Assembly (NCBI GenBank): GCA_019057475.1
Contig: DXJO01000010.1
Coordinates: 169,460 to 233,459, forward strand
Reading direction: 5' to 3'
Length of the DNA: 64,000 nucleotides
Source: Candidatus Thorarchaeota archaeon
GTDB taxonomy: Archaea > Asgardarchaeota > Thorarchaeia > Thorarchaeales > Thorarchaeaceae
Each line of letters starts with the position of its first letter. Positions within the stretch are counted from its first letter, which is position 1. The notes under the pieces were generated by a model that was not told the origin of the DNA, did not search any database, and worked only from the letters and a program-made list of their open reading frames with translations. Of this stretch, positions 1-64,000 are shown one piece after another. The position numbers were made by a program, and so were the translations under genes.

Positions 1-2
1 CT

Positions 3-2471
3 ACTTTCTTGGTTCTCACCGGAGTCCGGCTTGTTCTGTCCGCCCTTACTAACATGATGAGCCACAATCGCGACATGTTTGTTGTGATTCCCAAGATTCT
101 GCTAGCAGTTTCCATTGCGATCAGCCTTGAGATTCTGGGTGTACCCATGTGGACAGTAAACGCCGGAACATGGATGAGCTATATGGCCCTGATAGTATCG
201 CTCTTCGCTAGCATAGCAGGCGCTGTGCTATTCTTGTTCCTCCGAGTTCATATGGGCGATGCACAGCAGCGCACAAGAAGCAAAATATCACAGCTGGAGG
301 AAGATTTCGCCCGTTTTCAGGGAGAGTTGGTATCTCTTCGTAACGAATACGAGAGTGGCGACGTCACTCCCATTGATTATCGCAGGAGGGTCACCCTCCT
401 AATGGAGGACCGAGCCCACATTGCCAAAGAGTTGGGTCATCTCAAGCTCGAGAGTCTAATTCCAATTAGGGACTCCCCTCGGAAATTCGGTTTCCTTGCA
501 GTCATTCTTATTGCGATGGTCATTATCCTGCCTCTCACACAAGGTTTCTACTATGGTATTCAAATGGAAGGCGACAAGTACATCGATTGGAAATTCAACT
601 ACGAAACCCACAAGGAAATTACCATAACGAATTGGGCTGCAGGATTGGATGACATGGAATCGCTGACGCTAGACGATCTCACATTGAACGCAACGCCAGA
701 GGGAGAGGTCGAGTTTCTCACGACAGTCCGACAATGGGATCAGGCTGCCAGCTTCCTACGTATGAAGAACCAGATTGGGACGAATTGGATGGAGCTGGCA
801 GATTCTGACATCGTCTATCTCAGGGGGCATGAGTACTGGATAGCACCCTTGACATTTGATTACAGCGCAACCAGGACTAGCTTCATCAATCAACACCTCA
901 TCTACACGCATACTGAGGGTCTTATCGTACTCGATGCTTACAGTGGTGACGTAATCGAACAGGATTCCCTAGTCGCTCTATTGAACCGAAGCGAGTCCAT
1001 CGACATCTACTACGGTGAGGGGCGCGGTTTCGGAGATGTCGTCTTCACAGATGTTTCCGGCTTTGAGGAGATAAACAATGCCACCTTTCAGGGAACGCCT
1101 GACTACAATCTTGCAGGTTTCGAGTCCACCTTCTACATGCTAGCCATGGGTCCGGATGCGTGGTCTTTCATGGGCCGAAACATGAGTATGTTGGTCCAGC
1201 GTGATGTACTCTCAAGAGTGCGGACCATTCTGTTGCAGGGGTTGACTGCTGATAGAGACCCCTACATTGTTGTTGACACAGCTGGGAATCTCCATTATGC
1301 GGTATCAATCTACATTGACTATCAACTTGCCACAGGTTATGCCAAGGAGAACTACATGCGGTTTCTGGGCGTTGTCCTTGTAGACATAGGCACAGGCGAG
1401 CTGGAGTTCTACAAGTCACCCACTGCAGAGGAATCATTCTTCATTGACAGAACATACATGGACTACTACGACTGGCAGGAAGCACCCCATTGGCTTCAGA
1501 GCCAGATGAAATGGCCAGAGGACCTTTATGAACGCCAGCTTGATGTGGCATATATCTATCACGTTGATGATGGTCTTGTCTGGCAAGCGGGTCAGGATTT
1601 CCACGAATCACCGGATAACTCTGACACACGATACATCATAATGCGAATAGGTGGCGAAGACCGATTCGTCGCCATGCACAACAGTGAGTTTCTCGACTCT
1701 GCGGGACGGAACTTGGCTGGCATCTATGTGATGGGATGCGGTGACACTGACTTTGGCAAGCTGACTTTCTATAGTGCGGGAGAGCCAGGGTTCTCCACGC
1801 TGCTTGGTCCAACCGCGGCAGTTCAAGCGTTTGAAACGAATGACGAGGTTCGGACTCAGCTGCAACTCTGGGGCAAGCACAGGTATGGCAATCGACTCCT
1901 CTATCATCTAGGCGGGGATCTATTCTTCGTAATCCCCGTGTTTCTCGAAGTGGAGTCATCCACAAACATTGTCATTGAGAAGTTGGGAGGGGTTGGCCTT
2001 GTGGACGCTGAGAGCGGTGAACAAGTAGAGTTGGGCAGTAGTGTAGTAGAGGCATACTACAAGATGTTTGGGCTTCTCAATCAGACCGCTGTGGAAGCAG
2101 GAGCCGTTGGCGTAGAGAGCGCAATCTTTGACCCCCTTACGATAGATTCAGGCGCTTTCTCACAACTAGTATTGGGTCTTAGAAACAATGACAATGTGAG
2201 CAACGATCTATGGGTTGACATTGTGATTGTAGCCGGCAACTTCTCGGTTTCGTGGCATGGAAGCGAAGTCGCTCCAACAGTATATCCCTCGAATACCACA
2301 TTCACATTGAGCATAGGTACAGTGGGTGCAGGTGATATCTATGGCACCTCACCGTCGGTTACAGTCTATCTGCCTACCGGCTTGGTGCTTGGCCAGTATC
2401 TGGTTTATGTGATTCTGAGGACAGAGGAAGGAGTCGCTGATCAGGTCAGCCTAATCCTGACAGTGACATGA
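3..2471 (+). CDS. UPF0182 family membrane protein, 5' end cut by window
   Basis: The frame is open from base 3, so the start probably lies upstream and the protein is N-terminally incomplete; TTG at 9 is only the first in-window start. Of the ~820 residues present, hydrophobic segments lie near 24-45, 57-80 and 158-180, with a charged helical stretch at about 85-150, followed by a large soluble part. Within it INQHLIYTHTEGL (~293), SRVRTILLQGLTADRDPYIV (~402) and the WPEDLYERQLDVAYIYH block (~500) match conserved blocks of UPF0182 (COG1615), membrane proteins of unknown function known mostly from bacteria. The last ~120 residues look like an Ig-type beta sandwich. Family assignment is from remembered motifs; the function is unknown. 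Confidence 0.75.
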   Translation, partial: TFLVLTGVRLVLSALTNMMSHNRDMFVVIPKILLAVSIAISLEILGVPMWTVNAGTWMSYMALIVSLFASIAGAVLFLFLRVHMGDAQQRTRSKISQLEEDFARFQGELVSLRNEYESGDVTPIDYRRRVTLLMEDRAHIAKELGHLKLESLIPIRDSPRKFGFLAVILIAMVIILPLTQGFYYGIQMEGDKYIDWKFNYETHKEITITNWAAGLDDMESLTLDDLTLNATPEGEVEFLTTVRQWDQAASFLRMKNQIGTNWMELADSDIVYLRGHEYWIAPLTFDYSATRTSFINQHLIYTHTEGLIVLDAYSGDVIEQDSLVALLNRSESIDIYYGEGRGFGDVVFTDVSGFEEINNATFQGTPDYNLAGFESTFYMLAMGPDAWSFMGRNMSMLVQRDVLSRVRTILLQGLTADRDPYIVVDTAGNLHYAVSIYIDYQLATGYAKENYMRFLGVVLVDIGTGELEFYKSPTAEESFFIDRTYMDYYDWQEAPHWLQSQMKWPEDLYERQLDVAYIYHVDDGLVWQAGQDFHESPDNSDTRYIIMRIGGEDRFVAMHNSEFLDSAGRNLAGIYVMGCGDTDFGKLTFYSAGEPGFSTLLGPTAAVQAFETNDEVRTQLQLWGKHRYGNRLLYHLGGDLFFVIPVFLEVESSTNIVIEKLGGVGLVDAESGEQVELGSSVVEAYYKMFGLLNQTAVEAGAVGVESAIFDPLTIDSGAFSQLVLGLRNNDNVSNDLWVDIVIVAGNFSVSWHGSEVAPTVYPSNTTFTLSIGTVGAGDIYGTSPSVTVYLPTGLVLGQYLVYVILRTEEGVADQVSLILTVT

Positions 2472-2483
2472 CTCAGTCCAAGA

Positions 2484-3431
2484 CTACTGCATATGGTTTC
2501 GATACCAGTTGATAGTATGCTCCAGACCGGTTTCAAAGGGTATCTCTGGTGTGAATCCAAGAACACTCTGGGCCCTTTCCATCGACCCTATGCTATGTCT
2601 GACATCACCTATCCTCGGGTCAACATGAATAATCTTCGATCCCTCGGAGGATGCCGCCTGATTGATTTTGTTTGCAATATCTAGTATTCGAATCAAGTCC
2701 AAACCGGACACATTGATGACTTCGCCATTCGCCTGTGGTGTTTTCCCTGCAAGGAATGTCCCCCTGGCTACATCGGTCACATAGACAAAACTTCGGGTCT
2801 GCTCACCATCCCCCTCCACAGCAATCGGTTCACTCCTGATTGCATGGTTTATGAAGATGGAAATCACTCCACTGTACTCGGAGTACGCCTGCCTGGGACC
2901 ATAGACATTGAAGTACCTGAGGATGGTGGTTTCGATTCCGTACGTTTCGCGAAACGCTTTCATATACTCCTCACCGGCAATCTTGGAAGCTGCATAGGGG
3001 CTAAGCGGATTTACGGGGGTTTCCTCTACTATCGGCATCTTCTCCGGATTTCCATACACGGCAGCACTAGAGCTAAACACGGCGCGACTGACATCCAATG
3101 CTCTCGCAATATCCAAAATGTTAACGATACCAGTCACGTTGTTTCTGTTGACCAGAATTGGATCTTCAATGGAGGCAGTCACGGAGGAGATGGCTGCAAG
3201 ATGAAAAACTAGGCTGATGTCCGATGACAACTTCGACTTCAGGCTAGGACTGCAAACATCCGCCTCAATGAAACGGAATTCGGGATGTGATGAGAATGAA
3301 ACCATATTGCCTTGGTTACCAGTTCTCATGTTGTCGATGCCAATGACACCACGTCCCTCTTCCAAGAGACACTCAACCAAATGGCTACCTATGAAGCCCG
3401 CACACCCAGTCACAAGTACTTTACCATCCAT
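2484..3431 (-). CDS. NAD-dependent sugar-nucleotide epimerase (GalE-like)
   Basis: Short-chain dehydrogenase of the extended type that interconverts nucleotide sugars, probably UDP-glucose/UDP-galactose or the N-acetyl forms. The N-terminus has the NAD-binding glycine motif GCAGFIGSHL, the catalytic YAASK (YxxxK) lies in the middle with SSSAAVYG before it, and LRYFNVYGPRQ marks the extended SDR family. Length (~315 residues) is normal. I chose ATG at 3431, with GGTGG just upstream, over the GTG at 3446. It lies tail-to-tail with the UPF0182 gene and divergent from the respiratory cluster, with element A in between. It likely feeds glycan or lipid-glycan synthesis; the exact substrate cannot be read from the sequence. 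Confidence 0.88.
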   Translation of the reverse strand: MDGKVLVTGCAGFIGSHLVECLLEEGRGVIGIDNMRTGNQGNMVSFSSHPEFRFIEADVCSPSLKSKLSSDISLVFHLAAISSVTASIEDPILVNRNNVTGIVNILDIARALDVSRAVFSSSAAVYGNPEKMPIVEETPVNPLSPYAASKIAGEEYMKAFRETYGIETTILRYFNVYGPRQAYSEYSGVISIFINHAIRSEPIAVEGDGEQTRSFVYVTDVARGTFLAGKTPQANGEVINVSGLDLIRILDIANKINQAASSEGSKIIHVDPRIGDVRHSIGSMERAQSVLGFTPEIPFETGLEHTINWYRNHMQ

Positions 3432-3575
3432 CTCGGCAACCACCAATGAAGCGATAACGCTACCGTCTTATCTCTTGCGTGTCACGCCGTCAGACTTATG
3501 AACCAAGCTCATTGCCTCGTATCAATCAACCGATTAACTGCTAGACGCGGGCAGGGATGTCTGATGATTTCACAA

Positions 3576-3650
3576 CCGTTCATTGTAAGTTGGACAAACT
3601 TTGACAGGGAGTCTTTGTCCTCCCAAGAGCGGCACTGGGAATATACTCCT
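3576..3650 (-). ncRNA. Candidate omega-RNA-like right end of element A
   Basis: Minus-strand sequence contains a CCCAG stem, a TGCCGCT loop and a TTGGG stem, then a second pairing GGACAAA with TTTGTCC, and ends at the element edge. Elements C and E have the same loop (TGCCGYT) with different but matching stem bases. In TnpB systems the guide RNA spans this end and takes its guide from the flank. Transcription is not shown; this is inference from position and shape. Confidence 0.35.
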
Positions 3651-3700
3651 TGAGGTCATTTTCCTGTCATTCAACCTCAAGAAACAGTGTCATGATTTGA

Positions 3701-3710
3701 GCATATAAGG
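3701..3710 (+). promoter_or_regulatory. Outward TATA-like box in element A
   Basis: GCATATAAGG is centred ~58 bp inside the left edge of element A and points at nuoJ. Archaeal start sites lie ~25 nt downstream, about 3730, which would favour the in-frame TTG at 3744 over ATG 3723. The same box occurs at the same distance in elements B, D and E. Confidence 0.5.
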
Positions 3711-3722
3711 TCGTATTCGAAA

Positions 3723-4046
3723 ATGTCCAATATCATCCAAGTTTTGAGCAGCTGTCTGCAACCCTTTGAGTTTATTCAGCTAATAGTCCTAATCCTGACC
3801 GTAGTCTTTTTTCTCTTGGCAATCGAGTACCGAAAGCTCTCATTTGCAGTGATCGCATTCGCAATTGGCAATGGTTTCCTGAGCCTTACCTTCTTCGCCC
3901 TCGGTGCCCCCTTTGTGGCTGTCTTCAACTTCAGCATGTTCTCAGGCGCCATCGCAATCCTGTTTCTTGCTGCTATGAGTCTTGAGGCGCCAGCAGAGGA
4001 GGAATGTCCGGAGGATGATGATTATTGTGAGGTGAGTACCCAATGA
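3723..4046 (+). CDS. nuoJ: NuoJ-like subunit, N-terminal half, with element-derived start
   Basis: Small membrane subunit of a complex I/Fpo-type proton pump. Three hydrophobic segments (about 18-36, 41-60, 67-86) and GAPFVAVFNFSMFSGAIAILFLAAM resemble the first helices of NuoJ; the tail after ~90 is acidic. NuoJ proper is longer; here the second half is the next gene, as in split FpoJ of methanogens. Codons 1-14 (MSNIIQVLSSCLQP) come from element A, and the NuoJ-like part starts immediately afterwards (FEFIQLIVLIL). No ATG exists between the element edge and the first helix, so ATG 3723 or TTG 3744, both inside the element, must be used. First gene of a six-gene run with overlapping ends. 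Confidence 0.75.
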   Translation: MSNIIQVLSSCLQPFEFIQLIVLILTVVFFLLAIEYRKLSFAVIAFAIGNGFLSLTFFALGAPFVAVFNFSMFSGAIAILFLAAMSLEAPAEEECPEDDDYCEVSTQ

Positions 4047-4309
4047 AACACAAGATTGCAGCAATCATGCTGTCAGTCATCATGGTACTCTTGATTGGCG
4101 TGCAACTCATGGACTTCACCGTTTTTTCCTTGAGCGCACCCACAGAACCGCTTCTGAATCCCGCAGATTGGGATATCATAGGTCAAAGGGTTGGTGAGCT
4201 GATGTGGTCATACCGCGTGGTTGATGTGTTGATTCAGGTCACATTGCTTCTTGCAGCAGTGATTGGTGCCTCAGCAATGTTTCGTTCAATGCGGAAGGAG
4301 GAGAACTAA
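4043..4309 (+). CDS. NuoJ-like subunit, C-terminal half
   Basis: An 88-residue protein with an N-terminal hydrophobic segment (5-24) and a second near 60-80 followed by a short basic tail. It overlaps the upstream gene by ATGA and precedes nuoK, the position of the C-terminal half of a split NuoJ/FpoJ or of small Mrp/Mbh-type subunits. The sequence alone is too short for a firm family call; the assignment rests on position, size and topology. It is likely translated by coupling to the upstream frame. Confidence 0.6.
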   Translation: MKHKIAAIMLSVIMVLLIGVQLMDFTVFSLSAPTEPLLNPADWDIIGQRVGELMWSYRVVDVLIQVTLLLAAVIGASAMFRSMRKEEN

Positions 4310-4310
4310 G

Positions 4311-4640
4311 ATGTTCGACATGCTTCAAATCTATCTCATCTTTGCTCTCATCCTCTACGTCTTGGGCATCTATACATTAGCCAGCGCTAGAAATATGGTC
4401 AAGCTCGTTATTGGCATCGAGATCTTGGTCGCGGCGGCAAACTTGAACTTCCTTGCTCTGGCCGCGTTCACTGCGGGGCCGAATATTCTTGGACCAATCG
4501 ACCCCACTGTACAGACCTTCGTTATTCTTTCTATCATAGTCGGTGGAGTAGTAGCAGCAGTGGCCATGAGCCTTATTGTCAACGCTTACCGCCACTACGG
4601 GACACTTGACATCCGTGAACTCAGGAGGTTGAGGGAATGA
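4311..4640 (+). CDS. nuoK: NADH dehydrogenase-like subunit K
   Basis: A 109-residue, three-helix membrane protein (about 5-22, 28-52, 65-90). GIEILVAAANLNFLA carries the family's buried glutamate in helix 2 and matches NuoK/MrpC/FpoK, which takes part in proton translocation. The start is ATG 4311, preceded by GGAGGAG at 4296-4302; a longer frame reaching back to 4263 overlaps the upstream gene and is not needed. The end overlaps nuoL by ATGA. Confidence 0.9.
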   Translation: MFDMLQIYLIFALILYVLGIYTLASARNMVKLVIGIEILVAAANLNFLALAAFTAGPNILGPIDPTVQTFVILSIIVGGVVAAVAMSLIVNAYRHYGTLDIRELRRLRE

Positions 4641-6637
4641 TTCTGCCTCTAGAATTGTTAGGCTGGCTTGTGTTTGTAGTGCCAATAGCTGGTGCCCTCT
4701 TCACGCCTGTCTTCGGCAAGATTCACCCCACTCTAAGAGAAGTCATGGCAGTCCTTGTTGGTTTCATCACCGCCTTTCTTGCTCTTGATATGGTTCTGGA
4801 CATGCTAATTAGCCCCACCTCAATCGATAACAACCTAATCACTTGGGTGATAACGGCTGGAATTGAGGTGGAGTTTGGTGTCCTAATCGACCCTCTCAGT
4901 GTCCTGTTGGCCTGCATTGCAGGAGGCATTGGTTCACTAATCATCCTCTTCAGCGTGGGATACATGACTGGCCATGATGCCGAAGGAAATGTAGTCAAGG
5001 ACCCAAGCCTGACCCGGTACTACTTCTTCATGCAATTCTTCGTTGCAGGAATGATCCTCCTAGTAATGGCGAACAACATGCTCATGACCTTCATTGGCTG
5101 GGAAATCGTTGGAATGTGCAGCTACGCGCTCATAGGTTTCTGGCACAACCTAAAGGAACCCAGTCCGGTGCCGGAGTACAAGACGGAGGGCGAGTACAAC
5201 GCCGCGAGCGGCATGAAGGCATTCATGGTCACGAGGGTTGGCGACATCGGCCTGCTTGCAGGAATTCTGCTTCTCTTCTTCATCACGGGCACTTTCAACT
5301 ACACTGAGATGCTCCAAACCGACGCTTGGGCTGTGGGTCTATTCCATCTGTTGCCCATTGTGGCGATACTGATCTTTGCCGGCCCAATTGGCAAGAGTGC
5401 GCAGTTCCCCCTTCATATATGGCTGCCAGAGGCGATGGCTGGACCTACGACGGTCAGTGCGCTCATTCATGCAGCAGCGATGGTTAAAGCGGGGGTCTAT
5501 CTTGTCGCGAGAATCATCCCCATCTTCCTAGAGGTCATGCAGACCGTGCCAGAAATGATTGTGTTCTTCCAGACGGTCGCGGCCATTGGTGCGTTCACTG
5601 CATTCATGGCGGCCACGATGGCCCTCGTACAGGACGAAATCAAGAAGGTCCTAGCGTATTCCACGGTTTCACAACTAGGATACATGTTCATGGCGCTCGG
5701 TGCGACTGGTCTTGTAGCAGAGAGCGTTTCTGCATATGCCGCCGGAACTTTTCATCTACTTGCTCACGCTTTGTTCAAGGCTCTACTATTTCTCGCCGCT
5801 GGGTCCGTCTTACACGCAGTCCAGAGTAAGAAAATGAGCGACATGGGCGGAATCAGAAAGGACATGAAGGTCACTTTTGCAGCATTTACGGTCGGAGCAC
5901 TCTCATTGGCCGGGGTATTCCCGTTCGTTGGCTTCTGGTCGAAAGAGCTGATTTTCGAGGCGTTATGGCTTGGTGGGCAGTACATCATCTTCCTCATTGC
6001 CTTCATAACGGCCATCCTGACGGCGTTTTACACATTCAGAATGGTTGGTATCACGTTCTTTGGCGAGAAGTCCGAGCATATCAAGAGTCTGGAGTCACAT
6101 GGGCATCATATTCACGAAGCACCTCCAACAATGACGATACCCCTCATCATACTGGCGGTGCTTGCCGCAACTGGTGGCATCCTTGAGATTGTATTCTTCG
6201 GATACTTCTCAGGGCTTGAAACCGGCGCACTCACACACTTCGATTGGGCACATCTTGCACCGTTTGCTCTGGGGATAACTACGATATTCACAATCGCTGT
6301 GTGGCTTGTGGGTATCACTCCAGCATATCTCATCTATTGGAGGAACAAGTACGACCTGAGCAGGTTCAAAGATGGGTTCCTCTACAAGTTCCTGTGGAAT
6401 CGATGGTACATCAACGCACTCTGGTACAGAATCTTCGTTGATGGTTACCTATGGCTGAGCAATGCAATCCATGCTCGCGTGGAATCCGCGCTGTTGGCGT
6501 TCAGTGGCGCCTTGAGCGGTGGCATGGATGGCGTATCGCGTGGTTGGAGACGTACCATGACTGGTGTGCTCAATACCAATGTATTGGGCATGATGGTTGG
6601 TATCATCGCGTTTCTATTGATTCTGATATTCTTGTAG
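4637..6637 (+). CDS. nuoL: NADH dehydrogenase-like subunit L (antiporter-type)
   Basis: A large proton-pumping subunit, 666 residues. The sequence shows the antiporter fold signatures: FIGWEIVGMCSYALIGFWH with the conserved glutamate (~156), GKSAQFPLHIWLPEAMAGP (~252) and SALIHAAAMVKAGVYLVAR (~270-288) with the channel lysines, then KKVLAYSTVSQLGYM. The C-terminal part has the long hydrophilic/helical extension typical of NuoL, including a last helix at the end. It starts at ATG 4637 overlapping nuoK. It belongs with K, M and N as the membrane arm of a Nuo/Fpo/Ech-type complex; the window holds no peripheral-arm subunits, so the electron donor is unknown. Confidence 0.95.
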   Translation: MILPLELLGWLVFVVPIAGALFTPVFGKIHPTLREVMAVLVGFITAFLALDMVLDMLISPTSIDNNLITWVITAGIEVEFGVLIDPLSVLLACIAGGIGSLIILFSVGYMTGHDAEGNVVKDPSLTRYYFFMQFFVAGMILLVMANNMLMTFIGWEIVGMCSYALIGFWHNLKEPSPVPEYKTEGEYNAASGMKAFMVTRVGDIGLLAGILLLFFITGTFNYTEMLQTDAWAVGLFHLLPIVAILIFAGPIGKSAQFPLHIWLPEAMAGPTTVSALIHAAAMVKAGVYLVARIIPIFLEVMQTVPEMIVFFQTVAAIGAFTAFMAATMALVQDEIKKVLAYSTVSQLGYMFMALGATGLVAESVSAYAAGTFHLLAHALFKALLFLAAGSVLHAVQSKKMSDMGGIRKDMKVTFAAFTVGALSLAGVFPFVGFWSKELIFEALWLGGQYIIFLIAFITAILTAFYTFRMVGITFFGEKSEHIKSLESHGHHIHEAPPTMTIPLIILAVLAATGGILEIVFFGYFSGLETGALTHFDWAHLAPFALGITTIFTIAVWLVGITPAYLIYWRNKYDLSRFKDGFLYKFLWNRWYINALWYRIFVDGYLWLSNAIHARVESALLAFSGALSGGMDGVSRGWRRTMTGVLNTNVLGMMVGIIAFLLILIFL

Positions 6638-6649
6638 GAGGTTGGTGAG

Positions 6650-8185
6650 ATGCAAGGAATAATCGATATCCCCATCCCCTCACACGACCTGATGATTCTC
6701 ACACTGCTCGGCCTCATCTTCGGTGGACTTCTTGTCATGCTTGCAGGAAAGTGGTCTGAGAAGGGCGCACAGGCACTTGCAAGTCTTGTTCTACTTGGTG
6801 GCCTTGCACTGAACGTATTTCTCCTACTCGGTCCTGAGGTGTGGAGTGGGGGCGAGGTTCTCTATGAGGTAGTCTGGCTTGGGTCCGCAGATTCCCCAAT
6901 AATGAACATGGGTTTCAGAGGCGACGGTCTCAGTACACCTATTGCCATTCTGGTTCTTGGCTTGGGCCTTTTCTCAATCCTCTTCTCGACGGTCTACATG
7001 AAGAATCTGAAGCAGCCTGGTCTGTACTACTCCTTAATGGTCTGGTTCGTCGCCGCCATGGTGGGGGTAATCTACGCAACGGACCTCATGCAGTTCTTCG
7101 TGTTCTACGAGCTGATGCTCATACCTGCTTTCGTCTTGGTATACGTCTATGGAGTTTCAGAAGATCCTGTCAAGCGGTCGAAGAACGCCCTTCAGTTCTG
7201 GATATGGACTGCCGCAGGCGGGATTGTATCTCTCTTTGCGGTGTTCATGCTGTTCGGTTACGCTGGCACAATGAGCATCTCGACACTGACGTCAGCATCG
7301 ATTCCTGTCGAGATTGCAAAGTTCATTGGAATCATCTTTCTCTTGGGATTCGGCATGAAGCTCGGGCTCGTGCCTTTGCACGTGTGGGCGCCTCCTGTCT
7401 ATGGTGAAGCGCCCATCCCGGTGCTTATTCTCCTCAGTGGAGCCATGACCAAGACTGCTGCCTATGGTGTGATTAGAATCGTCATCCCCATTCTATCTGA
7501 GGGACTCCGCGGTTACGCCTCTGGTCTGATGGTGATATCTCTCATCACAATGTTCTACGGCGCAATGATGGCAATCTCCCAAAAGGATCTCAAGATGATG
7601 CTTGCTTACTCCAGCATAAGCCAGCTTGGATACTTGATGTTTGGATACTCGACCATGACCTCCATCGGTGTCAATGGTGCAGCATTCCAGCTGATCAATC
7701 ACGGGATTCTGGCCAGTCTGACATTCTTCTGTGCGGGTGCCTTGAAGATGAAGACTGGAACAATGAAATTCGACAAGCTGGGGGGTCTTGCTCCCAAGAT
7801 GCCCGTACTTGCCACAGTCTACATTATTGGCGCACTCGCTCTTGCTGGCACTCCACCGATGTCAGCATTCGTGGGCGAGTGGATGATATTCGCCGGTGCA
7901 GCTGAACGTACTGCATTGGCCGGAGTTGGCCAGCCATTTTACTTGGTCATGACTGTTCTTGCTGTAGTGGCTACGGGTCTTACTGCAGCCTACTACCTCT
8001 GGTCCATTAGGCGTATTTTCTTCGGACAAGTTCCGGAAGGTATGGAGGACGCCAGGGATTCACCGCGGTTAATCTTGGTAATCACAGGACTGATGGCATT
8101 CGTCGTTGTGATTCTAGGCGTTTGGCCATGGATGCTTTGGAGATTCATAGGTCCGGTTCTGACCGGAGTTGTAGGAGGCGGCTGA
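6650..8185 (+). CDS. nuoM: NADH dehydrogenase-like subunit M
   Basis: A second antiporter-type subunit, 511 residues, ~14 helices. FYELMLIPAFVLVYVYG carries the conserved glutamate (~152). GFGMKLGLVPLHVWAPPVYGEAP (~236) and GAMTKTAAYGVIR carry channel lysines, and LKMMLAYSSISQLGYLMFG is the family's central motif. GGAGG sits before ATG 6650, 12 bases after nuoL. Of the three antiporter-like subunits it is closest to NuoM by the P-x-H-V-W and G-E-A-P pattern. Confidence 0.94.
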   Translation: MQGIIDIPIPSHDLMILTLLGLIFGGLLVMLAGKWSEKGAQALASLVLLGGLALNVFLLLGPEVWSGGEVLYEVVWLGSADSPIMNMGFRGDGLSTPIAILVLGLGLFSILFSTVYMKNLKQPGLYYSLMVWFVAAMVGVIYATDLMQFFVFYELMLIPAFVLVYVYGVSEDPVKRSKNALQFWIWTAAGGIVSLFAVFMLFGYAGTMSISTLTSASIPVEIAKFIGIIFLLGFGMKLGLVPLHVWAPPVYGEAPIPVLILLSGAMTKTAAYGVIRIVIPILSEGLRGYASGLMVISLITMFYGAMMAISQKDLKMMLAYSSISQLGYLMFGYSTMTSIGVNGAAFQLINHGILASLTFFCAGALKMKTGTMKFDKLGGLAPKMPVLATVYIIGALALAGTPPMSAFVGEWMIFAGAAERTALAGVGQPFYLVMTVLAVVATGLTAAYYLWSIRRIFFGQVPEGMEDARDSPRLILVITGLMAFVVVILGVWPWMLWRFIGPVLTGVVGGG

Positions 8186-8190
8186 GCTAG

Positions 8191-9750
8191 ATGCAGCTGG
8201 ATTTCCTGTTCTCTCCTGAGTTTGCGACTGTGATGCCAGTACTGATCCCAATCGTCTTTGCGATCTTGGTTGCAGTACTCTCCGAGGGGGTCCGCGTCGC
8301 CGTAAAGCGAGTCCCCAAAGGTCTCCCAGACGCTATTGCAGTCATAGGCTTCGCATTAGCCCTCGTGTACACGTACATGCTTGGAACCGAGGTTTGGGGC
8401 AACGGAGTGCACACATTCGTTTTCTCTTGGAGCGGCGGTAATTACGTGATGGCCGCAGACGAGTTTTCCGTCTTGATGATGGGACTCTTCACATTCATGG
8501 GTCTTGTTGTTGCCTTGTACTCCGTGGGCTACATGAAAAAAGACACCGGCCTAGCTCAGTACTACATCCTGCTTCTGATCATGGTGGGCGCAATGAACGG
8601 AGTCGTGATTTCCACGGACCTGTTCACACTCTACATGTTCTACGAGACCATGGGTGTTTGCAGTTTCATCCTTGTGGCTTTCAGAAGGACCTGGGAGGGT
8701 ATCGAAGCCGCTATCAAGTACCTCATGATGTCTGCGATTGGGTCGACTCTAGTGCTTATGTCTGCTAGCTACCTTTACGGTCTAACTGGCACGCTCAACC
8801 TAGCTCTGATGTCACAGGCATTACAAGCACACCCCGAGAATCCTCTTATTCCAATCCTCATTGCCCTACTCACTGCTGGGTTCGCTGTGAAGGGTGCTGT
8901 GGTTCCATTTGCAGCATGGCTTGCAGACGCTCATCCAGCGGCACCAAGTGGCATCAGCGCCATGTTGTCTGCTGTTGTGATCAAGGTTGGCATCTACGGT
9001 ATCATTCGCATTAACACACTGTTGTTCCCAATTCACACCATCTACTTCGACTGGCCGCTATTAATCTCAATCCTAGCCTTAGTGACAATGACCGCCGGCA
9101 ACTTCTGGGCACTCACACAGAAGGACCTCAAGCGAATGCTGGCATACAGTTCGATAACTCAGATAGGCTTCATTCTCTTTGCATTCGGAACGGCCACACC
9201 ATTTGGATATCAGTCCGGAACATTCTACATCGTCGTTCATGCTCTAACTAAGGGACTCCTATTCCTCTGCGCAGGAGCGTTCCTGCATGCAGTCGGCAGT
9301 CGTGATTTGGATGACCTCAAAGGAGTTGGCAAGATGATGCCTGTGACAGGTGCGTTCTTCGCAATTGGTGTGCTATCTCTCATGGGCATGCCGCCCTTGG
9401 CTGGCTTCTACGCGAAGTTCCTGATCCTCGCCGCTGGTGTCGATGCGGGAATCAACTTCACGGGCTATTACCTGTTGTTCACAGTCGTCGCCCTGTTCAA
9501 TGCTCTGCTTGGCCTTGGCTACTACCTGAGGATGATAAAGACAGTCTGGTTCGAGTCCATGTCCGAGAATGTCAGAAATGCCCATCGTGCTAGTTCTTCA
9601 GTCATCTTGGGGATGGGGATTCTTGCAGTCGCCCTTCTGGTCATAGGTGTGTATCCAGCTCCAATCTACAGTATCGCTGAGGCAGCAGGAACTGCCTTGT
9701 TGGACGTCGGTGGTTTCGTCACAGAGATTTTGAGCGCTGGAACACCATGA
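8191..9750 (+). CDS. nuoN: NADH dehydrogenase-like subunit N / MrpD-type
   Basis: Third antiporter-type subunit, 519 residues. FYETMGVCSFILVAFRR holds the conserved glutamate (~152). AAWLADAHPAAPSGISAML (~245) followed by VVIKVGIYGIIR, and LKRMLAYSSITQIGFILFA, are diagnostic for the family. The LADAHPAAPSGISA form is also common in MrpD and hydrogenase-linked subunits, so NuoN and MrpD are both possible; last place in a J-K-L-M-N order favours NuoN. ATG 8191 lies 5 bases after the nuoM stop. It ends 25 bases before a convergent gene. Confidence 0.9.
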   Translation: MQLDFLFSPEFATVMPVLIPIVFAILVAVLSEGVRVAVKRVPKGLPDAIAVIGFALALVYTYMLGTEVWGNGVHTFVFSWSGGNYVMAADEFSVLMMGLFTFMGLVVALYSVGYMKKDTGLAQYYILLLIMVGAMNGVVISTDLFTLYMFYETMGVCSFILVAFRRTWEGIEAAIKYLMMSAIGSTLVLMSASYLYGLTGTLNLALMSQALQAHPENPLIPILIALLTAGFAVKGAVVPFAAWLADAHPAAPSGISAMLSAVVIKVGIYGIIRINTLLFPIHTIYFDWPLLISILALVTMTAGNFWALTQKDLKRMLAYSSITQIGFILFAFGTATPFGYQSGTFYIVVHALTKGLLFLCAGAFLHAVGSRDLDDLKGVGKMMPVTGAFFAIGVLSLMGMPPLAGFYAKFLILAAGVDAGINFTGYYLLFTVVALFNALLGLGYYLRMIKTVWFESMSENVRNAHRASSSVILGMGILAVALLVIGVYPAPIYSIAEAAGTALLDVGGFVTEILSAGTP

Positions 9751-9775
9751 ACTACTCTTTGAGTCGCAGCCATAG

Positions 9776-10399
9776 TCATCCTATCAATAACACAATGATT
9801 GACCTAATTACGAACGTGTAGACAAGATGCAAAATCGTAACGAGGAACGAGGCAGCGATGAAGAGCAGTGCATTTGTTCGGGGCTCAGCATCTCTCTTCT
9901 TGATAGTCAGGAAGAAGAGCAAGAACAGGAATGATGCCCCACCCCAACCGAATGGAACTATTGGCGGCATCTCGTACCAAACAGGTATTGCCTCAGGCGG
10001 CCATACCCACCAGCCGGTTTCAGGAGCCCCTGCTGCTATTTCTACGGGCAACGAGATGAACGCAGTGATGACTGCGGCAGTTAGCAGGATTGCCCAGAGA
10101 TTATCTTTCCATTTTGGAGCAAATGCTTCAAGGATTCTGTTTCCAACCACCCAGCTTGCATAGAATGACACAGACCATCCAAACCACATCACCATCGGCG
10201 CCGCTCCAATGTAGAACGCATGATCTGGGTAGGAATACATGCCAGGCATTAGAGCAACAATGTTCTCGCGCACTACTCCAAAGATGAATCCTCCAATGAA
10301 GAAAGCGGCCGTTAGCCAATGTTCTCTATGCATCCAGCCATGAATGAAGCACAGCAAAGATCCAATCATCACTGCAGCCGTCACTATCTCAGCTAGCAC
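9776..10399 (-). CDS. Integral membrane protein, unknown function
   Basis: A 207-residue protein with about six hydrophobic segments (2-19, 27-47, 62-90, 100-122, 148-165, 175-203). HAFYIGAAPMVMWFGWSVSFYASW and a proline/tryptophan-rich loop (GWWVWPPEAIPVWYEMPP) recall carotenoid-pathway hydratase-like membrane proteins (CruF-type), but I am not confident of that. It overlaps the 75-codon gene upstream, so the two probably form an operon driven from element B's left-end promoter or a nearby site. Confidence 0.55.
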   Translation of the reverse strand: MLAEIVTAAVMIGSLLCFIHGWMHREHWLTAAFFIGGFIFGVVRENIVALMPGMYSYPDHAFYIGAAPMVMWFGWSVSFYASWVVGNRILEAFAPKWKDNLWAILLTAAVITAFISLPVEIAAGAPETGWWVWPPEAIPVWYEMPPIVPFGWGGASFLFLLFFLTIKKRDAEPRTNALLFIAASFLVTILHLVYTFVIRSIIVLLIG

Positions 10400-10598
10400 T
10401 CTCTGACCTCCTTAGCTTCAAGACTGCAACAAGCCAAAGCACTAACACCAGTGAGAGTGGCACTGCTGAAAGGGCCCGCATCGGGTCTCCAATTATGAAC
10501 AGATTGACTCCCGTCATTGACAATATCACGCCCAATATCGCCAAGACTGGGAGAATGTCTTCATGAATCTCCATGTGCAAGACACACCAGTTCTCCAT
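10389..10598 (-). CDS. Small two-helix membrane protein, unknown
   Basis: The open frame reaches back to TTG 10616, inside element B, but ATG 10598 (MENWCVLHMEIHEDIL) or ATG 10574 (MEIHEDILPVLAILGV, with GGTG ~10 bases upstream) are likelier starts; I give the former. The product has two hydrophobic helices (ILPVLAILGVILSMTGVNLFI and LSAVPLSLVLVLWLVAVL) and a basic end. It overlaps the following 207-residue membrane protein by 11 bases. No family recognised. Its 5' region was rebuilt by insertion of element B, whose own 14-codon frame is out of frame with this gene. Confidence 0.5.
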   Translation of the reverse strand: MENWCVLHMEIHEDILPVLAILGVILSMTGVNLFIIGDPMRALSAVPLSLVLVLWLVAVLKLRRSESAS

Positions 10599-10606
10599 TG
10601 ATTGGG

Positions 10607-10887
10607 GGGCATGCAACAGCTGCCAAGAACTTGTACAATCCTGGACATTTTGTAGGTGTTTAAAACATACTGTTCAGGATTGAGTGGTGTGGATGTTCAA
10701 TGCAGATTGCTAGGACCTCCATGCGATTTGGTCGCCGCCAGTTGGACGGAGACAGAAAACGCCTGTGGAGAGGACGTGAGACTTGTCGCAGATCCAGTAG
10801 GATCTGCAGAGCAGACCTCAATGAATCAGGAACCGAACATCAGTCAAGGACATTGCTGTCCAAGATTGTGCAAGTTTCGGGCAACGG
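10607..10887 (+). mobile_element. Element B: ~281-bp non-autonomous element
   Basis: Near-identical by eye to element D (40928-41208, opposite orientation) over its whole length. Its left end GGGCATGCAACAGCTGC resembles the left ends of A, C and E. CTTGTACAATCCTGGACA at 10630-10647 reappears inverted at 10857-10874 with 2 of 18 bases changed, a subterminal inverted repeat. The right end has a hairpin GGACA-TTGC-TGTCC and ends GGCAACGG. No protein gene is credible inside. The left end faces the 75-codon gene; the right end stops 5 bases from the stop codon of the next gene. Confidence 0.75.
10658..10666 (-). promoter_or_regulatory. Outward TATA-like box in element B
   Basis: GTTTTAAAC on the minus strand, ~55 bp inside the left edge, points at the small membrane-protein genes. 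A start site near 10637 would be expected. Element D has GTTATAACC at the same place. Confidence 0.4.
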
Positions 10888-10892
10888 CGAGT

Positions 10893-11990
10893 CTAAAGGT
10901 TTCCTGCTTCCTGGTTTCGTCGAGATTGGGCCGGTCTAATTAGCTCCCGAATCGTTATCGACATGAATAGCAGGAAACCAATCACGAAGAACGACAGATA
11001 ACCAAGAACGCTTATGATAGCCGTGATGTCGGGGATGACTGCCCAGACTAGTATCAAGAGGATAAGCAAACCATACCATCGCTTCAAATCTTTCATTCCT
11101 AACAGCTTGGAGTCGGCGCTCGGAATGGACTTGGATTCATCGACTGGAGGACTTGCATAGATGAGCAATATCACAAAGGCGTAGATGAAGAGAGTAGCGA
11201 TGATTGTTTCAATACCTGGAATGCGCTCAGGTAGGAGAGTCGGGAATGTGATTGCGTACAGGAGGACAACGTACGTGCCAGTCAGAGCCAGACCTTTCCT
11301 TCCCAATCTCAGTGATTGAATCGAGAACGACCCTCCTCCGCGCCTTTTGATAAGATAGTACGGGATTAGAATCAGGATAAGGCTGCCAAGCGCTGTAACC
11401 CCCGCCACGATGAAATTGTATCCTGAACTAACTGTCATAAACAAGGACCCTATGATAAAGGCGTACAGGTATAACACTGAATTCCTTCGACTTCTCTGAA
11501 GGAATGAGGTGTGAGTCGGGAAGGTGGTTTCCATTCCCTCATTAGACGTGTTGCCAGCTTGAGCTATAATCTGGAATACCAGAATCGGTAGGACGAATGC
11601 CATTACTGGGTGCCAGAACATGAGCAGCACGATGTTCTCAGCAACTGCAAACCCAAAGACCGTGCCAAGAAGAGGTGGATCAGTGAGGTATCCCACCCAG
11701 AGAACCTTTGTGACCCACGACTCATAGAGTCCGAATAATATTCCCCAGAGATACAGTTGACCCACTGACGTTCTCTTGGATCTCATAGCAAGGTTTAGGA
11801 AGAGCAGAGTGTGTGACCAGTAGAGGGGCAGCGTGACAAACCAGGCCCACTCGGTGATGAACCAAAGAATGGATGAGCCCGAGAACGCCTCGGCGAACAC
11901 CATCGACAGGAAGCCGATAAGCACCAACTGAGCCCACCTTGAATCTGCTGGTTTCTCTGATTCTTGCATGCCCATCCAGATAATTGCCAC
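10893..11990 (-). CDS. Polytopic membrane protein, unknown function
   Basis: A 365-residue, largely hydrophobic protein with about ten transmembrane segments, rich in aromatic residues (SSILWFITEWAWFVTLPLYW near 40-60; GLYESWVTKVLWVGYL near 95-110). A hydrophilic loop (~150-175) splits it. Usable starts are 11990 or ATG 11972 (MGMQESEKPADSRW). I do not recognise the family. The stop codon lies only 5 bases from the right end of element B, so the very C-terminus could have been altered by insertion. A second multi-span protein at 31849-32892 has a similar look but no obvious shared motif. Confidence 0.6.
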   Translation of the reverse strand: MAIIWMGMQESEKPADSRWAQLVLIGFLSMVFAEAFSGSSILWFITEWAWFVTLPLYWSHTLLFLNLAMRSKRTSVGQLYLWGILFGLYESWVTKVLWVGYLTDPPLLGTVFGFAVAENIVLLMFWHPVMAFVLPILVFQIIAQAGNTSNEGMETTFPTHTSFLQRSRRNSVLYLYAFIIGSLFMTVSSGYNFIVAGVTALGSLILILIPYYLIKRRGGGSFSIQSLRLGRKGLALTGTYVVLLYAITFPTLLPERIPGIETIIATLFIYAFVILLIYASPPVDESKSIPSADSKLLGMKDLKRWYGLLILLILVWAVIPDITAIISVLGYLSFFVIGFLLFMSITIRELIRPAQSRRNQEAGNL

Positions 11991-12065
11991 GCGAATATCT
12001 CTTCCTAGAACGAGATGTATTCCAAAGAACTATATCACGTACTGGGCGCTCCCGTGTGACCGGAG

Positions 12066-12353
12066 ATGCCTTACTACGTCTACATAATCGAAACAGGGAC
12101 TGGCACTTACTACACTGGTCAGACTAATGATCTAAAACGACGACTGAACGAGCATATGTCCGGGAATTCAAAGTCCGCAGCATACTTTCACATGCATCAG
12201 CCCAAGTACCTTGTATACGTGGAAGAATGCAACACCAGAGGTGATGCTCTTCGTCGTGAGCGTCAGATTAAACGAAATCGACGACTTAAGCTGTTCTTGG
12301 TCGGTGACCGACGAGATCTCCAAGGACTCGTGAATTCAGAGACCATCTCCTAG
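12066..12353 (+). CDS. GIY-YIG nuclease-like protein (UPF0213/YhbQ type)
   Basis: A 95-residue single-domain GIY-YIG protein. YYVYIIETGTGTYYTGQTND gives the (G/Y)IY...YIG-like pair, followed by LKRRLNEH with the conserved arginine, and RERQIKRNRR with the family's glutamate/arginine region. Length fits the stand-alone UPF0213 group, suggested to act on DNA, physiological role unclear. ATG 12066 follows CCGGAG. Neighbours are unrelated, so context adds nothing. Confidence 0.85.
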   Translation: MPYYVYIIETGTGTYYTGQTNDLKRRLNEHMSGNSKSAAYFHMHQPKYLVYVEECNTRGDALRRERQIKRNRRLKLFLVGDRRDLQGLVNSETIS

Positions 12354-12405
12354 GACCGATTAGTTTTCATATCCGGGACATGTTGTTAATGACTGGTGCG
12401 CAGTG

Positions 12406-13926
12406 ATGACTGAAATAATCTTGGCGTTGGATGTCGGAACCACCGGAGTGCGCTCTTTGGTCTTTGACACAGAGGGTGCAGTTCTCGCGCGAGCCTACAA
12501 AGAGTTCGAGAGTTCCTATCCCAAGCCCTCCTGGGTGGAGCAGAATGCGCAAACCTGGTGGGACACTGCCTGCGTAACAACCAAGCAATGCCTCAAAAAC
12601 CCGGGTGTCAGCGCTGAGAGTATCTGTGGGTTGAGCGTGACTAACCAACGTGAAACGGTCGTTCCAATCGACGATGCTGGTAATCCACTACGTAGTGCCA
12701 TTGTGTGGCAGGACCGTCGAACTGTGCCCCAATGTAACTGGATTCGAAATGTCATGTCGCCGGCTGATGTCTATTCAATCACTGGGCTCACCATTGATCC
12801 GTACTTCACCGCTCCCAAGATTCTCTGGATAAAGGAGAACGAGCCTGAGGTCTTCAGAAAGGCTTGGAAGTTTCTCTTGGTTCACGATTTCATGGTCTTC
12901 AAGCTCACTGGTAAAACAATTACTGACCATTCCAATGCAAGCAGAACGATGCTTTTCGACATCAAGAACGCAGGGTGGTCTGAAAAGATGCTCAACGCAT
13001 TTGACATCCCGCGTGAGAAGCTCCCTGACCCTCTGCAGTCTGGTACCCCCGCAGGAGAAGTAACTGCGAAGGCAGCCAACGATTGTGGGCTTAAGGAAGG
13101 CACTCCTGTGGTTGCGGGAGGCGGAGACCAGCAGTGTGCGGCGCTAGGAGTGGGTGTGGTTCGCGAGGGCTCAATCAAGTCAACTACAGGAACAGGTACT
13201 TTCCTGCTTGCCTACTCTGACACTCCCAGATTCGATAGCAGAATACGCGTGCTCTGCAGCCGCCATGTTGTCCCGGGCGCCTTTGTTGTGGAGGCAAGCA
13301 TGTTCACCACGGGCTCAGCTCTCAGGTGGTTTCGCGATAACCTTGGTGCGGAGGAGTGCAATCTTGCCAAAGAGCGGGGCGTTGATCCCTATGAGGTCAT
13401 GTCGGAAGGGGCGGGCGCGATTCCAGCTGGTTCTGAAGGTGTCATCCACCTGCCGCATTTCGCAGGGGCTGGTGCACCCTACTGGAATCCACACGCGCGT
13501 GGTGTGTTTGCCGGTCTTGCCCTTGGCCACACTAGAAAGCATCTCATGCGATCTATCTTGGAGGGCGTTTCTTATGAGATTAGAACCAACCTCGAGATCA
13601 TGAACGATATTGGGATTCCTGCCTCAGAGGTTCGCGTGACTGGAGGCGCTGCCAGAAGTCAAGTGTGGATGCAGATACAGGCAGATGTGCTTGGAATGCC
13701 AGTAATCCGAACCGAGATGGAAGAGGCTACCGCTCTAGGAGCCGCAATCCTTGCCTGCAAAGGGGTGGGTTTGTTTGACTCGATGGTAGCAGCCGCTGAC
13801 AGCATGGTGAAACCATTGGATCCACTTAAACCGCAAGAAACGAATCGCAACGTCTACGCCGAAGGATTTGCGCGGTTCAAGCAGCTCTATGCTTCAATAT
13901 CCAACATCGAGTGGCCTAGCCATTAG
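12406..13926 (+). CDS. FGGY-family carbohydrate kinase (glycerol/xylulose kinase-like)
   Basis: ATP-dependent sugar or polyol kinase, ~506 residues. ALDVGTTGVRSLVFD is the N-terminal phosphate-1 motif; VTNQRETVVPID and IVWQDRR match the glycerol kinase/xylulokinase substrate region; GGGDQQCAALG and STTGTGTFLL form the second-domain ATP site; GGAARSQVWMQIQADVLG is the C-terminal adenosine motif. NQRET and WQDRR favour glycerol kinase, but position alone does not identify the substrate. ATG 12406 is preferred over the overlapping GTG 12403. Its stop codon overlaps the end of a truncated larA copy on the other strand, which suggests a rearrangement at its 3' end. Confidence 0.9.
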   Translation: MTEIILALDVGTTGVRSLVFDTEGAVLARAYKEFESSYPKPSWVEQNAQTWWDTACVTTKQCLKNPGVSAESICGLSVTNQRETVVPIDDAGNPLRSAIVWQDRRTVPQCNWIRNVMSPADVYSITGLTIDPYFTAPKILWIKENEPEVFRKAWKFLLVHDFMVFKLTGKTITDHSNASRTMLFDIKNAGWSEKMLNAFDIPREKLPDPLQSGTPAGEVTAKAANDCGLKEGTPVVAGGGDQQCAALGVGVVREGSIKSTTGTGTFLLAYSDTPRFDSRIRVLCSRHVVPGAFVVEASMFTTGSALRWFRDNLGAEECNLAKERGVDPYEVMSEGAGAIPAGSEGVIHLPHFAGAGAPYWNPHARGVFAGLALGHTRKHLMRSILEGVSYEIRTNLEIMNDIGIPASEVRVTGGAARSQVWMQIQADVLGMPVIRTEMEEATALGAAILACKGVGLFDSMVAAADSMVKPLDPLKPQETNRNVYAEGFARFKQLYASISNIEWPSH

Positions 13927-14140
13927 GTCGAGTAGATAGCTAGCTTGTTACCCTTGTCCAAGACAAGTATCTTCACGTCTGGATCATTGGATATCCACTC
14001 GTCGACTGCAGCTTGTGGGTCCTCCGCCTTGTCCATGTGCGCTTTTTCTACGGTATCTATGTCGAGATTTGTGAACATCTGAATGCCTCAAAGGACTTCT
14101 AAGAGATCAGCGAATTTGTGCGCTTTGTGCTCGTAGGTCA
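13923..14140 (-). pseudogene. Truncated copy of larA-like gene (C-terminal fragment)
   Basis: The minus strand encodes the last ~70 residues of the racemase at 14801-16087, ending ISNDPDVKILVLDKGNKLAI, with scattered differences. The frame is interrupted: where the intact gene has KNLSSIQMF, this copy has a TAG stop before GIQMF. Nothing upstream of ~14140 matches, so it has no start. It overlaps the stop of the FGGY kinase by three bases. Best explained as the remnant of a tandem duplication. Confidence 0.85.
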
Positions 14141-14201
14141 AAGGTAGTTCCCTACGTATAGTTATATCGCAGAATTGGTAAATAGACAATGCTTTCCTCA
14201 G

Positions 14202-14708
14202 ATGCTTGATACAGAAGGTTATAGAATGAGAGTTTCTGTCTTGGTTGGATCTCTGGTCATGTTATCCTTGCTAGCTCCCATGACCATTGTTGGTATTGAA
14301 AGTCTTGTAGGGATTGGACCACAAACCATGATGGAAGTTTACTGGGTCTTCGTCTATGGTACCTATAATTATTCCAATCAGCAGTTTCATTTTCTTGAAT
14401 TCTACGTATCAGTTTATGTGCTCATGTCACTACTCTGGGTCTGTATTGGATTGATAATCTCACATGCATTACTCTTTGACAAGTTTCCACAGTCATCAAC
14501 GAAGGAAGCATGGGTCCTAGGTATGATAGCTCTGGGGGTTCAATTGACCTCTGCATTTATAGCTCCTCTGTTCCATTTGCAGCCCCCAACCATTCGGACT
14601 TTAGCATACTCCATTCCAATCCCCCTTCAGTCCATTTTGTTGCTTGTCTTTCTAGCATATGATTGGCGTAGTAGACGCCACAGACTACCCAACAATGATC
14701 GTTTCTGA
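14202..14708 (+). CDS. Four-helix membrane protein, unknown
   Basis: About 168 residues with four hydrophobic segments, a short internal loop containing FPQSSTKEAW, and a basic tail (RSRRHRLPNN). ATG 14202 or ATG 14226 (MRVSVLVGSLVMLSLL) are the plausible starts; a longer frame from TTG 14175 starts too close to the TATA-like GTTATATCGC at 14161-14170. No family recognised. It stands alone between the larA fragment and the intact larA. Confidence 0.55.
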   Translation: MLDTEGYRMRVSVLVGSLVMLSLLAPMTIVGIESLVGIGPQTMMEVYWVFVYGTYNYSNQQFHFLEFYVSVYVLMSLLWVCIGLIISHALLFDKFPQSSTKEAWVLGMIALGVQLTSAFIAPLFHLQPPTIRTLAYSIPIPLQSILLLVFLAYDWRSRRHRLPNNDRF

Positions 14709-14800
14709 CACGACGTACAACGGTGGTTGGTGGAATGCATTCATCTTTGCCGCAAATATCGGGGAGCCGACTCCTTTGACTATCAAACGCCCAAGAAATC

Positions 14801-16087
14801 CTAGGTCGAGTAGATAGCTAGCTTGTTGCCCTTGTCCAAAACAAGTATCTTCACGTCTGGGTCATTTGATATCCACTCATCGACCACAGCTTGTGGATTC
14901 TCCGTCTTGTCTAGGTGAGCCGATTCTACGGTTTCTCTATCGAGCTCTGTGAACATCTGAATGCTTGAGAGGTTTTTCAGAAGCTCAGCGAACTTGTACG
15001 CCTTGTGCTCGTACAGATGATATTTCCCGCTTATCGACTCTATCACAGTGTCAAGTGGAGCAGTCAACTTGTTGTAGAAATTCTCCATTGCACTCTCAGG
15101 TGCTACACCATCTCTGCACTCAGCAAGAAACAGAATCTCTCCTCCTTCTGACACTGCATTCTTAGTGAGTTCAAGTGCTCTCTGGGCATGATACAGGCTC
15201 TTGTCTTGGGGGTAACCTCCTGGGGACACCACAATGCGTGGTCTGGCGGTTACAGTGAAGCTTGCCGTTTCATCGAGCACCTTAATGCCATCAGATATCA
15301 CTGGCTCCATGCGGCCGGCGCCAGCCCACACTACTTTGTCGCCATTCGATACGGTTGAGAGAGTGAAGATCGTAGCACCCTTGGTTATCATCTCAGCCGC
15401 TTCTCTCATGTCATCCGCGAGTGGGTTGGTTCGCCTTGCTGGGTCTGGGTGGTATGGATGCGTTCCGAAGGTCGACTTGGGGTCAAGTGCCATTGAATGA
15501 TTGGCTTCGATTGATGCAAACCCGCACACTCCTGGCAAGAAGTCCTTGAGAGCATTGGAGTATCCACTGAAGTAATGGGCCTTCATATCAGCAAGAGGAA
15601 CGTACACATTGTGACCGACGGCAGCGGCGTTAACAATGACTGGCGTACCTCTGCTTGTTTTCCCCAAGTCAGCCATGTCCGGTTCTTGGCAATCATGAAT
15701 CTTCACTTTGTAGTTCTCAAGCCCGGCATCAGCAGACGCTCGTTTGATCATGTCCACGATTTCTAGGTTCCCGGGGTGTTCTACTTCGTGTGACCCGGTT
15801 GTGACTATGTACTGGATTCTGTGTGCATACTTCAGTTTTGGGGCAACCGAGCTGAGGAGTGCCCAATGAGGCTCGTCTCTAGTATGGTCCTCCACCAAAA
15901 CGCAGACACTCCTGCCCTTGACGATATCCGTCAGAGCGGGTCCGTATGGGTTCGCAAGGACCCTGTTGAGTTCCTCTAGACTATTTTCTGCAGTCCTGGC
16001 TTTCTTCGGCGCGACTGTTCCAGCGAGGTTCTTTTCAGGAATCTGCAAGTCAACAGTTCCTTCGCCGTAATTTAGAGTCACTTTCAT
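14801..16087 (-). CDS. larA: LarA-like nickel-pincer racemase (DUF2088)
   Basis: 428 residues, similar to lactate racemase LarA and relatives that use a nickel-pincer nucleotide for racemisation or epimerisation of 2-hydroxy acids. EDHTRDEP corresponds to the family's DHTR motif, TTGSHEVEH to the (A/T)TGxH motif, and ALKDFLPGVCGFASIEANHS holds the lysine that binds the cofactor and the nickel-ligand histidine. No larB, larC or larE cofactor genes are in this window. The substrate may not be lactate, as the superfamily includes many 2-hydroxyacid epimerases. The 5' side meets the left end of element C 41 bases upstream, which may provide its promoter. Confidence 0.85.
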   Translation of the reverse strand: MKVTLNYGEGTVDLQIPEKNLAGTVAPKKARTAENSLEELNRVLANPYGPALTDIVKGRSVCVLVEDHTRDEPHWALLSSVAPKLKYAHRIQYIVTTGSHEVEHPGNLEIVDMIKRASADAGLENYKVKIHDCQEPDMADLGKTSRGTPVIVNAAAVGHNVYVPLADMKAHYFSGYSNALKDFLPGVCGFASIEANHSMALDPKSTFGTHPYHPDPARRTNPLADDMREAAEMITKGATIFTLSTVSNGDKVVWAGAGRMEPVISDGIKVLDETASFTVTARPRIVVSPGGYPQDKSLYHAQRALELTKNAVSEGGEILFLAECRDGVAPESAMENFYNKLTAPLDTVIESISGKYHLYEHKAYKFAELLKNLSSIQMFTELDRETVESAHLDKTENPQAVVDEWISNDPDVKILVLDKGNKLAIYST

Positions 16088-16230
16088 CCTGGTTGCCTCA
16101 ACAACTGGATGGAACAGTCTTTGAAAAGGGTTGCCAATAGCTCCAAGAATCTTGGACAGACTTGGACACTTATTAGATAGTCGTCTGATGAAACACTTTT
16201 TGTGGAGTTTGAATTCTATTGCTGTTAGCT

Positions 16231-16237
16231 ATTATAG
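16231..16237 (+). promoter_or_regulatory. TATA-like box for the TnpB-like gene
   Basis: ATTATAG lies ~60 bases before ATG 16297, predicting a start site near 16261 and a ~36-base leader that contains GAGGTAG at 16284-16290, a reasonable ribosome-binding site. Confidence 0.45.
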
Positions 16238-16296
16238 CCCTAATTCTGTATGAGTTAATATTCTTCATCTAGGACCACGTTTTGAGGTAGTGGTTG

Positions 16297-18429
16297 ATGA
16301 AGTCAGAAAAGCGGCGTCGTCCCCGCTCGTGCAAGACACCCGAGGCATCGAAACAGAAGACAATGGACGCCAACTATTATGGCTCTTCATCAACTACTTA
16401 CCTTGTAGAGTCCTTTGCCCTGAACTCCTGTCAACGCGAAGTAGCACGAAAGGGAAGGGGCAGAGAACCCGACCCCGCGTACAGACGAGACAGGGATAGT
16501 TGGACACAGCAGCTAGTCAGTGTAGCAAGAAAGTGTGGGAGAAAGGTCGACGACATAGACCTAGCGACTCTCACTCTACATTTTGATAACTATGTCAAGG
16601 TTGTCAATCTCATCCTCTCACGGATATACCGGACGGATGGCCGCGCACAGACACTTGGGGAATCACTCTCGAAGTATAGAGGCAGAGCTTACACTCTGCT
16701 AAGAGAGCAGAGAGACCTTTGCTATCAACACAATGATGAATACAAAGAACTAGTGTATGAACGACTTCATCGAAATGCGCTTGAGCATGCCGGCAGAACA
16801 CTGTTGGCTGATTGGACGCGGAGGCAACTCTTCAATGCTGCGATCAATCTGCTTCACGGGTCACATGATGATGCTCTACGACTTCTGAGAAGAAAGAATA
16901 TTCCCTCGGACTTGATTCGAAGATTGCGGGACAGTTGCAATGCAGTGAAGAAGAATGGTTCCGGATATCATTACGCTCTTAGTGTTCTAAGGCAGATTCG
17001 TCTTACTCTTGATAGTCATATTCTAGATACTCTCAGTATCAAGATCAGTTGGCGTGGAAGACAGAGGAAGAAGGTGTCTTCCTTACTTGCAAAGGGGTCT
17101 CCAGACTTTCAGTATGTCGAGAACCTTGTAGAGAACGAGCTCCGGAGCTGGGCAAAGAATGGATACTCTTTCACCGTCCCGCAACTAAGAAGCCTCAGTC
17201 TTGATTTCAGCGCAAGCACTGAGAACTCCATAGGTCAGGGATACTGGTTCACTATTGATTCAGAGAGAGAGAATGAGATCATGCTGCACCTTAAGCTTCC
17301 TCCGGGGATAGATGGAAGAGAACACAGTGATTCCCCCTACAAGTCAAAGACCCTGACCTTCAGATTCCTTGACTGGTTGCCAAGAGCTGCGGCAAAAGAT
17401 GCTGATAAGGCAAACAGAGCTGAGGAGACCGGTGACTATCATCGAGGTGACCAGTTGAGGTTCAGAGCTGCAAAGTTCTCAGACATGCATGAACAACTCA
17501 TGAACACCATTCAGTTCCAGCAGGTGGTTCATAGACTATCAAGGCTGAAACAAAGGAAGAGGAGTGATTCTACAGAGATTGCAGACCTAGAAGCAAACGC
17601 CCAGAGACTCAAGAGCTCCCGACGGAGTGCTCCTCCAAGACTTCTCTTGAGAGGGCAGAGGGTCATCCTCCAGATTCCCTTTCTCTCGCCCAACGGTACA
17701 GTGAGCTCCAGAGTCCTAGGAGAGAGAGAATACACGACCAAGGCAGGAGCTGATAGGGGATTAAGAGTACCAGTTGCCCTCTCGGTTGAGAAAGACACCG
17801 AGTATGTAGACCTGTACATATCAGTAGAGTCCCTCATTGCGAAGAGGATGACACTGAGGAAGAATGCGTCGGTCCTACAGTCAGAGGTGGACAGGAGAAG
17901 AAACAACTGGGAGCGAAAGCGGCCCGGACAGACTTATCCCCGGTTCCTCTTCAAGAAGATGAGGCATCTGGAAGCCACATGGAAGAAGGTACGTCGTCTC
18001 GACCGCGAGATTGCTCGCATTATTGCATCAAAGACAGTGTGGTTCTGTGAAGGCCATCGGGTGAAGAAGGTGTTCTTCGAGGACCTGCGGAGCTTCCAAG
18101 CTAAAGGTGGTCTTAGGGACCTGTCGTGGTCGCTGAATACGAACCTGTGGGGAAAGATCATCGACACGGTCAGATACATGCGAGAGTCTCTTGGTCACTC
18201 ACCCTATAGTGTGTGGACTGTGAACCCGCGGTACACTAGCCAGACATGCCATGTCTGTGGCGAGAGAGGTGTCAGGGTTGAGAATGAAACCTCGAAGACA
18301 AAGAAGAAGGGAGGAGAGTACTTCTATTGCGAAAAGTGTGGTTCTCATTTTCACGCTGATATAAACGCAGCAAGAAACATAATTCATGTTCAACCAAGAT
18401 CCAGTGCCGTTCCTGGACGGACAGCTTGA
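16297..18429 (+). CDS. Expanded TnpB/Cas12-like RuvC nuclease, 710 residues
   Basis: RNA-guided nuclease family by its C-terminal half: RuvC-I in GADRGLRVPVAL (Asp ~486), RuvC-II in VFFEDLRSF (Glu ~595), a zinc finger with Cys 651/654 (TCHVCG) and 678/681 (CEKCG), and RuvC-III in HADINAARNI (Asp ~688). All three acidic residues are present, so it should be active. Ordinary TnpB is ~350-450 residues with RuvC-I near 190; here ~485 basic, helix-rich residues precede it, putting it in the size class of small Cas12 or Fanzor proteins. ATG 16297 follows GAGGTAG; TTG 16294 is the alternative. The gene's 3' end contains the hairpin of the candidate omega-RNA. No CRISPR array or cas1/cas2 is present. 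Confidence 0.88.
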   Translation: MKSEKRRRPRSCKTPEASKQKTMDANYYGSSSTTYLVESFALNSCQREVARKGRGREPDPAYRRDRDSWTQQLVSVARKCGRKVDDIDLATLTLHFDNYVKVVNLILSRIYRTDGRAQTLGESLSKYRGRAYTLLREQRDLCYQHNDEYKELVYERLHRNALEHAGRTLLADWTRRQLFNAAINLLHGSHDDALRLLRRKNIPSDLIRRLRDSCNAVKKNGSGYHYALSVLRQIRLTLDSHILDTLSIKISWRGRQRKKVSSLLAKGSPDFQYVENLVENELRSWAKNGYSFTVPQLRSLSLDFSASTENSIGQGYWFTIDSERENEIMLHLKLPPGIDGREHSDSPYKSKTLTFRFLDWLPRAAAKDADKANRAEETGDYHRGDQLRFRAAKFSDMHEQLMNTIQFQQVVHRLSRLKQRKRSDSTEIADLEANAQRLKSSRRSAPPRLLLRGQRVILQIPFLSPNGTVSSRVLGEREYTTKAGADRGLRVPVALSVEKDTEYVDLYISVESLIAKRMTLRKNASVLQSEVDRRRNNWERKRPGQTYPRFLFKKMRHLEATWKKVRRLDREIARIIASKTVWFCEGHRVKKVFFEDLRSFQAKGGLRDLSWSLNTNLWGKIIDTVRYMRESLGHSPYSVWTVNPRYTSQTCHVCGERGVRVENETSKTKKKGGEYFYCEKCGSHFHADINAARNIIHVQPRSSAVPGRTA

Positions 18430-18459
18430 TGTCCAAGTTTGTCCAAATTACAATGAACG
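18395..18459 (+). ncRNA. Candidate omega-RNA 3' part, right end of element C
   Basis: TCCAG (18400-18404), loop TGCCGTT and CTGGA (18413-18417) form a hairpin overlapping the last codons of the nuclease gene; a doubled heptamer and the element edge follow. Overlap with the 3' end of tnpB and extension to the right end is the known layout of omega-RNA. The guide would be the flank from ~18460. Confidence 0.4.
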
Positions 18460-18522
18460 ATATCAGTTTTGGTGTATCACTTGTGCAGAATGCTTATCCG
18501 TTCTTGATGTTACAGCAGAAGC

Positions 18523-18846
18523 ATGAGTGACCGCTATAGGGATGGCACCTTCGCAGAAGCTGGGCGATGGTGTGCAGTCGCATCCGAACTCCCTTGTTCA
18601 GTCATAATCATGGTATTTATTGGACATCTTCTAGGTCAGACCTGGTGGGGACTGCAGGGTGCAATGACCGGTGCTATGATTGGAGCGATTGTTGGCTTAC
18701 TACTGGGCATGTACAGTGTCTACATCACGATTCAATACTACGACAAGCTGGAAAAAGAGCGTCCAGTCATGCGGCCTTATCAGCCTCCACAGGAGGAGAT
18801 TTACGAGGACGTTGAATTTCCCGACTACGAGAAACGTACTGAGTAG
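18523..18846 (+). CDS. AtpI/AtpZ-like small membrane protein
   Basis: 107 residues with two hydrophobic helices (about 25-42 and 46-72). The glycine-rich GAMTGAMIGAIVGLLLGMY resembles the glycine-zipper helix of AtpI/AtpZ accessory proteins encoded next to rotary ATPases. The C-terminus is proline- and acid-rich (EEIYEDVEFPDYEKRTE). It lies ~770 bases before ATPase subunit C, which supports but does not prove a link. TATA-like ATGCTTATCC at 18488-18497 predicts an almost leaderless mRNA from ATG 18523. Confidence 0.5.
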   Translation: MSDRYRDGTFAEAGRWCAVASELPCSVIIMVFIGHLLGQTWWGLQGAMTGAMIGAIVGLLLGMYSVYITIQYYDKLEKERPVMRPYQPPQEEIYEDVEFPDYEKRTE

Positions 18847-19425
18847 CTATTTCACGAAATCAGAGTCATCTGCGTCCAGTACTTCAACTATCAATCTGGT
18901 GGAAGTTCGTCCTATCAGTGCTACAATGATCTGAACTAGAAGAGAAATGAAGAACGCTCCTAGCGCATATCCGAATATTCGAAGAGAAATGGAAGTATGA
19001 GATGCAGCCCATGGTTCTAGGAACCACAGATCAACTAGATACCAGGTGTAGACACCTGTGGCGAACATGGTCAATACAAGGAGTCCATAGATGAAGATGA
19101 CTGCCTTGACCCTTGGTGCGTTCATTTTAACTTGCTCGAGGCCATGTCCAACCACTGCATTGCTAAGCCTCCTAGAAAACCTGAGAAAGACGCTAAAGGC
19201 AGCTAGAAAGACAATGAGTGTGATGATAGATAGAATCAACAATAGCAAAATCTGAATTTCGGGAGCAATTATGTCTAGGAAGCCTCCAATGTACCAGGCT
19301 AAGACAGAACCCACCATCACAATTATCGATAGAATCTCCACCACGAAAGTGATAGTCGCAGAACTCCTAAACATTCCTCCAATGTCGAATTGACCATTGT
19401 TAGCTTCATCCGTCATATGAACCAC
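18847..19425 (-). CDS. Four-helix membrane protein, unknown
   Basis: 192 residues with four long hydrophobic segments (about 18-45, 52-80, 105-128, 145-170) and an acidic tail (EVLDADDSDFVK). Its stop abuts the stop of the preceding AtpI-like gene (18846/18847, convergent). It sits inside the ATPase region but no subunit resemblance is visible. Family not recognised. Confidence 0.55.
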   Translation of the reverse strand: MVHMTDEANNGQFDIGGMFRSSATITFVVEILSIIVMVGSVLAWYIGGFLDIIAPEIQILLLLILSIITLIVFLAAFSVFLRFSRRLSNAVVGHGLEQVKMNAPRVKAVIFIYGLLVLTMFATGVYTWYLVDLWFLEPWAASHTSISLRIFGYALGAFFISLLVQIIVALIGRTSTRLIVEVLDADDSDFVK

Positions 19426-19545
19426 ACCTGATAGCTGCTATCTTCTGGTTTTGAATCCTTCTAATACATCTCATCTGGTACTAGACACGGCGCGATATTC
19501 AAACACTCACCATAGGGAGTTTTAACTCGCTGAGATAGCTCGTCA

Positions 19546-19554
19546 GCTTTATAT
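19546..19554 (+). promoter_or_regulatory. TATA box for the ATPase C-K pair
   Basis: CTTTATATC about 60 bases before ATG 19613; a start near 19577 gives a leader of ~36 bases. Confidence 0.4.
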
Positions 19555-19612
19555 CAATCGCGTGGGGGAAGTCAAATAATCCCCTTAAGGCTAATAGTGG
19601 GGCGGGTTTGTC

Positions 19613-20680
19613 ATGAAGGCCTACAAGGCTGCGAAAGAATTCGGATTCGTCAATGCAAGAGTGAGAGGACAGCTGGCACGATCCCTCAATATTGCTGACT
19701 ACGAACGACTCTTGCGCTCCAAAGACTACAAGAAGTTCATCGGAGCATTGAGAGGAACCCGCTACGGCCCAGTCATTAGCGCTGCTACCCCTGTGGAGCA
19801 GCCGAGTCCTGAGGAGTTGGCGCTGGTTTTGGCCGTTGACTACGCTGATGTCAGTCATAGGCTCACCCGGTCTTTGTCTGGGAAGGTACGCCGCTTCGCT
19901 AATGCATATTCTTTGGTCTTCTTGACAGAAGGCCTGAAAACTGTGATTCGCGGGAAGCATGTGGGGCTTGAGAAGAGCGAGATACTCTCCTTTGTGGTAC
20001 CAACTTCCACTGCACAGTCAAAAATGTTTGCGCGGTTACTCAGGAAGGAGAATGTGGAGAAACTCATTGAAGACATCCCGATTCTGGATCTGAAGGTCGC
20101 ACTTCTCACCAAACTCCCCGCTTACGAAGAGTTCGATTCCCCAGTACCGCTTGATGTGGCTCTTGAGGAGTGGTACCTGCGAAAGATTATGGACTCACTA
20201 GAAGAATTCTCTAGTGACGACAAGCAGAGGATAGTTCAGCTTCTTGAAGCACGTGTGGACTTGCGTAACACTATCATGATGTTGCGCGCATTGATTCTGG
20301 GTTTCAACCGACGTATGATCAATGCTTCAATAGTACGATTCACCGAAGACTCGCAGGCATTCGGGGACTCGATAAGCCAACTTGACTCTTGGAGCGGAGT
20401 GTTGATGCAGCTCAGGAAAACCAAACATGCCGAGATGGCTACTAGGCTCAGGCGGATATATACCAATACCCAAGACTTAGCAGAGATCGAGATGGTTGTG
20501 GAAGACTACCTTGCACAACAGATTAAAAAGCAACTTACTGGTTTCCCATTCCATCTTGGTACTGTGATTGGATTCTTCAACCTCAAATACCTTGAGATGC
20601 GAAACTTGATATCCATCGCAGTAGGACTCGAGAAAGGAGAGCCTGCCTCAATAATAAGACAGATGATTACTATATGGTGA
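19613..20680 (+). CDS. atpC: A-type ATP synthase subunit C (rotor stalk adaptor)
   Basis: 355 residues, matching subunit C/d that links the central stalk to the membrane rotor ring. The N-terminus (YGxxNARVRG-like GFVNARVRGQLAR, then LNIADYERLL) and the repeated helical units with a middle VDLRNTIMMLRAL and the C-terminal YLEMRNLISIAVGLEKGEP are typical. The length is normal. Subunit K follows 19 bases later, so both probably share a transcript. Confidence 0.9.
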   Translation: MKAYKAAKEFGFVNARVRGQLARSLNIADYERLLRSKDYKKFIGALRGTRYGPVISAATPVEQPSPEELALVLAVDYADVSHRLTRSLSGKVRRFANAYSLVFLTEGLKTVIRGKHVGLEKSEILSFVVPTSTAQSKMFARLLRKENVEKLIEDIPILDLKVALLTKLPAYEEFDSPVPLDVALEEWYLRKIMDSLEEFSSDDKQRIVQLLEARVDLRNTIMMLRALILGFNRRMINASIVRFTEDSQAFGDSISQLDSWSGVLMQLRKTKHAEMATRLRRIYTNTQDLAEIEMVVEDYLAQQIKKQLTGFPFHLGTVIGFFNLKYLEMRNLISIAVGLEKGEPASIIRQMITIW

Positions 20681-20699
20681 TAATTGGAGGAAGCTAACA

Positions 20700-21101
20700 A
20701 TGAAAATCCACACCCTAAAAACCAGTCTTGCCTTACTAGTTGCCAGTGCACTAATCCTGTTTCTATCTTTGTCAGTACTTGCGTTTCTTGTTAAGGAGAT
20801 GTACGCTGTCAGCGCATTGAGTATCATGCCGGGCCGTGACATCAGGTTGCTGCAAACAACGGATAATACTCTGGCAATTATTGGTCTTGCGTTTGCTGCG
20901 GCAATCACCATGGGTACTGCTGGGGTTGGCGCAGCGCTGGGGATGGCGACGACTGGTGCAGCAGCTCTTGGAGCAATCACTGAGCGGCCGGAGCTTTTTG
21001 GCAAGACTGTACTGTATGTGGTGTTCATCGAGGCAGTCGCAATCTACGGTTTCGTCATCGCATTCATGCTGGTCGGCTACATTCCATTACTGGTTGGATG
21101 A
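20700..21101 (+). CDS. atpK: A-type ATP synthase subunit K (proteolipid ring)
   Basis: 133 residues with an extra N-terminal helix (10-30) and the proteolipid hairpin. The glycine-rich GLAFAAAITMGTAGVGAALG forms the first hairpin helix, and VVFIEAVAIYGFVIAFML the second, with the ion-carrying glutamate at 111. IEAVAIYG is the usual motif. GGAGG lies 5 bases before ATG 20700. The N-terminal segment may be a signal-like or additional helix, as in several archaeal K subunits. Whether it carries protons or sodium cannot be read with certainty. Confidence 0.93.
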   Translation: MKIHTLKTSLALLVASALILFLSLSVLAFLVKEMYAVSALSIMPGRDIRLLQTTDNTLAIIGLAFAAAITMGTAGVGAALGMATTGAAALGAITERPELFGKTVLYVVFIEAVAIYGFVIAFMLVGYIPLLVG

Positions 21102-21156
21102 GGTTCCCCTGAAGATGCATCATCAGCCTCCAGTCACACACACACATTCACGGATA

Positions 21157-21786
21157 TTAGACTGACGTGCTAATGTTTTTGAAAAGAATAGATGAAATTA
21201 ACTTCCTTATCTCGCTCATCATTCGATCTCTGCGACCCTCGAGAGTATTGTCCACCCATTTTGTACCATCTTTGTTTTTCACCATGACTCCTCCAGCGGA
21301 GCGGATTTTTTCCTTTGACAGTGAAACTCCGGTCTTGATTCCTGTACGCTTCGTAATTTCCCGGCTTATCTTTGTGAGGTCCAGCTGTGGGCTTTGACCC
21401 CAGGGCAGTATTAGCTCAACTTCTTCAACAGCAAGGGCTGAGCCGCCTTCAATGGCAAGACTAACCAACATGTTAGCATAGCCCTTTGTCTTGTGTTTTT
21501 CCGACAGAGATTCAATCGCCAGTTCTAGGACCTCAGTAATCAGAGCCTCTTTTGCCGCGAGGATTGTGTGCCTCACCGCCAATCTTGCGTTGGCATCTCG
21601 CTTCACAATATCTGCTCGAGATTGTATCTCAGCTTCAACCATCATTGCAGCTCTGTTGGCCTTGCCTTTCTTCCTTGCGTCCAGAAGCTTTGTTTCACTC
21701 AGTTTCCTTGCATCTCTAACTATCTTGTCTTCTTTCTCGGTCGCCTTTGCCTCAATCATCTTGATGATAGATTGAACACCGCTCAT
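21157..21786 (-). CDS. atpE: A-type ATP synthase subunit E (peripheral stalk)
   Basis: 209 residues: a long charged helix (to ~100, with alternating Glu/Lys/Arg) followed by a small alpha/beta domain containing GGVMVKNKDGTKWVDNTLEGR, the family's C-terminal signature. It pairs with subunit H as the peripheral stalk. ATG 21786 with GGAGGGG just upstream is preferred over TTG 21804. It directly follows atpH on the same strand and converges with the C-K pair, an unusual split of the ATPase operon. Confidence 0.9.
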   Translation of the reverse strand: MSGVQSIIKMIEAKATEKEDKIVRDARKLSETKLLDARKKGKANRAAMMVEAEIQSRADIVKRDANARLAVRHTILAAKEALITEVLELAIESLSEKHKTKGYANMLVSLAIEGGSALAVEEVELILPWGQSPQLDLTKISREITKRTGIKTGVSLSKEKIRSAGGVMVKNKDGTKWVDNTLEGRRDRMMSEIRKLISSILFKNISTSV

Positions 21787-21790
21787 ATCT

Positions 21791-22111
21791 TTACTCCCCT
21801 CCAAGTATCATCTCTACCACCGCACGCACTGCAACAGGCTTTCTATCTATTGAGGCCTCCTGCATCTGAGCGATTATTTTATCAACCTTCTTCTGGAACT
21901 TGCGTTCCCTGGCAGCTCTCTTTTCCTCGTTTTCGTCTAACCGGGCTTCAGCCGCCTTCTTCCCCTTGGCGTCACTGTTCTTCATTATCTTCTTGATACT
22001 ACTCTCAGTCTGCTTCCGAATCTCTCTTGCATTGTCCTCCGCGGCGCGAATTCTGTCCTCTGCTGTTTCTTCTGCCTTACGAATCAAATCGATGTCTTGA
22101 GCCTTGGGCAT
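21791..22111 (-). CDS. atpH: A-type ATP synthase subunit H (peripheral stalk)
   Basis: 106 residues, almost entirely a charged coiled coil (DLIRKAEETAEDRIRAAEDN onward) with Ala/Glu/Lys/Arg heptads, matching AtpH/NtpF that wraps around subunit E. A short C-terminal segment (KPVAVRAVVEMILGGE) follows. The frame is open back to 22414, but ATG 22111 with GAGGAAAG upstream gives the right size and starts the coiled coil. The stop is next to the atpE start. Confidence 0.85.
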   Translation of the reverse strand: MPKAQDIDLIRKAEETAEDRIRAAEDNAREIRKQTESSIKKIMKNSDAKGKKAAEARLDENEEKRAARERKFQKKVDKIIAQMQEASIDRKPVAVRAVVEMILGGE

Positions 22112-22162
22112 AAAGTCTTTCCTCGCAACGTACTGTATCAGAAGTCCATAACTGGAATTCAA

Positions 22163-22171
22163 GATAAACAT
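22163..22171 (-). promoter_or_regulatory. TATA box for atpH-atpE
   Basis: GTTTATCTT on the minus strand, ~55 bases before ATG 22111. Together with GTTTATTT at 22264-22271 on the plus strand (for atpI) it makes the 22112-22340 gap a divergent promoter region. Confidence 0.4.
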
Positions 22172-22340
22172 TAGCCTGCGCCGGCATGAATGATGTATTC
22201 GGTTCATTCGCGTGGTCATGGATAGTGAGTGGTTTACCCTTGATGTGGTTTCATAAGTCACAACGTTTATTTCTGGAGGACAAGCTTTGAGCCTTAAGGT
22301 GTCTGAACTGTTTGTTCTTCTATGACCCTCACTGACGGTG

Positions 22341-24515
22341 ATGTTGAATATGCGCCCCGAGAGTACGCTAGTTGCCAAGGTTGTTTCCCATCGCGACCTT
22401 GAGAGACAGGTCATTCTAGCTTTGGGGCAGTTCAGTCAGTTCGAATTCATCGATGTGCGGCTTCAAGCTGAGTTCATTGAAGTAAAAAAATCAGAAATAG
22501 AAGAAGACGTTCTTGATGCTCTTGAAAGGCTCTCCAAAGTAATTGCTTTGCTCGGCATAGACCTGAGGAGGAGCAGTGGACAACGCATCGAGATTGACGA
22601 TTCAACACTCGCAAAGTCACTTGACTTCGCCCTAAGCGTCTTGAACGCAGTCGAAACAGAAGTTCTGGAACACGACGAGCATGCAGCCTCTGATGTAGCC
22701 GAGATTGAACGGCATATGAGCATTAGAGACGTTGCGGAGTCGCTCAGACCACTGGGCCTTGACATGAGTCTCCTAGGAACCACAGAGTACACATTCAGAA
22801 CAGCCGGAATAATTCCGTCGGGAAGATTATCTTTGCTCAAGTGGAGTCTGAGAGAGATCACCGAGAACGCTTTCGCATTCAGGTCACGTCCCCTTGAGAG
22901 GGGCGTTTCAGTTATCAGCGTTAGTGTGGCACTCGAGAACAAAGGAACCGTTCAAAGGATACTCTCCGCCATGGGTTTCGAAGAGGTGGATGTCTTCGAG
23001 GATGTGTCGGGACGCCCTGAGGAGATAGCTGCCCACGCCATTCGTAGGATTGTTGAGCTTGAAGCGGAGCTCAAGAGGTTCCGCAAACGCAAGGCGTTCA
23101 TAGCGAAAGAATGGCGAATGAAGATCTCAGCAGCTTGGGAAGTCCTCGACGTAGAGAAGAGCAGAATCGGCGTCAAGAACTACCTTGTCTACACCCCACA
23201 GTCCGTGAAGGTTTGGGGCTGGATTCCTGCAGGCTCTGAACAACGCCTCACTACCCTTCTTCGTGAGAGGACAGATGAAACCGTACAGATATCCTTCGAG
23301 CAACCTGACTTCGCAGAACTGGAGTCACCAACATGCCTTATCAACCCCCAAGTAATGAAACCTGCAGAAGAGATGGTCAAGGCCTACGGCACCCCATCCA
23401 GGCATGACCTGGACCCAACAAAAATTCTGTTCTTCTCCTTTCCTCTAATATTCGGGCTCATCTTTGCGGATGTAGGCCAGGGCTTCTTGATTCTGTTGAT
23501 AGGGCTGGCGGCTTGGAGAGCCAAACAGAAAGGCAAGGAATGGGGGGATATGCTGGGGTACCTACAGACAGGCGCAACAGGCCTGATTATGATGGGTTTC
23601 TGCTCGATGCTTGGTGGATTCCTCTTCGGGAGTTTCTTTGGTTCACATACTGTAATCGAGCCACTTTGGCCTATCTTCGCCCACACTCTTGAGAATGGAG
23701 ACCCCAATCCATGGCGGCAAGCTCACATGCTCAAGCTCTCCATTGAGATTGGCGCTGTTCAAATTTCCTTGGGAATCGTGTTGAATCTATACAACAGATT
23801 GCATCGCCGCGATTTCCGCCGGGCTATTGTGCCATTCTCCTTTCTGTGGCTCTATCTCGGATTCATCAACCTGCTTCTCTCTGTCAGTTACAATAATATC
23901 AATCAGTGGTTTAGTTCAACTGGCCATGTGAATCTCTGGATACCATTTGCCGGAATTGGCTTTGGCTCAGGAAACAACGGAATATATCCTCCACTACCTA
24001 TCACTCCCATGATGTTCACCATAGCCGCTCTCTTCCTTCCTCTAGTCATAATGGGCGCGACCTCCTTGTTGTCGGGGGTTAAGGGTATGGTAGAGTTCAT
24101 GGAGTACTCCCTCGGGATGGTTAGCCACACTGTGAGTTACGCCCGGATTTTCGCTTTGAACACCGTTCACGTTATCCTCAGCGGTGTCTTCTTCGATTTA
24201 CTTCCTGGAATAATCGATATCCCGTTCTCAGCACTCACCATATTCGGAATTGTGATAATCCCAGATTTCTTTATGCACGACGGACATGCTGTTGCGCCCC
24301 ATCTACCTCTGCTGGGTGCGATTGTTGGAACCATGATTGTTGGCATGCTCGAGGGTCTATTAGCTTTCATGCATACGCTACGGCTTCACTATGTCGAATG
24401 GTTCAGCAAGTTCTACCATGGCGATGGTATACCCTTCAAGCCATTTGTGACCAAACGAATTCACACCGTGTCCATAATGTCAGGGTCTGCTCGGTCTAAT
24501 TATCCTATACCCTAG
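22341..24515 (+). CDS. atpI: A-type ATP synthase subunit I/a (stator channel)
   Basis: ~724 residues. The first ~370 form the soluble cytoplasmic arm with two helical/alpha-beta lobes; the rest is membrane-spanning. FPLIFGLIFADVGQGFLILLIG (~375), LGGFLFGSFFG and the YSLGMVSHTVSYARIFALN block (~600), with the conserved arginine of the ion path in SYARIFAL, are classic. The C-terminal EGLLAFMHTLRLHYVEWFSKFY also fits the family. ATG 22341 (or ATG 22350) is preferred over GTG 22338. Catalytic subunits A, B, D and F are not in the window. Confidence 0.93.
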   Translation: MLNMRPESTLVAKVVSHRDLERQVILALGQFSQFEFIDVRLQAEFIEVKKSEIEEDVLDALERLSKVIALLGIDLRRSSGQRIEIDDSTLAKSLDFALSVLNAVETEVLEHDEHAASDVAEIERHMSIRDVAESLRPLGLDMSLLGTTEYTFRTAGIIPSGRLSLLKWSLREITENAFAFRSRPLERGVSVISVSVALENKGTVQRILSAMGFEEVDVFEDVSGRPEEIAAHAIRRIVELEAELKRFRKRKAFIAKEWRMKISAAWEVLDVEKSRIGVKNYLVYTPQSVKVWGWIPAGSEQRLTTLLRERTDETVQISFEQPDFAELESPTCLINPQVMKPAEEMVKAYGTPSRHDLDPTKILFFSFPLIFGLIFADVGQGFLILLIGLAAWRAKQKGKEWGDMLGYLQTGATGLIMMGFCSMLGGFLFGSFFGSHTVIEPLWPIFAHTLENGDPNPWRQAHMLKLSIEIGAVQISLGIVLNLYNRLHRRDFRRAIVPFSFLWLYLGFINLLLSVSYNNINQWFSSTGHVNLWIPFAGIGFGSGNNGIYPPLPITPMMFTIAALFLPLVIMGATSLLSGVKGMVEFMEYSLGMVSHTVSYARIFALNTVHVILSGVFFDLLPGIIDIPFSALTIFGIVIIPDFFMHDGHAVAPHLPLLGAIVGTMIVGMLEGLLAFMHTLRLHYVEWFSKFYHGDGIPFKPFVTKRIHTVSIMSGSARSNYPIP

Positions 24516-24535
24516 CGATACGCGTGTGACCACCA

Positions 24536-26857
24536 CTACTCTCCTGCGCCGCCTAAGTACAAAATAGCGAGCTCAGCATCTTGTTTGAACATCGGGTCCT
24601 GATCCCGGCTGAGCCTTTGCTTGTTGTCCCATACACCCCTCGCCAGAAGATCAGTGGTCTTTGCCTTTGTTTCGACATTCTGTGCCGCTTGAGTGTCACC
24701 GGCCTGCTGGAATACTTGTGCGGCATAATTGTAATTGCCCACTGCCTCTCTGAGCTGGTCACTTGCATTGGAGTAGTGCTTCTTTGCCTTGGTCTTCTCT
24801 CCCTTTCTATACAGGTACTCCGCCATGAAGTCGCTTTTTGCTCCTTCCATGCGCAACAGGTCTCCCCTGAACTTCATTACAACACCTTGGAGTTGCTTGA
24901 CCTGGCCATCGACATTGTTCTTCTGACGAATCGATTCTATCTTCACACTGGCGAGCTCGTTTGCGGCGGACGTGAATGAAACTACTGCTTGCTTGATTTT
25001 CAGGATACTTTTGTCGTGAGCTTGAATGACCTCATCAAGGCTATCCTCGTCCTCGAACTCAGCAAGTTCATCAGCAAGTTTGACGATGGCATTATTCCTC
25101 TCAATCTGAGCCCTAAAAGCCCCCTGCTCGGATTGCTTAGCAAATACTTGGGCCTCGGATGCGAATGCAGTAGCCAAGGCTAACCTGCCAAGATCCATTA
25201 GTTCTTCAGCTGTTCCCATCTCTCCGATTACCTTGTAATATGACGCGGCCTCCGCAGCGTGAAGATTCTCCAGGATTCGCGACATGATGAACTTAACGCC
25301 CTGCTGAAGCTGCGAGCTCAGCTGGAACTGGATGACGTATTTTACATTGTTGAGGATTGCGAGGGTCTTATTCCTCAGATTTCCCACTTCTTCATCTTCT
25401 GGTTCAACGCTCAACAGTATCCCCAGACTATCCAGTCCTTCACGAATCGCCTCTAAGGACTCCGCTGGGTTGGTGCCCATGTGCTTCAGAGCCTCGTCCA
25501 GCGCTTTGTTCACATCCTTGATGAGCCCAGTTTTACGCAGGTCTTTGGCGAAATCGATCTGACTCTTGATGCTTCGGATGTTATCAGACTGCTTAAGGAG
25601 GTCTTTCACGAATAAGAAAGTCTTCAGGTTCTCGCTTATGGCGCCCGTCAGCTCTCTCGTCTTCGAGAGCTTTTCTGCTTTCTTCAGATCCTTGAGTATG
25701 TCCTTGAGGACTGTTATCGCCTCTTTCTTGTTGTTGACTACTAGCAATTGTGATAGTTCCATGGATGAGGTTTCTGCCTCGCAGAAATGAGCTTGAGCCT
25801 TCTTGTGCTCCTTGTCGTTGCGAGACTGTGCTGCATTGGGCTGCAGTGAAACGACCCGTCCGAAACACTTCTCAGCCCGACCAAACGCATCTGACGCGGA
25901 AGTGTAGAGCTTGGCTGCATCTTCGAGATTTCCGGCTCTCATCTGAGCGTTGGCGATATCATTGTAGGTCATCGCCAGGTATACCTCACTAAGGCCTGCA
26001 GTATTAGATTTCCACGCATCTAGGCTGGACATCTTCTGCTTGCTAACTGCCTTACTCTCTCTGAACAGCGGAATCGCTTCGTTGTACAGATCAGTAGCCT
26101 GCTCGAAGATGAAGGAGCTGAGGATGTCCCTCCAGATCAGCTCATCGAACGGATTGAACGCCTGTCTGAATGTGCTTTCTTGTCCAATTAAATCATTGAG
26201 GAATTCATCATAGAATTCCGCCTCCGCGCCTTTATTCTTACCACGGAGCTCTGTAAGCTCCTTCTCTCCTGCATCTCCAGCTTCTCGTACAAGACTGTAG
26301 GCCTTGTGACCCAATGCTACTCTCCTAAGTTTCTGGGTGCCGTCCACCTTTGATGGGATTGCAGAGAACGGCTTCTCAAGCATTGTGTAGACAGCAGCCA
26401 AGTAGCGCGATGCTTCCTTTCCCTTTTGCTCGCTCTCTTGTTCAACAAACGGGCCACTTGCAGCACCAGCCTGGTGGAGCCATGCCATGACCTTTGCCAT
26501 CCATACATCTGCCAAATTGCCCTGGTGCCGTAATGTACTGTCTTCGAGTGCTTCCTTGATTTGCTCCTTTGCTTCTCCTTCTGCAGCACGATATCGTTCT
26601 CTTAGGTATGTTATTTCAAAATCATCACTCATCATCTGTTCGCTGAACGTTGCTATCTCGTCATAGAGCTCAGTGAATGCATCGTGCATGAGAATTCGCT
26701 TTCTTTCGAGGGTCTCCTTATCATCGATATCAGTTAGTGCGAACTCTTTGACGCCGTCTTGCGCCAGGATATTCAGCTCGTACAACCTGCTAGTATGGAC
26801 GGTCACATCATCTGTCAGGTCTTCTTCTTTTGAACGCTTGTTACTCAAAGAGAGCAC
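24536..26857 (-). CDS. Large all-helical (TPR/coiled-coil-like) protein, unknown
   Basis: 773 residues, predicted almost wholly helical, without signal peptide or membrane segment. Several stretches have TPR-like spacing, such as YNDIANAQMRAGNLEDAAKLY (~300), YLYRKGEKTKAKKHYSNASD (~685) and YNYAAQVFQQAGDTQAAQN. Acidic linkers and heptad-like repeats lie in between. TPR proteins are usually scaffolds. It starts at GTG 26857; the next genes upstream on the same strand are a winged-helix regulator and a charged protein, possibly co-transcribed. I cannot assign a function; candidates include assembly or cytoskeletal scaffolds. Confidence 0.6.
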   Translation of the reverse strand: MLSLSNKRSKEEDLTDDVTVHTSRLYELNILAQDGVKEFALTDIDDKETLERKRILMHDAFTELYDEIATFSEQMMSDDFEITYLRERYRAAEGEAKEQIKEALEDSTLRHQGNLADVWMAKVMAWLHQAGAASGPFVEQESEQKGKEASRYLAAVYTMLEKPFSAIPSKVDGTQKLRRVALGHKAYSLVREAGDAGEKELTELRGKNKGAEAEFYDEFLNDLIGQESTFRQAFNPFDELIWRDILSSFIFEQATDLYNEAIPLFRESKAVSKQKMSSLDAWKSNTAGLSEVYLAMTYNDIANAQMRAGNLEDAAKLYTSASDAFGRAEKCFGRVVSLQPNAAQSRNDKEHKKAQAHFCEAETSSMELSQLLVVNNKKEAITVLKDILKDLKKAEKLSKTRELTGAISENLKTFLFVKDLLKQSDNIRSIKSQIDFAKDLRKTGLIKDVNKALDEALKHMGTNPAESLEAIREGLDSLGILLSVEPEDEEVGNLRNKTLAILNNVKYVIQFQLSSQLQQGVKFIMSRILENLHAAEAASYYKVIGEMGTAEELMDLGRLALATAFASEAQVFAKQSEQGAFRAQIERNNAIVKLADELAEFEDEDSLDEVIQAHDKSILKIKQAVVSFTSAANELASVKIESIRQKNNVDGQVKQLQGVVMKFRGDLLRMEGAKSDFMAEYLYRKGEKTKAKKHYSNASDQLREAVGNYNYAAQVFQQAGDTQAAQNVETKAKTTDLLARGVWDNKQRLSRDQDPMFKQDAELAILYLGGAGE

Positions 26858-26991
26858 CTTCAGGAAGCAGCTTTCCCTTTGACCAAGATATCTGCATCTA
26901 TTAAGAGTACCTAAGCAGGACTCAAGAAATATGACTCAGAAGAGAGAATCACGCATCGATTCAGCCGATTTCGAACCTGCTAGATCATATT

Positions 26992-27372
26992 CTACTCTTC
27001 AGCTGGCCTGAACCTAATGCTTCGGCCATCTCTGAACTTGGCTAATCTTCCCTCTTCGACAAGCTGGTTCAACACCTCGCTGGTCCTGGACCTAGACTTT
27101 CCCCATTGTCTGGCAAGTTCAGCAGCTGTAAATCCTGAATCTGTACGCTGAATCAGGTCAACCAACTTCTCCCAGGCTACATCTCGTGCAATGCAACTTT
27201 CCTGGTTCGCGAAAACGTTGTATTGATTCGCATCCGTGGGCATGGTCTTTCCTGGGGGGGTCTGTTTCAGTTTCGAGGCCAGTTCGTTCATAGTTTCATG
27301 AATCATCATTACGGTCTTTCTGAGCTCCTTGATTTCTTCCCGAAGCCCTACGATCTCATAGTTTTTCGACAC
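26992..27372 (-). CDS. Winged-helix DNA-binding protein with N-terminal coiled coil
   Basis: 126 residues. An N-terminal coiled coil (about 5-36, IVGLREEIKELRKTVMMIHE) is followed by a flexible linker and a winged helix (about 65-126) in which AAELARQWGKSRSRTSEVLN is the recognition helix and GRLAKFRDGRSIRFRPAEE the wing. The coiled coil probably dimerises it. It starts at GTG 27372 with GAGGGAA upstream, 11 bases after the charged 122-residue protein, so they are probably co-transcribed. Likely a transcriptional regulator, target unknown. Confidence 0.7.
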   Translation of the reverse strand: MSKNYEIVGLREEIKELRKTVMMIHETMNELASKLKQTPPGKTMPTDANQYNVFANQESCIARDVAWEKLVDLIQRTDSGFTAAELARQWGKSRSRTSEVLNQLVEEGRLAKFRDGRSIRFRPAEE

Positions 27373-27383
27373 TTGATTTCCCT

Positions 27384-27752
27384 CTACTTATTACGCCCTT
27401 TTCGAAACTCGAGGTAATTGCGTTTCTTCTTCTTCTCGAAGGTCTCCTTTGCTTCTTTGGATTCAAAATGAATCTCTTGAGTTGACGAGTATTCCGGACA
27501 ATCCTCTGCAATCATTGAATTAGTGGCCGCATTAGCTTCCTCTTCAGCATCGGCGGAGAGCTCTTCACTATCTCCTGGGAGCGCATTCCGGTCATGCTCC
27601 TTCTGAATCACGTCAAGTGGCGAAGACCCAGTCTGGTCTAGTTCTGGCACCTCAATCTCGTCGTATTCTGTTTTCTTTGAATCTGTGACTTCTTCAGCCA
27701 AGATGTCCTTGGTCTTCTTTGCGTATGTTTTTCTCTTATGTTGGTAAACCAA
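27384..27752 (-). CDS. Charged low-complexity protein, unknown
   Basis: 122 residues with a basic N-terminus (YQHKRKTYAKKTKDIL), a long acidic middle and a basic C-terminus (FEKKKKRNYLEFRKGRNK). It looks mostly disordered. It starts at TTG 27752 with GGTGGC seven bases upstream; TATA-like TCTTATAAC at 27799-27807 fits a ~25-base leader. No family recognised. It probably shares an mRNA with the winged-helix gene. Confidence 0.5.
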   Translation of the reverse strand: MVYQHKRKTYAKKTKDILAEEVTDSKKTEYDEIEVPELDQTGSSPLDVIQKEHDRNALPGDSEELSADAEEEANAATNSMIAEDCPEYSSTQEIHFESKEAKETFEKKKKRNYLEFRKGRNK

Positions 27753-27834
27753 GGTATGCCACCAGCGTCGTCAACAACAATCAACAATTAACAACGTTTT
27801 GTTATAAGATTAGTTATGCGGACCTATAGCATTC

Positions 27835-28623
27835 TCAAGTGGAATCGGCAAGGGTTCTGGCAAAGGTCATGTACCCCGTGTGTGCGATCATCCATGTGGT
27901 TGGACGTGTCTTGTTCTCGCGCACCATGATCTCTCGCTCGAGTACTTCCAGAGTTCTAATCATGCCCCATTGTCTGCTTTCGCCCATAGCCTTGCAGGTC
28001 TTCATGACCTGTTCGATTGTGGGACTATAGCTCACAAGATAATGGCTTGGCTTTAGTGCATTGTGAGCCGTATCAACAACCAACCAGGGGGTTGCTAGAT
28101 CCAAGACCACCGCGTCAACCGCCTTCTCTTCGATGCCTTCGATGATGTCCTTCAAATGCATAGTCACGTTGTCCAACGCATTGTGCCGCTTCAAGTTCTT
28201 CTCGGCTTGGATGTAATGATTCTCTCGGGCTTCGTATGTGTAGATATGGCCTTGCGGACCCACAGCTTTGGACAATATGTATGTGAGCGCACCAGATCCA
28301 GTTCCTGCCTCAACAACTCTGCATCCTGCAGATATCCCCGCTTCAATCAAGATTGTGCCTGCATCCTTTGGATAGATAATCTGAGTGTTTCGGCCCATCG
28401 AAATCTGAATGTCCGTTTGACTGGGCTTGTGGATTTGAAAGGTTTGACCCGAATGGCTCTCCACCTTGATACCGTAGGGACGACCGATGATATCATCGTA
28501 TTTGATGATGCCCTTGTTGGAATGAAATTCCTCTCCTGCCTTGACCTTCCTTATCCAGTACCTCTTGGCATCCAAAAAGATGTAGATGTAACTGCCATCT
28601 TGAATCGGGTCCTGCATGAGCAA
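27835..28623 (-). CDS. trmI: tRNA (adenine-58-N1)-methyltransferase TrmI
   Basis: ~262 residues. It methylates adenine 58 (and 57 in some archaea) in the T-loop of tRNA using SAM. A small N-terminal beta domain is followed by a Rossmann methyltransferase: VVEAGTGSGALTYILSKAVG is the SAM-binding motif I (~101), YTYEARENHYIQAEKNLKRH motif II, and VDAVVLDLATPWLVV carries the catalytic-loop aspartate. SMGRNTQIIYPKDAGTIL precedes, as in archaeal TrmI. TTG 28623, with GGTGAT upstream, or ATG 28617 are the possible starts. It diverges from the HerA-like gene. Confidence 0.92.
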   Translation of the reverse strand: MLMQDPIQDGSYIYIFLDAKRYWIRKVKAGEEFHSNKGIIKYDDIIGRPYGIKVESHSGQTFQIHKPSQTDIQISMGRNTQIIYPKDAGTILIEAGISAGCRVVEAGTGSGALTYILSKAVGPQGHIYTYEARENHYIQAEKNLKRHNALDNVTMHLKDIIEGIEEKAVDAVVLDLATPWLVVDTAHNALKPSHYLVSYSPTIEQVMKTCKAMGESRQWGMIRTLEVLEREIMVRENKTRPTTWMIAHTGYMTFARTLADST

Positions 28624-28732
28624 TCAAATCACCTGCAGTCGTTTTGAGTGTTCCTGCTCTTGTCAGGTCGACTCGCGCCAGCCCACAAAGCTTTATCCGA
28701 AAACTCTTTGCTGGCCCAAGAGAGGGAGACCC

Positions 28733-30925
28733 TTGGACGATAGTAGTAAGAAGCACGCCCCGGAGCGGACTCTGGATTCCGACACCTTGGAATCTGATCG
28801 TCCGATAGAACTTATTCCAAAGAATGTCCTTGAGTATCGACCCCGAGTCAAAGATCCACCTGACCTGTTTGTGGATCTAAGTGTTGGCGTGGTTCTGGGC
28901 CGGTCCAACTCCTTTCACCGGAAATATCGAAATGCGGGTCTGGGAACGATTGGTGCAATCGCGGAAACCTCGGATGACATTCTTACCTCGCTGCTAGGAA
29001 TGCCAGTAAATCTGGACATGGTGAGTCCGCATGTCATATTCGTTTCAGGGAAGAGGGGGTCAGGCAAGAGCTACACACTTGGAATCCTGGTTGAAGAGCT
29101 TGCCTCTGCGATGGAGCGCAAGGAAATCGAGGTCGCAACCGTTGTGATTGATACTGTCGACGTCTTCCGGCAAGCGGTTGAGCCAAATGTGGATCAAGAT
29201 GCTCTCCTGAAAAAGTGGAACTTACAGTCCAGAGGATTTCCAGTGGCTGTTTTCATCCCGCTGAAAACGTACAACAGTCTTCCAGAGGAGGTCCGGATAA
29301 AAGCCCGTCTTCATCCATTGGCAATAAGCCCACGCGAGATTACTGTGAGTGATTGGGGATATGTGCTTGAGAAGGGGGGTCAGCTCAGCACGGCAATGGA
29401 GAACCTCATCGGAGACCTCCTTGAGAGCATTCGTCGAGGGTACGCTCTGGCGTCCGGTGAACACGTTGCATTGAAACGCAGCTTCAGCATCAGGGATATG
29501 GTGCAGTGCATAGAGTCGAATCCTTCCATCACTGAGCTCTACAAGGCTTCAACAAGAATCGCAATGATTCAAAGGCTCAAGAGGGCCGCAAGACTAGGAG
29601 TCTTCCATCCTAGTGGAACAAGCGCTCAAGATCTTGCAGTAGCAGGCCAAACCACGATAATTGATGTAGCACCGCTTGGGTCTGATGCAGAGGTTGTCCT
29701 CGCGATTTTAACCAACATGCTCTGCAGACAGGTTTTGACATATAGAATGGCATGGACAGAAGAGGGGACAAGCGCACGAGAGGAGCTTCCTCCGACATGG
29801 TTAATCATCGATGAAGCTCATACACTGGTCCCAAAGGGCAGCGCGACTCCCGCGAAGGATGCTATTGTAGGCTATGCAAAGCTTGGGCGACGTTTCGGAT
29901 GCAGCTTGGTCCTGTGTACACAACAACCCTCAGCAGTGGCTGACGAGGCGATATCTCAGGCTGACATCATTATCTCGCATTCACTTTCTCATGATAGTGA
30001 TATTCGCGCGCTTCAGCAACGAGCTCCAGCAGTAATGCCCAACATGTTCCGCGACAAGGTTTTCATCAGTAGTCTGCCGCGCGGCGTGGCACTGGTCTTT
30101 GACCAGAGCACAGAGAATAAGCGCGGATTCATCACTCAGATTCGCCCTCGATTATCTCAGCACGGAGGCACAGACCGACTGTCCAGTCTCTTTGAAGCAG
30201 CCCGGCTGATGATTCCTGAGGGGATTCAAGAAGAGTCAGATCTCCAGTGGGACTTAGAAGAAATCGCCGCCGAACCCGCAGGCGAATTGACTGAAGGGCT
30301 TTCAGAGGTTCCTCGTCCTCCACTTAAGCTAAGCAAGGAAGACTGGAATATGCTTGATGATTGGATTCAGGAGTATATTCGGGTCCTCTTCGAGAGGGAG
30401 CGGCAGGAGTTCTCAATCACGGATGAACCCGCCCCAAGAGCCGCTGAGCCTACGATTGAACAGGAGCCTGAAGCAATACCTCACGTCATTGAACCTTCTA
30501 TGGCCAGCGTGGACACTCAGGTAATCGATAGTTCAAAGGTGCGCGTTCGGCAATTCGGCCCTCTCTCGCCATCAGTGCTCTTGAAAGCAATTACAAGAAA
30601 GATACTCTACTCCAAGCAGCCACACAGGTATCTCTTCACTAAGGGTCCCTTCTATAGAGACACAATTCCGGTGCAAATTCAAGACATAACGCCGTCCGAC
30701 TTGGTAGAATGGTTGGCCTCAGGCCTTGTATCAGCTGGCCTAACAATTGAGAAACTGAAGGATGATGACGAGATTACTTTCGTCATGTTCAGCAAAAATG
30801 GTGTGCGAGGTGTCTTCGCAACCGGAGTGAGTGGTTCAATAGTATGTTCGCCAGTTGTAATCGTAGGAACCAACCGTGCCGCAGTTCTTCAGATGGTTGA
30901 CAAGATTCGAAGGGCGATGAGCTAG
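28733..30925 (+). CDS. HerA/FtsK-type hexameric ATPase (DUF87)
   Basis: ~730 residues. The N-terminal beta-rich part (DLSVGVVLGRSN) resembles the HAS-barrel of HerA, followed by Walker A GKRGSGKSYTLG (~106-117), Walker B WLIIDEAHTLVP (~356), and the arginine-finger region KLGRRFGCSLVLCTQQPSAV. HerA proteins are DNA translocases working with NurA in end resection; no nurA is adjacent. The C-terminal ~190 residues (after ~540) are an acidic linker and an extra domain not in classic HerA, so this may be another DUF87 group. A longer frame begins at 28616, but TTG 28733, with AGAGGGAG upstream and CTTTATCC as TATA, is the likely start. Confidence 0.8.
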   Translation: MDDSSKKHAPERTLDSDTLESDRPIELIPKNVLEYRPRVKDPPDLFVDLSVGVVLGRSNSFHRKYRNAGLGTIGAIAETSDDILTSLLGMPVNLDMVSPHVIFVSGKRGSGKSYTLGILVEELASAMERKEIEVATVVIDTVDVFRQAVEPNVDQDALLKKWNLQSRGFPVAVFIPLKTYNSLPEEVRIKARLHPLAISPREITVSDWGYVLEKGGQLSTAMENLIGDLLESIRRGYALASGEHVALKRSFSIRDMVQCIESNPSITELYKASTRIAMIQRLKRAARLGVFHPSGTSAQDLAVAGQTTIIDVAPLGSDAEVVLAILTNMLCRQVLTYRMAWTEEGTSAREELPPTWLIIDEAHTLVPKGSATPAKDAIVGYAKLGRRFGCSLVLCTQQPSAVADEAISQADIIISHSLSHDSDIRALQQRAPAVMPNMFRDKVFISSLPRGVALVFDQSTENKRGFITQIRPRLSQHGGTDRLSSLFEAARLMIPEGIQEESDLQWDLEEIAAEPAGELTEGLSEVPRPPLKLSKEDWNMLDDWIQEYIRVLFERERQEFSITDEPAPRAAEPTIEQEPEAIPHVIEPSMASVDTQVIDSSKVRVRQFGPLSPSVLLKAITRKILYSKQPHRYLFTKGPFYRDTIPVQIQDITPSDLVEWLASGLVSAGLTIEKLKDDDEITFVMFSKNGVRGVFATGVSGSIVCSPVVIVGTNRAAVLQMVDKIRRAMS

Positions 30926-31025
30926 GCGAAAAGCTCTCACAATTGCTCTGTCGGCGATTGCACGGTTGGAACCCTTACTATTAGCTTATAAGGTACAGTC
31001 GCAGTTTGCCGGCTTGGTGCAGAGC

Positions 31026-31382
31026 ATGACCAAATCCGACCTTCGCCCCCCTGTGAATCTTAAGTTAGCATCAATGGCAGATCTAGCCCGAATGCTGGTG
31101 TCTTGGTCCCAGAGAGACCGAGCGGCAAGCATGCTATACTTCGAGGACAAAGGAAAACACATCTACGGCACGCTCATTTCGAACCGCGGTTACTATGAGA
31201 TGCAAGGAATCCCGCTGTGGGTCTACACCGAAGGTGAGTCCGCTCCTGCTGGGAATTTCTTGGCATACAGTACCCGCCCAAAGGAATCTGTTGAGTTTGT
31301 CGAATCTATTGAGTCCGAACCAAGGGTGGCTTACCTTCCGATAATCACGCTGGCTGAGAAACTGGAGATACTGGACATATAG
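31026..31382 (+). CDS. Unknown small soluble protein
   Basis: 118 residues of mixed alpha/beta character, no membrane segment. Notable are LARMLVSWSQRDRAASMLYF (helical) and strand-like HIYGTLISNRGYYEMQGIPLWVY. TATA-like GCTTATAAGG at 30983-30992 puts transcription start near 31013, so ATG 31026 is preferred to TTG 30966. It follows the HerA-like gene by 100 bases and has its own promoter. I do not recognise the family. Confidence 0.6.
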   Translation: MTKSDLRPPVNLKLASMADLARMLVSWSQRDRAASMLYFEDKGKHIYGTLISNRGYYEMQGIPLWVYTEGESAPAGNFLAYSTRPKESVEFVESIESEPRVAYLPIITLAEKLEILDI

Positions 31383-31406
31383 GCACGCTCCTCTTGATCT
31401 CTGAGC

Positions 31407-31847
31407 CTAGTCACGGTCCATCGTGGACCAGAATGTCGTGCGATTCTTCAACCATTGTCTGAAATCCTGAACTATCATCTCATGATCGAAGGCGAGCCGC
31501 TCCTCACGCAGGTCATTCACGTCATACCACTTGGTATCAGCCGCATCGTCCCCTCCCTGCAGTTGACCACCAACCATTTTCCCAACGAAGACTACTGACA
31601 CAGTGTGGCCGCGAGGGTCTCTCTCTGGGTCACTGTAGACCCCCAATATCTCACTGAGGTCAATCGCCATTCCTGTTTCTTCTTGAATCTCTCTCCTGGC
31701 GGCCGCCTCCACCGTTTCGCCATACTCCACGAATCCGCCAGGCAATGCCCACTTACCTTGATGCGGAGGTTGTCCCCTTTTCACGAGCAGTATCTTGTTA
31801 CCATCAACCACTACAACATCAACGGACAGTGCTGGGTTTCGATGCAT
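31407..31847 (-). CDS. Nudix hydrolase (ADP-ribose pyrophosphatase-like)
   Basis: 146 residues. It hydrolyses a nucleoside diphosphate linked to another moiety. The full Nudix box runs from GGFVEYGETVEAAARRE to IQEETGM at about 37-60, with all its metal-binding glutamates. VDVVVVDGNKILLVKRGQPPHQGKW before it is typical of ADP-ribose or NADH-type members. The stop is followed by a stem of neighbouring-gene end sequences without clear structure. It follows the 362-residue membrane protein on the same strand with a 1-base gap, so they are probably one operon. Confidence 0.9.
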   Translation of the reverse strand: MHRNPALSVDVVVVDGNKILLVKRGQPPHQGKWALPGGFVEYGETVEAAARREIQEETGMAIDLSEILGVYSDPERDPRGHTVSVVFVGKMVGGQLQGGDDAADTKWYDVNDLREERLAFDHEMIVQDFRQWLKNRTTFWSTMDRD

Positions 31848-31848
31848 C

Positions 31849-32892
31849 TCAATACAGCTCCCTCGGTGATGCCCGCAGGAAATTGACTATGATGACTACA
31901 GCGAAGATTAGAAAGGCAAGCCAAATAATCAGGGTCTTGACAGGCACCTCATACTCTTGAAGGAATGAGATTCCTTTGAAGAGCCCCTCCACAACGAGAA
32001 ACATGCCTACGATGATGATGTTTGAGGTACCTCCCATCGTACTTGTGTCTTCTACCTTGAGTCCTTTTCTTACTAGAATCATGATGACGACGATAATCAG
32101 GGAGATATTGTTGATGTAGCTGGTGAAAAGCCAGCTCATATCGAAGAAGGGGATTGTGCCGAACGGGGTGGGAACTGGCGGCAACCACAGCGCTACGAAG
32201 ATGAAGAAAAGCAGGAGTTCACCAATTCGAATCCACTTTGTCGGGGGCTTGGTATAGGATTCCCCGTAGACACCCTTGTCATATTCGCCGGCCGCATAGT
32301 ACATGAAGTAAACAGGCGCCCCAAAGCTCAAGGCATTCACCAAGCTTTGTGCAACTCCATAGACCACATTGAACCAGAATGTCCTCCAATTGAGCAGAAT
32401 AGACTCCCACACTTGCATATACATTGGCATGAAATTAAGCAACACAAAGGTGGGAACGATACAGAGGATAATAGCAACCACCACCGCGAGAGCAGCTGCT
32501 GGTTTCCCTCCGCCAAGTCTACCTACTCCAACACCATAGAAGACATGTCCAGCCACCGCAAGGCCCCCAAGTATTGCTAGTGGCGCAGTCACCATTGGGA
32601 GGATAAAGAACATCAGCACGAATGATGCGTTGGTGCCATAGAAGAGTCGCCATCGCAAAGGCACGGCAGTGGTGCTCTCCTGCATTAGTTGAATGGTGTT
32701 TGCAAGCCTATAACGCCTGTAGTACAAGAGTGCTAACCACGGGACCGAGAAGACCGCTGGCGCAACGGCGTAGTGGAAAATCCAGTTATGAAGTGGGTCT
32801 GAAAACGGAGTCATCTGCGGTAGCAGGAAGACCAGCAATAGGAAGTACACTGGAGTGATCACTGCTATTGCGACTACTGTGATGCGGGTCAT
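31849..32892 (-). CDS. Polytopic membrane protein, unknown
   Basis: About 347 residues with nine or ten hydrophobic segments, glycine/proline-rich between them (GLAVAGHVFYGVGVGRLGGG). The frame extends to ATG 32937, but TATA-like ACTTATAAC at about 32944-32952 would start transcription near 32920, favouring ATG 32892 (MMTRITVVAIAVITPVYF); both remain possible. The Nudix gene starts directly after its stop. Family not recognised; no transporter motif is obvious. Confidence 0.6.
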   Translation of the reverse strand: MTRITVVAIAVITPVYFLLLVFLLPQMTPFSDPLHNWIFHYAVAPAVFSVPWLALLYYRRYRLANTIQLMQESTTAVPLRWRLFYGTNASFVLMFFILPMVTAPLAILGGLAVAGHVFYGVGVGRLGGGKPAAALAVVVAIILCIVPTFVLLNFMPMYMQVWESILLNWRTFWFNVVYGVAQSLVNALSFGAPVYFMYYAAGEYDKGVYGESYTKPPTKWIRIGELLLFFIFVALWLPPVPTPFGTIPFFDMSWLFTSYINNISLIIVVIMILVRKGLKVEDTSTMGGTSNIIIVGMFLVVEGLFKGISFLQEYEVPVKTLIIWLAFLIFAVVIIVNFLRASPRELY

Positions 32893-32981
32893 CATCCAGT
32901 CTGATTTCACTTTACGTCGCCAGCAGCTCGTTATCATAATGTGTTATAAGTATGCTCGGCAGATAGTTTGGTCGTGGTGCT

Positions 32982-33773
32982 TTGGAATTGACTAGGCAAT
33001 CATTCACAAGGAAGCTCTCGGCAGCCTCCTATGTTCGGAAGAGTCGGTTGATAGTTGGACTTGACCTGACTGCAGACATGGCAGTCAAACGCAGGGCCGA
33101 AAAAGACCGCCTTGAGAAAGAGGCGTTGCGAATCGTATCACTGACTGCCGAGCATGCAGTTGCCTTCAAGTTCAATCGACAATTGGTCCTTCCTCTCGGC
33201 GTTTTCGACGGAGTCCCGAAGATTATAGACGCCATTCATGACCTAGGCCTAACTGCCATAATGGACTGCAAGATAAACGATATTGGCAACACGAACTCGT
33301 GGATTGCTCGCTACTACTTTGAAGCCGGGTTCGATGCTGTGATAGTGAATCCGCTTGTCGGCTGGGAGGGCGGGCTCGACTCAGTCTTTGAGATGGCCGA
33401 GGGCCAAGATAGAGGTGTCATAACGCTCTGCTACATGTCGCATCCAGCAGCTGATGAGGGTTACGGGCTGTACGTGACCACTGAGAGGAAAAAGAAGGTA
33501 CACGAGCCGCTATACATGACTTTTGCACAGCGCGCTAAGAACTGGCACGCCGATGGTGTTATTGTAGGCGCAACATATCCTGAAAAGATAACTGAGGTTA
33601 GGAGTGTGCTTGGCTCTACCATTCCAATCATTAGTCCAGGCATAGGTGCGCAGGGTGGCAGCGCACGGCAGGCAATCGAGGCCGGGGCATCCTATGTCAT
33701 TGCCGCGAGGTCGATTGTGGAATCTGATGATCCGGCTGCAGTCGCTGCGAGCATCGCTGCAGAAACTCAATAA
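32982..33773 (+). CDS. pyrF: Orotidine 5'-phosphate decarboxylase
   Basis: 263 residues. Last step of UMP synthesis. A TIM barrel with GLDLTAD in strand 1, FKFNRQLVLPLG (substrate Lys region), the catalytic MDCKINDIGNT (D-x-K-x-x-D), and PGIGAQGGSARQAIEAGASYVIAARSI (the phosphate-binding end). It is longer than the shortest archaeal PyrF and closer to the group with ~260 residues. The TTG start at 32982 follows GGTGC; GTTATAAG at 32943-32950 serves as TATA. It diverges from the preceding membrane-protein gene. Confidence 0.93.
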   Translation: MELTRQSFTRKLSAASYVRKSRLIVGLDLTADMAVKRRAEKDRLEKEALRIVSLTAEHAVAFKFNRQLVLPLGVFDGVPKIIDAIHDLGLTAIMDCKINDIGNTNSWIARYYFEAGFDAVIVNPLVGWEGGLDSVFEMAEGQDRGVITLCYMSHPAADEGYGLYVTTERKKKVHEPLYMTFAQRAKNWHADGVIVGATYPEKITEVRSVLGSTIPIISPGIGAQGGSARQAIEAGASYVIAARSIVESDDPAAVAASIAAETQ

Positions 33774-33885
33774 AACACCGCCCTATCTCCGCAGACATCG
33801 TATCACTTCTTTGAGAATCTCACATTACGGTACACTGTTGTACATTGTAGCCCGTAGGCGCTCACCAGAGATTGCAGCAAGCTCG

Positions 33886-33898
33886 AAATAAATATAGG
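33886..33898 (+). promoter_or_regulatory. Strong TATA box for the aminotransferase; ~80-base leader
   Basis: AAATAAATATAGG predicts a start near 33920, leaving an unusually long leader before ATG 34002. The leader has short inverted repeats (GTAC-GCCTCT-GTAC) and an upstream frame starting at ATG 33924 that overlaps the aminotransferase start out of frame. The rest of 33774-34001 holds nothing else I can identify. Confidence 0.4.
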
Positions 33899-34001
33899 CC
33901 GAGTAACTTCTGTTTTCAGTGGTGATGTACGCCTCTGTACACGCTGCGCAACGACGGGGACAGGATGTACGTGACAATCAACAAACGTGGAGCCCTAACC
34001 G

Positions 34002-35273
34002 ATGGCCGATAACAAGAACAGGTATCAATTCGCAACATGGACTTCCTTCATTGCGGAGTCCCAGATTAGAGCACTGCTGAAATACACTGTCAAATACTAC
34101 TTTGCTGGTGGGAAACCGGGAATCATTCCAACTGATATTTTTGCAAAGATACTAGCTGACCTGAGTGAGCAGTATATCAAAGACCCCAAGATGGCCCTAG
34201 ACGATCTCAACTACGGACCAACTGGTGGACAGCCTTGGTTCTTGAAGACCTTGGCGAAACGACTCCACGATGTTAGAGGAATCCATATAGACTGTGAATC
34301 AGAGTGGGAGTGCGTATCCATAACAAGCGGGTCACAACAGGCGCTCTACGCCATTCTTGATACCATGGTCGATCCTGGTGATGTCATAATCACACCTTCG
34401 CCAGCATATCTGGGTTTTCTGGTGCCCGCGGTAAAGCTTGGTGCGCGGGTCATTACAGTGCCCACGGATCTTGAAGGAATAATTCCGGAGTACGTTACAA
34501 AGGCAATCCAGTTGTCTGAAATCAAGTTTGGCAAGACTCCTGACATTCTCTATGTGGTCCCCGACTCGGATAATCCAAAGGGAACAACTCTACCTCAGAA
34601 GAGGCGTCAGGAACTCTTTGATACCTGCGAGAGTCACAACATTCTGTTGCTTGAGGATTCAGCTTACGCTGAGATTCAGTTTAAGAAAACGCCCAAACCC
34701 ATTAAGGTTCTCGACAAGGATAACTCGCGTATTGCGTATCTAGGCACTACAAGCAAGGAGGCCGCAGTGCTAAGAGTAGGATATTCTGTCCTGCCACCAA
34801 ACGTTAGAGAAGAGGTGTTGAAGGACAAGGGCTATCTAGACCTCTGCACATCTACTATGATTCAGCGCATATTGAACGAGTACTACATAAAGTACATCGA
34901 TGAAGCTATGCGTGTGGGCATACCAAAATACAAGAAACGGTACGAGGCGATGGCTACGGCCATTGACGAATCATTCCCCGCAGGGCAACGAACTGACCCA
35001 ACGGGAGGATTCTTCATCTGGTGGCAGAGTGAGAACAAAGCGTTTGACAGTGGAGAGTTCCTGCAGAAGACGGCAATCCCCAACGACCTGCTCTACGTTC
35101 CTGGGAAGCCATTCTATCCAATCACTGGCTACGCGATTAATGACAGTGGCAATGACCTTATTCCTAGTATGCCAGAGCTCAATACAATGCGTCTAGGCTT
35201 CTCATATGTGACGCCTGAGATTATTTCGGAGGGCGTATCCAAACTGGGCAAGCTTCTAACAAAAGAGCTCTAG
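34002..35273 (+). CDS. PLP-dependent aminotransferase, class I/II (LysN-like)
   Basis: 423 residues, fold type I. NYGPTGGQPWFLKTLAKRL and SITSGSQQALYAILDTMVDPGD mark the cofactor phosphate site, VVPDSDNPKGTTLP holds the Asn/Pro motif, LLEDSAYAEI the pyridine-nitrogen Asp/Tyr, and GTTSKEAAVLRVGY the Schiff-base lysine. Spacing and the NPKG motif resemble 2-aminoadipate/aromatic aminotransferases and MocR-related enzymes without the regulator domain. The substrate is uncertain. It begins at ATG 34002, as an upstream in-frame TAA blocks extension. Confidence 0.9.
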   Translation: MADNKNRYQFATWTSFIAESQIRALLKYTVKYYFAGGKPGIIPTDIFAKILADLSEQYIKDPKMALDDLNYGPTGGQPWFLKTLAKRLHDVRGIHIDCESEWECVSITSGSQQALYAILDTMVDPGDVIITPSPAYLGFLVPAVKLGARVITVPTDLEGIIPEYVTKAIQLSEIKFGKTPDILYVVPDSDNPKGTTLPQKRRQELFDTCESHNILLLEDSAYAEIQFKKTPKPIKVLDKDNSRIAYLGTTSKEAAVLRVGYSVLPPNVREEVLKDKGYLDLCTSTMIQRILNEYYIKYIDEAMRVGIPKYKKRYEAMATAIDESFPAGQRTDPTGGFFIWWQSENKAFDSGEFLQKTAIPNDLLYVPGKPFYPITGYAINDSGNDLIPSMPELNTMRLGFSYVTPEIISEGVSKLGKLLTKEL

Positions 35274-35281
35274 CTTGTCGC

Positions 35282-36997
35282 TTACACTGAGAAGTTGAAG
35301 AAGAGAGTTGCGCCGTTCTTCATGTTCGGCACATATGCGCGACGATAGGGTCCGAATAAATCATGAACACCTGAGTTGAGCATCCATTCAATCCAAGACC
35401 AGGACGCCTCTTGGCCAAGCTTGTTTTCAGCATATTGTCCAAACACCCAGCTCAAATAGCGCTCAACCTCAAGAATGGTAGCAAGGAGATCTTTCAGTTC
35501 ATCGCCCTTTGCAGTCTTGCGCTGCCCTCTCAGGTCTTCCAGTGATACATTCAGCTCCTGATGACTCTCCAGTATCACACTCAGAAGAGACCGGATACTC
35601 TCGTTCATTTCATCATGTTTAGCCTTCTTTCTGAAGCGACCGATTGTCCCCAGCAAACGGAACATTTCTGGTTTGTGAAGCGGTGATAGGCCTTTTTCCT
35701 TCAATACTCCCGCAAGACTCTCGCTCCAAGGAGTATTGAAGTAGGCTCGCGGATACTTCAGAAATGCGGGGAAGGGCGCAGGCAGTGCTTTCGCAATTGG
35801 AATGACTTGTGCGTAATAGGCGGTTTCACCGCTTCCTCCCACATGAGCGACGATGGGCAAGATCGTGTCGACAATCAATTGTCTGGAGTCAACTCTGGGT
35901 GATAGGTAACGTCCCACTTCACTAAGAAACGGTTCATCAGCCGATGTTTCAATCTCGACATTTTGACCGCACGATGGACATCTGCCTGTCAACACAGCCT
36001 CTGTGCCCTTCTCCTTGTACAATAGCTCGGTCCTACTCCTATTGCATTCTTTCTCAGGGCACTCGTAGTAGAATGGCACATAGTTGAGCTTTCTAGATCC
36101 GGCGCCTGGTCTGAATCCGCTCTTCACAATGAGGTCTGTTGCTCTCTCGTGAGTCTTAAGGAAAACATCTCTTTGCTTCTTGGCCAATATGAATTCCATT
36201 CCCTCAACCATTAGATCTCGGAACACCTCATCTGATGCCGGGATAATCGGGATACCCAAGTTCCCCTCGATATTCAGAAGTCGACCAATTATTTTCTGAG
36301 CCCAATCGCCAAGGGTTCTGGAGTTGACAAATCCCCAACGTGTAATTGCCAGCGCCTGTTCGAGCCTTTCTTCAAAGAGTGTTCGCACAGGTTTGTCGAG
36401 GGGCTTGAGAAGGGGTCTATAGCTATGTCGAAGCTTCTCTTCAATCGCGTTGTACCATTCAATCTCAGGCAGAGGGAGAACGCTGACAGGCGAGTGCTTA
36501 TAGCCTCTTGGTACAGGAATGCTCAGAAGATTGCCTTCGGGTCCCATGTTTGGAGTTCTGATATTGATCAGTTCTGATTGAACGATATCATAGTCTGCAA
36601 CGAAGAAGACCGGAACGACATCGAGTCCTTGCTGAACACCAAAACTGCTGATTCGTTCTGCTGTGATTGCCTTGTTGAGAATGTATGCGGGGCCTCCCAT
36701 TACTACACTCTGGTGAGCCGCTTCGACAACTCCATTACCGAGTCGTTTGATGTTCTCTTCCACACTGGGGGTCAAACATGCAAGCCCACGATTGGCCTTA
36801 ATCAATGTCTTTCGGAGCAGTTTCATTCTCTCGTCGGTATGCCAGAGTCTATCCTTGTATTCCGCAAGTATCTTCGGAAACTCTGACACGATCTCTCCCA
36901 TCGTGACGATTGGAGAACCATAAAGATCAGCTGCAAGACGCGACTGTGTGCCGCTCCAGATGAACTCCTGATAGATACTCGTCACACCGGGTTTCAA
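35282..36997 (-). CDS. bshC: BshC-like putative cysteine ligase
   Basis: 571 residues. In bacteria BshC is thought to join cysteine to GlcN-malate, the last step of bacillithiol synthesis. HQSVVMGGPAYILNKAITAE (~90-110) matches BshC's QQAGLFGGPLYT-type motif, VPVFFVADYDIVQSE its downstream nucleotide-like site, and a C-terminal helical coiled region is also expected. Odd: a CPEKECN...CPSCG zinc-ribbon-like insert (~315-355) not usual in Bacillus BshC. The TTG start at 36997 follows GGAGA, 17 bases after the bshA stop, so it is translated with bshA. The family call is strong because of the bshA and bshB neighbours. Confidence 0.85.
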   Translation of the reverse strand: MKPGVTSIYQEFIWSGTQSRLAADLYGSPIVTMGEIVSEFPKILAEYKDRLWHTDERMKLLRKTLIKANRGLACLTPSVEENIKRLGNGVVEAAHQSVVMGGPAYILNKAITAERISSFGVQQGLDVVPVFFVADYDIVQSELINIRTPNMGPEGNLLSIPVPRGYKHSPVSVLPLPEIEWYNAIEEKLRHSYRPLLKPLDKPVRTLFEERLEQALAITRWGFVNSRTLGDWAQKIIGRLLNIEGNLGIPIIPASDEVFRDLMVEGMEFILAKKQRDVFLKTHERATDLIVKSGFRPGAGSRKLNYVPFYYECPEKECNRSRTELLYKEKGTEAVLTGRCPSCGQNVEIETSADEPFLSEVGRYLSPRVDSRQLIVDTILPIVAHVGGSGETAYYAQVIPIAKALPAPFPAFLKYPRAYFNTPWSESLAGVLKEKGLSPLHKPEMFRLLGTIGRFRKKAKHDEMNESIRSLLSVILESHQELNVSLEDLRGQRKTAKGDELKDLLATILEVERYLSWVFGQYAENKLGQEASWSWIEWMLNSGVHDLFGPYRRAYVPNMKNGATLFFNFSV

Positions 36998-37014
36998 GAT
37001 ACTCTCCTACCTTC

Positions 37015-38187
37015 CTATTTACTAATGACTTCCTCAAAGATTTTTTCGTACTTGGGAACGATTGCCTTGGCTGCAAAGTGTTCCTCCACACGTTTTCTGC
37101 CGGCAGCAGACATCTGCTCCCTCATTTTCTCTTTGTCCAAGAGCTCGATGACTGCATCCGCGAACTCCTCGATTTCGAAGCCTTTGGTTACAATCCCATC
37201 CTTGCCGGGTCGAACCAGCTCTGGAATACCTCCTGCGGGAGTAGTGACCACTGGCAGACCGCACGACATAGACTCCAAGAGAACAAGTGGCATGCCTTCT
37301 AGCATCGAGTTGAGCAGGAATGCATCCGCAGAGCACATAATCTCCAGCATGTTGCTCTTTATCCCCAGAAGATGAACATTATTGCAGAGGTCAAGTGCAT
37401 CTATTCGTCTCTCAACCTCTATTCTTGTTGGACCATCGCCGGCAATCAGAAGACGGGTGTTCGGATGATGGTCGACAACTATCCGCATGATGTCAACCAG
37501 CTCGACGACTCGTTTCACCTTGCGGAAGTTTGACGCATGAAGCAGGACTATCTCTCCGGGATTAATCTCTTGGGCTTCTTCTGTACTCCTTACAGAAACG
37601 CAACCACTCTCAACTACCAGTTTGAAGTCGCTCTTTGGCGCGAATTTTTTCACGTCGATGAAGTTCGGTATCACATGTACTTCCCGTGTGATTCCCAATT
37701 CCCCGACTATCTTCTTCTTGAGGAACTCGGATACTGTTGTCACGGCATCAGCGTTTTGAACGACATGTTCGACCACTGGCCTATAGGCAGGGTCCTGACC
37801 GAGTGAGTGCACATCTGAACCATGTAGAGTGACCACGTAGGGGATGCCACATATTTCCCGGGCCATGTAAGCTGACATTGCGTGTGGTATTGCGTAGTGT
37901 GAGTGAATAAGATCAAGCTTAGAATCCTTGGCCACCTTGACTATCTTTGATGTCAATGCCATTGTATATGGTGGTCCCACATCCTTGAACAACGGGTAGT
38001 CAAAGCGGTCGACAAGGTCCACGTGGACCCCTCGCGTTTGCTCCCACATCAACGAGAACGGGCGCTCGTAGGTGATGAAGTGCATCACATGCCCTCGATG
38101 TGTCAAATGTTGTCCAAGGCGGGTTGCCAGATATCCGGACCCTCCCATCGAGGGATATAGATTCACACCAATGTTCAAGCGTGTCAC
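37015..38187 (-). CDS. bshA: BshA-like glycosyltransferase (GlcNAc-malate synthase)
   Basis: 390 residues, GT4 family. BshA transfers GlcNAc from UDP-GlcNAc to L-malate. NLYPSMGGSGYLATRLGQHL, RGHVMHFITYERPF, LDLIHSHYAIPHAMSAYMAR and TLHGSDVHSLGQDPAYRPVV match BshA almost block for block; VIPNFIDVKKFAP and MLEGMPLVLLESMSCGLPVV complete the GT-B donor site (the E-x7-E region). The start is GTG 38187. First gene of a two-gene operon with bshC, divergent from bshB. Confidence 0.9.
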   Translation of the reverse strand: MTRLNIGVNLYPSMGGSGYLATRLGQHLTHRGHVMHFITYERPFSLMWEQTRGVHVDLVDRFDYPLFKDVGPPYTMALTSKIVKVAKDSKLDLIHSHYAIPHAMSAYMAREICGIPYVVTLHGSDVHSLGQDPAYRPVVEHVVQNADAVTTVSEFLKKKIVGELGITREVHVIPNFIDVKKFAPKSDFKLVVESGCVSVRSTEEAQEINPGEIVLLHASNFRKVKRVVELVDIMRIVVDHHPNTRLLIAGDGPTRIEVERRIDALDLCNNVHLLGIKSNMLEIMCSADAFLLNSMLEGMPLVLLESMSCGLPVVTTPAGGIPELVRPGKDGIVTKGFEIEEFADAVIELLDKEKMREQMSAAGRKRVEEHFAAKAIVPKYEKIFEEVISK

Positions 38188-38291
38188 CTTTTCAGTAGGG
38201 TTGTCTTATGCCTGTGGGCCTCGTGGTTTGAGCGGTTCAAGACTGACCAGCGGGCCAAAGCTTGATTAGACACCAACCTGAACACGAGGAT

Positions 38292-38960
38292 ATGAGTGAT
38301 GCGGATGAGGCCTCCATGCTCGTTGTAGTTGCTCATCCTGATGATGAGTGTCTTGGAGCGGGCGGCACAATCAGAAGACATGCGGAGCTCGGGGTTCCTG
38401 TGAGTGTTCTATGTCTCACTGGGAATGATGAGCGTAATGCCGAACTGAATAAGGCCTGCAAAACGCTTGGTGTGGCAGAGGTGCACACCAGTATGCGCGG
38501 CGACTTTGATGTTGACTGGTCACTCTCACATGAAATCGCTCAGACAATCCTCCGGACCCGACCCAGAATCATAATCACTCATTCTGTTGAGGACTACAAC
38601 CGTAATCATAATCTCTGTGCGCAAATCGTAATGGAGGCAGTGGAATGGGCTTCCCACGTCACAATGTTTGATGATGCCCATAGGGTTGAGCGCATATACA
38701 ACATGGAGATCAACTCCCTTCTTTCGCGTCCAAGCATCATGGTCGATGTTTCTGACTGCTACGATACTGCTGTACAAGCTCTTAAGCAGCACGAATCCCA
38801 GATGTCTAAGGCAAGCGGCTTTTACCCCAATTTATACGACGCCCGCACTCGCCTTCGTGGAGTGCAAGCTGCCTGTAACCGAGCTGAGGCCTTTGGTCTA
38901 TCACCTTTAAGACATGCAGGCCCATTTTATCCTGTCAACAGCGTCCGAAGTTTGATCTAG
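38292..38960 (+). CDS. bshB: BshB-like PIG-L/LmbE deacetylase
   Basis: ~222 residues. A zinc-dependent N-acetylglucosaminide deacetylase that in bacillithiol synthesis converts GlcNAc-malate to GlcN-malate. VVVAHPDDECLGAGGTIRRH holds the metal-binding HPDDE, and SVEDYNRNHNLCAQIVMEAV the third ligand histidine. ALKQHESQM is another family motif. ATG 38292 or TTG 38262 are possible starts. Divergent placement beside bshA-bshC points to a role in the same pathway, though LmbE relatives deacetylate many amino sugars. It ends 18 bases from the convergent VASP-motif gene. Confidence 0.87.
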   Translation: MSDADEASMLVVVAHPDDECLGAGGTIRRHAELGVPVSVLCLTGNDERNAELNKACKTLGVAEVHTSMRGDFDVDWSLSHEIAQTILRTRPRIIITHSVEDYNRNHNLCAQIVMEAVEWASHVTMFDDAHRVERIYNMEINSLLSRPSIMVDVSDCYDTAVQALKQHESQMSKASGFYPNLYDARTRLRGVQAACNRAEAFGLSPLRHAGPFYPVNSVRSLI

Positions 38961-38978
38961 CCTTTGGCAATCATTCTT

Positions 38979-39371
38979 CTACTGACCGGTAGCATCAGTT
39001 TTTCTTCTTCTAGCTGCAAGAAGGCTCTTCAACTCGCCCATGAGCCCGCCTCCACCTCCAGTTGGTGGGGGTCGTGCTGAGGGCGCCTTGGCTATCGGGG
39101 CACTAGCCATATCGGGGGCAGCAGAAGCAGCAGCTGAGGCTGCTGACGGGGGCGCAACTCCGCGACTAGCTATTTGGTTGACCTTCGAATCGAGTCCGTC
39201 GAGTTTTGTTTCAAGGTCATATAGGCGCGTATCCAGGCCTCCTATCGCATCCACTAGCTTCTTTGTAATGGTGCTGACGACATCCCCTAGGGCTCGAAGC
39301 TTCTCTTCAGTGGGATCTTTGAGAGCCCATTCGAATTCTTCAAGGATGAAATCCTCGTCGTCACCAGACAT
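38979..39371 (-). CDS. Coiled-coil/proline-rich protein ending in an Ena/VASP-like F-actin-binding motif
   Basis: 130 residues in three parts. 1-26 is acidic. 27-68 is a coiled coil (LVDAIGGLDTRLYDLETKL) with heptad hydrophobics. 71-104 is Ala/Pro-rich and ends ARPPPT. 105-124 reads GGGGGLMGELKSLLAARRRK. The last part nearly matches the F-actin-binding block of human VASP (GGGGLMEEMNAMLARRRK, quoted from memory). In VASP the order is proline-rich, actin-binding, coiled coil; here the coiled coil comes first. Inferred role: an oligomeric actin regulator that could bind profilin through the prolines. There is no EVH1 domain. It has its own strong promoter. The coiled coil also faintly recalls WASH-complex small subunits. 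Confidence 0.7.
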   Translation of the reverse strand: MSGDDEDFILEEFEWALKDPTEEKLRALGDVVSTITKKLVDAIGGLDTRLYDLETKLDGLDSKVNQIASRGVAPPSAASAAASAAPDMASAPIAKAPSARPPPTGGGGGLMGELKSLLAARRRKTDATGQ

Positions 39372-39410
39372 ATAGCTTAAGCCCCTTTTTCTTGTGTGAG
39401 GTTAATAGTT

Positions 39411-39436
39411 TCGCTATAAACATTGTCTATATAGAA
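39411..39436 (-). promoter_or_regulatory. Double TATA box for the VASP-motif gene
   Basis: Minus strand TTCTATATAGAC (39427-39436 region) and GTTTATAGCG (39411-39420). The nearer one predicts a start near 39388 and a ~17-base leader with AAGGGG before ATG 39371. This separates the gene from glmM 78 bases upstream. Confidence 0.5.
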
Positions 39437-39449
39437 GCGCTTCATTGCA

Positions 39450-40835
39450 TCATAAAGACTCCACAATTCTCTCAACAGTGCCTTTTGCATCCAACATGAT
39501 TGACTCAGCAATCTCTTGGGTCGGAGCCTCGCAGGTCACCCTAATGACTGGCTCTGTCCCTGAAGGCCTGACAAGCACCCAGCCCTCTTCGAGGAAAACA
39601 CCAAGACCGTCAACGGTGAGAATATCCACAGTCTTCTTCATGGCCTCAGGCAGCGCCTTGGCCAGCTCTTTCATGGCGGCTTCCTTCTTGTTGTTCGGAC
39701 ACTCCACTTTGGCTTTAAGGAGCGGATAGACTGGAATCTCTGACATCAAGTCCCCGAAGCTGCGTTTCGTTTTTGCCATCAGTTCGAGTACTTTGCATGA
39801 TGTAAGAAATGGATCGGGCGCTTCGTGAAACTCCGGATGAATGAATACACCACAGGCTTCACCGCCAAAGATGGCATTGGTTTCTTGCATTTTGATAGCC
39901 ACCTGAATATCCCCTACTGGCGTCCTAACCGTTTCTCCACCAGCCGCTTTGACGGTTTCATCCAAGACTCTGGAACTGTCCACTGTGGTAACGATAATCT
40001 TGTTCTTGGAGTTCTTGAGAATGTGGCGTGCAATGAGTGCAATAACTCTATCACCCCTCACAACCTCCCCGGACTCGGTCACAAAGACAACGCGATCAGC
40101 GTCCCCATCGTGGGCTATGCCAAAGTCCGCGCCGGTCTTCCTAATCAAGCTCACGAGGTCTCCAAGAGACTCCTCATCGGGCTCAGATCTTCTTCCTGGG
40201 AAATGGCCATCTGTCTGCCCGTTGATTGTCACCATCTTGCATCCAAGCTCTCTCATCAGATATGGTGTAAGGACACAGCCTGCGCCGTTTCCCGGGTCAA
40301 CGATAATCTTGAATTCCCTTGATTTTATGAGGTCTGCATCACAGACAGCGAGAATCTCATTGATATGACGGTCAACAGCGGTTTCCAACTTCCTGTCGGT
40401 TCCCAGCTGGTTCCATTCAGCAATCTGAAATTCCTTGGAGTTGTAGATCTCCTCAAGGCGCGCCTCCTCTGCCTGCGTGTAGCCCATGCTTGACCTCGAC
40501 CAGAACTTCAAGCCAGTGTACTCGGGTGGATTGTGAGACGCTGTTACCATGACGCCGGTGTCATAGCCGTGGTACTTTGTCATGAATGCCAGAGTTGGAG
40601 TGGGGATGAGACCTGCTCTGACAACATTCACTCCTGTTGACATTATTCCTGCCGCAAGGGAGTCCTCCACCATGGGGCTTGTGGTTCGTGCATCGTGAGC
40701 GAGAAGAACCGTTCCGCTGCCCAAGTATGTTCCGAGAGCTTTGCCTAGTTCAATGGCCATGTCCAGCTTGAACTCAGTACCGTAGATCTTTCTCACACCA
40801 GTTGTTCCGAAGAGATTTCCTGTCATCCTTCTCAC
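39450..40835 (-). CDS. glmM: Phosphoglucosamine mutase / phosphohexomutase
   Basis: ~461 residues, alpha-D-phosphohexomutase superfamily. VMVTASHNPPEYTGLKFW holds the phosphoserine loop, GIAHDGDADRVVFVTESGE the metal-binding DGDADR, GGEACGVFIHPEFHEAPDPF the sugar-specificity loop (GEACG, as in archaeal GlmM/GlmM-ManB), and VRPSGTEPVIRVTCEAP the phosphate site. GlmM supplies GlcN-1-P for UDP-GlcNAc, which is the BshA donor, so it sits sensibly near bshABC. The start is GTG 40835 or ATG 40826. D element's right end lies 93 bases upstream. Confidence 0.9.
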   Translation of the reverse strand: MRRMTGNLFGTTGVRKIYGTEFKLDMAIELGKALGTYLGSGTVLLAHDARTTSPMVEDSLAAGIMSTGVNVVRAGLIPTPTLAFMTKYHGYDTGVMVTASHNPPEYTGLKFWSRSSMGYTQAEEARLEEIYNSKEFQIAEWNQLGTDRKLETAVDRHINEILAVCDADLIKSREFKIIVDPGNGAGCVLTPYLMRELGCKMVTINGQTDGHFPGRRSEPDEESLGDLVSLIRKTGADFGIAHDGDADRVVFVTESGEVVRGDRVIALIARHILKNSKNKIIVTTVDSSRVLDETVKAAGGETVRTPVGDIQVAIKMQETNAIFGGEACGVFIHPEFHEAPDPFLTSCKVLELMAKTKRSFGDLMSEIPVYPLLKAKVECPNNKKEAAMKELAKALPEAMKKTVDILTVDGLGVFLEEGWVLVRPSGTEPVIRVTCEAPTQEIAESIMLDAKGTVERIVESL

Positions 40836-40927
40836 AGTCCGCTCGAATACAGTAATAGAAAAAAAGGCTACCGACTATGACTTATGCAGTGAATATGTAA
40901 CTACTTATTCGAGGTTGACCACGAATG

Positions 40928-41208
40928 CCGTTGCCAGAAACTTGTACAATCCTGGACATCAATGTCCTTGACTGATGTTCGGTTCCTGATTCATTGAGGT
41001 CTGCTCTGCAGATCCTGCTGAATCTGCGACAAGTCTCACGTCCTCTCCACAGGCGTTTTCTGTCTCCATCCAACTGGCGGCGACCAAACTACATGGAGGC
41101 CCTAGCAATCAGCATTGAACATCCACACCACTCAATCCTGAACAGTATGTTATAACCCCTTACAAAATGTTTAAGATTGTACAAGTTCTTAGCAGCTGTT
41201 GTATGCCC
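40928..41208 (-). mobile_element. Element D: ~281-bp non-autonomous element, second copy of B
   Basis: Read on the minus strand it runs GGGCATACAACAGCTGC ... GGCAACGG and is near-identical by eye to element B. A perfect hairpin GGACAT-TG-ATGTCC lies near its right end. It fills most of the 330-base gap 40836-41166; nothing else is seen there. Its left end (41208) faces the alpha/beta hydrolase and supplies its start codon. No target duplication is visible. Confidence 0.75.
41147..41156 (+). promoter_or_regulatory. Outward TATA-like box in element D
   Basis: ATGTTATAAC, ~56 bp inside the left edge, faces the hydrolase gene. A start near 41178 would favour the internal ATG 41203 over ATG 41167; both lie in the element. 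Confidence 0.5.
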
Positions 41209-41997
41209 TTCTTTAAGCACAATGGACTCAAACTCCACTATGTTGATGAAGCACCCACAGAGCCTGCAGCGGCGAGACCAGCGCTTCTCTTTATCCATGG
41301 CGCTGGCGCTTCGCATATGCTTTGGACTCCTCAGGTCAAGCATTTCAAACAGACCCACCGAGTCATCGCATTAAATCTATCAGGTCACGCGGAGTCAGAA
41401 GCCAAAGAGGAAGATCCCGAAATCGAAACTCAATTTGCTCCCGAGCTTGCATCGCTGATTCAACATCTATCTCTTGACATCTTTGTTCTGATTGGACATT
41501 CCATGGGCGGGGGCGTAGCCATGTCGTACGTCCTGCAAGATGGAGTCCGCATGCCTCGAGCACTAGTTTTGGTGAGCACCTCTTCTGACCTTGACATGAG
41601 AAAGCGTGGCCCTGGCGTTGCAAAGGAAGCTATCGAGATTAACCTGTTCCTTCTTCAGAGTGCGCTCAAGCGGGACAAATCAATTGAATATGAGCTAAAA
41701 CGTGCGGGGGCCAAGGTGAGCCTGACCAACCCTTGGATAATGCAGAGAGACCTTCGTGCCTGTGACCATTTCAACATCTCCGACAGAGTAGGGGAAATCA
41801 CAATTCCTGCATTTGTAATCGTTGGCGAACACGATGACCTCATCCCGCCCTCGATAGCCAAGCAGCTAGAGGAAGCCCTTCCGCGGGCTGATATCGCTGT
41901 CGTCAGAGGTGCAAATCATTCACCCATGATTGAACAACCTGAGGAGTTCAACGGGCTCCTTTCCAAGTTCCTGAAGTGGGTGGAGTCGAATCCATAG
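41167..41997 (+). CDS. Alpha/beta hydrolase with element-derived start
   Basis: 276 residues (264 if begun at ATG 41203). FIHGAGASHMLWTPQV is the oxyanion-hole HG motif, LIGHSMGGGVAMSYV the nucleophile elbow (GHSMG), GEHDDLIPPSIAKQL the acid, and GANHSPMIEQPEEF the catalytic histidine, so the triad is complete. Substrate unknown; likely an esterase, lactonase or C-C hydrolase type. Codons 1-14 (MFKIVQVLSSCCMP) are element D sequence, and the hydrolase-like part starts right after with FFKHNGLKLHYVDE. The start codon of the native gene, if it was elsewhere, has been replaced. Confidence 0.85.
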   Translation: MFKIVQVLSSCCMPFFKHNGLKLHYVDEAPTEPAAARPALLFIHGAGASHMLWTPQVKHFKQTHRVIALNLSGHAESEAKEEDPEIETQFAPELASLIQHLSLDIFVLIGHSMGGGVAMSYVLQDGVRMPRALVLVSTSSDLDMRKRGPGVAKEAIEINLFLLQSALKRDKSIEYELKRAGAKVSLTNPWIMQRDLRACDHFNISDRVGEITIPAFVIVGEHDDLIPPSIAKQLEEALPRADIAVVRGANHSPMIEQPEEFNGLLSKFLKWVESNP

Positions 41998-42173
41998 CCC
42001 GTTGCTCTCCTCAATTGCCCGCATCTCATCACTCACACTAACAGGGGCGTTTAACTCACGAAAGCTTATTAGTGCGCAGCAACCCTGTCCCTCCAAGATA
42101 GCTCCCTAGAAAGCCCCCGTGATGATTCCATTATAGTAGGGCTACACGGGATGAGCAAACGGCGGTCGAATAA

Positions 42174-42731
42174 ATGAGCAGCAGTACGTATGATTATCTG
42201 TTCAAGGTTGTTGTTCTGGGAGAAGGCGCCGTAGGAAAAACAGCGATCGTAACGCGCTTCTCTCACGGTTTCTTCCGCACTGACTACAAGACGACAATCG
42301 GGTCTCAATTCGCCGTCAAGAACATCACCGTGACTAGGACTGATGGCTCAAAGGTTACGGTGAAGCTGCAAATTTGGGACGTGGCAGGTCAATCACGGTT
42401 CCAGATTCTGAGACCAATGTACTATCGCGGTTCAAGCGGCGGGATTCTTGTCTACGATGTGACTCGAAGAAGGACGTTCATGGTCCTTCAGGAATGGATG
42501 GATGAGCTTACAAAGGCTATCAACAAGGAGATTCCTTTAATCCTCGTTGCCAATAAGACGGACCTGCCAGACCGCGTGGTGCAGCCCGCTGAGGGGCGCA
42601 AGTTCGCTGATGAGCACAATATGCCCTACCTTGAATCGTCAGCTAAGACGGGCGAGGGCATTGTTGATATATTCGCAAGGCTGGGCAAAACATTGGCACG
42701 GACTCGCGAAGAGCACTCAAGTCTGCAGTGA
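42174..42731 (+). CDS. Rab/Ras-type small GTPase
   Basis: 185 residues, a complete eukaryote-like small GTPase. G1 GEGAVGKT (16-23), switch I threonine in YKTTIGSQF, G3 WDVAGQ (68-73; Ras/Rab usually have WDTAGQ), G4 NKTD (127-130) and G5 SAK (156-158). RFQILRPMYYRGSSGGILVYD matches the Rab/Arf-like effector region. There is no C-terminal cysteine, so no prenylation is expected and membrane targeting would need another route. Asgard genomes encode many such GTPases. The gene stands alone; no regulator is adjacent. Confidence 0.93.
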   Translation: MSSSTYDYLFKVVVLGEGAVGKTAIVTRFSHGFFRTDYKTTIGSQFAVKNITVTRTDGSKVTVKLQIWDVAGQSRFQILRPMYYRGSSGGILVYDVTRRRTFMVLQEWMDELTKAINKEIPLILVANKTDLPDRVVQPAEGRKFADEHNMPYLESSAKTGEGIVDIFARLGKTLARTREEHSSLQ

Positions 42732-42829
42732 CCGGAATTCCAAGTGCAGGGTTTCTCCAAGAGCATACATCATTTCTGAGGTTTAGCAACTCATATCTGT
42801 GAGTGTGAAGCGTAGGAGCTGGGTATCCG

Positions 42830-43411
42830 ATGACGAAGCCTGATGAACACTACCCAGTGAACTTGTTTCCAGCACTTCAGTGGGCTCTTGATCTGTACTT
42901 CAAGAAGCATCCCAAGTACAGGGACCCGCCAATTGTGGAGGTCATCTTTCCCGCGGGCAGCCACAAGGTGCTCATGAAGACCCTTGGAGAACATGAGATT
43001 GTGTTTTGGATGTCAAAGAGGAAGCTCTACGTCAAGGCGAGATGCTTGGCGGATAAAGAATGCAAGTTCAACGTTTCAAGGGTAAATGCTGATGATAGGG
43101 AAGCGCTCAAGACCATTAACTGGAAGAAGATTGACTCTCGCCAATTCTTCCAAATAATGCGCAAGTGGGTCATCAGACTTGACCTAGACTTCATCACCCT
43201 GATTCGTGCGCTGAATACGATTTGCGACACGCGCGTCAAGATACCGCTAACAACTCAATACGGCCGGACTTTCGAAAAGTTTGACGATTACAGGCGCAAT
43301 CGCTGGCCTGCAGACGCGACGCCGAATAATCCACCCAAGTTCATTGAGGAAGTCTTAGTGCGAGTGACCTTCTGGTTCATGACGGCTGCAACAGTAGGTG
43401 CACTTGTCTGA
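42830..43411 (+). CDS. Unknown soluble protein
   Basis: 193 residues, alpha/beta, with aromatic-rich and basic stretches (EIVFWMSKRKLYVKARCLA) and an FQIMRKWVIRLDLDFITLIR helix. The last ~20 residues are hydrophobic (VTFWFMTAATVGALV) and might be a membrane anchor or a buried helix. It starts at ATG 42830. No family recognised. It follows the small GTPase by ~100 bases on the same strand; whether the two work together is unknown. Confidence 0.6.
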   Translation: MTKPDEHYPVNLFPALQWALDLYFKKHPKYRDPPIVEVIFPAGSHKVLMKTLGEHEIVFWMSKRKLYVKARCLADKECKFNVSRVNADDREALKTINWKKIDSRQFFQIMRKWVIRLDLDFITLIRALNTICDTRVKIPLTTQYGRTFEKFDDYRRNRWPADATPNNPPKFIEEVLVRVTFWFMTAATVGALV

Positions 43412-43510
43412 ACTGTGCTTGACAGTACGTACTGTGCACACGCAAGGAACCAATCACAATTGCTAAAGCGCTGCTATTCTTCTCATGAATCATCAGGTGT
43501 ATGCTTCAAG

Positions 43511-44641
43511 ATGCTCGTCGGTTTAGTTGTGAATCCGATTGCGGGAATGGGTGGGCGCGTCGGGCTAAAGGGCACAGACGGTGTTGTCGATGAGGCATTG
43601 AAGCTTGGTGCAGAACCCGTTGCGCCTGGCCGTGCCAAGGAGTTTCTGGAGTCACTCCTTCCCTTAGTTAGTTCAGATGTTCGAAAGATCGAGCTTGTTA
43701 CTTGCCCGGATGCAATGGGCGCTGATTCTTCCCGCAAGATTGGAATCAATCATCAAATCGTTGATGTTCAGATTGGAGAACAAACCACTGCAGCTGACAC
43801 GAAGGCTTGCATTCTGGCTCTGTATAAGGCTGGAGCACGACTGATTGTGTTTGTTGGAGGGGATGGAACAGCAAGAGACATCTTTGACACTGTAGAGGAG
43901 AACGATCTCAACGACCTCATGATCCTGGGAGTTCCCTCTGGTGTTAAAATGTATAGCGGCATATTCGTCATTAACCCTCGGGATGCCGCTGACGTAATCC
44001 GCCTAGTATCTGAGGGCACTGCAACAATGGCTGAATTCGAGGTGATGGATGCTGACGAGGCGGCTTTCAGGGAAGACCGGTTTATCATCCGGCTCTATGG
44101 ATACCTCCGGGGGCCCTCTGTGCCTGCAAGATTTCAAGGTGCAAAGCAAGCTAGTCCCGAAACTGTTGACGAGCACGAGGCACAAGAGGCTATTGCGAAG
44201 TATGTTGTAGAATCCATGACTCAAGATGGCACCTACATTCTTGGACCTGGTACTACAGTCAAGAATGTGGCTGACATGCTGGGCGTGAAGAAGACCACAC
44301 TTGGTGTTGATGTCTACAGCGAAGGAACTATCTACAACGATGTAAATGAAGAAAAAATCATGAGCATTGTCGAGGACTTCGGAAAAGTCTGGATCATCGT
44401 TTCGCCCATTGGCCATCAGGGAATGCTTTTTGGGCGCGGCAATCAGCAGATCAGTCCAACAGTGATTCGACAGGTTGACCGTGATAAGATACTCATCATG
44501 TCAACTCCTGCTAAGCTCAGGGACATTGAGGGGGGCACGCTCAAGGTGGACACTGGAGATTCCAATGTGGATGACCTACTTCGCGGGTACATAAGAGTCA
44601 TAACGGACTATAACGAGCTTAGAATGGTTGAGGTAGAATAG
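43511..44641 (+). CDS. ATP-NAD/AcoX kinase family protein
   Basis: ~376 residues. GLVVNPIAGMGGRVGLKGTD at the start, IVFVGGDGTARDIFDTV (GGDGT, ATP/NAD site), and ILGVPSGVKMYSGIFVINP match the archaeal ATP-NAD kinase/AcoX group, which is related to but distinct from ordinary NadK. The C-terminal third (HQGMLFGRGNQQISPTVIRQ) fits the same group. The frame opens at 43415, but the conserved region starts right at ATG 43511, which is the likely start. Real substrate not established for this group. Confidence 0.85.
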   Translation: MLVGLVVNPIAGMGGRVGLKGTDGVVDEALKLGAEPVAPGRAKEFLESLLPLVSSDVRKIELVTCPDAMGADSSRKIGINHQIVDVQIGEQTTAADTKACILALYKAGARLIVFVGGDGTARDIFDTVEENDLNDLMILGVPSGVKMYSGIFVINPRDAADVIRLVSEGTATMAEFEVMDADEAAFREDRFIIRLYGYLRGPSVPARFQGAKQASPETVDEHEAQEAIAKYVVESMTQDGTYILGPGTTVKNVADMLGVKKTTLGVDVYSEGTIYNDVNEEKIMSIVEDFGKVWIIVSPIGHQGMLFGRGNQQISPTVIRQVDRDKILIMSTPAKLRDIEGGTLKVDTGDSNVDDLLRGYIRVITDYNELRMVEVE

Positions 44642-44699
44642 AAAGAATAATCAACCCCCTGTTGTCTGTTTTGCCGAAGGGCTCAAGCGAGGTGAAGTG

Positions 44700-45431
44700 A
44701 TGATAGTTCTGATGACTGACTTCTCAGAGTCAGAGTATGCAGGTATGATGAAGGGAGTGATATACACAATTCATCCTAAGGCTAGAGTGGTAGACCTCAC
44801 TCATGAGATATCACCTCAATCAGTGAGGGAGGGGGCGTGGGTTCTATTTCAAGGCTATCAATACTTCCCCAAGAAGACAACCTTCGTATGTGTGGTTGAT
44901 CCTGGTGTCGGAACTGGACGCGATGCAGTCTTGGTTAGAACCAAGAATTACATCTTCATCGGTCCCGATAACGGCTTGATGTACCCCTCCGCATACAAGG
45001 ATGGCATCAAGGACGTGTTCAAGATTCAGATTGACCAGCCGGAGTTTACAACCTTTCACGGGCGAGAAATCTTCGCCAAGGTGGCTGCCTATGTGGCTAG
45101 CGGAGCCGGCGAGAAGTTTCTAGGGGAACGCAAATCAGATCTCGACGTCGTCCTGAGGTTTTGGCAGGAGGGACGCAGTGGAGAAGTAGTCCGCGTTGAC
45201 CATTTTGGCAACATAATCACCAATCTGCCGCCGCTGGACAAGGATATGTATCATCTAAATTATCGGGCTCTAAATCGGGACATCACATGGGCTGGTACAT
45301 ACGGTGAAGGGCCTGAGTATGATATGTTTCTCGTCACTGGTAGCGCAGGCACGCTCGAGCTCTCAGTTAAGAATGGACGAGCCGTTGACCGCCTTCCGGC
45401 AAGGGTAGGCGACACTATTGTCATCAAGTAG
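44700..45431 (+). CDS. SAM hydrolase (S-adenosylmethionine hydroxide adenosyltransferase, DUF62)
   Basis: 243 residues. The family cleaves SAM to adenosine and methionine with water. IVLMTDFSESEYAGMMKGVI, VDLTHEISPQSVREGAWVLF, CVVDPGVGTGRDAVLVRTKN and FIGPDNGLMYPS are diagnostic; the Asp-Arg-His set is present in VDPGVG, FHGREIF and VDHFGNIITN. The C-terminal beta-barrel follows. GAGGTGA precedes ATG 44700. It acts in the cytosol, possibly limiting SAM. It is 58 bases after the NAD-kinase-like gene, perhaps co-transcribed. Confidence 0.92.
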   Translation: MIVLMTDFSESEYAGMMKGVIYTIHPKARVVDLTHEISPQSVREGAWVLFQGYQYFPKKTTFVCVVDPGVGTGRDAVLVRTKNYIFIGPDNGLMYPSAYKDGIKDVFKIQIDQPEFTTFHGREIFAKVAAYVASGAGEKFLGERKSDLDVVLRFWQEGRSGEVVRVDHFGNIITNLPPLDKDMYHLNYRALNRDITWAGTYGEGPEYDMFLVTGSAGTLELSVKNGRAVDRLPARVGDTIVIK

Positions 45432-46167
45432 ACATTGATGCGACGTGATACATGCACTCGTCCTCGGCACAGTCCGGGTTTGTTTCTGAATGAGCACAGG
45501 ACTGAGGCTTGGGAACGGGACCGAGGTCAATGTTGTATTCATTCTTGAGCATCTCAATCGCCGCAGTCAGTCCATAGTATGTAGCTCTCTTGCAGCATCG
45601 AATAAGCTCGTCTTGTGATAGATCTAGTGCAGCAGACGTTGTTCGGTGAGCTTGCAGTCTTGGGGTTGCACGTTTGGGTGTAGAATCCAGATACAGAGCT
45701 AAGGCAACCCCTGCACCCACACAAGCTCCGCAAGTACCTGCGTAGCCACAGAATCCGCCAGGAATCTTGGATCCTCTGCGAATTCCCTCAAGAATAACAT
45801 CCTTAGTTATTGGCGACCCGTCGTGTCTGCTGATTCCTCTGCTTTTCATAACAATCAGTATCGCTGCGGGAACCAGACTATGATGCTCGGGACCATGGAA
45901 CTTGAAGCTTGGATGGGTCATCGCTCGGTCCACGATCTCAATTGGATCAATGCTAGTTTCTGTTTCCGTCAGGCGATTGAGAAAATCGAGGGCTTCCTCA
46001 GCATGACAAATATCGCAGACGAAATGACCTTCGGGGCAGTATATGGGCGAGTATGTTGACATACCGCAGAATGTGCAGGTCTGCTCCTTCTCAGTTCCGC
46101 CGTAGATCAGAGTGGTACCACAGACAGTACATTCTGAAACATGTTCGGTGTCGGCATTCCTGTTCAT
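45424..46167 (-). CDS. Cysteine-rich DUF5714-like protein
   Basis: 247 residues. The N-terminus is a treble-clef/rubredoxin-like zinc site (CTVCG...CTFCG), then YCPEGHFVCDICHAEEAL, and a C-terminal region with GGFCGYAGTCGACVGAGVAL and RCCKRATYYGLTAAIEML. This pattern matches DUF5714 proteins found in archaea, some fused to SAM methyltransferases. The GFCG and CGAC cysteines suggest metal or Fe-S binding. ATG 46167 with GAGGCGA upstream is better than the longer frame from 46263. Function unknown. Confidence 0.7.
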   Translation of the reverse strand: MNRNADTEHVSECTVCGTTLIYGGTEKEQTCTFCGMSTYSPIYCPEGHFVCDICHAEEALDFLNRLTETETSIDPIEIVDRAMTHPSFKFHGPEHHSLVPAAILIVMKSRGISRHDGSPITKDVILEGIRRGSKIPGGFCGYAGTCGACVGAGVALALYLDSTPKRATPRLQAHRTTSAALDLSQDELIRCCKRATYYGLTAAIEMLKNEYNIDLGPVPKPQSCAHSETNPDCAEDECMYHVASMST

Positions 46168-46317
46168 CGAATCGCCTCTTGCTAGGTTCTCGATTTCCAG
46201 CTTGCTTTGATTACAGTTTCGATGGAGGACAGGGGGCGCTAGTGGTACGATATGTCGCCTCACAACGCTTAACTAGTAAAGCTTACCATATTCTAAAACT
46301 GGTTGGAAGTGTGCCTG

Positions 46318-46653
46318 ATGACAGTTGAACAGGCTAGGAGAGTGGCTCAGAAGCATTACGACCTGCTTCAGCAGGATGATATGGCCAAATGGGTGGACAC
46401 CCTCACTAATGAAAACAAAAAAGTGGTGCTGACCAAAGGCAGCTCGCCCAGCATGTGGTGGGATCTAGGTCGGCGTTATTTCGAGCAATACGGCGTCCAC
46501 TACAAGTTCAACCGCGTGGAAGAAAAGAAAGAGGACTACTGCAAGCTCTTCTTCACAAGGTATAACGCAGACGGTTCTGTGCGTGGAATGCCTGTGTCTA
46601 TCCACTTGAGAAAGGTAGATGACAAGTGGAAAGTAGAGCAGGCATCCCACTGA
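46318..46653 (+). CDS. NTF2-like small protein
   Basis: 111 residues. An N-terminal helix (EQARRVAQKHYDLLQQDDMAKW) followed by curved sheet-like strands ending HLRKVDDKWKVEQASH resembles the cone-shaped NTF2/SnoaL-like fold. Such proteins are often small enzymes or binding domains; no catalytic residues are evident. ATG 46318 follows GTGTGCC; the earlier TTG 46303 is less likely. Stand-alone between divergent and co-directional genes. Confidence 0.6.
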   Translation: MTVEQARRVAQKHYDLLQQDDMAKWVDTLTNENKKVVLTKGSSPSMWWDLGRRYFEQYGVHYKFNRVEEKKEDYCKLFFTRYNADGSVRGMPVSIHLRKVDDKWKVEQASH

Positions 46654-46701
46654 TTCCCCTACCGCAACAGACCTAAATACGCAGCGCACAACACCGCAAC
46701 C

Positions 46702-47916
46702 ATGTCTCGGGTTGTTGTTCTAGGTGGCTGTGGAGTTGTCGGCTCTATTGCCGTTAAGACGCTGACATCAATCGGTGAGTTCGATGAGATAGTGGTTGCT
46801 GACCTCAACTACGAAGGAGCACAGACCTGCGTTTCCGAGATTGGCGAAGGCTGTTTATCAGCGGTGATGGTGGATGCTTCTAATCCAGATTCCATAAAGG
46901 AGGCCATCAAGGGCTCAGATGTGGTGCTTAACTGCTGCGGCCCCTTCTACAAGCTTGGGCCTATTGTGCTAAAAGCTGTGATCGAATCTAGCATAAACTA
47001 TGTCGACATCTGTGATGATTACGATGCCACCACGATTCTTCTTGCAATGGACAAGGCTGCGAAAAAGGCTGGCATCTCAGCACTTACTGGCCTGGGAAGC
47101 TCACCCGGTGTTGCGAATCTTCTTGCCAAGCTCTGCGCTGACCAGATGCTGGATGAGGTCGAGTCAATTGACATTCTCCATGCTCATGGCGGCGAGCCCA
47201 AGGAGGGAGCGGCTGTTGTTGAGCATCGAATCCATAGCATGACCTCTCCTATACCCATGTATCTGGATGGGAAGTTCGAAACAGTCGAATACTTTGGCGA
47301 GAGCGGACGGGCACTGGAGTTGGACGTTGATTTCCACCGCATTGGCGTTTACAGATGCTATCCTTATCCGCATCCTGAAACGATAACGCTGCCCATCTAT
47401 ATCAAGTGTAAGCGTGTCACGAATCTGGGTTGTGTCATACCCACCCCGTACTATGACCTGATTAGAAACATTGCAAGGTTGGGAATCGTTGGTGAAGACC
47501 CGCTAGTTGTCAAGGGGACTGAAGTAATTCCTCTGGATTTCGCTATTGCCTACATACTGGAGCAGAGAGAGAAGATTCTGAAGGCGACAGATTTCGGGGT
47601 GCAGCGTGGCTGCCTTAAGATTATCATTAGGGGCACTGTTGATGGGAGGTCGCATCGGTTCGACTTCTCAATGGCTTCTGTGGGCCAATCGATGGGAGAA
47701 GGTACGGGCATTCCCGCCGCCATTGGTGCAGTCCTCATGCAGCGTGGCAAAATCACCAAGAAAGGAGTTCTGCCTCCTGAGGGCTGTGTCAATCCGCTTG
47801 ACTTCCTTCTAGTCATGAAAGACCAGCTCAAGCTCGAAAAGGTGAGTGGCGAGGGCTCCCCTCTCATCATCGAGTCAATAGACGCTGATGGCAATGTAGA
47901 GCAACTGGAGATTTAG
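46702..47916 (+). CDS. Saccharopine dehydrogenase-family oxidoreductase
   Basis: 404 residues. VVVLGGCGVVGSIAVKTL is the NAD(P)-binding Rossmann motif, VVLNCCGPFYKLGPIVLKAV and YVDICDDYDATTILLAMDKA match the central family block, and LTGLGSSPGVANLLAKL follows. This fits the saccharopine dehydrogenase/lysine 6-dehydrogenase group. In an archaeon roles in lysine or polyamine metabolism are possible but not shown. ATG 46702 begins the Rossmann fold directly. Length normal. Confidence 0.85.
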   Translation: MSRVVVLGGCGVVGSIAVKTLTSIGEFDEIVVADLNYEGAQTCVSEIGEGCLSAVMVDASNPDSIKEAIKGSDVVLNCCGPFYKLGPIVLKAVIESSINYVDICDDYDATTILLAMDKAAKKAGISALTGLGSSPGVANLLAKLCADQMLDEVESIDILHAHGGEPKEGAAVVEHRIHSMTSPIPMYLDGKFETVEYFGESGRALELDVDFHRIGVYRCYPYPHPETITLPIYIKCKRVTNLGCVIPTPYYDLIRNIARLGIVGEDPLVVKGTEVIPLDFAIAYILEQREKILKATDFGVQRGCLKIIIRGTVDGRSHRFDFSMASVGQSMGEGTGIPAAIGAVLMQRGKITKKGVLPPEGCVNPLDFLLVMKDQLKLEKVSGEGSPLIIESIDADGNVEQLEI

Positions 47917-47952
47917 TTCAGATAGCGAGAATGAGCGTCGGAGCTGTAGATT

Positions 47953-49002
47953 TTGGCAGATGACAGCATGCATCTTGGAGTTTGGGAGAAGTACCTCGCA
48001 GTCTGGGTCGCCCTCTGTATGGCCATTGGCCTCTTGCTGTCCCAAGCCTTCCCCGGTTTGAGCATAGCGATTAACAGCTGGCAGTACATGGGCATCTCAA
48101 TACCTATTGGCATATGCCTGTTCCTCATGATTTACCCTGCCCTCTTGAATATCCAACTAACAGAGATTAGGAAAATCACCAGAGCACCCAAGCCTATAGT
48201 CCTCACTATCCTCTCCAACTGGATACTAGCCCCAATAGTTACAGTGGTTCTAGCCAATATGTTCCTAGCAGGACATGATCAGCTCATAGTATCCCTGATA
48301 CTGCTGGGGGCAAGCCCATGCACAGCTATGGTCCTAGTATGGGGCAAGATGGCTGAGGGCAACCAAGAGCAGAACCTCATCAACACCAGTCTGAACACCG
48401 TGACCATCATGATCTTGTACGTGCCCATCGTTACGCTACTGACGGGCATTCAAAATATCCCGATCGATTGGATGATGCTCGTGATATCCGTGGTCGTGTT
48501 CATAGGCATCCCCATGGTCTTGGGCTACCTTTCAAAGAGATACCTTACCAGCACGCGGGGTGAGGAATGGTTCCAAGGCGTGTACCGACCAGCCGTGGGC
48601 AAGGTTTCAGTGATTGCCCTCCTGACGATACTTATCGTATTGTTTAGCCTGAATGGCAATGTCCTCATCCAGCATCCGGACCTCATACTGCTCGTTTCGA
48701 TTCCCCTGCTATTAGGATTCTTCATAGTCGTTGGCATCAATCTGCTGGTCACGAAGTTCGCTAGCCTCCGGTACGAGGAAGGCATAATTACCGTGATTAT
48801 TGGTTCTTCAAGCCACTTCGAGATAGCCATCGCGACAGCCATCGCCCTCTACGGGCTGGGCTCTCAAGCCGCTCTCGGCACCACGATGGGTCTCTTCTGG
48901 GAGGTCCCCATCATGCTAGGCTTGGTCTACCTTGGCAAAAGGCTCAACAAGAGAGGATTCTGGAATAAAGAAACGGTAGATTCCATTAGTACTATCTCTT
49001 AG
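47953..49002 (+). CDS. acr3: ACR3-type arsenite efflux permease
   Basis: 349 residues, ten helices. LLGASPCTAMVLVWGKMAEG carries the cysteine needed for As(III) transport in ACR3 (APCTAMVFVWS in bacteria), and TTMGLFWEVPIMLGLVYLGK the conserved glutamate of the late helix. It exports arsenite at the plasma membrane. TTG 47953 with GGAG ten bases upstream, or ATG 47968 (MHLGVWEKYLAVW), is the start. No arsR, arsA or arsM is adjacent. The conserved Cys and Glu separate it from bile-acid symporters. Confidence 0.87.
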   Translation: MADDSMHLGVWEKYLAVWVALCMAIGLLLSQAFPGLSIAINSWQYMGISIPIGICLFLMIYPALLNIQLTEIRKITRAPKPIVLTILSNWILAPIVTVVLANMFLAGHDQLIVSLILLGASPCTAMVLVWGKMAEGNQEQNLINTSLNTVTIMILYVPIVTLLTGIQNIPIDWMMLVISVVVFIGIPMVLGYLSKRYLTSTRGEEWFQGVYRPAVGKVSVIALLTILIVLFSLNGNVLIQHPDLILLVSIPLLLGFFIVVGINLLVTKFASLRYEEGIITVIIGSSSHFEIAIATAIALYGLGSQAALGTTMGLFWEVPIMLGLVYLGKRLNKRGFWNKETVDSISTIS

Positions 49003-49041
49003 CCAAGAAGCTTTCCGCTTCAGGAACCGGGATGGCGTTTC

Positions 49042-49377
49042 TCAGGACGCTTTGACTTTCCTCAGGAGCTCGACAGCCTTGTCATCACCGTGTTTGACAC
49101 GATAGGCGAGCACACCTGCTCTGATAATAGCGTTTTTCTGTCCCTCAGGATTATCGGGGTCATAGTGGCTGATGAATAACTTGCATGGAAAATCACTGCA
49201 GAGACCACAGTGATCCACTCCCTTTCCTTCATGGCATTTGTAGACCTTGCACCTACCCCACCAAGGCCTGCCTTGGGTTGCCGCACAGCCAAGACATGAA
49301 TGTTCGTTTTCGCCTTTGTAAGAGGGGCAGTCGCTACATAACGCTCCACATATGGAGAAGTGAACGTCGTTTCTCAT
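49042..49377 (-). CDS. DUF3795 cysteine-rich protein
   Basis: 111 residues, with a CGALCSDCPSY...CLGC...CKVYKC...HCGLCSDFPC cysteine array, the DUF3795 signature, presumably zinc or Fe-S binding. SDFPCKLFISHYDPD is the family's tail region. Function unknown. ATG 49377; TATA-like sequence at 49402-49410 predicts a nearly leaderless mRNA, with an inverted GAAC/GTTC repeat between box and start. Divergent from the second FGGY kinase. Confidence 0.85.
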   Translation of the reverse strand: MRNDVHFSICGALCSDCPSYKGENEHSCLGCAATQGRPWWGRCKVYKCHEGKGVDHCGLCSDFPCKLFISHYDPDNPEGQKNAIIRAGVLAYRVKHGDDKAVELLRKVKAS

Positions 49378-49390
49378 GGCGGTTCTTCGT

Positions 49391-49445
49391 GAACGTGTTC
49401 AAATAAAATACGTGCTCTTCCTTAGAACACGTGTTCCAAGAAGAG
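49391..49445. promoter_or_regulatory. Palindromic operator candidates between divergent genes
   Basis: 49425-49436 is the perfect palindrome GAACACGTGTTC, the core of a larger imperfect one (49415-49445, CTCTTC outside and GAAGAG on the far side). A second, looser copy GAACGTGTTC sits at 49391-49400. The first lies just upstream of the kinase TATA (CTTATTTATAG, 49453-49463), the second between the DUF3795 TATA and its start. Layout fits a repressor controlling both genes. Confidence 0.5.
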
Positions 49446-49496
49446 AGTGTTATCTTATTTATAGCGGATTCTCCACTGGTGATAAAGGGATAGGCA

Positions 49497-51077
49497 ATGA
49501 CAGCCGACGAACGAGAGAGGAAGTATGTCCTAGCGGTGGACCATGGCACTTCAGCCATGAAGGTAGCCCTCGCAAACATGAGTGGCGACATTCTCGCCTT
49601 TGAAACGGAAAAGACGCCTTTGTACCTCTTGGAAGGTGGTGGTGCAGAACAGGACCCAGATGAGTGGTGGGCAGCTCTTATCGCCTGTGCTAAGCGGATT
49701 GTTGACAGGAATATTGTTCCTGTCGATGACATTATTGCAGTCTGCAACTCGAGTCAATGGTCCGGTACTGTGGCTGTCGACGCGAATGGCAATCACCTCA
49801 TGAATGCGATAATCTGGATGGACTCTCGAGGAGCTCCATACATCAGCAAGTACCTACGAGGGATTGTAAACATCCAAGGATACGGCATCTTGAACGTTCT
49901 CAAATGGATTCGCAAGACTGGGGGGATTCCCGCCAGCGCTGGCAAGGACCCAATCGCGCACATCTTGTTCCTGAAGCACGAGCGCCCGGAGATCTATGAA
50001 AAAACGCACGTGTTCCTGGAGCCAAAAGATTTCTTGAACCTGAAGTTCACTGGGAAATTCGCAGCCTCCTATGACTCCATCATGCTTCACTGGCTGGTGA
50101 ATACCCAGGACATCTGGAATATCCATTACGATGAAGCGCTCATCAAGAAATTACGCATAGATAGAAACAAATTACCCCCTTTGCAGAGTTCCATTGATGT
50201 ACTTGGAGTTGTATCTGGGGACGTTGCAGACCTGATTGGTATCAATCGAAACGTGCAGGTCGTAACGGGGTCTCCTGACCTTCAATCTGCTATGATTGGC
50301 TCGGGCGCAGTCAAGGATTACGAGGGTCATATCTACATTGGCACTAGTAGCTGGATACTCTGCCATGTACCTTTCAAGAAGACAGACATCTCCCACAACA
50401 TGGCTTCAATTCCCTCTACGATTCCCGGCAGATATTTCGTTGTCAATGAGCAGGAGTCTGCGGGGGCATGCTTAACATTTCTAAGAGACAACATCTTCCA
50501 CACCGACGACAAGACACGCTATGGCAATCCAGAGGTCTACAGGGAATTCGATAAGATAGTGGAAGGGGTACCCCCAGGAAGTAACAAGCTAATCTTCACT
50601 CCATGGTTGTACGGTGAGCGCACTCCTGTGGAGAATCACACAGTACGTGGAGGATTTCACAATCTTTCTCTGCCGGTGGATCGGCCAAATATGATTCGGG
50701 CGGTGTTCGAGGGCATTGCTTACAATAGTCGATGGCTGCTGCAGCTTGTTGAGAAGTTCATTAAGAGGAAGATGGACCCGCTAAATATCATTGGGGGTGG
50801 AGCACAGTCCGACATCTGGTGCCAGATATATGCAGATGTCCTGAACAGGACCATCCGACAGGTCAAGGACCCGATATACGCAAATGCGAGAGGCGCTGCA
50901 CTCATTGCATCAGTGGGCTTGGGGTACTGCACTTTCGACGAAATCTGTCATTTGGTCCAGTTCTCGAATGAGTTCAATCCGAATCCCGATAACAGGGCAC
51001 TCTATGATGAACTCTTTGCTGAGTTTCTGCAGCTATACAAGAGCAATGAACAGATCTACAAGCGATTGAATGCGTGA
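49497..51077 (+). CDS. FGGY-family carbohydrate kinase (xylulokinase-like)
   Basis: 526 residues. LAVDHGTSAMKVALANMSGD is the N-terminal phosphate motif, EQDPDEWWAALI and IWMDSRGAPYISK the substrate region, GSPDLQSAMIGSGAV and YIGTSSWILC the second-domain ATP site, and NIIGGGAQSDIWCQIYADVL the adenosine motif. The MDSRG pattern is nearer xylulokinase than the WQDRR of the other FGGY gene at 12406. Substrate unknown. A TATA at 49453-49463 gives a short leader; it may be regulated through the palindromes shared with the DUF3795 gene. Confidence 0.9.
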   Translation: MTADERERKYVLAVDHGTSAMKVALANMSGDILAFETEKTPLYLLEGGGAEQDPDEWWAALIACAKRIVDRNIVPVDDIIAVCNSSQWSGTVAVDANGNHLMNAIIWMDSRGAPYISKYLRGIVNIQGYGILNVLKWIRKTGGIPASAGKDPIAHILFLKHERPEIYEKTHVFLEPKDFLNLKFTGKFAASYDSIMLHWLVNTQDIWNIHYDEALIKKLRIDRNKLPPLQSSIDVLGVVSGDVADLIGINRNVQVVTGSPDLQSAMIGSGAVKDYEGHIYIGTSSWILCHVPFKKTDISHNMASIPSTIPGRYFVVNEQESAGACLTFLRDNIFHTDDKTRYGNPEVYREFDKIVEGVPPGSNKLIFTPWLYGERTPVENHTVRGGFHNLSLPVDRPNMIRAVFEGIAYNSRWLLQLVEKFIKRKMDPLNIIGGGAQSDIWCQIYADVLNRTIRQVKDPIYANARGAALIASVGLGYCTFDEICHLVQFSNEFNPNPDNRALYDELFAEFLQLYKSNEQIYKRLNA

Positions 51078-51100
51078 CAGTAGAGCAAGTCACTGCCGGT

Positions 51101-52099
51101 CTACTCGCCATGGTATCTTCGTAGAACCCTTAGCGCACGCAGAGTGATCCACTTCGATGGCTTATGCTTAACCTCGATGTCACACAGCATTTTGCCATTG
51201 AAGCTGTCCTTGAGAAGCCACTTGCCATCCGCTGGACGATTCGCAATTACTAGGTCGATTGTGTCCTGCATTCTCTCATCATAGATTCCAAGACCAGTCA
51301 GCAAATCAAGAACCTCAAGAGCATCCGACTGGTAGAACATAGGGAATCCAAATCTCTTCCATCCCGCCTTGTCCTTGCGACTCCCATCCGGAGCGCGCAG
51401 ATACTTGTAGATTCTGTTCTCCAAGATTATCTCCACCTCTTGGTCGATAATCTCTCTAATCCTCTTCGACCGTTTCTTCCTCGGGATAGAAGCAAGTCCC
51501 CTGAGAAGCTTGACTCCACCCATGTAGCAGTTCTCTGGGAACACTCTTGATCTGTTAATAGGATAGGCTCTGCACTTCCAACCTCCAACATCATCAGAAT
51601 GGTATTCGATCTGGAACTCAATCAATCGTTTCACTCTGGGGTCTTCAAGGTAGCCGAAGTGTATCATGAAGTAGAGAATATTGCCATCAAGACAGCATCC
51701 ATCTTTGACAACACTGGCCCGACCCCGTTCGGTCTTTGGCGCCTCAGTCAGGAAGTGCCCAGAATCCCTTTGAAACCCAAAGATGGATTCAATGCCATGC
51801 TCAATGGCCTCGGTTCTCTTTGCACCCAATTCAGCCATAATCAGAAGACTGTGTGTACTGGCAGTGTACTTGGGCAAGTACATGTTGTCTGCGCTACCCC
51901 AGTGGCCCTCTGATTTTTGCGCACTGAGAATTGTCTTCACGCAGGGCGACTTCATAATGGCTTTCTGAGCCGCAACTACGTCTGGATGGTCCCTATCCAT
52001 GTCCTTGAGATGCTGCAATGCCCAGAAACGGATGCTTGGGTCAGAGGGCTCATGGAGCCAATCGATGACTCCCTCTTCAACGAACTCAACCCACTTCAT
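51101..52099 (-). CDS. Alpha/alpha-toroid (prenyltransferase/squalene cyclase-like) protein
   Basis: 332 residues in repeated helical units. ILSAQKSEGHWGSADNMYLP, IFGFQRDSGHF, LIEFQIEYHSDDVGGWKCRAYP and VIANRPADGKWLLKD show the Q-x3-G-x-W/F repeat of squalene cyclase and prenyltransferase beta-subunit folds. The cyclase DXDD motif is absent, so it is probably not a terpene cyclase; related unknown archaeal proteins exist. ATG 52099 overlaps (ATGA) with the stop of the leader frame from element E, whose outward promoter probably drives it. Confidence 0.7.
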   Translation of the reverse strand: MKWVEFVEEGVIDWLHEPSDPSIRFWALQHLKDMDRDHPDVVAAQKAIMKSPCVKTILSAQKSEGHWGSADNMYLPKYTASTHSLLIMAELGAKRTEAIEHGIESIFGFQRDSGHFLTEAPKTERGRASVVKDGCCLDGNILYFMIHFGYLEDPRVKRLIEFQIEYHSDDVGGWKCRAYPINRSRVFPENCYMGGVKLLRGLASIPRKKRSKRIREIIDQEVEIILENRIYKYLRAPDGSRKDKAGWKRFGFPMFYQSDALEVLDLLTGLGIYDERMQDTIDLVIANRPADGKWLLKDSFNGKMLCDIEVKHKPSKWITLRALRVLRRYHGE

Positions 52100-52186
52100 G
52101 TCCTAGCATAAAGTGGCTCTGAGCTATTAAGGGGTTGCAAACAGCTGCTGTAAAGTTGGACATATCTGGACAATTCCATTGTGGGC

Positions 52187-52194
52187 TTTATATA
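52187..52194 (-). promoter_or_regulatory. Outward TATA box in element E
   Basis: Minus strand TATATAAA, ~58 bp inside the left edge, the best TATA of the family. Predicted start near 52162, upstream of both the 25-codon leader frame (TTG 52173 lies slightly before it) and ATG 52099. Confidence 0.5.
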
Positions 52195-52244
52195 GACCAA
52201 TACGACATTGATCTCTGAGGAATATGACACACCTGTGAAGGTTC

Positions 52245-52321
52245 CTCACGGAGTAGTCCAGTGCCGTTTTCTGGACGTACTAGACTTCGGTGTCCAACTT
52301 CGTACAACTTACAATGAACGG
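52245..52321 (+). ncRNA. Candidate omega-RNA-like right end of element E
   Basis: GTCCAG (52256-52261), loop TGCCGTTTT, CTGGAC (52271-52276) form a hairpin equivalent to those of C and A, followed by the element edge. If transcribed it could act in trans with the nuclease of element C. Inference only. Confidence 0.35.
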
Positions 52322-52342
52322 TGCCCGTCCGAGATTCAGGTA

Positions 52343-53665
52343 TCATAGGTCAAAGCCTGTTCTGCCGCTGCCCCAGGATTCCATTGCTCGCTTGAGTTCC
52401 TCATGTTCCTTGGCGTATCTGCTGACAGGAATCCCCTGCATCTTGGCGTCGATTGCCTGCCTGAATGCGACAGCACCTGCAGTTGAGCCGTCAGGATGAG
52501 CGTGAATTGCACCGCCAGACCCTATCACGATGTCTGGCCCGAGGTCGTCAACCACCTCTTCTACCATTCCTTGCGATATGCCTCCGCTGGGCATTGGAGC
52601 TGTCTGTTCGATATTATGTAGTGGCATAATCATGTCATGTGCCATAGCGAGGAATCGCTCTTTCAGAATGGGCGCTTTGCCATAGGGCGCCGGGAATACT
52701 GTGATATCAGAGCCACAGATGCGTGGAAGCTTCCCAATCACGAGGTTAGTTGCAATCCCTGTGATTGGCGAGTACGATATTGCACCTGCTATGTCCATGT
52801 GTGCCAGGACTGGAACTTTGATTGAGGGATCTTCGCAGACGTGGCGAAACGCTGAATACCCTACGGCCATGAAGTTGATCATCAGGGCGTTCGCACCAAG
52901 TTCGATTGCTCTCTCTGCGTTCTCAAACAGTTTTGGGACAGAATCGGTGATATTCACGGTAAAGAGAGTCTTCTCACCCTTCTCCGAATCAGCTCGGTCA
53001 AGGGCTTCCATGAAGAGTGGAATTCTCTCCTCGATTGTGTTAAAGTGGGGATTCGCCAGGAGCTCGTCATCCTTGATGATGTCTGCGCCACCAACAGCGG
53101 CTTTGTAGCACAACTCCGCTCCCATCTTAGCACTCGTATATACACATGGTTTAATCATGTTGTTCAGAAGCGGTCTCTTCTTCACACCAAGCAATTTCCT
53201 GAGACCCCTTATTCCAAACCTGGGCCCCTTGAAACCCTTGAGCCAGCTTTTCGGAAACCGCATGTCAAGGACTTTGATTCTACCACCTAGTGAGATGTTC
53301 CCGACAACCGTGGAGAGGAGCATTGGTATCTGCTGCCCGAAGTTCTCCCATGGATAAGCAACCTGAATGATGTACTGTCGGCGCTCAGTATCCCTTGGAT
53401 AGCTGTATTCGTATGCAGGGACCTCATAGATTCCGATGACCTTGGCAACATGCCTCTTGCGCACAGCCACAGTCTCGCCGGGAACCAGCGTCCAAGTTCC
53501 TGTGCTCTGTTCAACAGCGGCAGCATAGGCAACCTCTCTCACGTCAATCATCGGCGGTAGACCAACGTAGTAAGTGGTTATGACGTATTTTTCCATCTCA
53601 ATCGCATCAGGCAATGCGTCCGGCATTGCTTCAAGTGGCAGTCTATTCATCTCAATCAGTCCCAT
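52343..53665 (-). CDS. RuBisCO-like protein (form IV)
   Basis: ~440 residues. MIKPCVYTSAKMGAE keeps the lysine of the first motif (IKP) but has Cys where RuBisCO has the second Lys. GGADIIKDDELLANP keeps the carbamylated-lysine/metal motif KDDE. Loop 6 is SGGISQGMVEEV, without the CO2-fixing lysine (K334). LAHMDIAGAISYSP and IGSGGAIHAHPDGS are as in RuBisCO-like proteins such as the Archaeoglobus one. So it should enolise or decarboxylate a phosphosugar-like substrate rather than fix CO2. The frame goes back to 53716, but CTTATTTC at 53685-53692 (minus-strand TATA GAAATAAG) makes ATG 53665 a leaderless start. Confidence 0.85.
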   Translation of the reverse strand: MGLIEMNRLPLEAMPDALPDAIEMEKYVITTYYVGLPPMIDVREVAYAAAVEQSTGTWTLVPGETVAVRKRHVAKVIGIYEVPAYEYSYPRDTERRQYIIQVAYPWENFGQQIPMLLSTVVGNISLGGRIKVLDMRFPKSWLKGFKGPRFGIRGLRKLLGVKKRPLLNNMIKPCVYTSAKMGAELCYKAAVGGADIIKDDELLANPHFNTIEERIPLFMEALDRADSEKGEKTLFTVNITDSVPKLFENAERAIELGANALMINFMAVGYSAFRHVCEDPSIKVPVLAHMDIAGAISYSPITGIATNLVIGKLPRICGSDITVFPAPYGKAPILKERFLAMAHDMIMPLHNIEQTAPMPSGGISQGMVEEVVDDLGPDIVIGSGGAIHAHPDGSTAGAVAFRQAIDAKMQGIPVSRYAKEHEELKRAMESWGSGRTGFDL

Positions 53666-53822
53666 TCTTTGTTGTGCTACCCTGCTTATTTCACTTTGGA
53701 AGATTGTTTTCCGCACTTCCCAGTTGAAGAAGCTTCAATCATGATTCCTCTAGAGCTTGTTTTATCTGAAGATACGAAATTGTTATGATGTAGCATTCTC
53801 ATAGAGTCGTAGGTGTAGGTGC

Positions 53823-55421
53823 ATGATTCCCATAGCAGAAGTAGCAGAACGAGCTGGTATACCAGCTGAATTCTTGGAACACTATGGCAAGTACATAGCC
53901 AAGATTGATCTTAACATTAAGAAGAATCTGGGTGAGCGAAAAGGAAAACTCATCCTTGTGACTGCAACCAATCCAACCCCTGCAGGTGAGGGTAAGACTA
54001 CAAACTCGATTGGTTTATCGATGGCCCTCAACGCGATGGGGCATAATGCAGTTGTAGCACTGAGAGAGCCTTCTCTTGGGCCAGTTTTTGGTGTGAAGGG
54101 AGGCGCTGCTGGTGGCGGGATGTCTCGAGTTCTTCCATTCGAGCGAATAAATCTCCTATTCACCTCTGATTTCCCTGCGATATCTGCTGCGCACAATCTT
54201 CTCTCAGCCATGATTGACAATTACGCACATTATGATCACCAACCGGAACTGGATATCAGGAGGATCTATTGGCCCCGTACTGTGGATATGAATGATCGAG
54301 CTCTCAGGAGAGTCATTATTGGGCTCGGCGGGCGGTTTGACGGACTTCCACGTGAGGAGAGATTCATCATCACCGCAGCTTCCGAAATAATGGCAATTAT
54401 GGCTCTTGCCAAAGATTACCCTGATTTGAAAGCACGATTGGGCAACATTCTCATTGGAAGAAGTCAGAGACTGAAGGAGATGTTCGCCCGAGACCTTCAG
54501 GCTGAAGGCGCAATGGCAGTACTGCTTCGTGATGCGCTCAAGCCTAATCTTGTTCAGACGTGCGAGGACACACCGGCGCTCATCCATATAGGCCCATTCG
54601 CAAACATTGCTACTGGCACGAGCTCCATAATCGCGACAGACATCGCCCTGAGGCTGTTTGACTATGTCGTGATAGAAGCTGGGTTCGGCGCAGACCTTGG
54701 TGCTGAGAAGTTCTTCAACATCGTCACCAGAGCCGGCGAATTTGGCGTCGACGCCACAGTCCTATTAACGACCATTCGTGCACTCAAGCATCATGGAAAA
54801 GGAGACCTCGCCGCAGGATTCCCGAATCTTGAGAAACACATGGAGAACATCCAGAATTTCGGTGTGCCAGCCATCGTTGCTCTCAATCGTTTCCCAGACG
54901 ATACTGACAAGGAGATTGCCCTCCTGAAGAAGATGTGCAAGAAACGTGGCTGGAAGATGGAAGTTTCAGAGGTCTTTACCAAGGGCGGCGAAGGTGGAAA
55001 AGCACTAGCTTCTGCTGTCATTGAGTCAATAGGCAATGAAAGAAGCGAGATCAAGTACACGTACGACCTTGACGATGATCTGAGGACTAAGATTCTGAAA
55101 GTTGCGAAACAAGTGTACGGCGCGGATGGTGTCGATTACACCACCGGAGGTCGTGGACGTCTACGTTCACTTGAGAAGCGAGGTTATGGAAATTTCCCCG
55201 TCTGCATTGCCAAGACTCAATTCAGTCTATCCCATCACAAGTCATTGCGGGGTAGACCAACTGGCTTTGAGATGGAGGTAGTAGGTGCCGATGTCAGTGC
55301 TGGAGCTGGCTTTGTAATAGTCTACATGGGTGACGTGCGACTGATGCCAGGATTACCCGAGGAACCTGCAGCCATTCGAATGAATATCGACGATGATGGA
55401 GACATCTTCGGTGTTTCCTAG
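53823..55421 (+). CDS. fhs: Formate-tetrahydrofolate ligase
   Basis: 532 residues. ATP + formate + THF to 10-formyl-THF, or the reverse making ATP. NPTPAGEGKTTNSIGL is the ATP-binding loop, REPSLGPVFGVKGGAAGGGM the diagnostic FTHFS signature, and DLTGDFPAI-type TSDFPAISAAHNLLSAMIDN, ARAGEFGVDAT-like TRAGEFGVDATVLLTTIRALK and the RGRLRSLEKRGYGNFPVCIAKTQ-type tail follow. Slightly shorter than the bacterial ~555. ATG 53823. First gene of fhs-folD-ftcD; it indicates tetrahydrofolate, not only methanopterin, as C1 carrier. Confidence 0.95.
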   Translation: MIPIAEVAERAGIPAEFLEHYGKYIAKIDLNIKKNLGERKGKLILVTATNPTPAGEGKTTNSIGLSMALNAMGHNAVVALREPSLGPVFGVKGGAAGGGMSRVLPFERINLLFTSDFPAISAAHNLLSAMIDNYAHYDHQPELDIRRIYWPRTVDMNDRALRRVIIGLGGRFDGLPREERFIITAASEIMAIMALAKDYPDLKARLGNILIGRSQRLKEMFARDLQAEGAMAVLLRDALKPNLVQTCEDTPALIHIGPFANIATGTSSIIATDIALRLFDYVVIEAGFGADLGAEKFFNIVTRAGEFGVDATVLLTTIRALKHHGKGDLAAGFPNLEKHMENIQNFGVPAIVALNRFPDDTDKEIALLKKMCKKRGWKMEVSEVFTKGGEGGKALASAVIESIGNERSEIKYTYDLDDDLRTKILKVAKQVYGADGVDYTTGGRGRLRSLEKRGYGNFPVCIAKTQFSLSHHKSLRGRPTGFEMEVVGADVSAGAGFVIVYMGDVRLMPGLPEEPAAIRMNIDDDGDIFGVS

Positions 55422-55434
55422 GCGGTGACATGTC

Positions 55435-56322
55435 ATGTCTTCAAAGGAATTCACAAAGGACGAAGTCTTCAAGGATCATGTAATCAGTGGCAGGAAGCTC
55501 TCCAAGCACATCAGACGCGAGATCAAAGTGGAAGTAGCGCGTCTAACTGAACAGCACGGAATCTCGCCAAAGCTTGTCACAATCCTGGTGGGGGCGGATC
55601 CGGGCTCGCAGATGTATGTTCGGATGAAACTCAAAGCCTCAAACAAGGCTGGGATTCTCTCAGAGAATCATGATCTTCCTGAAAAAACGACTCAAGAGGA
55701 ACTACTGGCTCTGATTCAAAAGTTGAATGCAGATCGTGAGGTTCACGGGATTCTCGTGCAGCTTCCCCTGCCAAAGCATATTGACGAGAAGGCAATCATC
55801 AGTGCCATAAACGCACGCAAGGATGTTGACGGGTTCTCCCCCGCGAGCATCTATCGGTTGTTTTATGGAGAGGAAGAGCTGAGCTCAGCCACTCCCCAAG
55901 GAATCGTGACGATGTTGGACTACCTTGGGATGGATGACCTTTCCGAAAAACACGCAGTTATCATCAATAGATCCAACATTGTTGGGAAGCCTCTCATTAT
56001 GCTTCTTCTAAATCGCAATGCTACTGTGACGGTCTGCCACTCACGAACCGCAGATCTTGCTTCATTCACGCGACAGGCTGACGTGTTAGTGACTGCCATC
56101 GGTAGGCGGAAATCGGAGAAGGACCCCTTTTACATCACGTCGGACATGGTCAAAGAGGGTGCAGTAGTCATTGATGTGGCTACCCCGCATGGCGATGTCG
56201 ATTTCGAGAATGTGAAGGAGAAGGCTCTCTGGGTGACGCCTGTTCCTGGCGGAGTTGGCCCAATGACAATCACAATGCTTCTGAAGAATGTAGTCGCAGC
56301 CTACACCACTCAGATTTCATAA
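55435..56322 (+). CDS. folD: Methylene-THF dehydrogenase/methenyl-THF cyclohydrolase
   Basis: 295 residues. FolD interconverts 5,10-methylene-, 5,10-methenyl- and 10-formyl-THF. VGADPGSQMYVRMKLKASNK has the catalytic Y-x3-K, HGILVQLPLPKHIDEKAI the PLP motif, KDVDGFSPASIYRL the substrate region, and VIINRSNIVGKPLIMLLLNR plus the PGGVGPMTITML tail the NADP-binding signature. ATG 55435 is 13 bases after fhs. All key residues are present. Confidence 0.95.
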   Translation: MSSKEFTKDEVFKDHVISGRKLSKHIRREIKVEVARLTEQHGISPKLVTILVGADPGSQMYVRMKLKASNKAGILSENHDLPEKTTQEELLALIQKLNADREVHGILVQLPLPKHIDEKAIISAINARKDVDGFSPASIYRLFYGEEELSSATPQGIVTMLDYLGMDDLSEKHAVIINRSNIVGKPLIMLLLNRNATVTVCHSRTADLASFTRQADVLVTAIGRRKSEKDPFYITSDMVKEGAVVIDVATPHGDVDFENVKEKALWVTPVPGGVGPMTITMLLKNVVAAYTTQIS

Positions 56323-56403
56323 GCTTCTCAATCGGAGCGAATAGAAACCACACTCCCAAACGCTTTTGTAGAAGGCCGCTCCGTGCGGGCCGCGGTGACT
56401 CAT

Positions 56404-57966
56404 ATGAAGATTGTCGAATGCGTGCCCAACTTCTCTGAAGGCAGGCGCAAAGACGTGATAGACGCCCTTGAAGGGGCAATACGAAGCGTTGAAGGCGTTA
56501 GACTTCTGGACATCGAGTTCGATCCAGATCACAATCGGTCAGTCTTCACTTTCATCGGTGAACCTCAGAAAGTCAAGGAGGCAGCCCTGAAGGCCGCTGA
56601 CATTGCAGTGGAGAAGATAGACCTCACAAAGCACGATGGGGCTCATCCCAGAATGGGGGCAGTAGATGTAGTTCCATTCATTCCCCTCCACGGTACGACT
56701 ATTGGAGAATGCATTGAGCTTTCCAAGCAGTTCGCTGAGGAGTACTCAAAGAAGCATAACGTACCTGTGTATCTCTATGCCAAGGCAGCAACACGACCCG
56801 AGCGTGTCGACCTGCCAAACATCCGAGAGGGCGAGTTTGAAGGCCTCCGTGAGGTCATTGGCAAAGATTCCGCGAAGGATCCAGACTACGGCCCCAACAA
56901 GATTCACAAAACCGCAGGAGCCACCGCGACAGGCGCTAGGAACTTCCTAATCGCAATCAACTTCAACTTGAACACGACGAATGTGAAAGTCGCAAAGGCC
57001 TGTGCAAATGCAGTACGAGGCACCACAGGTGGTTTCGTAAACGTACAAGGCATAGGACTGGATTTGCCTGACAAGGGTATGGTGCAGGTTTCATTGAATC
57101 TGACCCATCCGAAACGGACCAAGATTCACCAGGTTCTGGAAGTCGTAAGAAACGAAGCAAGGCGTTTTGGTGCTACTGTAGTTGAAACCGAAATAGTGGG
57201 CATGGTCCCGCTGTTTGCCCTGCTTGATGCGCTGAAATACTACCTCCAGCCCGAGAAACTCGACGAATCCATGATTCTTGACCTACACTATCTTGGTGGA
57301 GCGGAGGGTCCAAAGGAGAAGACCTTCTCTGAGATGACTCTCATCGAGTTCGGAAACCAAATTAGAAGAGCACGTGCCACACCCGGAGGAGGAAGTGTTG
57401 CAGCTGCCTTGGGCTCGTATGGCTCTGCTCTGGTTTGTATGGTGACCGGTCTCTCTCTCAGTGGTCGCAGGTTTGCTGCGATTAAGGAGGAGATGCTCAA
57501 AGTCCGACATGCAGTGGAAAACGACCGTGGAGTACTCATGGGTCTTGTCGAAGAGGATTCCGTGGCATTTGATGAGGTTATGAATACCTTCAAGATGCCC
57601 GAGGATACCCCTGCAGAGAAAAAACAGAAAGCAAAAGCAGTTCAGGCAACAACCAAGGGCGCGGCTGAGGTCCCACTGCAGACAATGCGTCATTCTTTCA
57701 AGGCACTTGAGGGAGCGAAAATAGCCGCTGAGAAGGGGAACATCAACACAATCACTGATGCTGGCATGGCCGCACTGTCATTGCTCGCAGCCATTGAGGG
57801 TGCTGCTCTAAACGTGAAGGTCAATCTTGGCAATATCACCGACAAGGACTTCGCGAAGAAGATGGGTGATGAAGTTGAGGACCTGTTAACGAAGGGCCGC
57901 GCACTCAAGGAAGAGATTATGGTTATTGTCGAAGATAGGATGAAGCAGCTCGCCGAGAGTTCATGA
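56404..57966 (+). CDS. ftcD: Bifunctional glutamate formiminotransferase / formimino-THF cyclodeaminase
   Basis: 520 residues. The N-terminal half (MKIVECVPNFSEGR, HDGAHPRMGAVDVVPFIPL, NLTHPKRTKIHQVLEVV) is the formiminotransferase; the C-terminal half, from ~310 (RRARATPGGGSVAAALGSYG), the cyclodeaminase. This joined layout is that of animal FTCD; many microbes have separate proteins. It feeds the formimino group of formiminoglutamate (from histidine breakdown) into THF. With folD and fhs next to it, the carbon can go on to formate with ATP. ATG 56404, with GGTG upstream, is preferred over 56383. Confidence 0.93.
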   Translation: MKIVECVPNFSEGRRKDVIDALEGAIRSVEGVRLLDIEFDPDHNRSVFTFIGEPQKVKEAALKAADIAVEKIDLTKHDGAHPRMGAVDVVPFIPLHGTTIGECIELSKQFAEEYSKKHNVPVYLYAKAATRPERVDLPNIREGEFEGLREVIGKDSAKDPDYGPNKIHKTAGATATGARNFLIAINFNLNTTNVKVAKACANAVRGTTGGFVNVQGIGLDLPDKGMVQVSLNLTHPKRTKIHQVLEVVRNEARRFGATVVETEIVGMVPLFALLDALKYYLQPEKLDESMILDLHYLGGAEGPKEKTFSEMTLIEFGNQIRRARATPGGGSVAAALGSYGSALVCMVTGLSLSGRRFAAIKEEMLKVRHAVENDRGVLMGLVEEDSVAFDEVMNTFKMPEDTPAEKKQKAKAVQATTKGAAEVPLQTMRHSFKALEGAKIAAEKGNINTITDAGMAALSLLAAIEGAALNVKVNLGNITDKDFAKKMGDEVEDLLTKGRALKEEIMVIVEDRMKQLAESS

Positions 57967-57967
57967 C

Positions 57968-59056
57968 TCACTCCCTTAGGATGGTCAGGGATGCTCCTTG
58001 GCCTATCCTTGTGAGAAAAGGTATACCCCCAGTGTTTCTAATCGCTTCAGAAACTTTCTCTTCATTGCCCGGCGCGAACGCCAGAATCGTACCCCCGCCA
58101 CCGCTGCCGTTTATCTTGCAACCCAATGCACCAGCCTTGGTAGCCGCGCGGATTATCCTTTCAATCTTGGGGGTTGATCGTTCGAAACCATCTCTCAGTA
58201 GGGTGTGGTGTTCATCCAACATTGCGCCAATGATTTCCGGGTCTGGGCGCTTGCTTTTCAGGATGTCTAGAGCTCGGCTTGTGAGGTCTCTATTACGAAT
58301 GGTGGTTTCTGTGATGACCCTGCAATGCTTTGGGATTTTATCCAGATGCTCCTGAACCTCGATGAGGGGGGTCTCTCTATGGTCGAAATTATCAATCTGT
58401 GATGCTAGGTGTTGATAGCCCTCTTCCACTGTCAGTCGTATCTTTCTCAGGTCTCCGACTGTGTCTTGCTTTTTCTCTTGGGAGTCCCCTATGACAATGC
58501 CCTCAAGGCGCGCATCAAGCCTAGTCAGTCGGTCGTTATGTCCACAGTCAACGTGAATGATTCCTCCCATGACTGATGCGAAGTGATCCATCATGCCCCC
58601 ACTCTCTCCGAACTCGGTGACCTCAGCATCAAACGCCAGTTGGACGCATTCTTCCTCCTCTAGTGTAGATTCCGCTATCTGCGCAACAGTCATTACTGAT
58701 GCAACGGATAGGGCTGAGGAACTCGAGAGACCTGCGGCTAAGGGGATATCGCCACTTACTCTAAGGTCAGCACCAAGTGAAGGCCGGATATTCCTTCGCG
58801 AAAGGACATTGAACGCGCTCCGAAGGTAGTCCCGTCTATTTTGGTAAGTGATGTCAGTATCAAGCTGGAACGAGTCTGTCGTTCCCAAATCGACATAGTT
58901 CACTTTAATCGACTTGTCATCTCGTGGCGAAGAGTAAATCTCAATTGTCTTATCTATCGCCGCAGGAATCACGGGTAGGCCAAGGTAATCACTATGCTCA
59001 CCGAAAAGGCAGATGCGCCCGGGTGCTAGCACACGAAATGGTCTCCTAATGGCCAT
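57968..59056 (-). CDS. GHMP kinase (galactokinase/sugar kinase-like)
   Basis: 362 residues. RICLFGEHSDYLGLPVIPAAID is the galactokinase-type first motif (GEHxDY), IPLAAGLSSSSALSVASV the ATP loop, and KINGSGGGGTILAFAPG the third motif; FGESGGMMDHFASVMGG carries the galactokinase Asp region. It phosphorylates a sugar, possibly galactose, mannose-type or N-acetyl sugar; the substrate is unclear. ATG 59056. Its 3' end abuts the end of ftcD (convergent, one base apart). Confidence 0.87.
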   Translation of the reverse strand: MAIRRPFRVLAPGRICLFGEHSDYLGLPVIPAAIDKTIEIYSSPRDDKSIKVNYVDLGTTDSFQLDTDITYQNRRDYLRSAFNVLSRRNIRPSLGADLRVSGDIPLAAGLSSSSALSVASVMTVAQIAESTLEEEECVQLAFDAEVTEFGESGGMMDHFASVMGGIIHVDCGHNDRLTRLDARLEGIVIGDSQEKKQDTVGDLRKIRLTVEEGYQHLASQIDNFDHRETPLIEVQEHLDKIPKHCRVITETTIRNRDLTSRALDILKSKRPDPEIIGAMLDEHHTLLRDGFERSTPKIERIIRAATKAGALGCKINGSGGGGTILAFAPGNEEKVSEAIRNTGGIPFLTRIGQGASLTILRE

Positions 59057-59134
59057 CCAATCTCATCCCGCATTCATGGAGAACGACATCTCGCAGTAAG
59101 AAGGTTCCGCCTTGTTCAACGCAACAATCACCCC

Positions 59135-60109
59135 TCATTCCATAGATTTGACCCACACATACTGTTTCTTCTCAAGGTTGAAACCAAGGCGGCGATAGAT
59201 TCGGATGGCTTCTACTTGTGTCATGCCGGAGTCCGCCAAAGCCATTGGGATTCCATATGCCTTCATCCCCTTCAGCAGTCCATAAAGGAGCGCGGTGCCG
59301 ATGCCTCTCCCTCGATTTTCTGGCAGCACCCCTCCGATGCCAATCCTCGGACTTCCTAGTGTAAGGTCCGCGACACCTACTACATCGCCATTGAGTTCAG
59401 CAACGAGTACATCATGGCCAAAGGTGCCGCTGATATAGTCAGTCGTCCACTTCAAAGCCGAACACTCTTCACACCACCATACATTGCGCCTGTGAATTTC
59501 TGCAATCGAGTTGATGTCATCGGGTCTTGCCTTTCTTACCCTCACATTGGAGTTGAGTTTGATGTTTGACAGTTGTTTTGTCAAGTCAAGGGTCGCGTAT
59601 ACTGAGCTGTTGAAAAGCGGTCGATCCTCGGAATACTCTGGGTCCATGAAGACATCTGGCTGTGAAAAGCCAAAACTCTCGAACAATTTCTTTGCAGATA
59701 TATTGTCACTGTGCGAAAGCGCTGCCGCATAGAGTAATCCTTGGCGAAGGCATTCATCGAGTACCGTCTGCAGGAGTCCGGATGCGACTCCCATCCGTTG
59801 AGATGACGATGCAACGGCAATACGACTCTCACCTAGATTCCAATCAGTTGGAACGATGTATAGAGTAGGAATCTCCTTTTTCCCCTTCTCTATGTTCACT
59901 CTCGTGTGAGCATACCCCACAGACGAGCTCCCAACGTCAGCCAGCCATATATTGTCTTTTTCTGTTTCGAGCCAATCCCCTATCTCTTCCACAGTGGCGT
60001 GATGAAATTTGTAGGATTCTCCGAGTGCCCTTATGCGTTCGTTGAAGGCTTCATTATGAAGTCTGCAGACTACTTCCTCATCTCCTGACGTGAATTGCCT
60101 GATTTTCAT
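59135..60109 (-). CDS. Tandem GNAT acetyltransferase
   Basis: ~324 residues, two GNAT domains. The first (about 1-165) has VGYAHTRVNIEKGKKEIP and IAVASSSQRMGVASGLLQTV as its acetyl-CoA loop (QRMGVA); the second (about 195-324) has VLPENRGRGIGTALLYGLL, a canonical R-G-x-G-x-G-type loop, and MTQVEAIRIYRRLGF near the end. The second looks the more complete acetyl-CoA site. The substrate is unknown, small molecule or protein. ATG 60109 (TTG 60112 precedes). Not obviously linked to neighbours. Confidence 0.85.
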   Translation of the reverse strand: MKIRQFTSGDEEVVCRLHNEAFNERIRALGESYKFHHATVEEIGDWLETEKDNIWLADVGSSSVGYAHTRVNIEKGKKEIPTLYIVPTDWNLGESRIAVASSSQRMGVASGLLQTVLDECLRQGLLYAAALSHSDNISAKKLFESFGFSQPDVFMDPEYSEDRPLFNSSVYATLDLTKQLSNIKLNSNVRVRKARPDDINSIAEIHRRNVWWCEECSALKWTTDYISGTFGHDVLVAELNGDVVGVADLTLGSPRIGIGGVLPENRGRGIGTALLYGLLKGMKAYGIPMALADSGMTQVEAIRIYRRLGFNLEKKQYVWVKSME

Positions 60110-60194
60110 CAAGATGGAATTACAGTACCGCCTTATTTTGGTCTCCTTGGTTCGGAAAATTCCTGAATAGCATCTAAACTACGTGCGGAATTCT

Positions 60195-61289
60195 TCACTT
60201 CGGTCCCAGCGCCATCCTAATGGCTGTGTTGAAGTCTTCAGGAGTTATGAGTGGGGACTCGATCTTGAGGTCCTTGTAGGCTTTTTCGATTCTTGGAAGG
60301 ATTTCTTCCTCGGTTGTCTTCACCCCAATAAGAGCCTTCTCGAGTCCAGAGATCGCGTCGCTTGGCAACATGAAGAAGTCGCCACTGATGACAATCTCAT
60401 GGATTCGATCTTCAACTTCCTCCACAGTGATCCTGATGAGACCTCCTTCTGCCTTGTAGCTAGCAGTTCCAATCTGTGTGGTGGCCGAGATTCGCACTGT
60501 TCTGGCATCGAGTCTGCCACGTCGTCTCCAGTGCAACCATTCGTCAGAGAGGTACCTACCCCTCATCCGAGCCATGCGACTCTTCTCCCAATCTGATAGA
60601 TGTCCCAGCTTGAGCTCTATGTCAAGGGTTTCCTCGTACAGTCGCACAAGGTCCTTTTTGACTTCGTCGCGGTCTGGAATTCCCCCTGTTTCGAGCAGGA
60701 TTGTGCTCATCCTCTCTCTCAAGCTCTTTGCAATCTTGTCCCTGAATTTTTCGTCTGGCACTCTCAGCACCTTCACCATCATATCGAAGTTGAAGTCGAA
60801 GATTAGATTTCCAGTCAGGATTCTTGCGTCACCGACATCACCCGCTCCGTTTCCAGAAACCTTCTTGCCTCCAGCTTGAATGTCGTTGACAGGTTTAAAT
60901 TCAGCATCGATTCCAAGATTCCTATAGGCTTGGACCGGCGCCTGCAGGAATTTCCGGTAGTATGCGTCTATGCCCTTGGGTGTTGTTGGACTGTCGATTC
61001 TACCTATGAGTTGATAGAACATCTGACCATCGTCAAGGTAGACCCCGCCTCCCCCAATCACTCTTCGAGTAACAAAGATATCATTCTTCCGACAGAACTC
61101 GAGGTCAATGTCTTTGTCAATCTCTTGGAAGTAACCCAAGCTAACGAGTGGTTTTGCCGGCCAACAGATAACGAGAGTATTCTCAGATTCGCCCTCAGTT
61201 ATTCCTTGGGCAATCATGTCGTAAATTGTCTGCGTTTCCAGCGGGTCAATGGGCCCGAGGTCCAACAGTCGCCAAGTTTCGAGTGTCAT
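60195..61289 (-). CDS. lplA: Lipoate-protein ligase A-like protein with C-terminal accessory domain
   Basis: ~364 residues. LVSLGYFQEIDKDIDLEFC and RRVIGGGGVYLDDGQMFYQL form the biotin/lipoate ligase core, NDIQAGGKKVSGNGAGDVGD the substrate-lysine motif (GGKKVSG), and LTGNLIFDFNFDMM its end. A further ~120 residues (from SYKAEGGLIRITVEE) resemble the accessory domain that in some archaea is the separate LplB. It adds lipoyl groups to H-protein or 2-oxoacid dehydrogenases. TATA AATAAATAG near 61325-61333 supports ATG 61289 over 61319. Confidence 0.87.
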   Translation of the reverse strand: MTLETWRLLDLGPIDPLETQTIYDMIAQGITEGESENTLVICWPAKPLVSLGYFQEIDKDIDLEFCRKNDIFVTRRVIGGGGVYLDDGQMFYQLIGRIDSPTTPKGIDAYYRKFLQAPVQAYRNLGIDAEFKPVNDIQAGGKKVSGNGAGDVGDARILTGNLIFDFNFDMMVKVLRVPDEKFRDKIAKSLRERMSTILLETGGIPDRDEVKKDLVRLYEETLDIELKLGHLSDWEKSRMARMRGRYLSDEWLHWRRRGRLDARTVRISATTQIGTASYKAEGGLIRITVEEVEDRIHEIVISGDFFMLPSDAISGLEKALIGVKTTEEEILPRIEKAYKDLKIESPLITPEDFNTAIRMALGPK

Positions 61290-61431
61290 CGTGATTACTG
61301 GTGGAAATCCGCAGAACATAAAATCCTATTTATTCAACCGTGGCTGCGAATTGAAGAATTGGGCATCAAGCTTCTGTCCCTTTCACTGCCAACAGTTGGA
61401 CTAACTCTTGATATTTAAATTAACTAGAATT

Positions 61432-62778
61432 CTAAGCTGCATATTTCATTCCTTTTATCTTGAAGTATGGAATCAATGCACTATTATCCTGATCTCGAAT
61501 GGCTTTGCGTTCTTTACTCAAGGCTACAATGTTCTTCAATCCCTCAAAGAGGTTTCCAGTGATGGATATCTCTTTGAGAGTGCAGACAATCTCACCATTC
61601 TTAATCAGCTGACCCCCCTTCACGGGTCCAGTAAAAATGCCTGAAACAGGATCGGGAAATGCGCTGACACGTGGAATAAGAAGCCCATGATCAACATCAG
61701 AGATGATATCATCTAACGACCGCTCTCCAGGTGCAATGTCGATATTGGTTGTTGAGATTGTAGGTGATTTTCTAAAATCGCCACTGGCATGTCCAGTTGA
61801 TGAGAGGCCTTCCCTATTTGCGGCAAATGTATCATAGAGAATACCCTTGAAAACACCCTTCTCAATTATGGGATGTCTTTGATGAGGGACACCCTCACGG
61901 TCAAAAGAACTACTTCCTGTCAACCCTTCAAGGGTACCATCATCCACGATTGTCAAATTAGGTACAGCAATTTCCTCTCCAAGTCTATCAGCTAGATAGC
62001 TTGACCCTGATTGAATCTGAGTAGCACTTGCTGCCGTTAAAACGATGCTAAGTAACTCAGCCATTGCATCAGGGGTTATTATCGCAGGCCCTTCGAAGCT
62101 TTCTGTTTTCTCAGCACCAAGATTTCTAAGAACCTTCTCTGCATACTTTTTAGCGGTGCCATCGATGTCTACATCTTTGATCCTCACAACTGAATCATAC
62201 TCGTAATCAAATGAGCCAATGTCATCACCGTCAATTGCCATACCAAAAATGAACCAGTACAAACTAGAGCGTAGATCAAATGATTCGATGCCAGTAGAGG
62301 AAACAATTGCAGTTTCCCGTGTACTGACTTCAAAGGATCCCGCGTCAATAGAGATTCTTTCATCAAATGCTTTAGATGAATCGAGCAAATTCTGACTGTA
62401 ACCCAATACATCATCCATTGTGAGCTTTTCAATTGCTGAATCGTATAACCCAGCTACTTTCGAAACACTCTGGGGATCGGGGAGGGTGTAGTAATCCAAA
62501 GAGGGCGTTGTCTTTGCAATGGACACAGCTACTTCGATACCTTTCTGTATTCGCTCAGCATCAAGGGAATTAACACCTGCGAATCCAAGCGCTTTCTTAA
62601 TCAGAACACGAATTCCTACACCTTCAAGAATTGATCCAGTAGCAGACTTGAGAGTGTTGGCCTCAAAATTGACTGACTTGTTACGTATTCTTTGTCCGAA
62701 CAGCTCAACCTCATCAGCTCCAAGTTTTAATGCCTTCTCTACGAATGGCTCAAGCGATTTCAGTACCTCATTCGCCAT
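61432..62778 (-). CDS. pmbA: PmbA/TldE-type modulator of TldD protease
   Basis: ~448 residues. It pairs with TldD to make a metallopeptidase. VELFGQRIRNKSVNFEANTL, VGIRVLIKKALGFAGVNSLD, DGTLEGLTGSSSFDREGVPH and KGILYDTFAANREGLSSTGH mark the family; the metal-ligand HExxH-like motif is absent as expected for the TldE partner. AGGAGGTG precedes ATG 62778, overlapping the end of tldD. The base composition of this and the next gene looks more A/T-rich than elsewhere. Confidence 0.92.
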   Translation of the reverse strand: MANEVLKSLEPFVEKALKLGADEVELFGQRIRNKSVNFEANTLKSATGSILEGVGIRVLIKKALGFAGVNSLDAERIQKGIEVAVSIAKTTPSLDYYTLPDPQSVSKVAGLYDSAIEKLTMDDVLGYSQNLLDSSKAFDERISIDAGSFEVSTRETAIVSSTGIESFDLRSSLYWFIFGMAIDGDDIGSFDYEYDSVVRIKDVDIDGTAKKYAEKVLRNLGAEKTESFEGPAIITPDAMAELLSIVLTAASATQIQSGSSYLADRLGEEIAVPNLTIVDDGTLEGLTGSSSFDREGVPHQRHPIIEKGVFKGILYDTFAANREGLSSTGHASGDFRKSPTISTTNIDIAPGERSLDDIISDVDHGLLIPRVSAFPDPVSGIFTGPVKGGQLIKNGEIVCTLKEISITGNLFEGLKNIVALSKERKAIRDQDNSALIPYFKIKGMKYAA

Positions 62779-62779
62779 T

Positions 62780-64000
62780 TCATGCACCTCCTACATCACC
62801 TGAAACCAATGCTATAGCACGTGTGGTTCCACCACCACCATCAACCTTAGCAAGTTGACCCTTGCCACAATGTCCGGCACCCATATCTAATCGCCATTCT
62901 TTGCTGATTGCATCTACAGACCTGAGAACATCAAAGGCATTTCCTGTGAGTGAGAGACTTCGAACAGGTTGTCCAATCTCACCATTCACAATTTCAAGTG
63001 CCTCGGTCATTTCAAACATAAACTCTGCACTACTATCAGCTTGACCTCCACCAGCTCGTCTGCACAAGTAACCAAACTTGATCCCTTCAAGTAATTCCTC
63101 TTCTGAGAAATCTCCAGGCTCTAGGTATGTGTTTCTCATCCGAATAAGTGGTTCAACATCATACTCAAAGGCACGCTCATTACCAGTGGGGGCGACACCA
63201 AAATGATGGGCTGAATGCCTACTATGGAGATAGGACTTTAAAACCCCCTTCTCGATAATCACTGTCTTTTCTGCTTTCACACCAGCATCATCTACAGCTA
63301 GCCAACCTGCTGCATAATCCTGTTCACCTGAGTCAACCATAGTAACCTGTTCATTTGCGACGTGCGTTCCAATCTTTCCTTTGGCAGCACTTCCTGACAT
63401 AACAAAGTCGCTCTCTACAGTATGACCAATTGCCTCATGGCAGATGATTCCAACTACTTCGGGCTCCATCACAACGGTGTGTTTTCCACCCTTTGGAAAT
63501 GGTGCATCTAGTAGCTTTACAGCATAGTCCGCAACAAATTCAGCCATTTCTAAGGGATTCTTCTGTTCAAAGATCTCCCATCCACCAGTTATCCCATAGG
63601 TCGACCAGCTTGGTACAATCTTGCCTGCTTCCGCAGCAACAGCACGGAGGATTATACTTGGTCTGCTATCGAACAATTCTACGCTAGTACCATCTGAGTT
63701 CATTATGATGCGATGGTTTCTTGGTTCGCGCACCCAAGAGTCAGACCCACTTATTTTGTCATCATAATTGGTGATAATCGAGTCAAGCTCTTTTACCAGA
63801 CCAACTATCTCTTCCATATCATGATTTTCAAAGGGATCTTTTCCAACCGACTTGAATGTCCCTTTGACTGGCTTTATCGGGGCAATCTCGATTTTATTTT
63901 TCATACTCCTTGCTAGATTTCTTGCAGCAGTGACCGCGTTTTCTAGGGTTTCATCCACAGCAGTCCTATCTAGTTTGCTTGTACTAGCATAGCCCCATGC
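62780..64000 (-). CDS. tldD: TldD-type metalloprotease, 5' end cut by window
   Basis: The frame is open to the window edge: before the GTG at 63958 the in-frame residues AWGYASTSKLDRTAV continue, matching TldD's N-terminal W-G-(F/Y)-A-S motif, so the start lies beyond 64000. EVVGIICHEAIGHTVESDFV holds the HExxH-type zinc site (HEAIGH), and SGSAAKGKIGTHVANEQVTM plus GGGQADSSAEFMFEMTEALE are family motifs. It degrades small peptides with PmbA, which follows immediately. Confidence 0.93.
   Translation of the reverse strand, partial: AWGYASTSKLDRTAVDETLENAVTAARNLARSMKNKIEIAPIKPVKGTFKSVGKDPFENHDMEEIVGLVKELDSIITNYDDKISGSDSWVREPRNHRIIMNSDGTSVELFDSRPSIILRAVAAEAGKIVPSWSTYGITGGWEIFEQKNPLEMAEFVADYAVKLLDAPFPKGGKHTVVMEPEVVGIICHEAIGHTVESDFVMSGSAAKGKIGTHVANEQVTMVDSGEQDYAAGWLAVDDAGVKAEKTVIIEKGVLKSYLHSRHSAHHFGVAPTGNERAFEYDVEPLIRMRNTYLEPGDFSEEELLEGIKFGYLCRRAGGGQADSSAEFMFEMTEALEIVNGEIGQPVRSLSLTGNAFDVLRSVDAISKEWRLDMGAGHCGKGQLAKVDGGGGTTRAIALVSGDVGGA

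What the first reader, a model, noticed from the sequence alone, without database searches (positions are those of the whole stretch)
16128..18459. Transposon with an expanded, catalytically intact TnpB/Cas12-like nuclease in an Asgard-type genome
The 710-residue protein has the complete RuvC triad (Asp ~486, Glu ~595, Asp ~688) and a four-Cys zinc finger, but ~485 residues precede RuvC-I, about 300 more than in ordinary TnpB. That puts it near small Cas12 or Fanzor in size, in an archaeal lineage near the base of eukaryotes. It sits in a defined element with doubled heptamers TTGGACA-N3-TTGGACA, inverted at the two ends (16/17 identical). There is no CRISPR array nearby, so a transposon-encoded guide is expected.
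Basis: partly seen in the sequence, partly recalled or inferred. Interest (0 to 1): 0.88.

Follow-up and report, generated by a model that had tools for sequence, protein, structure and literature searches.

The report
Transposon nuclease encoding its own repressor guide
A jumping gene of Asgard archaea makes a DNA-cutting enzyme steered by RNA, and the first codons of that enzyme's own gene double as a second, very short guide RNA that fits the gene's own promoter, which looks like a built-in off-switch.

Summary
In detail: an intact 710-aa TnpB/Cas12f-like nuclease (RuvC D486/E595/D688, four-Cys zinc ribbon) lies in a 2.3-kb element with inverted doubled heptamers, in a Thorarchaeota (Asgard) genome. 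Empty sites and GG ends make it an IS607-type element; the complete version (about 8.6 kb) carries tnpA, this tnpB and a divergent ~1,800-aa gene of no known family. The window copy is a deleted, slightly decayed derivative. The right end is an omegaRNA (hairpin plus 7-bp pseudoknot), so the guide is the flanking DNA. The 12 nt after it match the gene's own promoter, just 3' of a YTGDT motif, at 10-12 of 12 positions in 41 of 45 copies. Guide and target co-evolve: 97 of 121 guide changes on the tree coincide with the identical target change (permuted maximum 15; control positions 1 of 28). Most likely this is an RNA-guided autorepressor with a guide too short for efficient cleavage, like Cas9 tracr-L or Cas12a CreR, but written inside the coding sequence of a nuclease-intact transposon TnpB. 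Co-evolution is shown; repression is inferred. Special kinship to Fanzor is not supported.

The parts
16128..16129 (+). GG core at the left junction (IS607-type)
   Evidence: Left flank identical to the empty site in five congeneric genomes up to AAAAGG; same NGG|G start in other copies
16152..16168 (+). Left-end doubled heptamer TTGGACA-N3-TTGGACA (probable TnpA binding sites)
   Evidence: function inferred from IS607 subterminal repeats (PMC6188088)
16222..16226 (+). TAM-like motif CTGTT beside the self-target in the promoter
   Evidence: family consensus [TC]TG[GTA]T, -3 G and -1 T in 41/41
16227..16238 (+). Self-target AGCTATTATAGC in the tnpB promoter (10/12 match to the internal guide in this copy)
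16255..16262 (+). TATA-box-like TTAATATT downstream of the self-target (prediction)
   Evidence: position conserved in relatives; no transcript data
16289..16302 (+). 5' arm of stem P1, covering the start codon (AGTGGTTGATGAAG)
16297..18429 (+). tnpB-like gene, 710 aa, Cas12f/TnpB fold, catalytic residues intact
16310..16327 (+). Hairpin of the internal mini-scaffold (AGCGG-CGTCGTCC-CCGCT) within codons 5-11
   Evidence: covariation across 29 distinct sequences
16365..16371 (+). 3' strand of the internal pseudoknot (GGACGCC; 6/7 pairs in this copy, 7/7 in most)
16372..16383 (+). 12-nt internal guide AACTATTATGGC (codons N-Y-Y-G)
16385..16398 (+). 3' arm of stem P1 directly after the guide (CTTCATCAACTACT)
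18400..18417 (+). Right-end omegaRNA hairpin TCCAG-TGCCGTTC-CTGGA (overlaps the 3' end of the gene)
18430..18446 (+). Right-end doubled heptamer, inverted copy
18455..18461 (+). Right-end pseudoknot strand and end of scaffold (GAACGAT here; consensus [GC]AACGGT)
18462..18480 (+). Predicted full-length guide (flanking DNA)
   Evidence: position by homology to other copies; not tested
52133..52321 (+). 189-bp non-autonomous relative keeping both ends and the omegaRNA hairpin and AATGAACGGT
3576..3763 (-). 188-bp non-autonomous relative, reverse orientation, omegaRNA hairpin and AACGGT kept

Best explanation
The gene is the tnpB of an IS607-type transposon of Thorarchaeota. Its nuclease uses two RNAs made from its own transcript. 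(1) The usual omegaRNA at the right end carries a full-length guide copied from the flanking DNA, for cutting sites from which the element has been lost. (2) A mini-omegaRNA in the 5' end of the coding sequence has the same hairpin and pseudoknot, followed by a guide that matches only about 12 nt of the gene's own promoter next to a YTGDT motif. The second RNA would lead the nuclease to its own promoter, upstream of the TATA box. There the short match allows binding but not efficient cutting, so transcription of tnpB, and perhaps of the divergent giant gene in complete elements, is repressed. Shown here: scaffold covariation, guide-target co-evolution, the TAM-like motif, orientation and position, and conservation of the catalytic residues. 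Inferred: that the 5' RNA is bound by the protein, that the outcome is repression, and that no cleavage occurs. The window copy is probably impaired: 10/12 match, one broken pair in the internal pseudoknot, altered right-end core.
For: Self-match: 41 of 45 copies at 10-12/12, 23 perfect; opposite strand and second-best sites sit at a background of mostly 7-9. Scrambled pairings: over 16 distinct guides the TAM-anchored match sums to 174 against 90.7 +/- 7.8, maximum 130 in 20,000 permutations; cross-copy pairs never exceed 9/12 next to the motif. Out-of-sample: of seven copies not used to form the idea, six score 11-12/12 next to the motif; the seventh matches by eye beside a variant CCGGT and is counted at 10 or more. 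Tree-aware: 97/121 guide changes coincide with the identical target change; positions 1-5 give 42/42, 8-9 give 22/22; control positions 15-20 give 1/28; permuted mean 5.5, maximum 15. Identity falls from about 0.9-1.0 over 12 nt to background after position 14. Scaffold: 96.6% of cells paired, 8 of 12 pairs with double changes, covariation 0.573 against 0.262 +/- 0.022 shuffled and at most 0.136 slid. Motif: G at -3 and T at -1 in 41/41. Protein residues 1-36, mostly the part that encodes the RNA, are predicted disordered. Literature: Cas9 is led to repress its own promoter by tracr-L, and an 11-nt match suffices (PMC11417352); CreR RNAs do this in types I-B, I-E and V-A (PMC13131331); TnpB cleavage needs about 12-16 bp while shorter R-loops bind without cutting (PMC12803034); TnpB makes omegaRNA from its own mRNA (PMC10278001).
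Against: No transcript, binding or expression data exist. A 12-nt match lies at the lower edge of what lets one TnpB ortholog cut, and some copies match 14-16 nt, so cleavage is not excluded. In several copies the guide-coding DNA itself is preceded by TGGT, so the complex might bind or cut its own coding sequence. Insertion sites read GGGT or GGT and self-targets YTGDT, so the true TAM is uncertain. Stem P1 exceeds the 99th percentile of a within-gene null in only 19 of 45 copies. The study window's own copy matches only 10/12.
Confidence: 0.82

Rival explanations
1. Translational autogenous control: the protein binds the mini-scaffold in its own mRNA, and stem P1 hides the start codon, so translation rather than transcription is repressed. 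The promoter match would be secondary.
For: Stem P1 pairs the start codon with the sequence just 3' of the guide in many copies, including a GTG-start copy whose 3' arm is changed to fit; window RNA fold z = -3.66.
Against: It does not explain why 12 nt co-vary with a promoter site next to a TAM-like motif. It could act in addition.
Confidence: 0.1
2. The internal guide directs real cleavage of the element's own promoter, limiting copy number or triggering repair-dependent mobility.
For: Catalytic residues are invariant; about 12-16 bp permits cleavage by one TnpB ortholog (PMC12803034).
Against: Cutting a chromosomal copy of itself would be selected against, yet the match persists in 41 of 45 copies; the matched length stops near 12 nt instead of 16 or more.
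Confidence: 0.05
3. The promoter/coding repeat is an operator pair for a DNA-binding protein (for example the giant divergent protein), or a recombination or gene-conversion product, without a guide RNA.
For: Two direct copies per element; a divergent promoter is present in complete elements.
Against: The 12-nt sequence differs between copies while the scaffold and flanking motif stay constant; the match starts exactly at the scaffold's 3' end and at the motif; it is on one strand only.
Confidence: 0.03

Closest known systems
Cas9 tracr-L autorepression (type II-A CRISPR; PMC11417352)
   Same: An active nuclease is led by a natural guide to its own promoter; an 11-nt match suffices for repression without cutting.
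   Different: There the guide is a longer form of a non-coding tracrRNA in a CRISPR locus; here it is inside the nuclease's own coding sequence, in a transposon, on a Cas12-type protein.
CreR RNAs of type I-B, I-E and V-A CRISPR systems (PMC13131331)
   Same: Partial promoter match mediates autorepression; V-A (Cas12a) is the nearest effector type.
   Different: CRISPR-associated; no open reading frame overlap as far as I know; here in an IS607-type TnpB element.
TldR, nuclease-dead TnpB-like repressors (PMC13418256)
   Same: TnpB-family RNA-guided transcription repression.
   Different: TldR has lost its nuclease and regulates other genes (flagellin); here the nuclease is intact and the target is its own promoter.
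IS607 TnpB such as ISFba1 (387 aa; PMC11061315)
   Same: IS607-type element, GG ends, omegaRNA/reRNA with pseudoknots at the right end, G-rich motif at the left end.
   Different: About 320 residues longer, no Rfam match for the RNA, extra self-guide, parent element with a giant third gene.
AmaTnpB mRNA cis-inhibition (PMC10278001)
   Same: TnpB mRNA carries a regulatory segment acting on its own nuclease.
   Different: That segment inhibits DNA cleavage in vitro, by a mechanism the authors leave open; no promoter-targeting guide.
Cas12f and Fanzor2 (fold matches)
   Same: Same RuvC/WED/REC fold family.
   Different: Fold match stronger to Cas12f than to Fanzor; transposon ends and omegaRNA instead of a CRISPR locus; no eukaryotic context.

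Membership tests
IS607 family element | Ends at GG, inserted at GG without target duplication beyond the core | tested here: met
   Empty sites for G000:C53 (GG core) and for the window copy's left end; window right end altered
IS607 family element | Serine recombinase TnpA with N-terminal MerR-type HTH in the element | tested here: met
   tnpA next to the left end in the complete elements L161, L162, L164; Resolvase Pfam hit at the C53 tnpA; absent from the window copy
IS607 family element | Multiple subterminal repeats, no long terminal inverted repeats | tested here: met
   Doubled heptamers inside both ends
TnpB (RNA-guided, transposon-encoded) | Intact RuvC D-E-D and zinc ribbon | tested here: met
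   Invariant in 38 sequences; PF07282 9.8e-16
TnpB (RNA-guided, transposon-encoded) | omegaRNA at the right end, guide = flank | tested here: met
   Conserved scaffold with pseudoknot covariation, variable sequence after it; expression not tested
TnpB (RNA-guided, transposon-encoded) | NCBIfam guided_TnpB cut-off (100 bits) | tested here: not met
   60.7 bits over the RuvC part only: an outlying, long family, so filed as TnpB-like
Cas12f (type V-F) | NCBIfam Cas12f2 cut-off (450 bits) | tested here: not met
   62.7 bits, RuvC part only; transposon ends and omegaRNA are present
Cas12f (type V-F) | CRISPR array beside the gene | not tested
   No CRISPR finder was run; no Rfam match in the window
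Fanzor | Closest relative by fold or sequence | tested here: not met
   Fanzor2 rank 26, SpuFz rank 47; no Fanzor among sequence hits
TldR | Inactivated RuvC | tested here: not met
   Catalytic residues intact
Autorepressing guide RNA (tracr-L/CreR type of mechanism) | Short partial match to own promoter beside a PAM/TAM | tested here: met
   the TAM itself is inferred from conservation
Autorepressing guide RNA (tracr-L/CreR type of mechanism) | Measured repression of own expression | not testable with these tools
   needs reporter and binding assays

The most novel reading that the evidence does not exclude
The translated N-terminus of a transposon nuclease is at the same time a guide RNA: each copy carries its own 12-nt guide/promoter pair, which keeps up with mutation by compensatory change, so each element lineage has a largely private RNA-guided off-switch (distant copies in one genome do not match each other; sister copies do) that may also control the divergent giant gene. 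RNA-guided autoregulation would then exist in TnpB transposons, before or apart from CRISPR.
Probability: 0.7. Interest if true: 0.9.

Novelty: new variant of a known kind. Interest (0 to 1): 0.86.

Why it matters
If true, a mobile element regulates its RNA-guided nuclease with a second guide hidden in the nuclease's own codons. Autorepression by short guides is known for Cas9 and some CRISPR effectors; finding the same logic in an intact transposon TnpB suggests it arose repeatedly or predates CRISPR. It also gives a way to find such guides elsewhere: look near the 5' end of tnpB/cas12 genes for a second copy of the guide scaffold. The 45 naturally varying guide/target pairs are a ready data set on which guide positions matter for binding without cleavage.

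Tried and rejected
A Fanzor link: not supported by fold or sequence ranking. N-terminus as an unrelated fused gene: rejected, it is part of all family members and folds as one lobe. Known RNA family: no Rfam match in the window. Viral or phage origin: a single-protein scan found nothing, and a profile scan gave only C-terminal-domain matches. Giant gene: no Pfam, NCBIfam, PADLOC or PDB sequence hit of weight; fold search of its first half gives weak RecA/KaiC-like matches only. A strict omegaRNA pattern search of the own genome found two further right ends, both at tnpB copies or remnants of the family. Stem P1 as a universal feature: rejected, strong in only part of the family. Literature: no paper in the held library describes TnpB self-targeting of its promoter, but key TnpB papers are not held.

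Full report
What was checked. The ORF at 16294-18429 (ATG at 16297) encodes 710-711 aa with RuvC D487/E596/D689 and a CxxC...CxxC ribbon. Pfam finds the Cas12f1-like TNB domain (9.8e-16); NCBIfam finds Cas12f2 and guided_TnpB far below their cut-offs and only over the RuvC half. The alignment-based model (pLDDT 80, pTM 0.72) shows a disordered N-terminus (1-36), a long helical REC-like lobe, and WED/RuvC parts (the domain names are my reading of the model). The best solved folds are Cas12f, then other Cas12; Fanzor2 is 26th. So the protein is a long, outlying TnpB/Cas12f-like family, not a Fanzor relative in particular.

Where it occurs. The window lies in a 3.3-Mb archaeal assembly with several further copies and fragments. 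34 of 59 related genomes have a match at E <= 0.001, some only to the shared C-terminal domain; the family proper is confined to one family of the phylum, with up to 19 matches per genome. In GTDB genomes essentially all hits beyond the shared C-terminal domain are Thorarchaeota; one full-length hit is labelled Lokiarchaeota and two partial ones only 'archaeon'. The gene evolves under purifying selection (dN/dS about 0.19).

The element. Left ends read NGG|G(T/C)..., then about 22 nt, then TTGGACA-N3-TTGGACA; right ends read TGTCCAA-N3-TGTCCAA...CAAT(G/C)AACGG followed by variable DNA starting with T. Two empty sites confirm the ends. At the G000:C53 copy, relatives read AATGGGTTCCGTAACTGAGG and the copy is inserted at that GG. 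At the window copy, five congeners lack the element and the left junction is exact; on the right, a stretch of about 38 bp between GG and CC is inverted and the right core reads AACGAT instead of AACGGT. GG ends, GG targets, subterminal repeats and no duplication are the published marks of IS607 (PMC6188088). Complete elements carry a MerR-HTH serine recombinase (tnpA), a divergent gene of about 1,700-1,940 aa, and this tnpB, in the order left end - tnpA - giant (reverse) - tnpB - right end (L161, L162, L164). The window copy kept only tnpB and the ends. Two shorter relatives in the window (52133-52321; 3576-3763 reversed) keep the ends and the guide scaffold without any gene.

The right-end guide RNA. 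Thirty distinct right ends share a hairpin whose loop pairs with the last seven scaffold bases: 96.7% of cells paired, covariation 0.270 against 0.130 +/- 0.013 shuffled. The sequence after the scaffold is the flank. This is the normal TnpB arrangement.

The second guide. The same hairpin and pseudoknot recur in the first codons of the gene: over 29 distinct sequences 96.6% of cells pair, 8 of 12 pairs show changes on both sides, covariation 0.573 against 0.262 +/- 0.022, and sliding the partners destroys it. The hairpins were picked by a search that favours pairing, so the percentage paired leans towards the structure; the covariation and the slid controls are the stronger evidence. The 12 nt after this mini-scaffold match the copy's own promoter, 116-154 nt upstream, on the same strand, immediately 3' of [TC]TG[GTA]T. 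41 of 45 copies match at 10-12 of 12; the exceptions are L010, whose upstream region does not resemble the others, L015 and L018, which have a tnpA remnant where the promoter should be, and L056 (9/12). Pairing guides with other copies' promoters gives at most 9/12 beside the motif. Of seven copies not used to form the hypothesis, six match at 11-12/12 beside the motif; the seventh (L116) matches beside a variant motif, CCGGT.

Co-evolution. On a protein tree of 40 copies, 121 guide changes were mapped; 97 fall on the same branch as the identical change in the promoter target. Positions 1-5 give 42/42, 8-9 give 22/22, position 6 gives 1/4, 10-12 give 24/42. Permuted pairings give 5.5 on average (maximum 15 in 200); positions 15-20 of the same sequences give 1/28. 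Copies were admitted to this test only if guide and target already agreed at 9 or more positions, which favours agreement, and permutation does not keep relatedness; the within-sequence control and the cross-copy comparison, which carry neither bias in the same way, point the same way. Where the guide begins on a codon boundary, as in the copies read by eye, changes at third codon positions 3 and 9 are also matched (21/21), which protein-level selection cannot explain.

Context of the target. TATA-like sequences (such as CTTAAATA, TTTATATA) lie about 14-28 nt downstream of the target start in the copies where the simple pattern was found; in 21 of 40 that pattern did not match, although many of these have TTTATATA-like sequence by eye. 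The target is thus placed upstream of, or next to, the TATA box. No transcription start has been measured.

Stem P1. In many copies the sequence directly 3' of the guide pairs with the start-codon region: 19 of 45 exceed the 99th percentile of a within-gene null (Mann-Whitney p about 1e-10); the window RNA folds with z = -3.66. It could end the guide at 12 nt or control translation; it is not universal.

Mechanism. Cas9 tracr-L represses its own promoter, and an 11-nt match is enough (PMC11417352); CreR RNAs do so in types I-B, I-E and V-A (PMC13131331). TnpB cleavage needs about 12-16 bp, and a ~7-8 bp R-loop already binds (PMC12803034). TnpB makes omegaRNA from its own mRNA (PMC10278001). 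The simplest reading is that the 5' RNA leads the nuclease to its own promoter and blocks it. Protein binding of the 5' RNA, repression, and absence of cutting are inferred, not shown. In the window copy the match is 10/12, one internal pseudoknot pair is broken and the right core is altered, so this copy is probably impaired; 92% identical copies in two congeners have 12/12.

Limits. Copies within clades are related, so the 45 are not independent; 16 guides differ from each other at four or more positions. The TAM is uncertain (GGGT or GGT at insertions, YTGDT at self-targets; common G at -3 and T at -1). The literature library lacks several key TnpB papers, so novelty is 'not found here'.

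Noticed in passing
L162:1344-6812 (-), L161:14404-19491 (-), L157:14132-19531 (-): Divergent gene of about 1,700-1,940 aa in the complete elements: PD-(D/E)xK-like motif (GRVDLVLF..EIKT), weak RecA/KaiC-like fold match for its first half, no family in Pfam, NCBIfam or PADLOC.
   Followed up: partly
window 10631-10873 and 40942-41184: Two 243-bp repeats with similar doubled-heptamer ends; overlapping repeat sequence occurs in dozens of places in the genome and its congeners.
   Followed up: no
window 18461-18496: A ~38-bp flank between GG and CC is inverted relative to five congeners, as if the element and flank had been flipped by the serine recombinase.
   Followed up: partly
L162:670-690: The left end after GG begins TTCCGTAACTG, identical to 11 nt of the right flank and empty site; unexplained.
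   Followed up: no
L059-L068 (genome G033): About ten short elements of roughly 400 bp keep both ends, the last ~35 codons of tnpB and the guide scaffold, each with a different flank: many guide-only relatives in one genome.
   Followed up: partly
family-wide, guide position 6: Position 6 of the internal guide is the position among 1-9 where changes are least often matched in the target (1/4), hinting that this base may not need to pair.
   Followed up: no
L022, L050, L055, L101, L123, L132: The guide-coding DNA itself is preceded by GGT (most often TGGT), so the complex could also recognise its own coding sequence.
   Followed up: no
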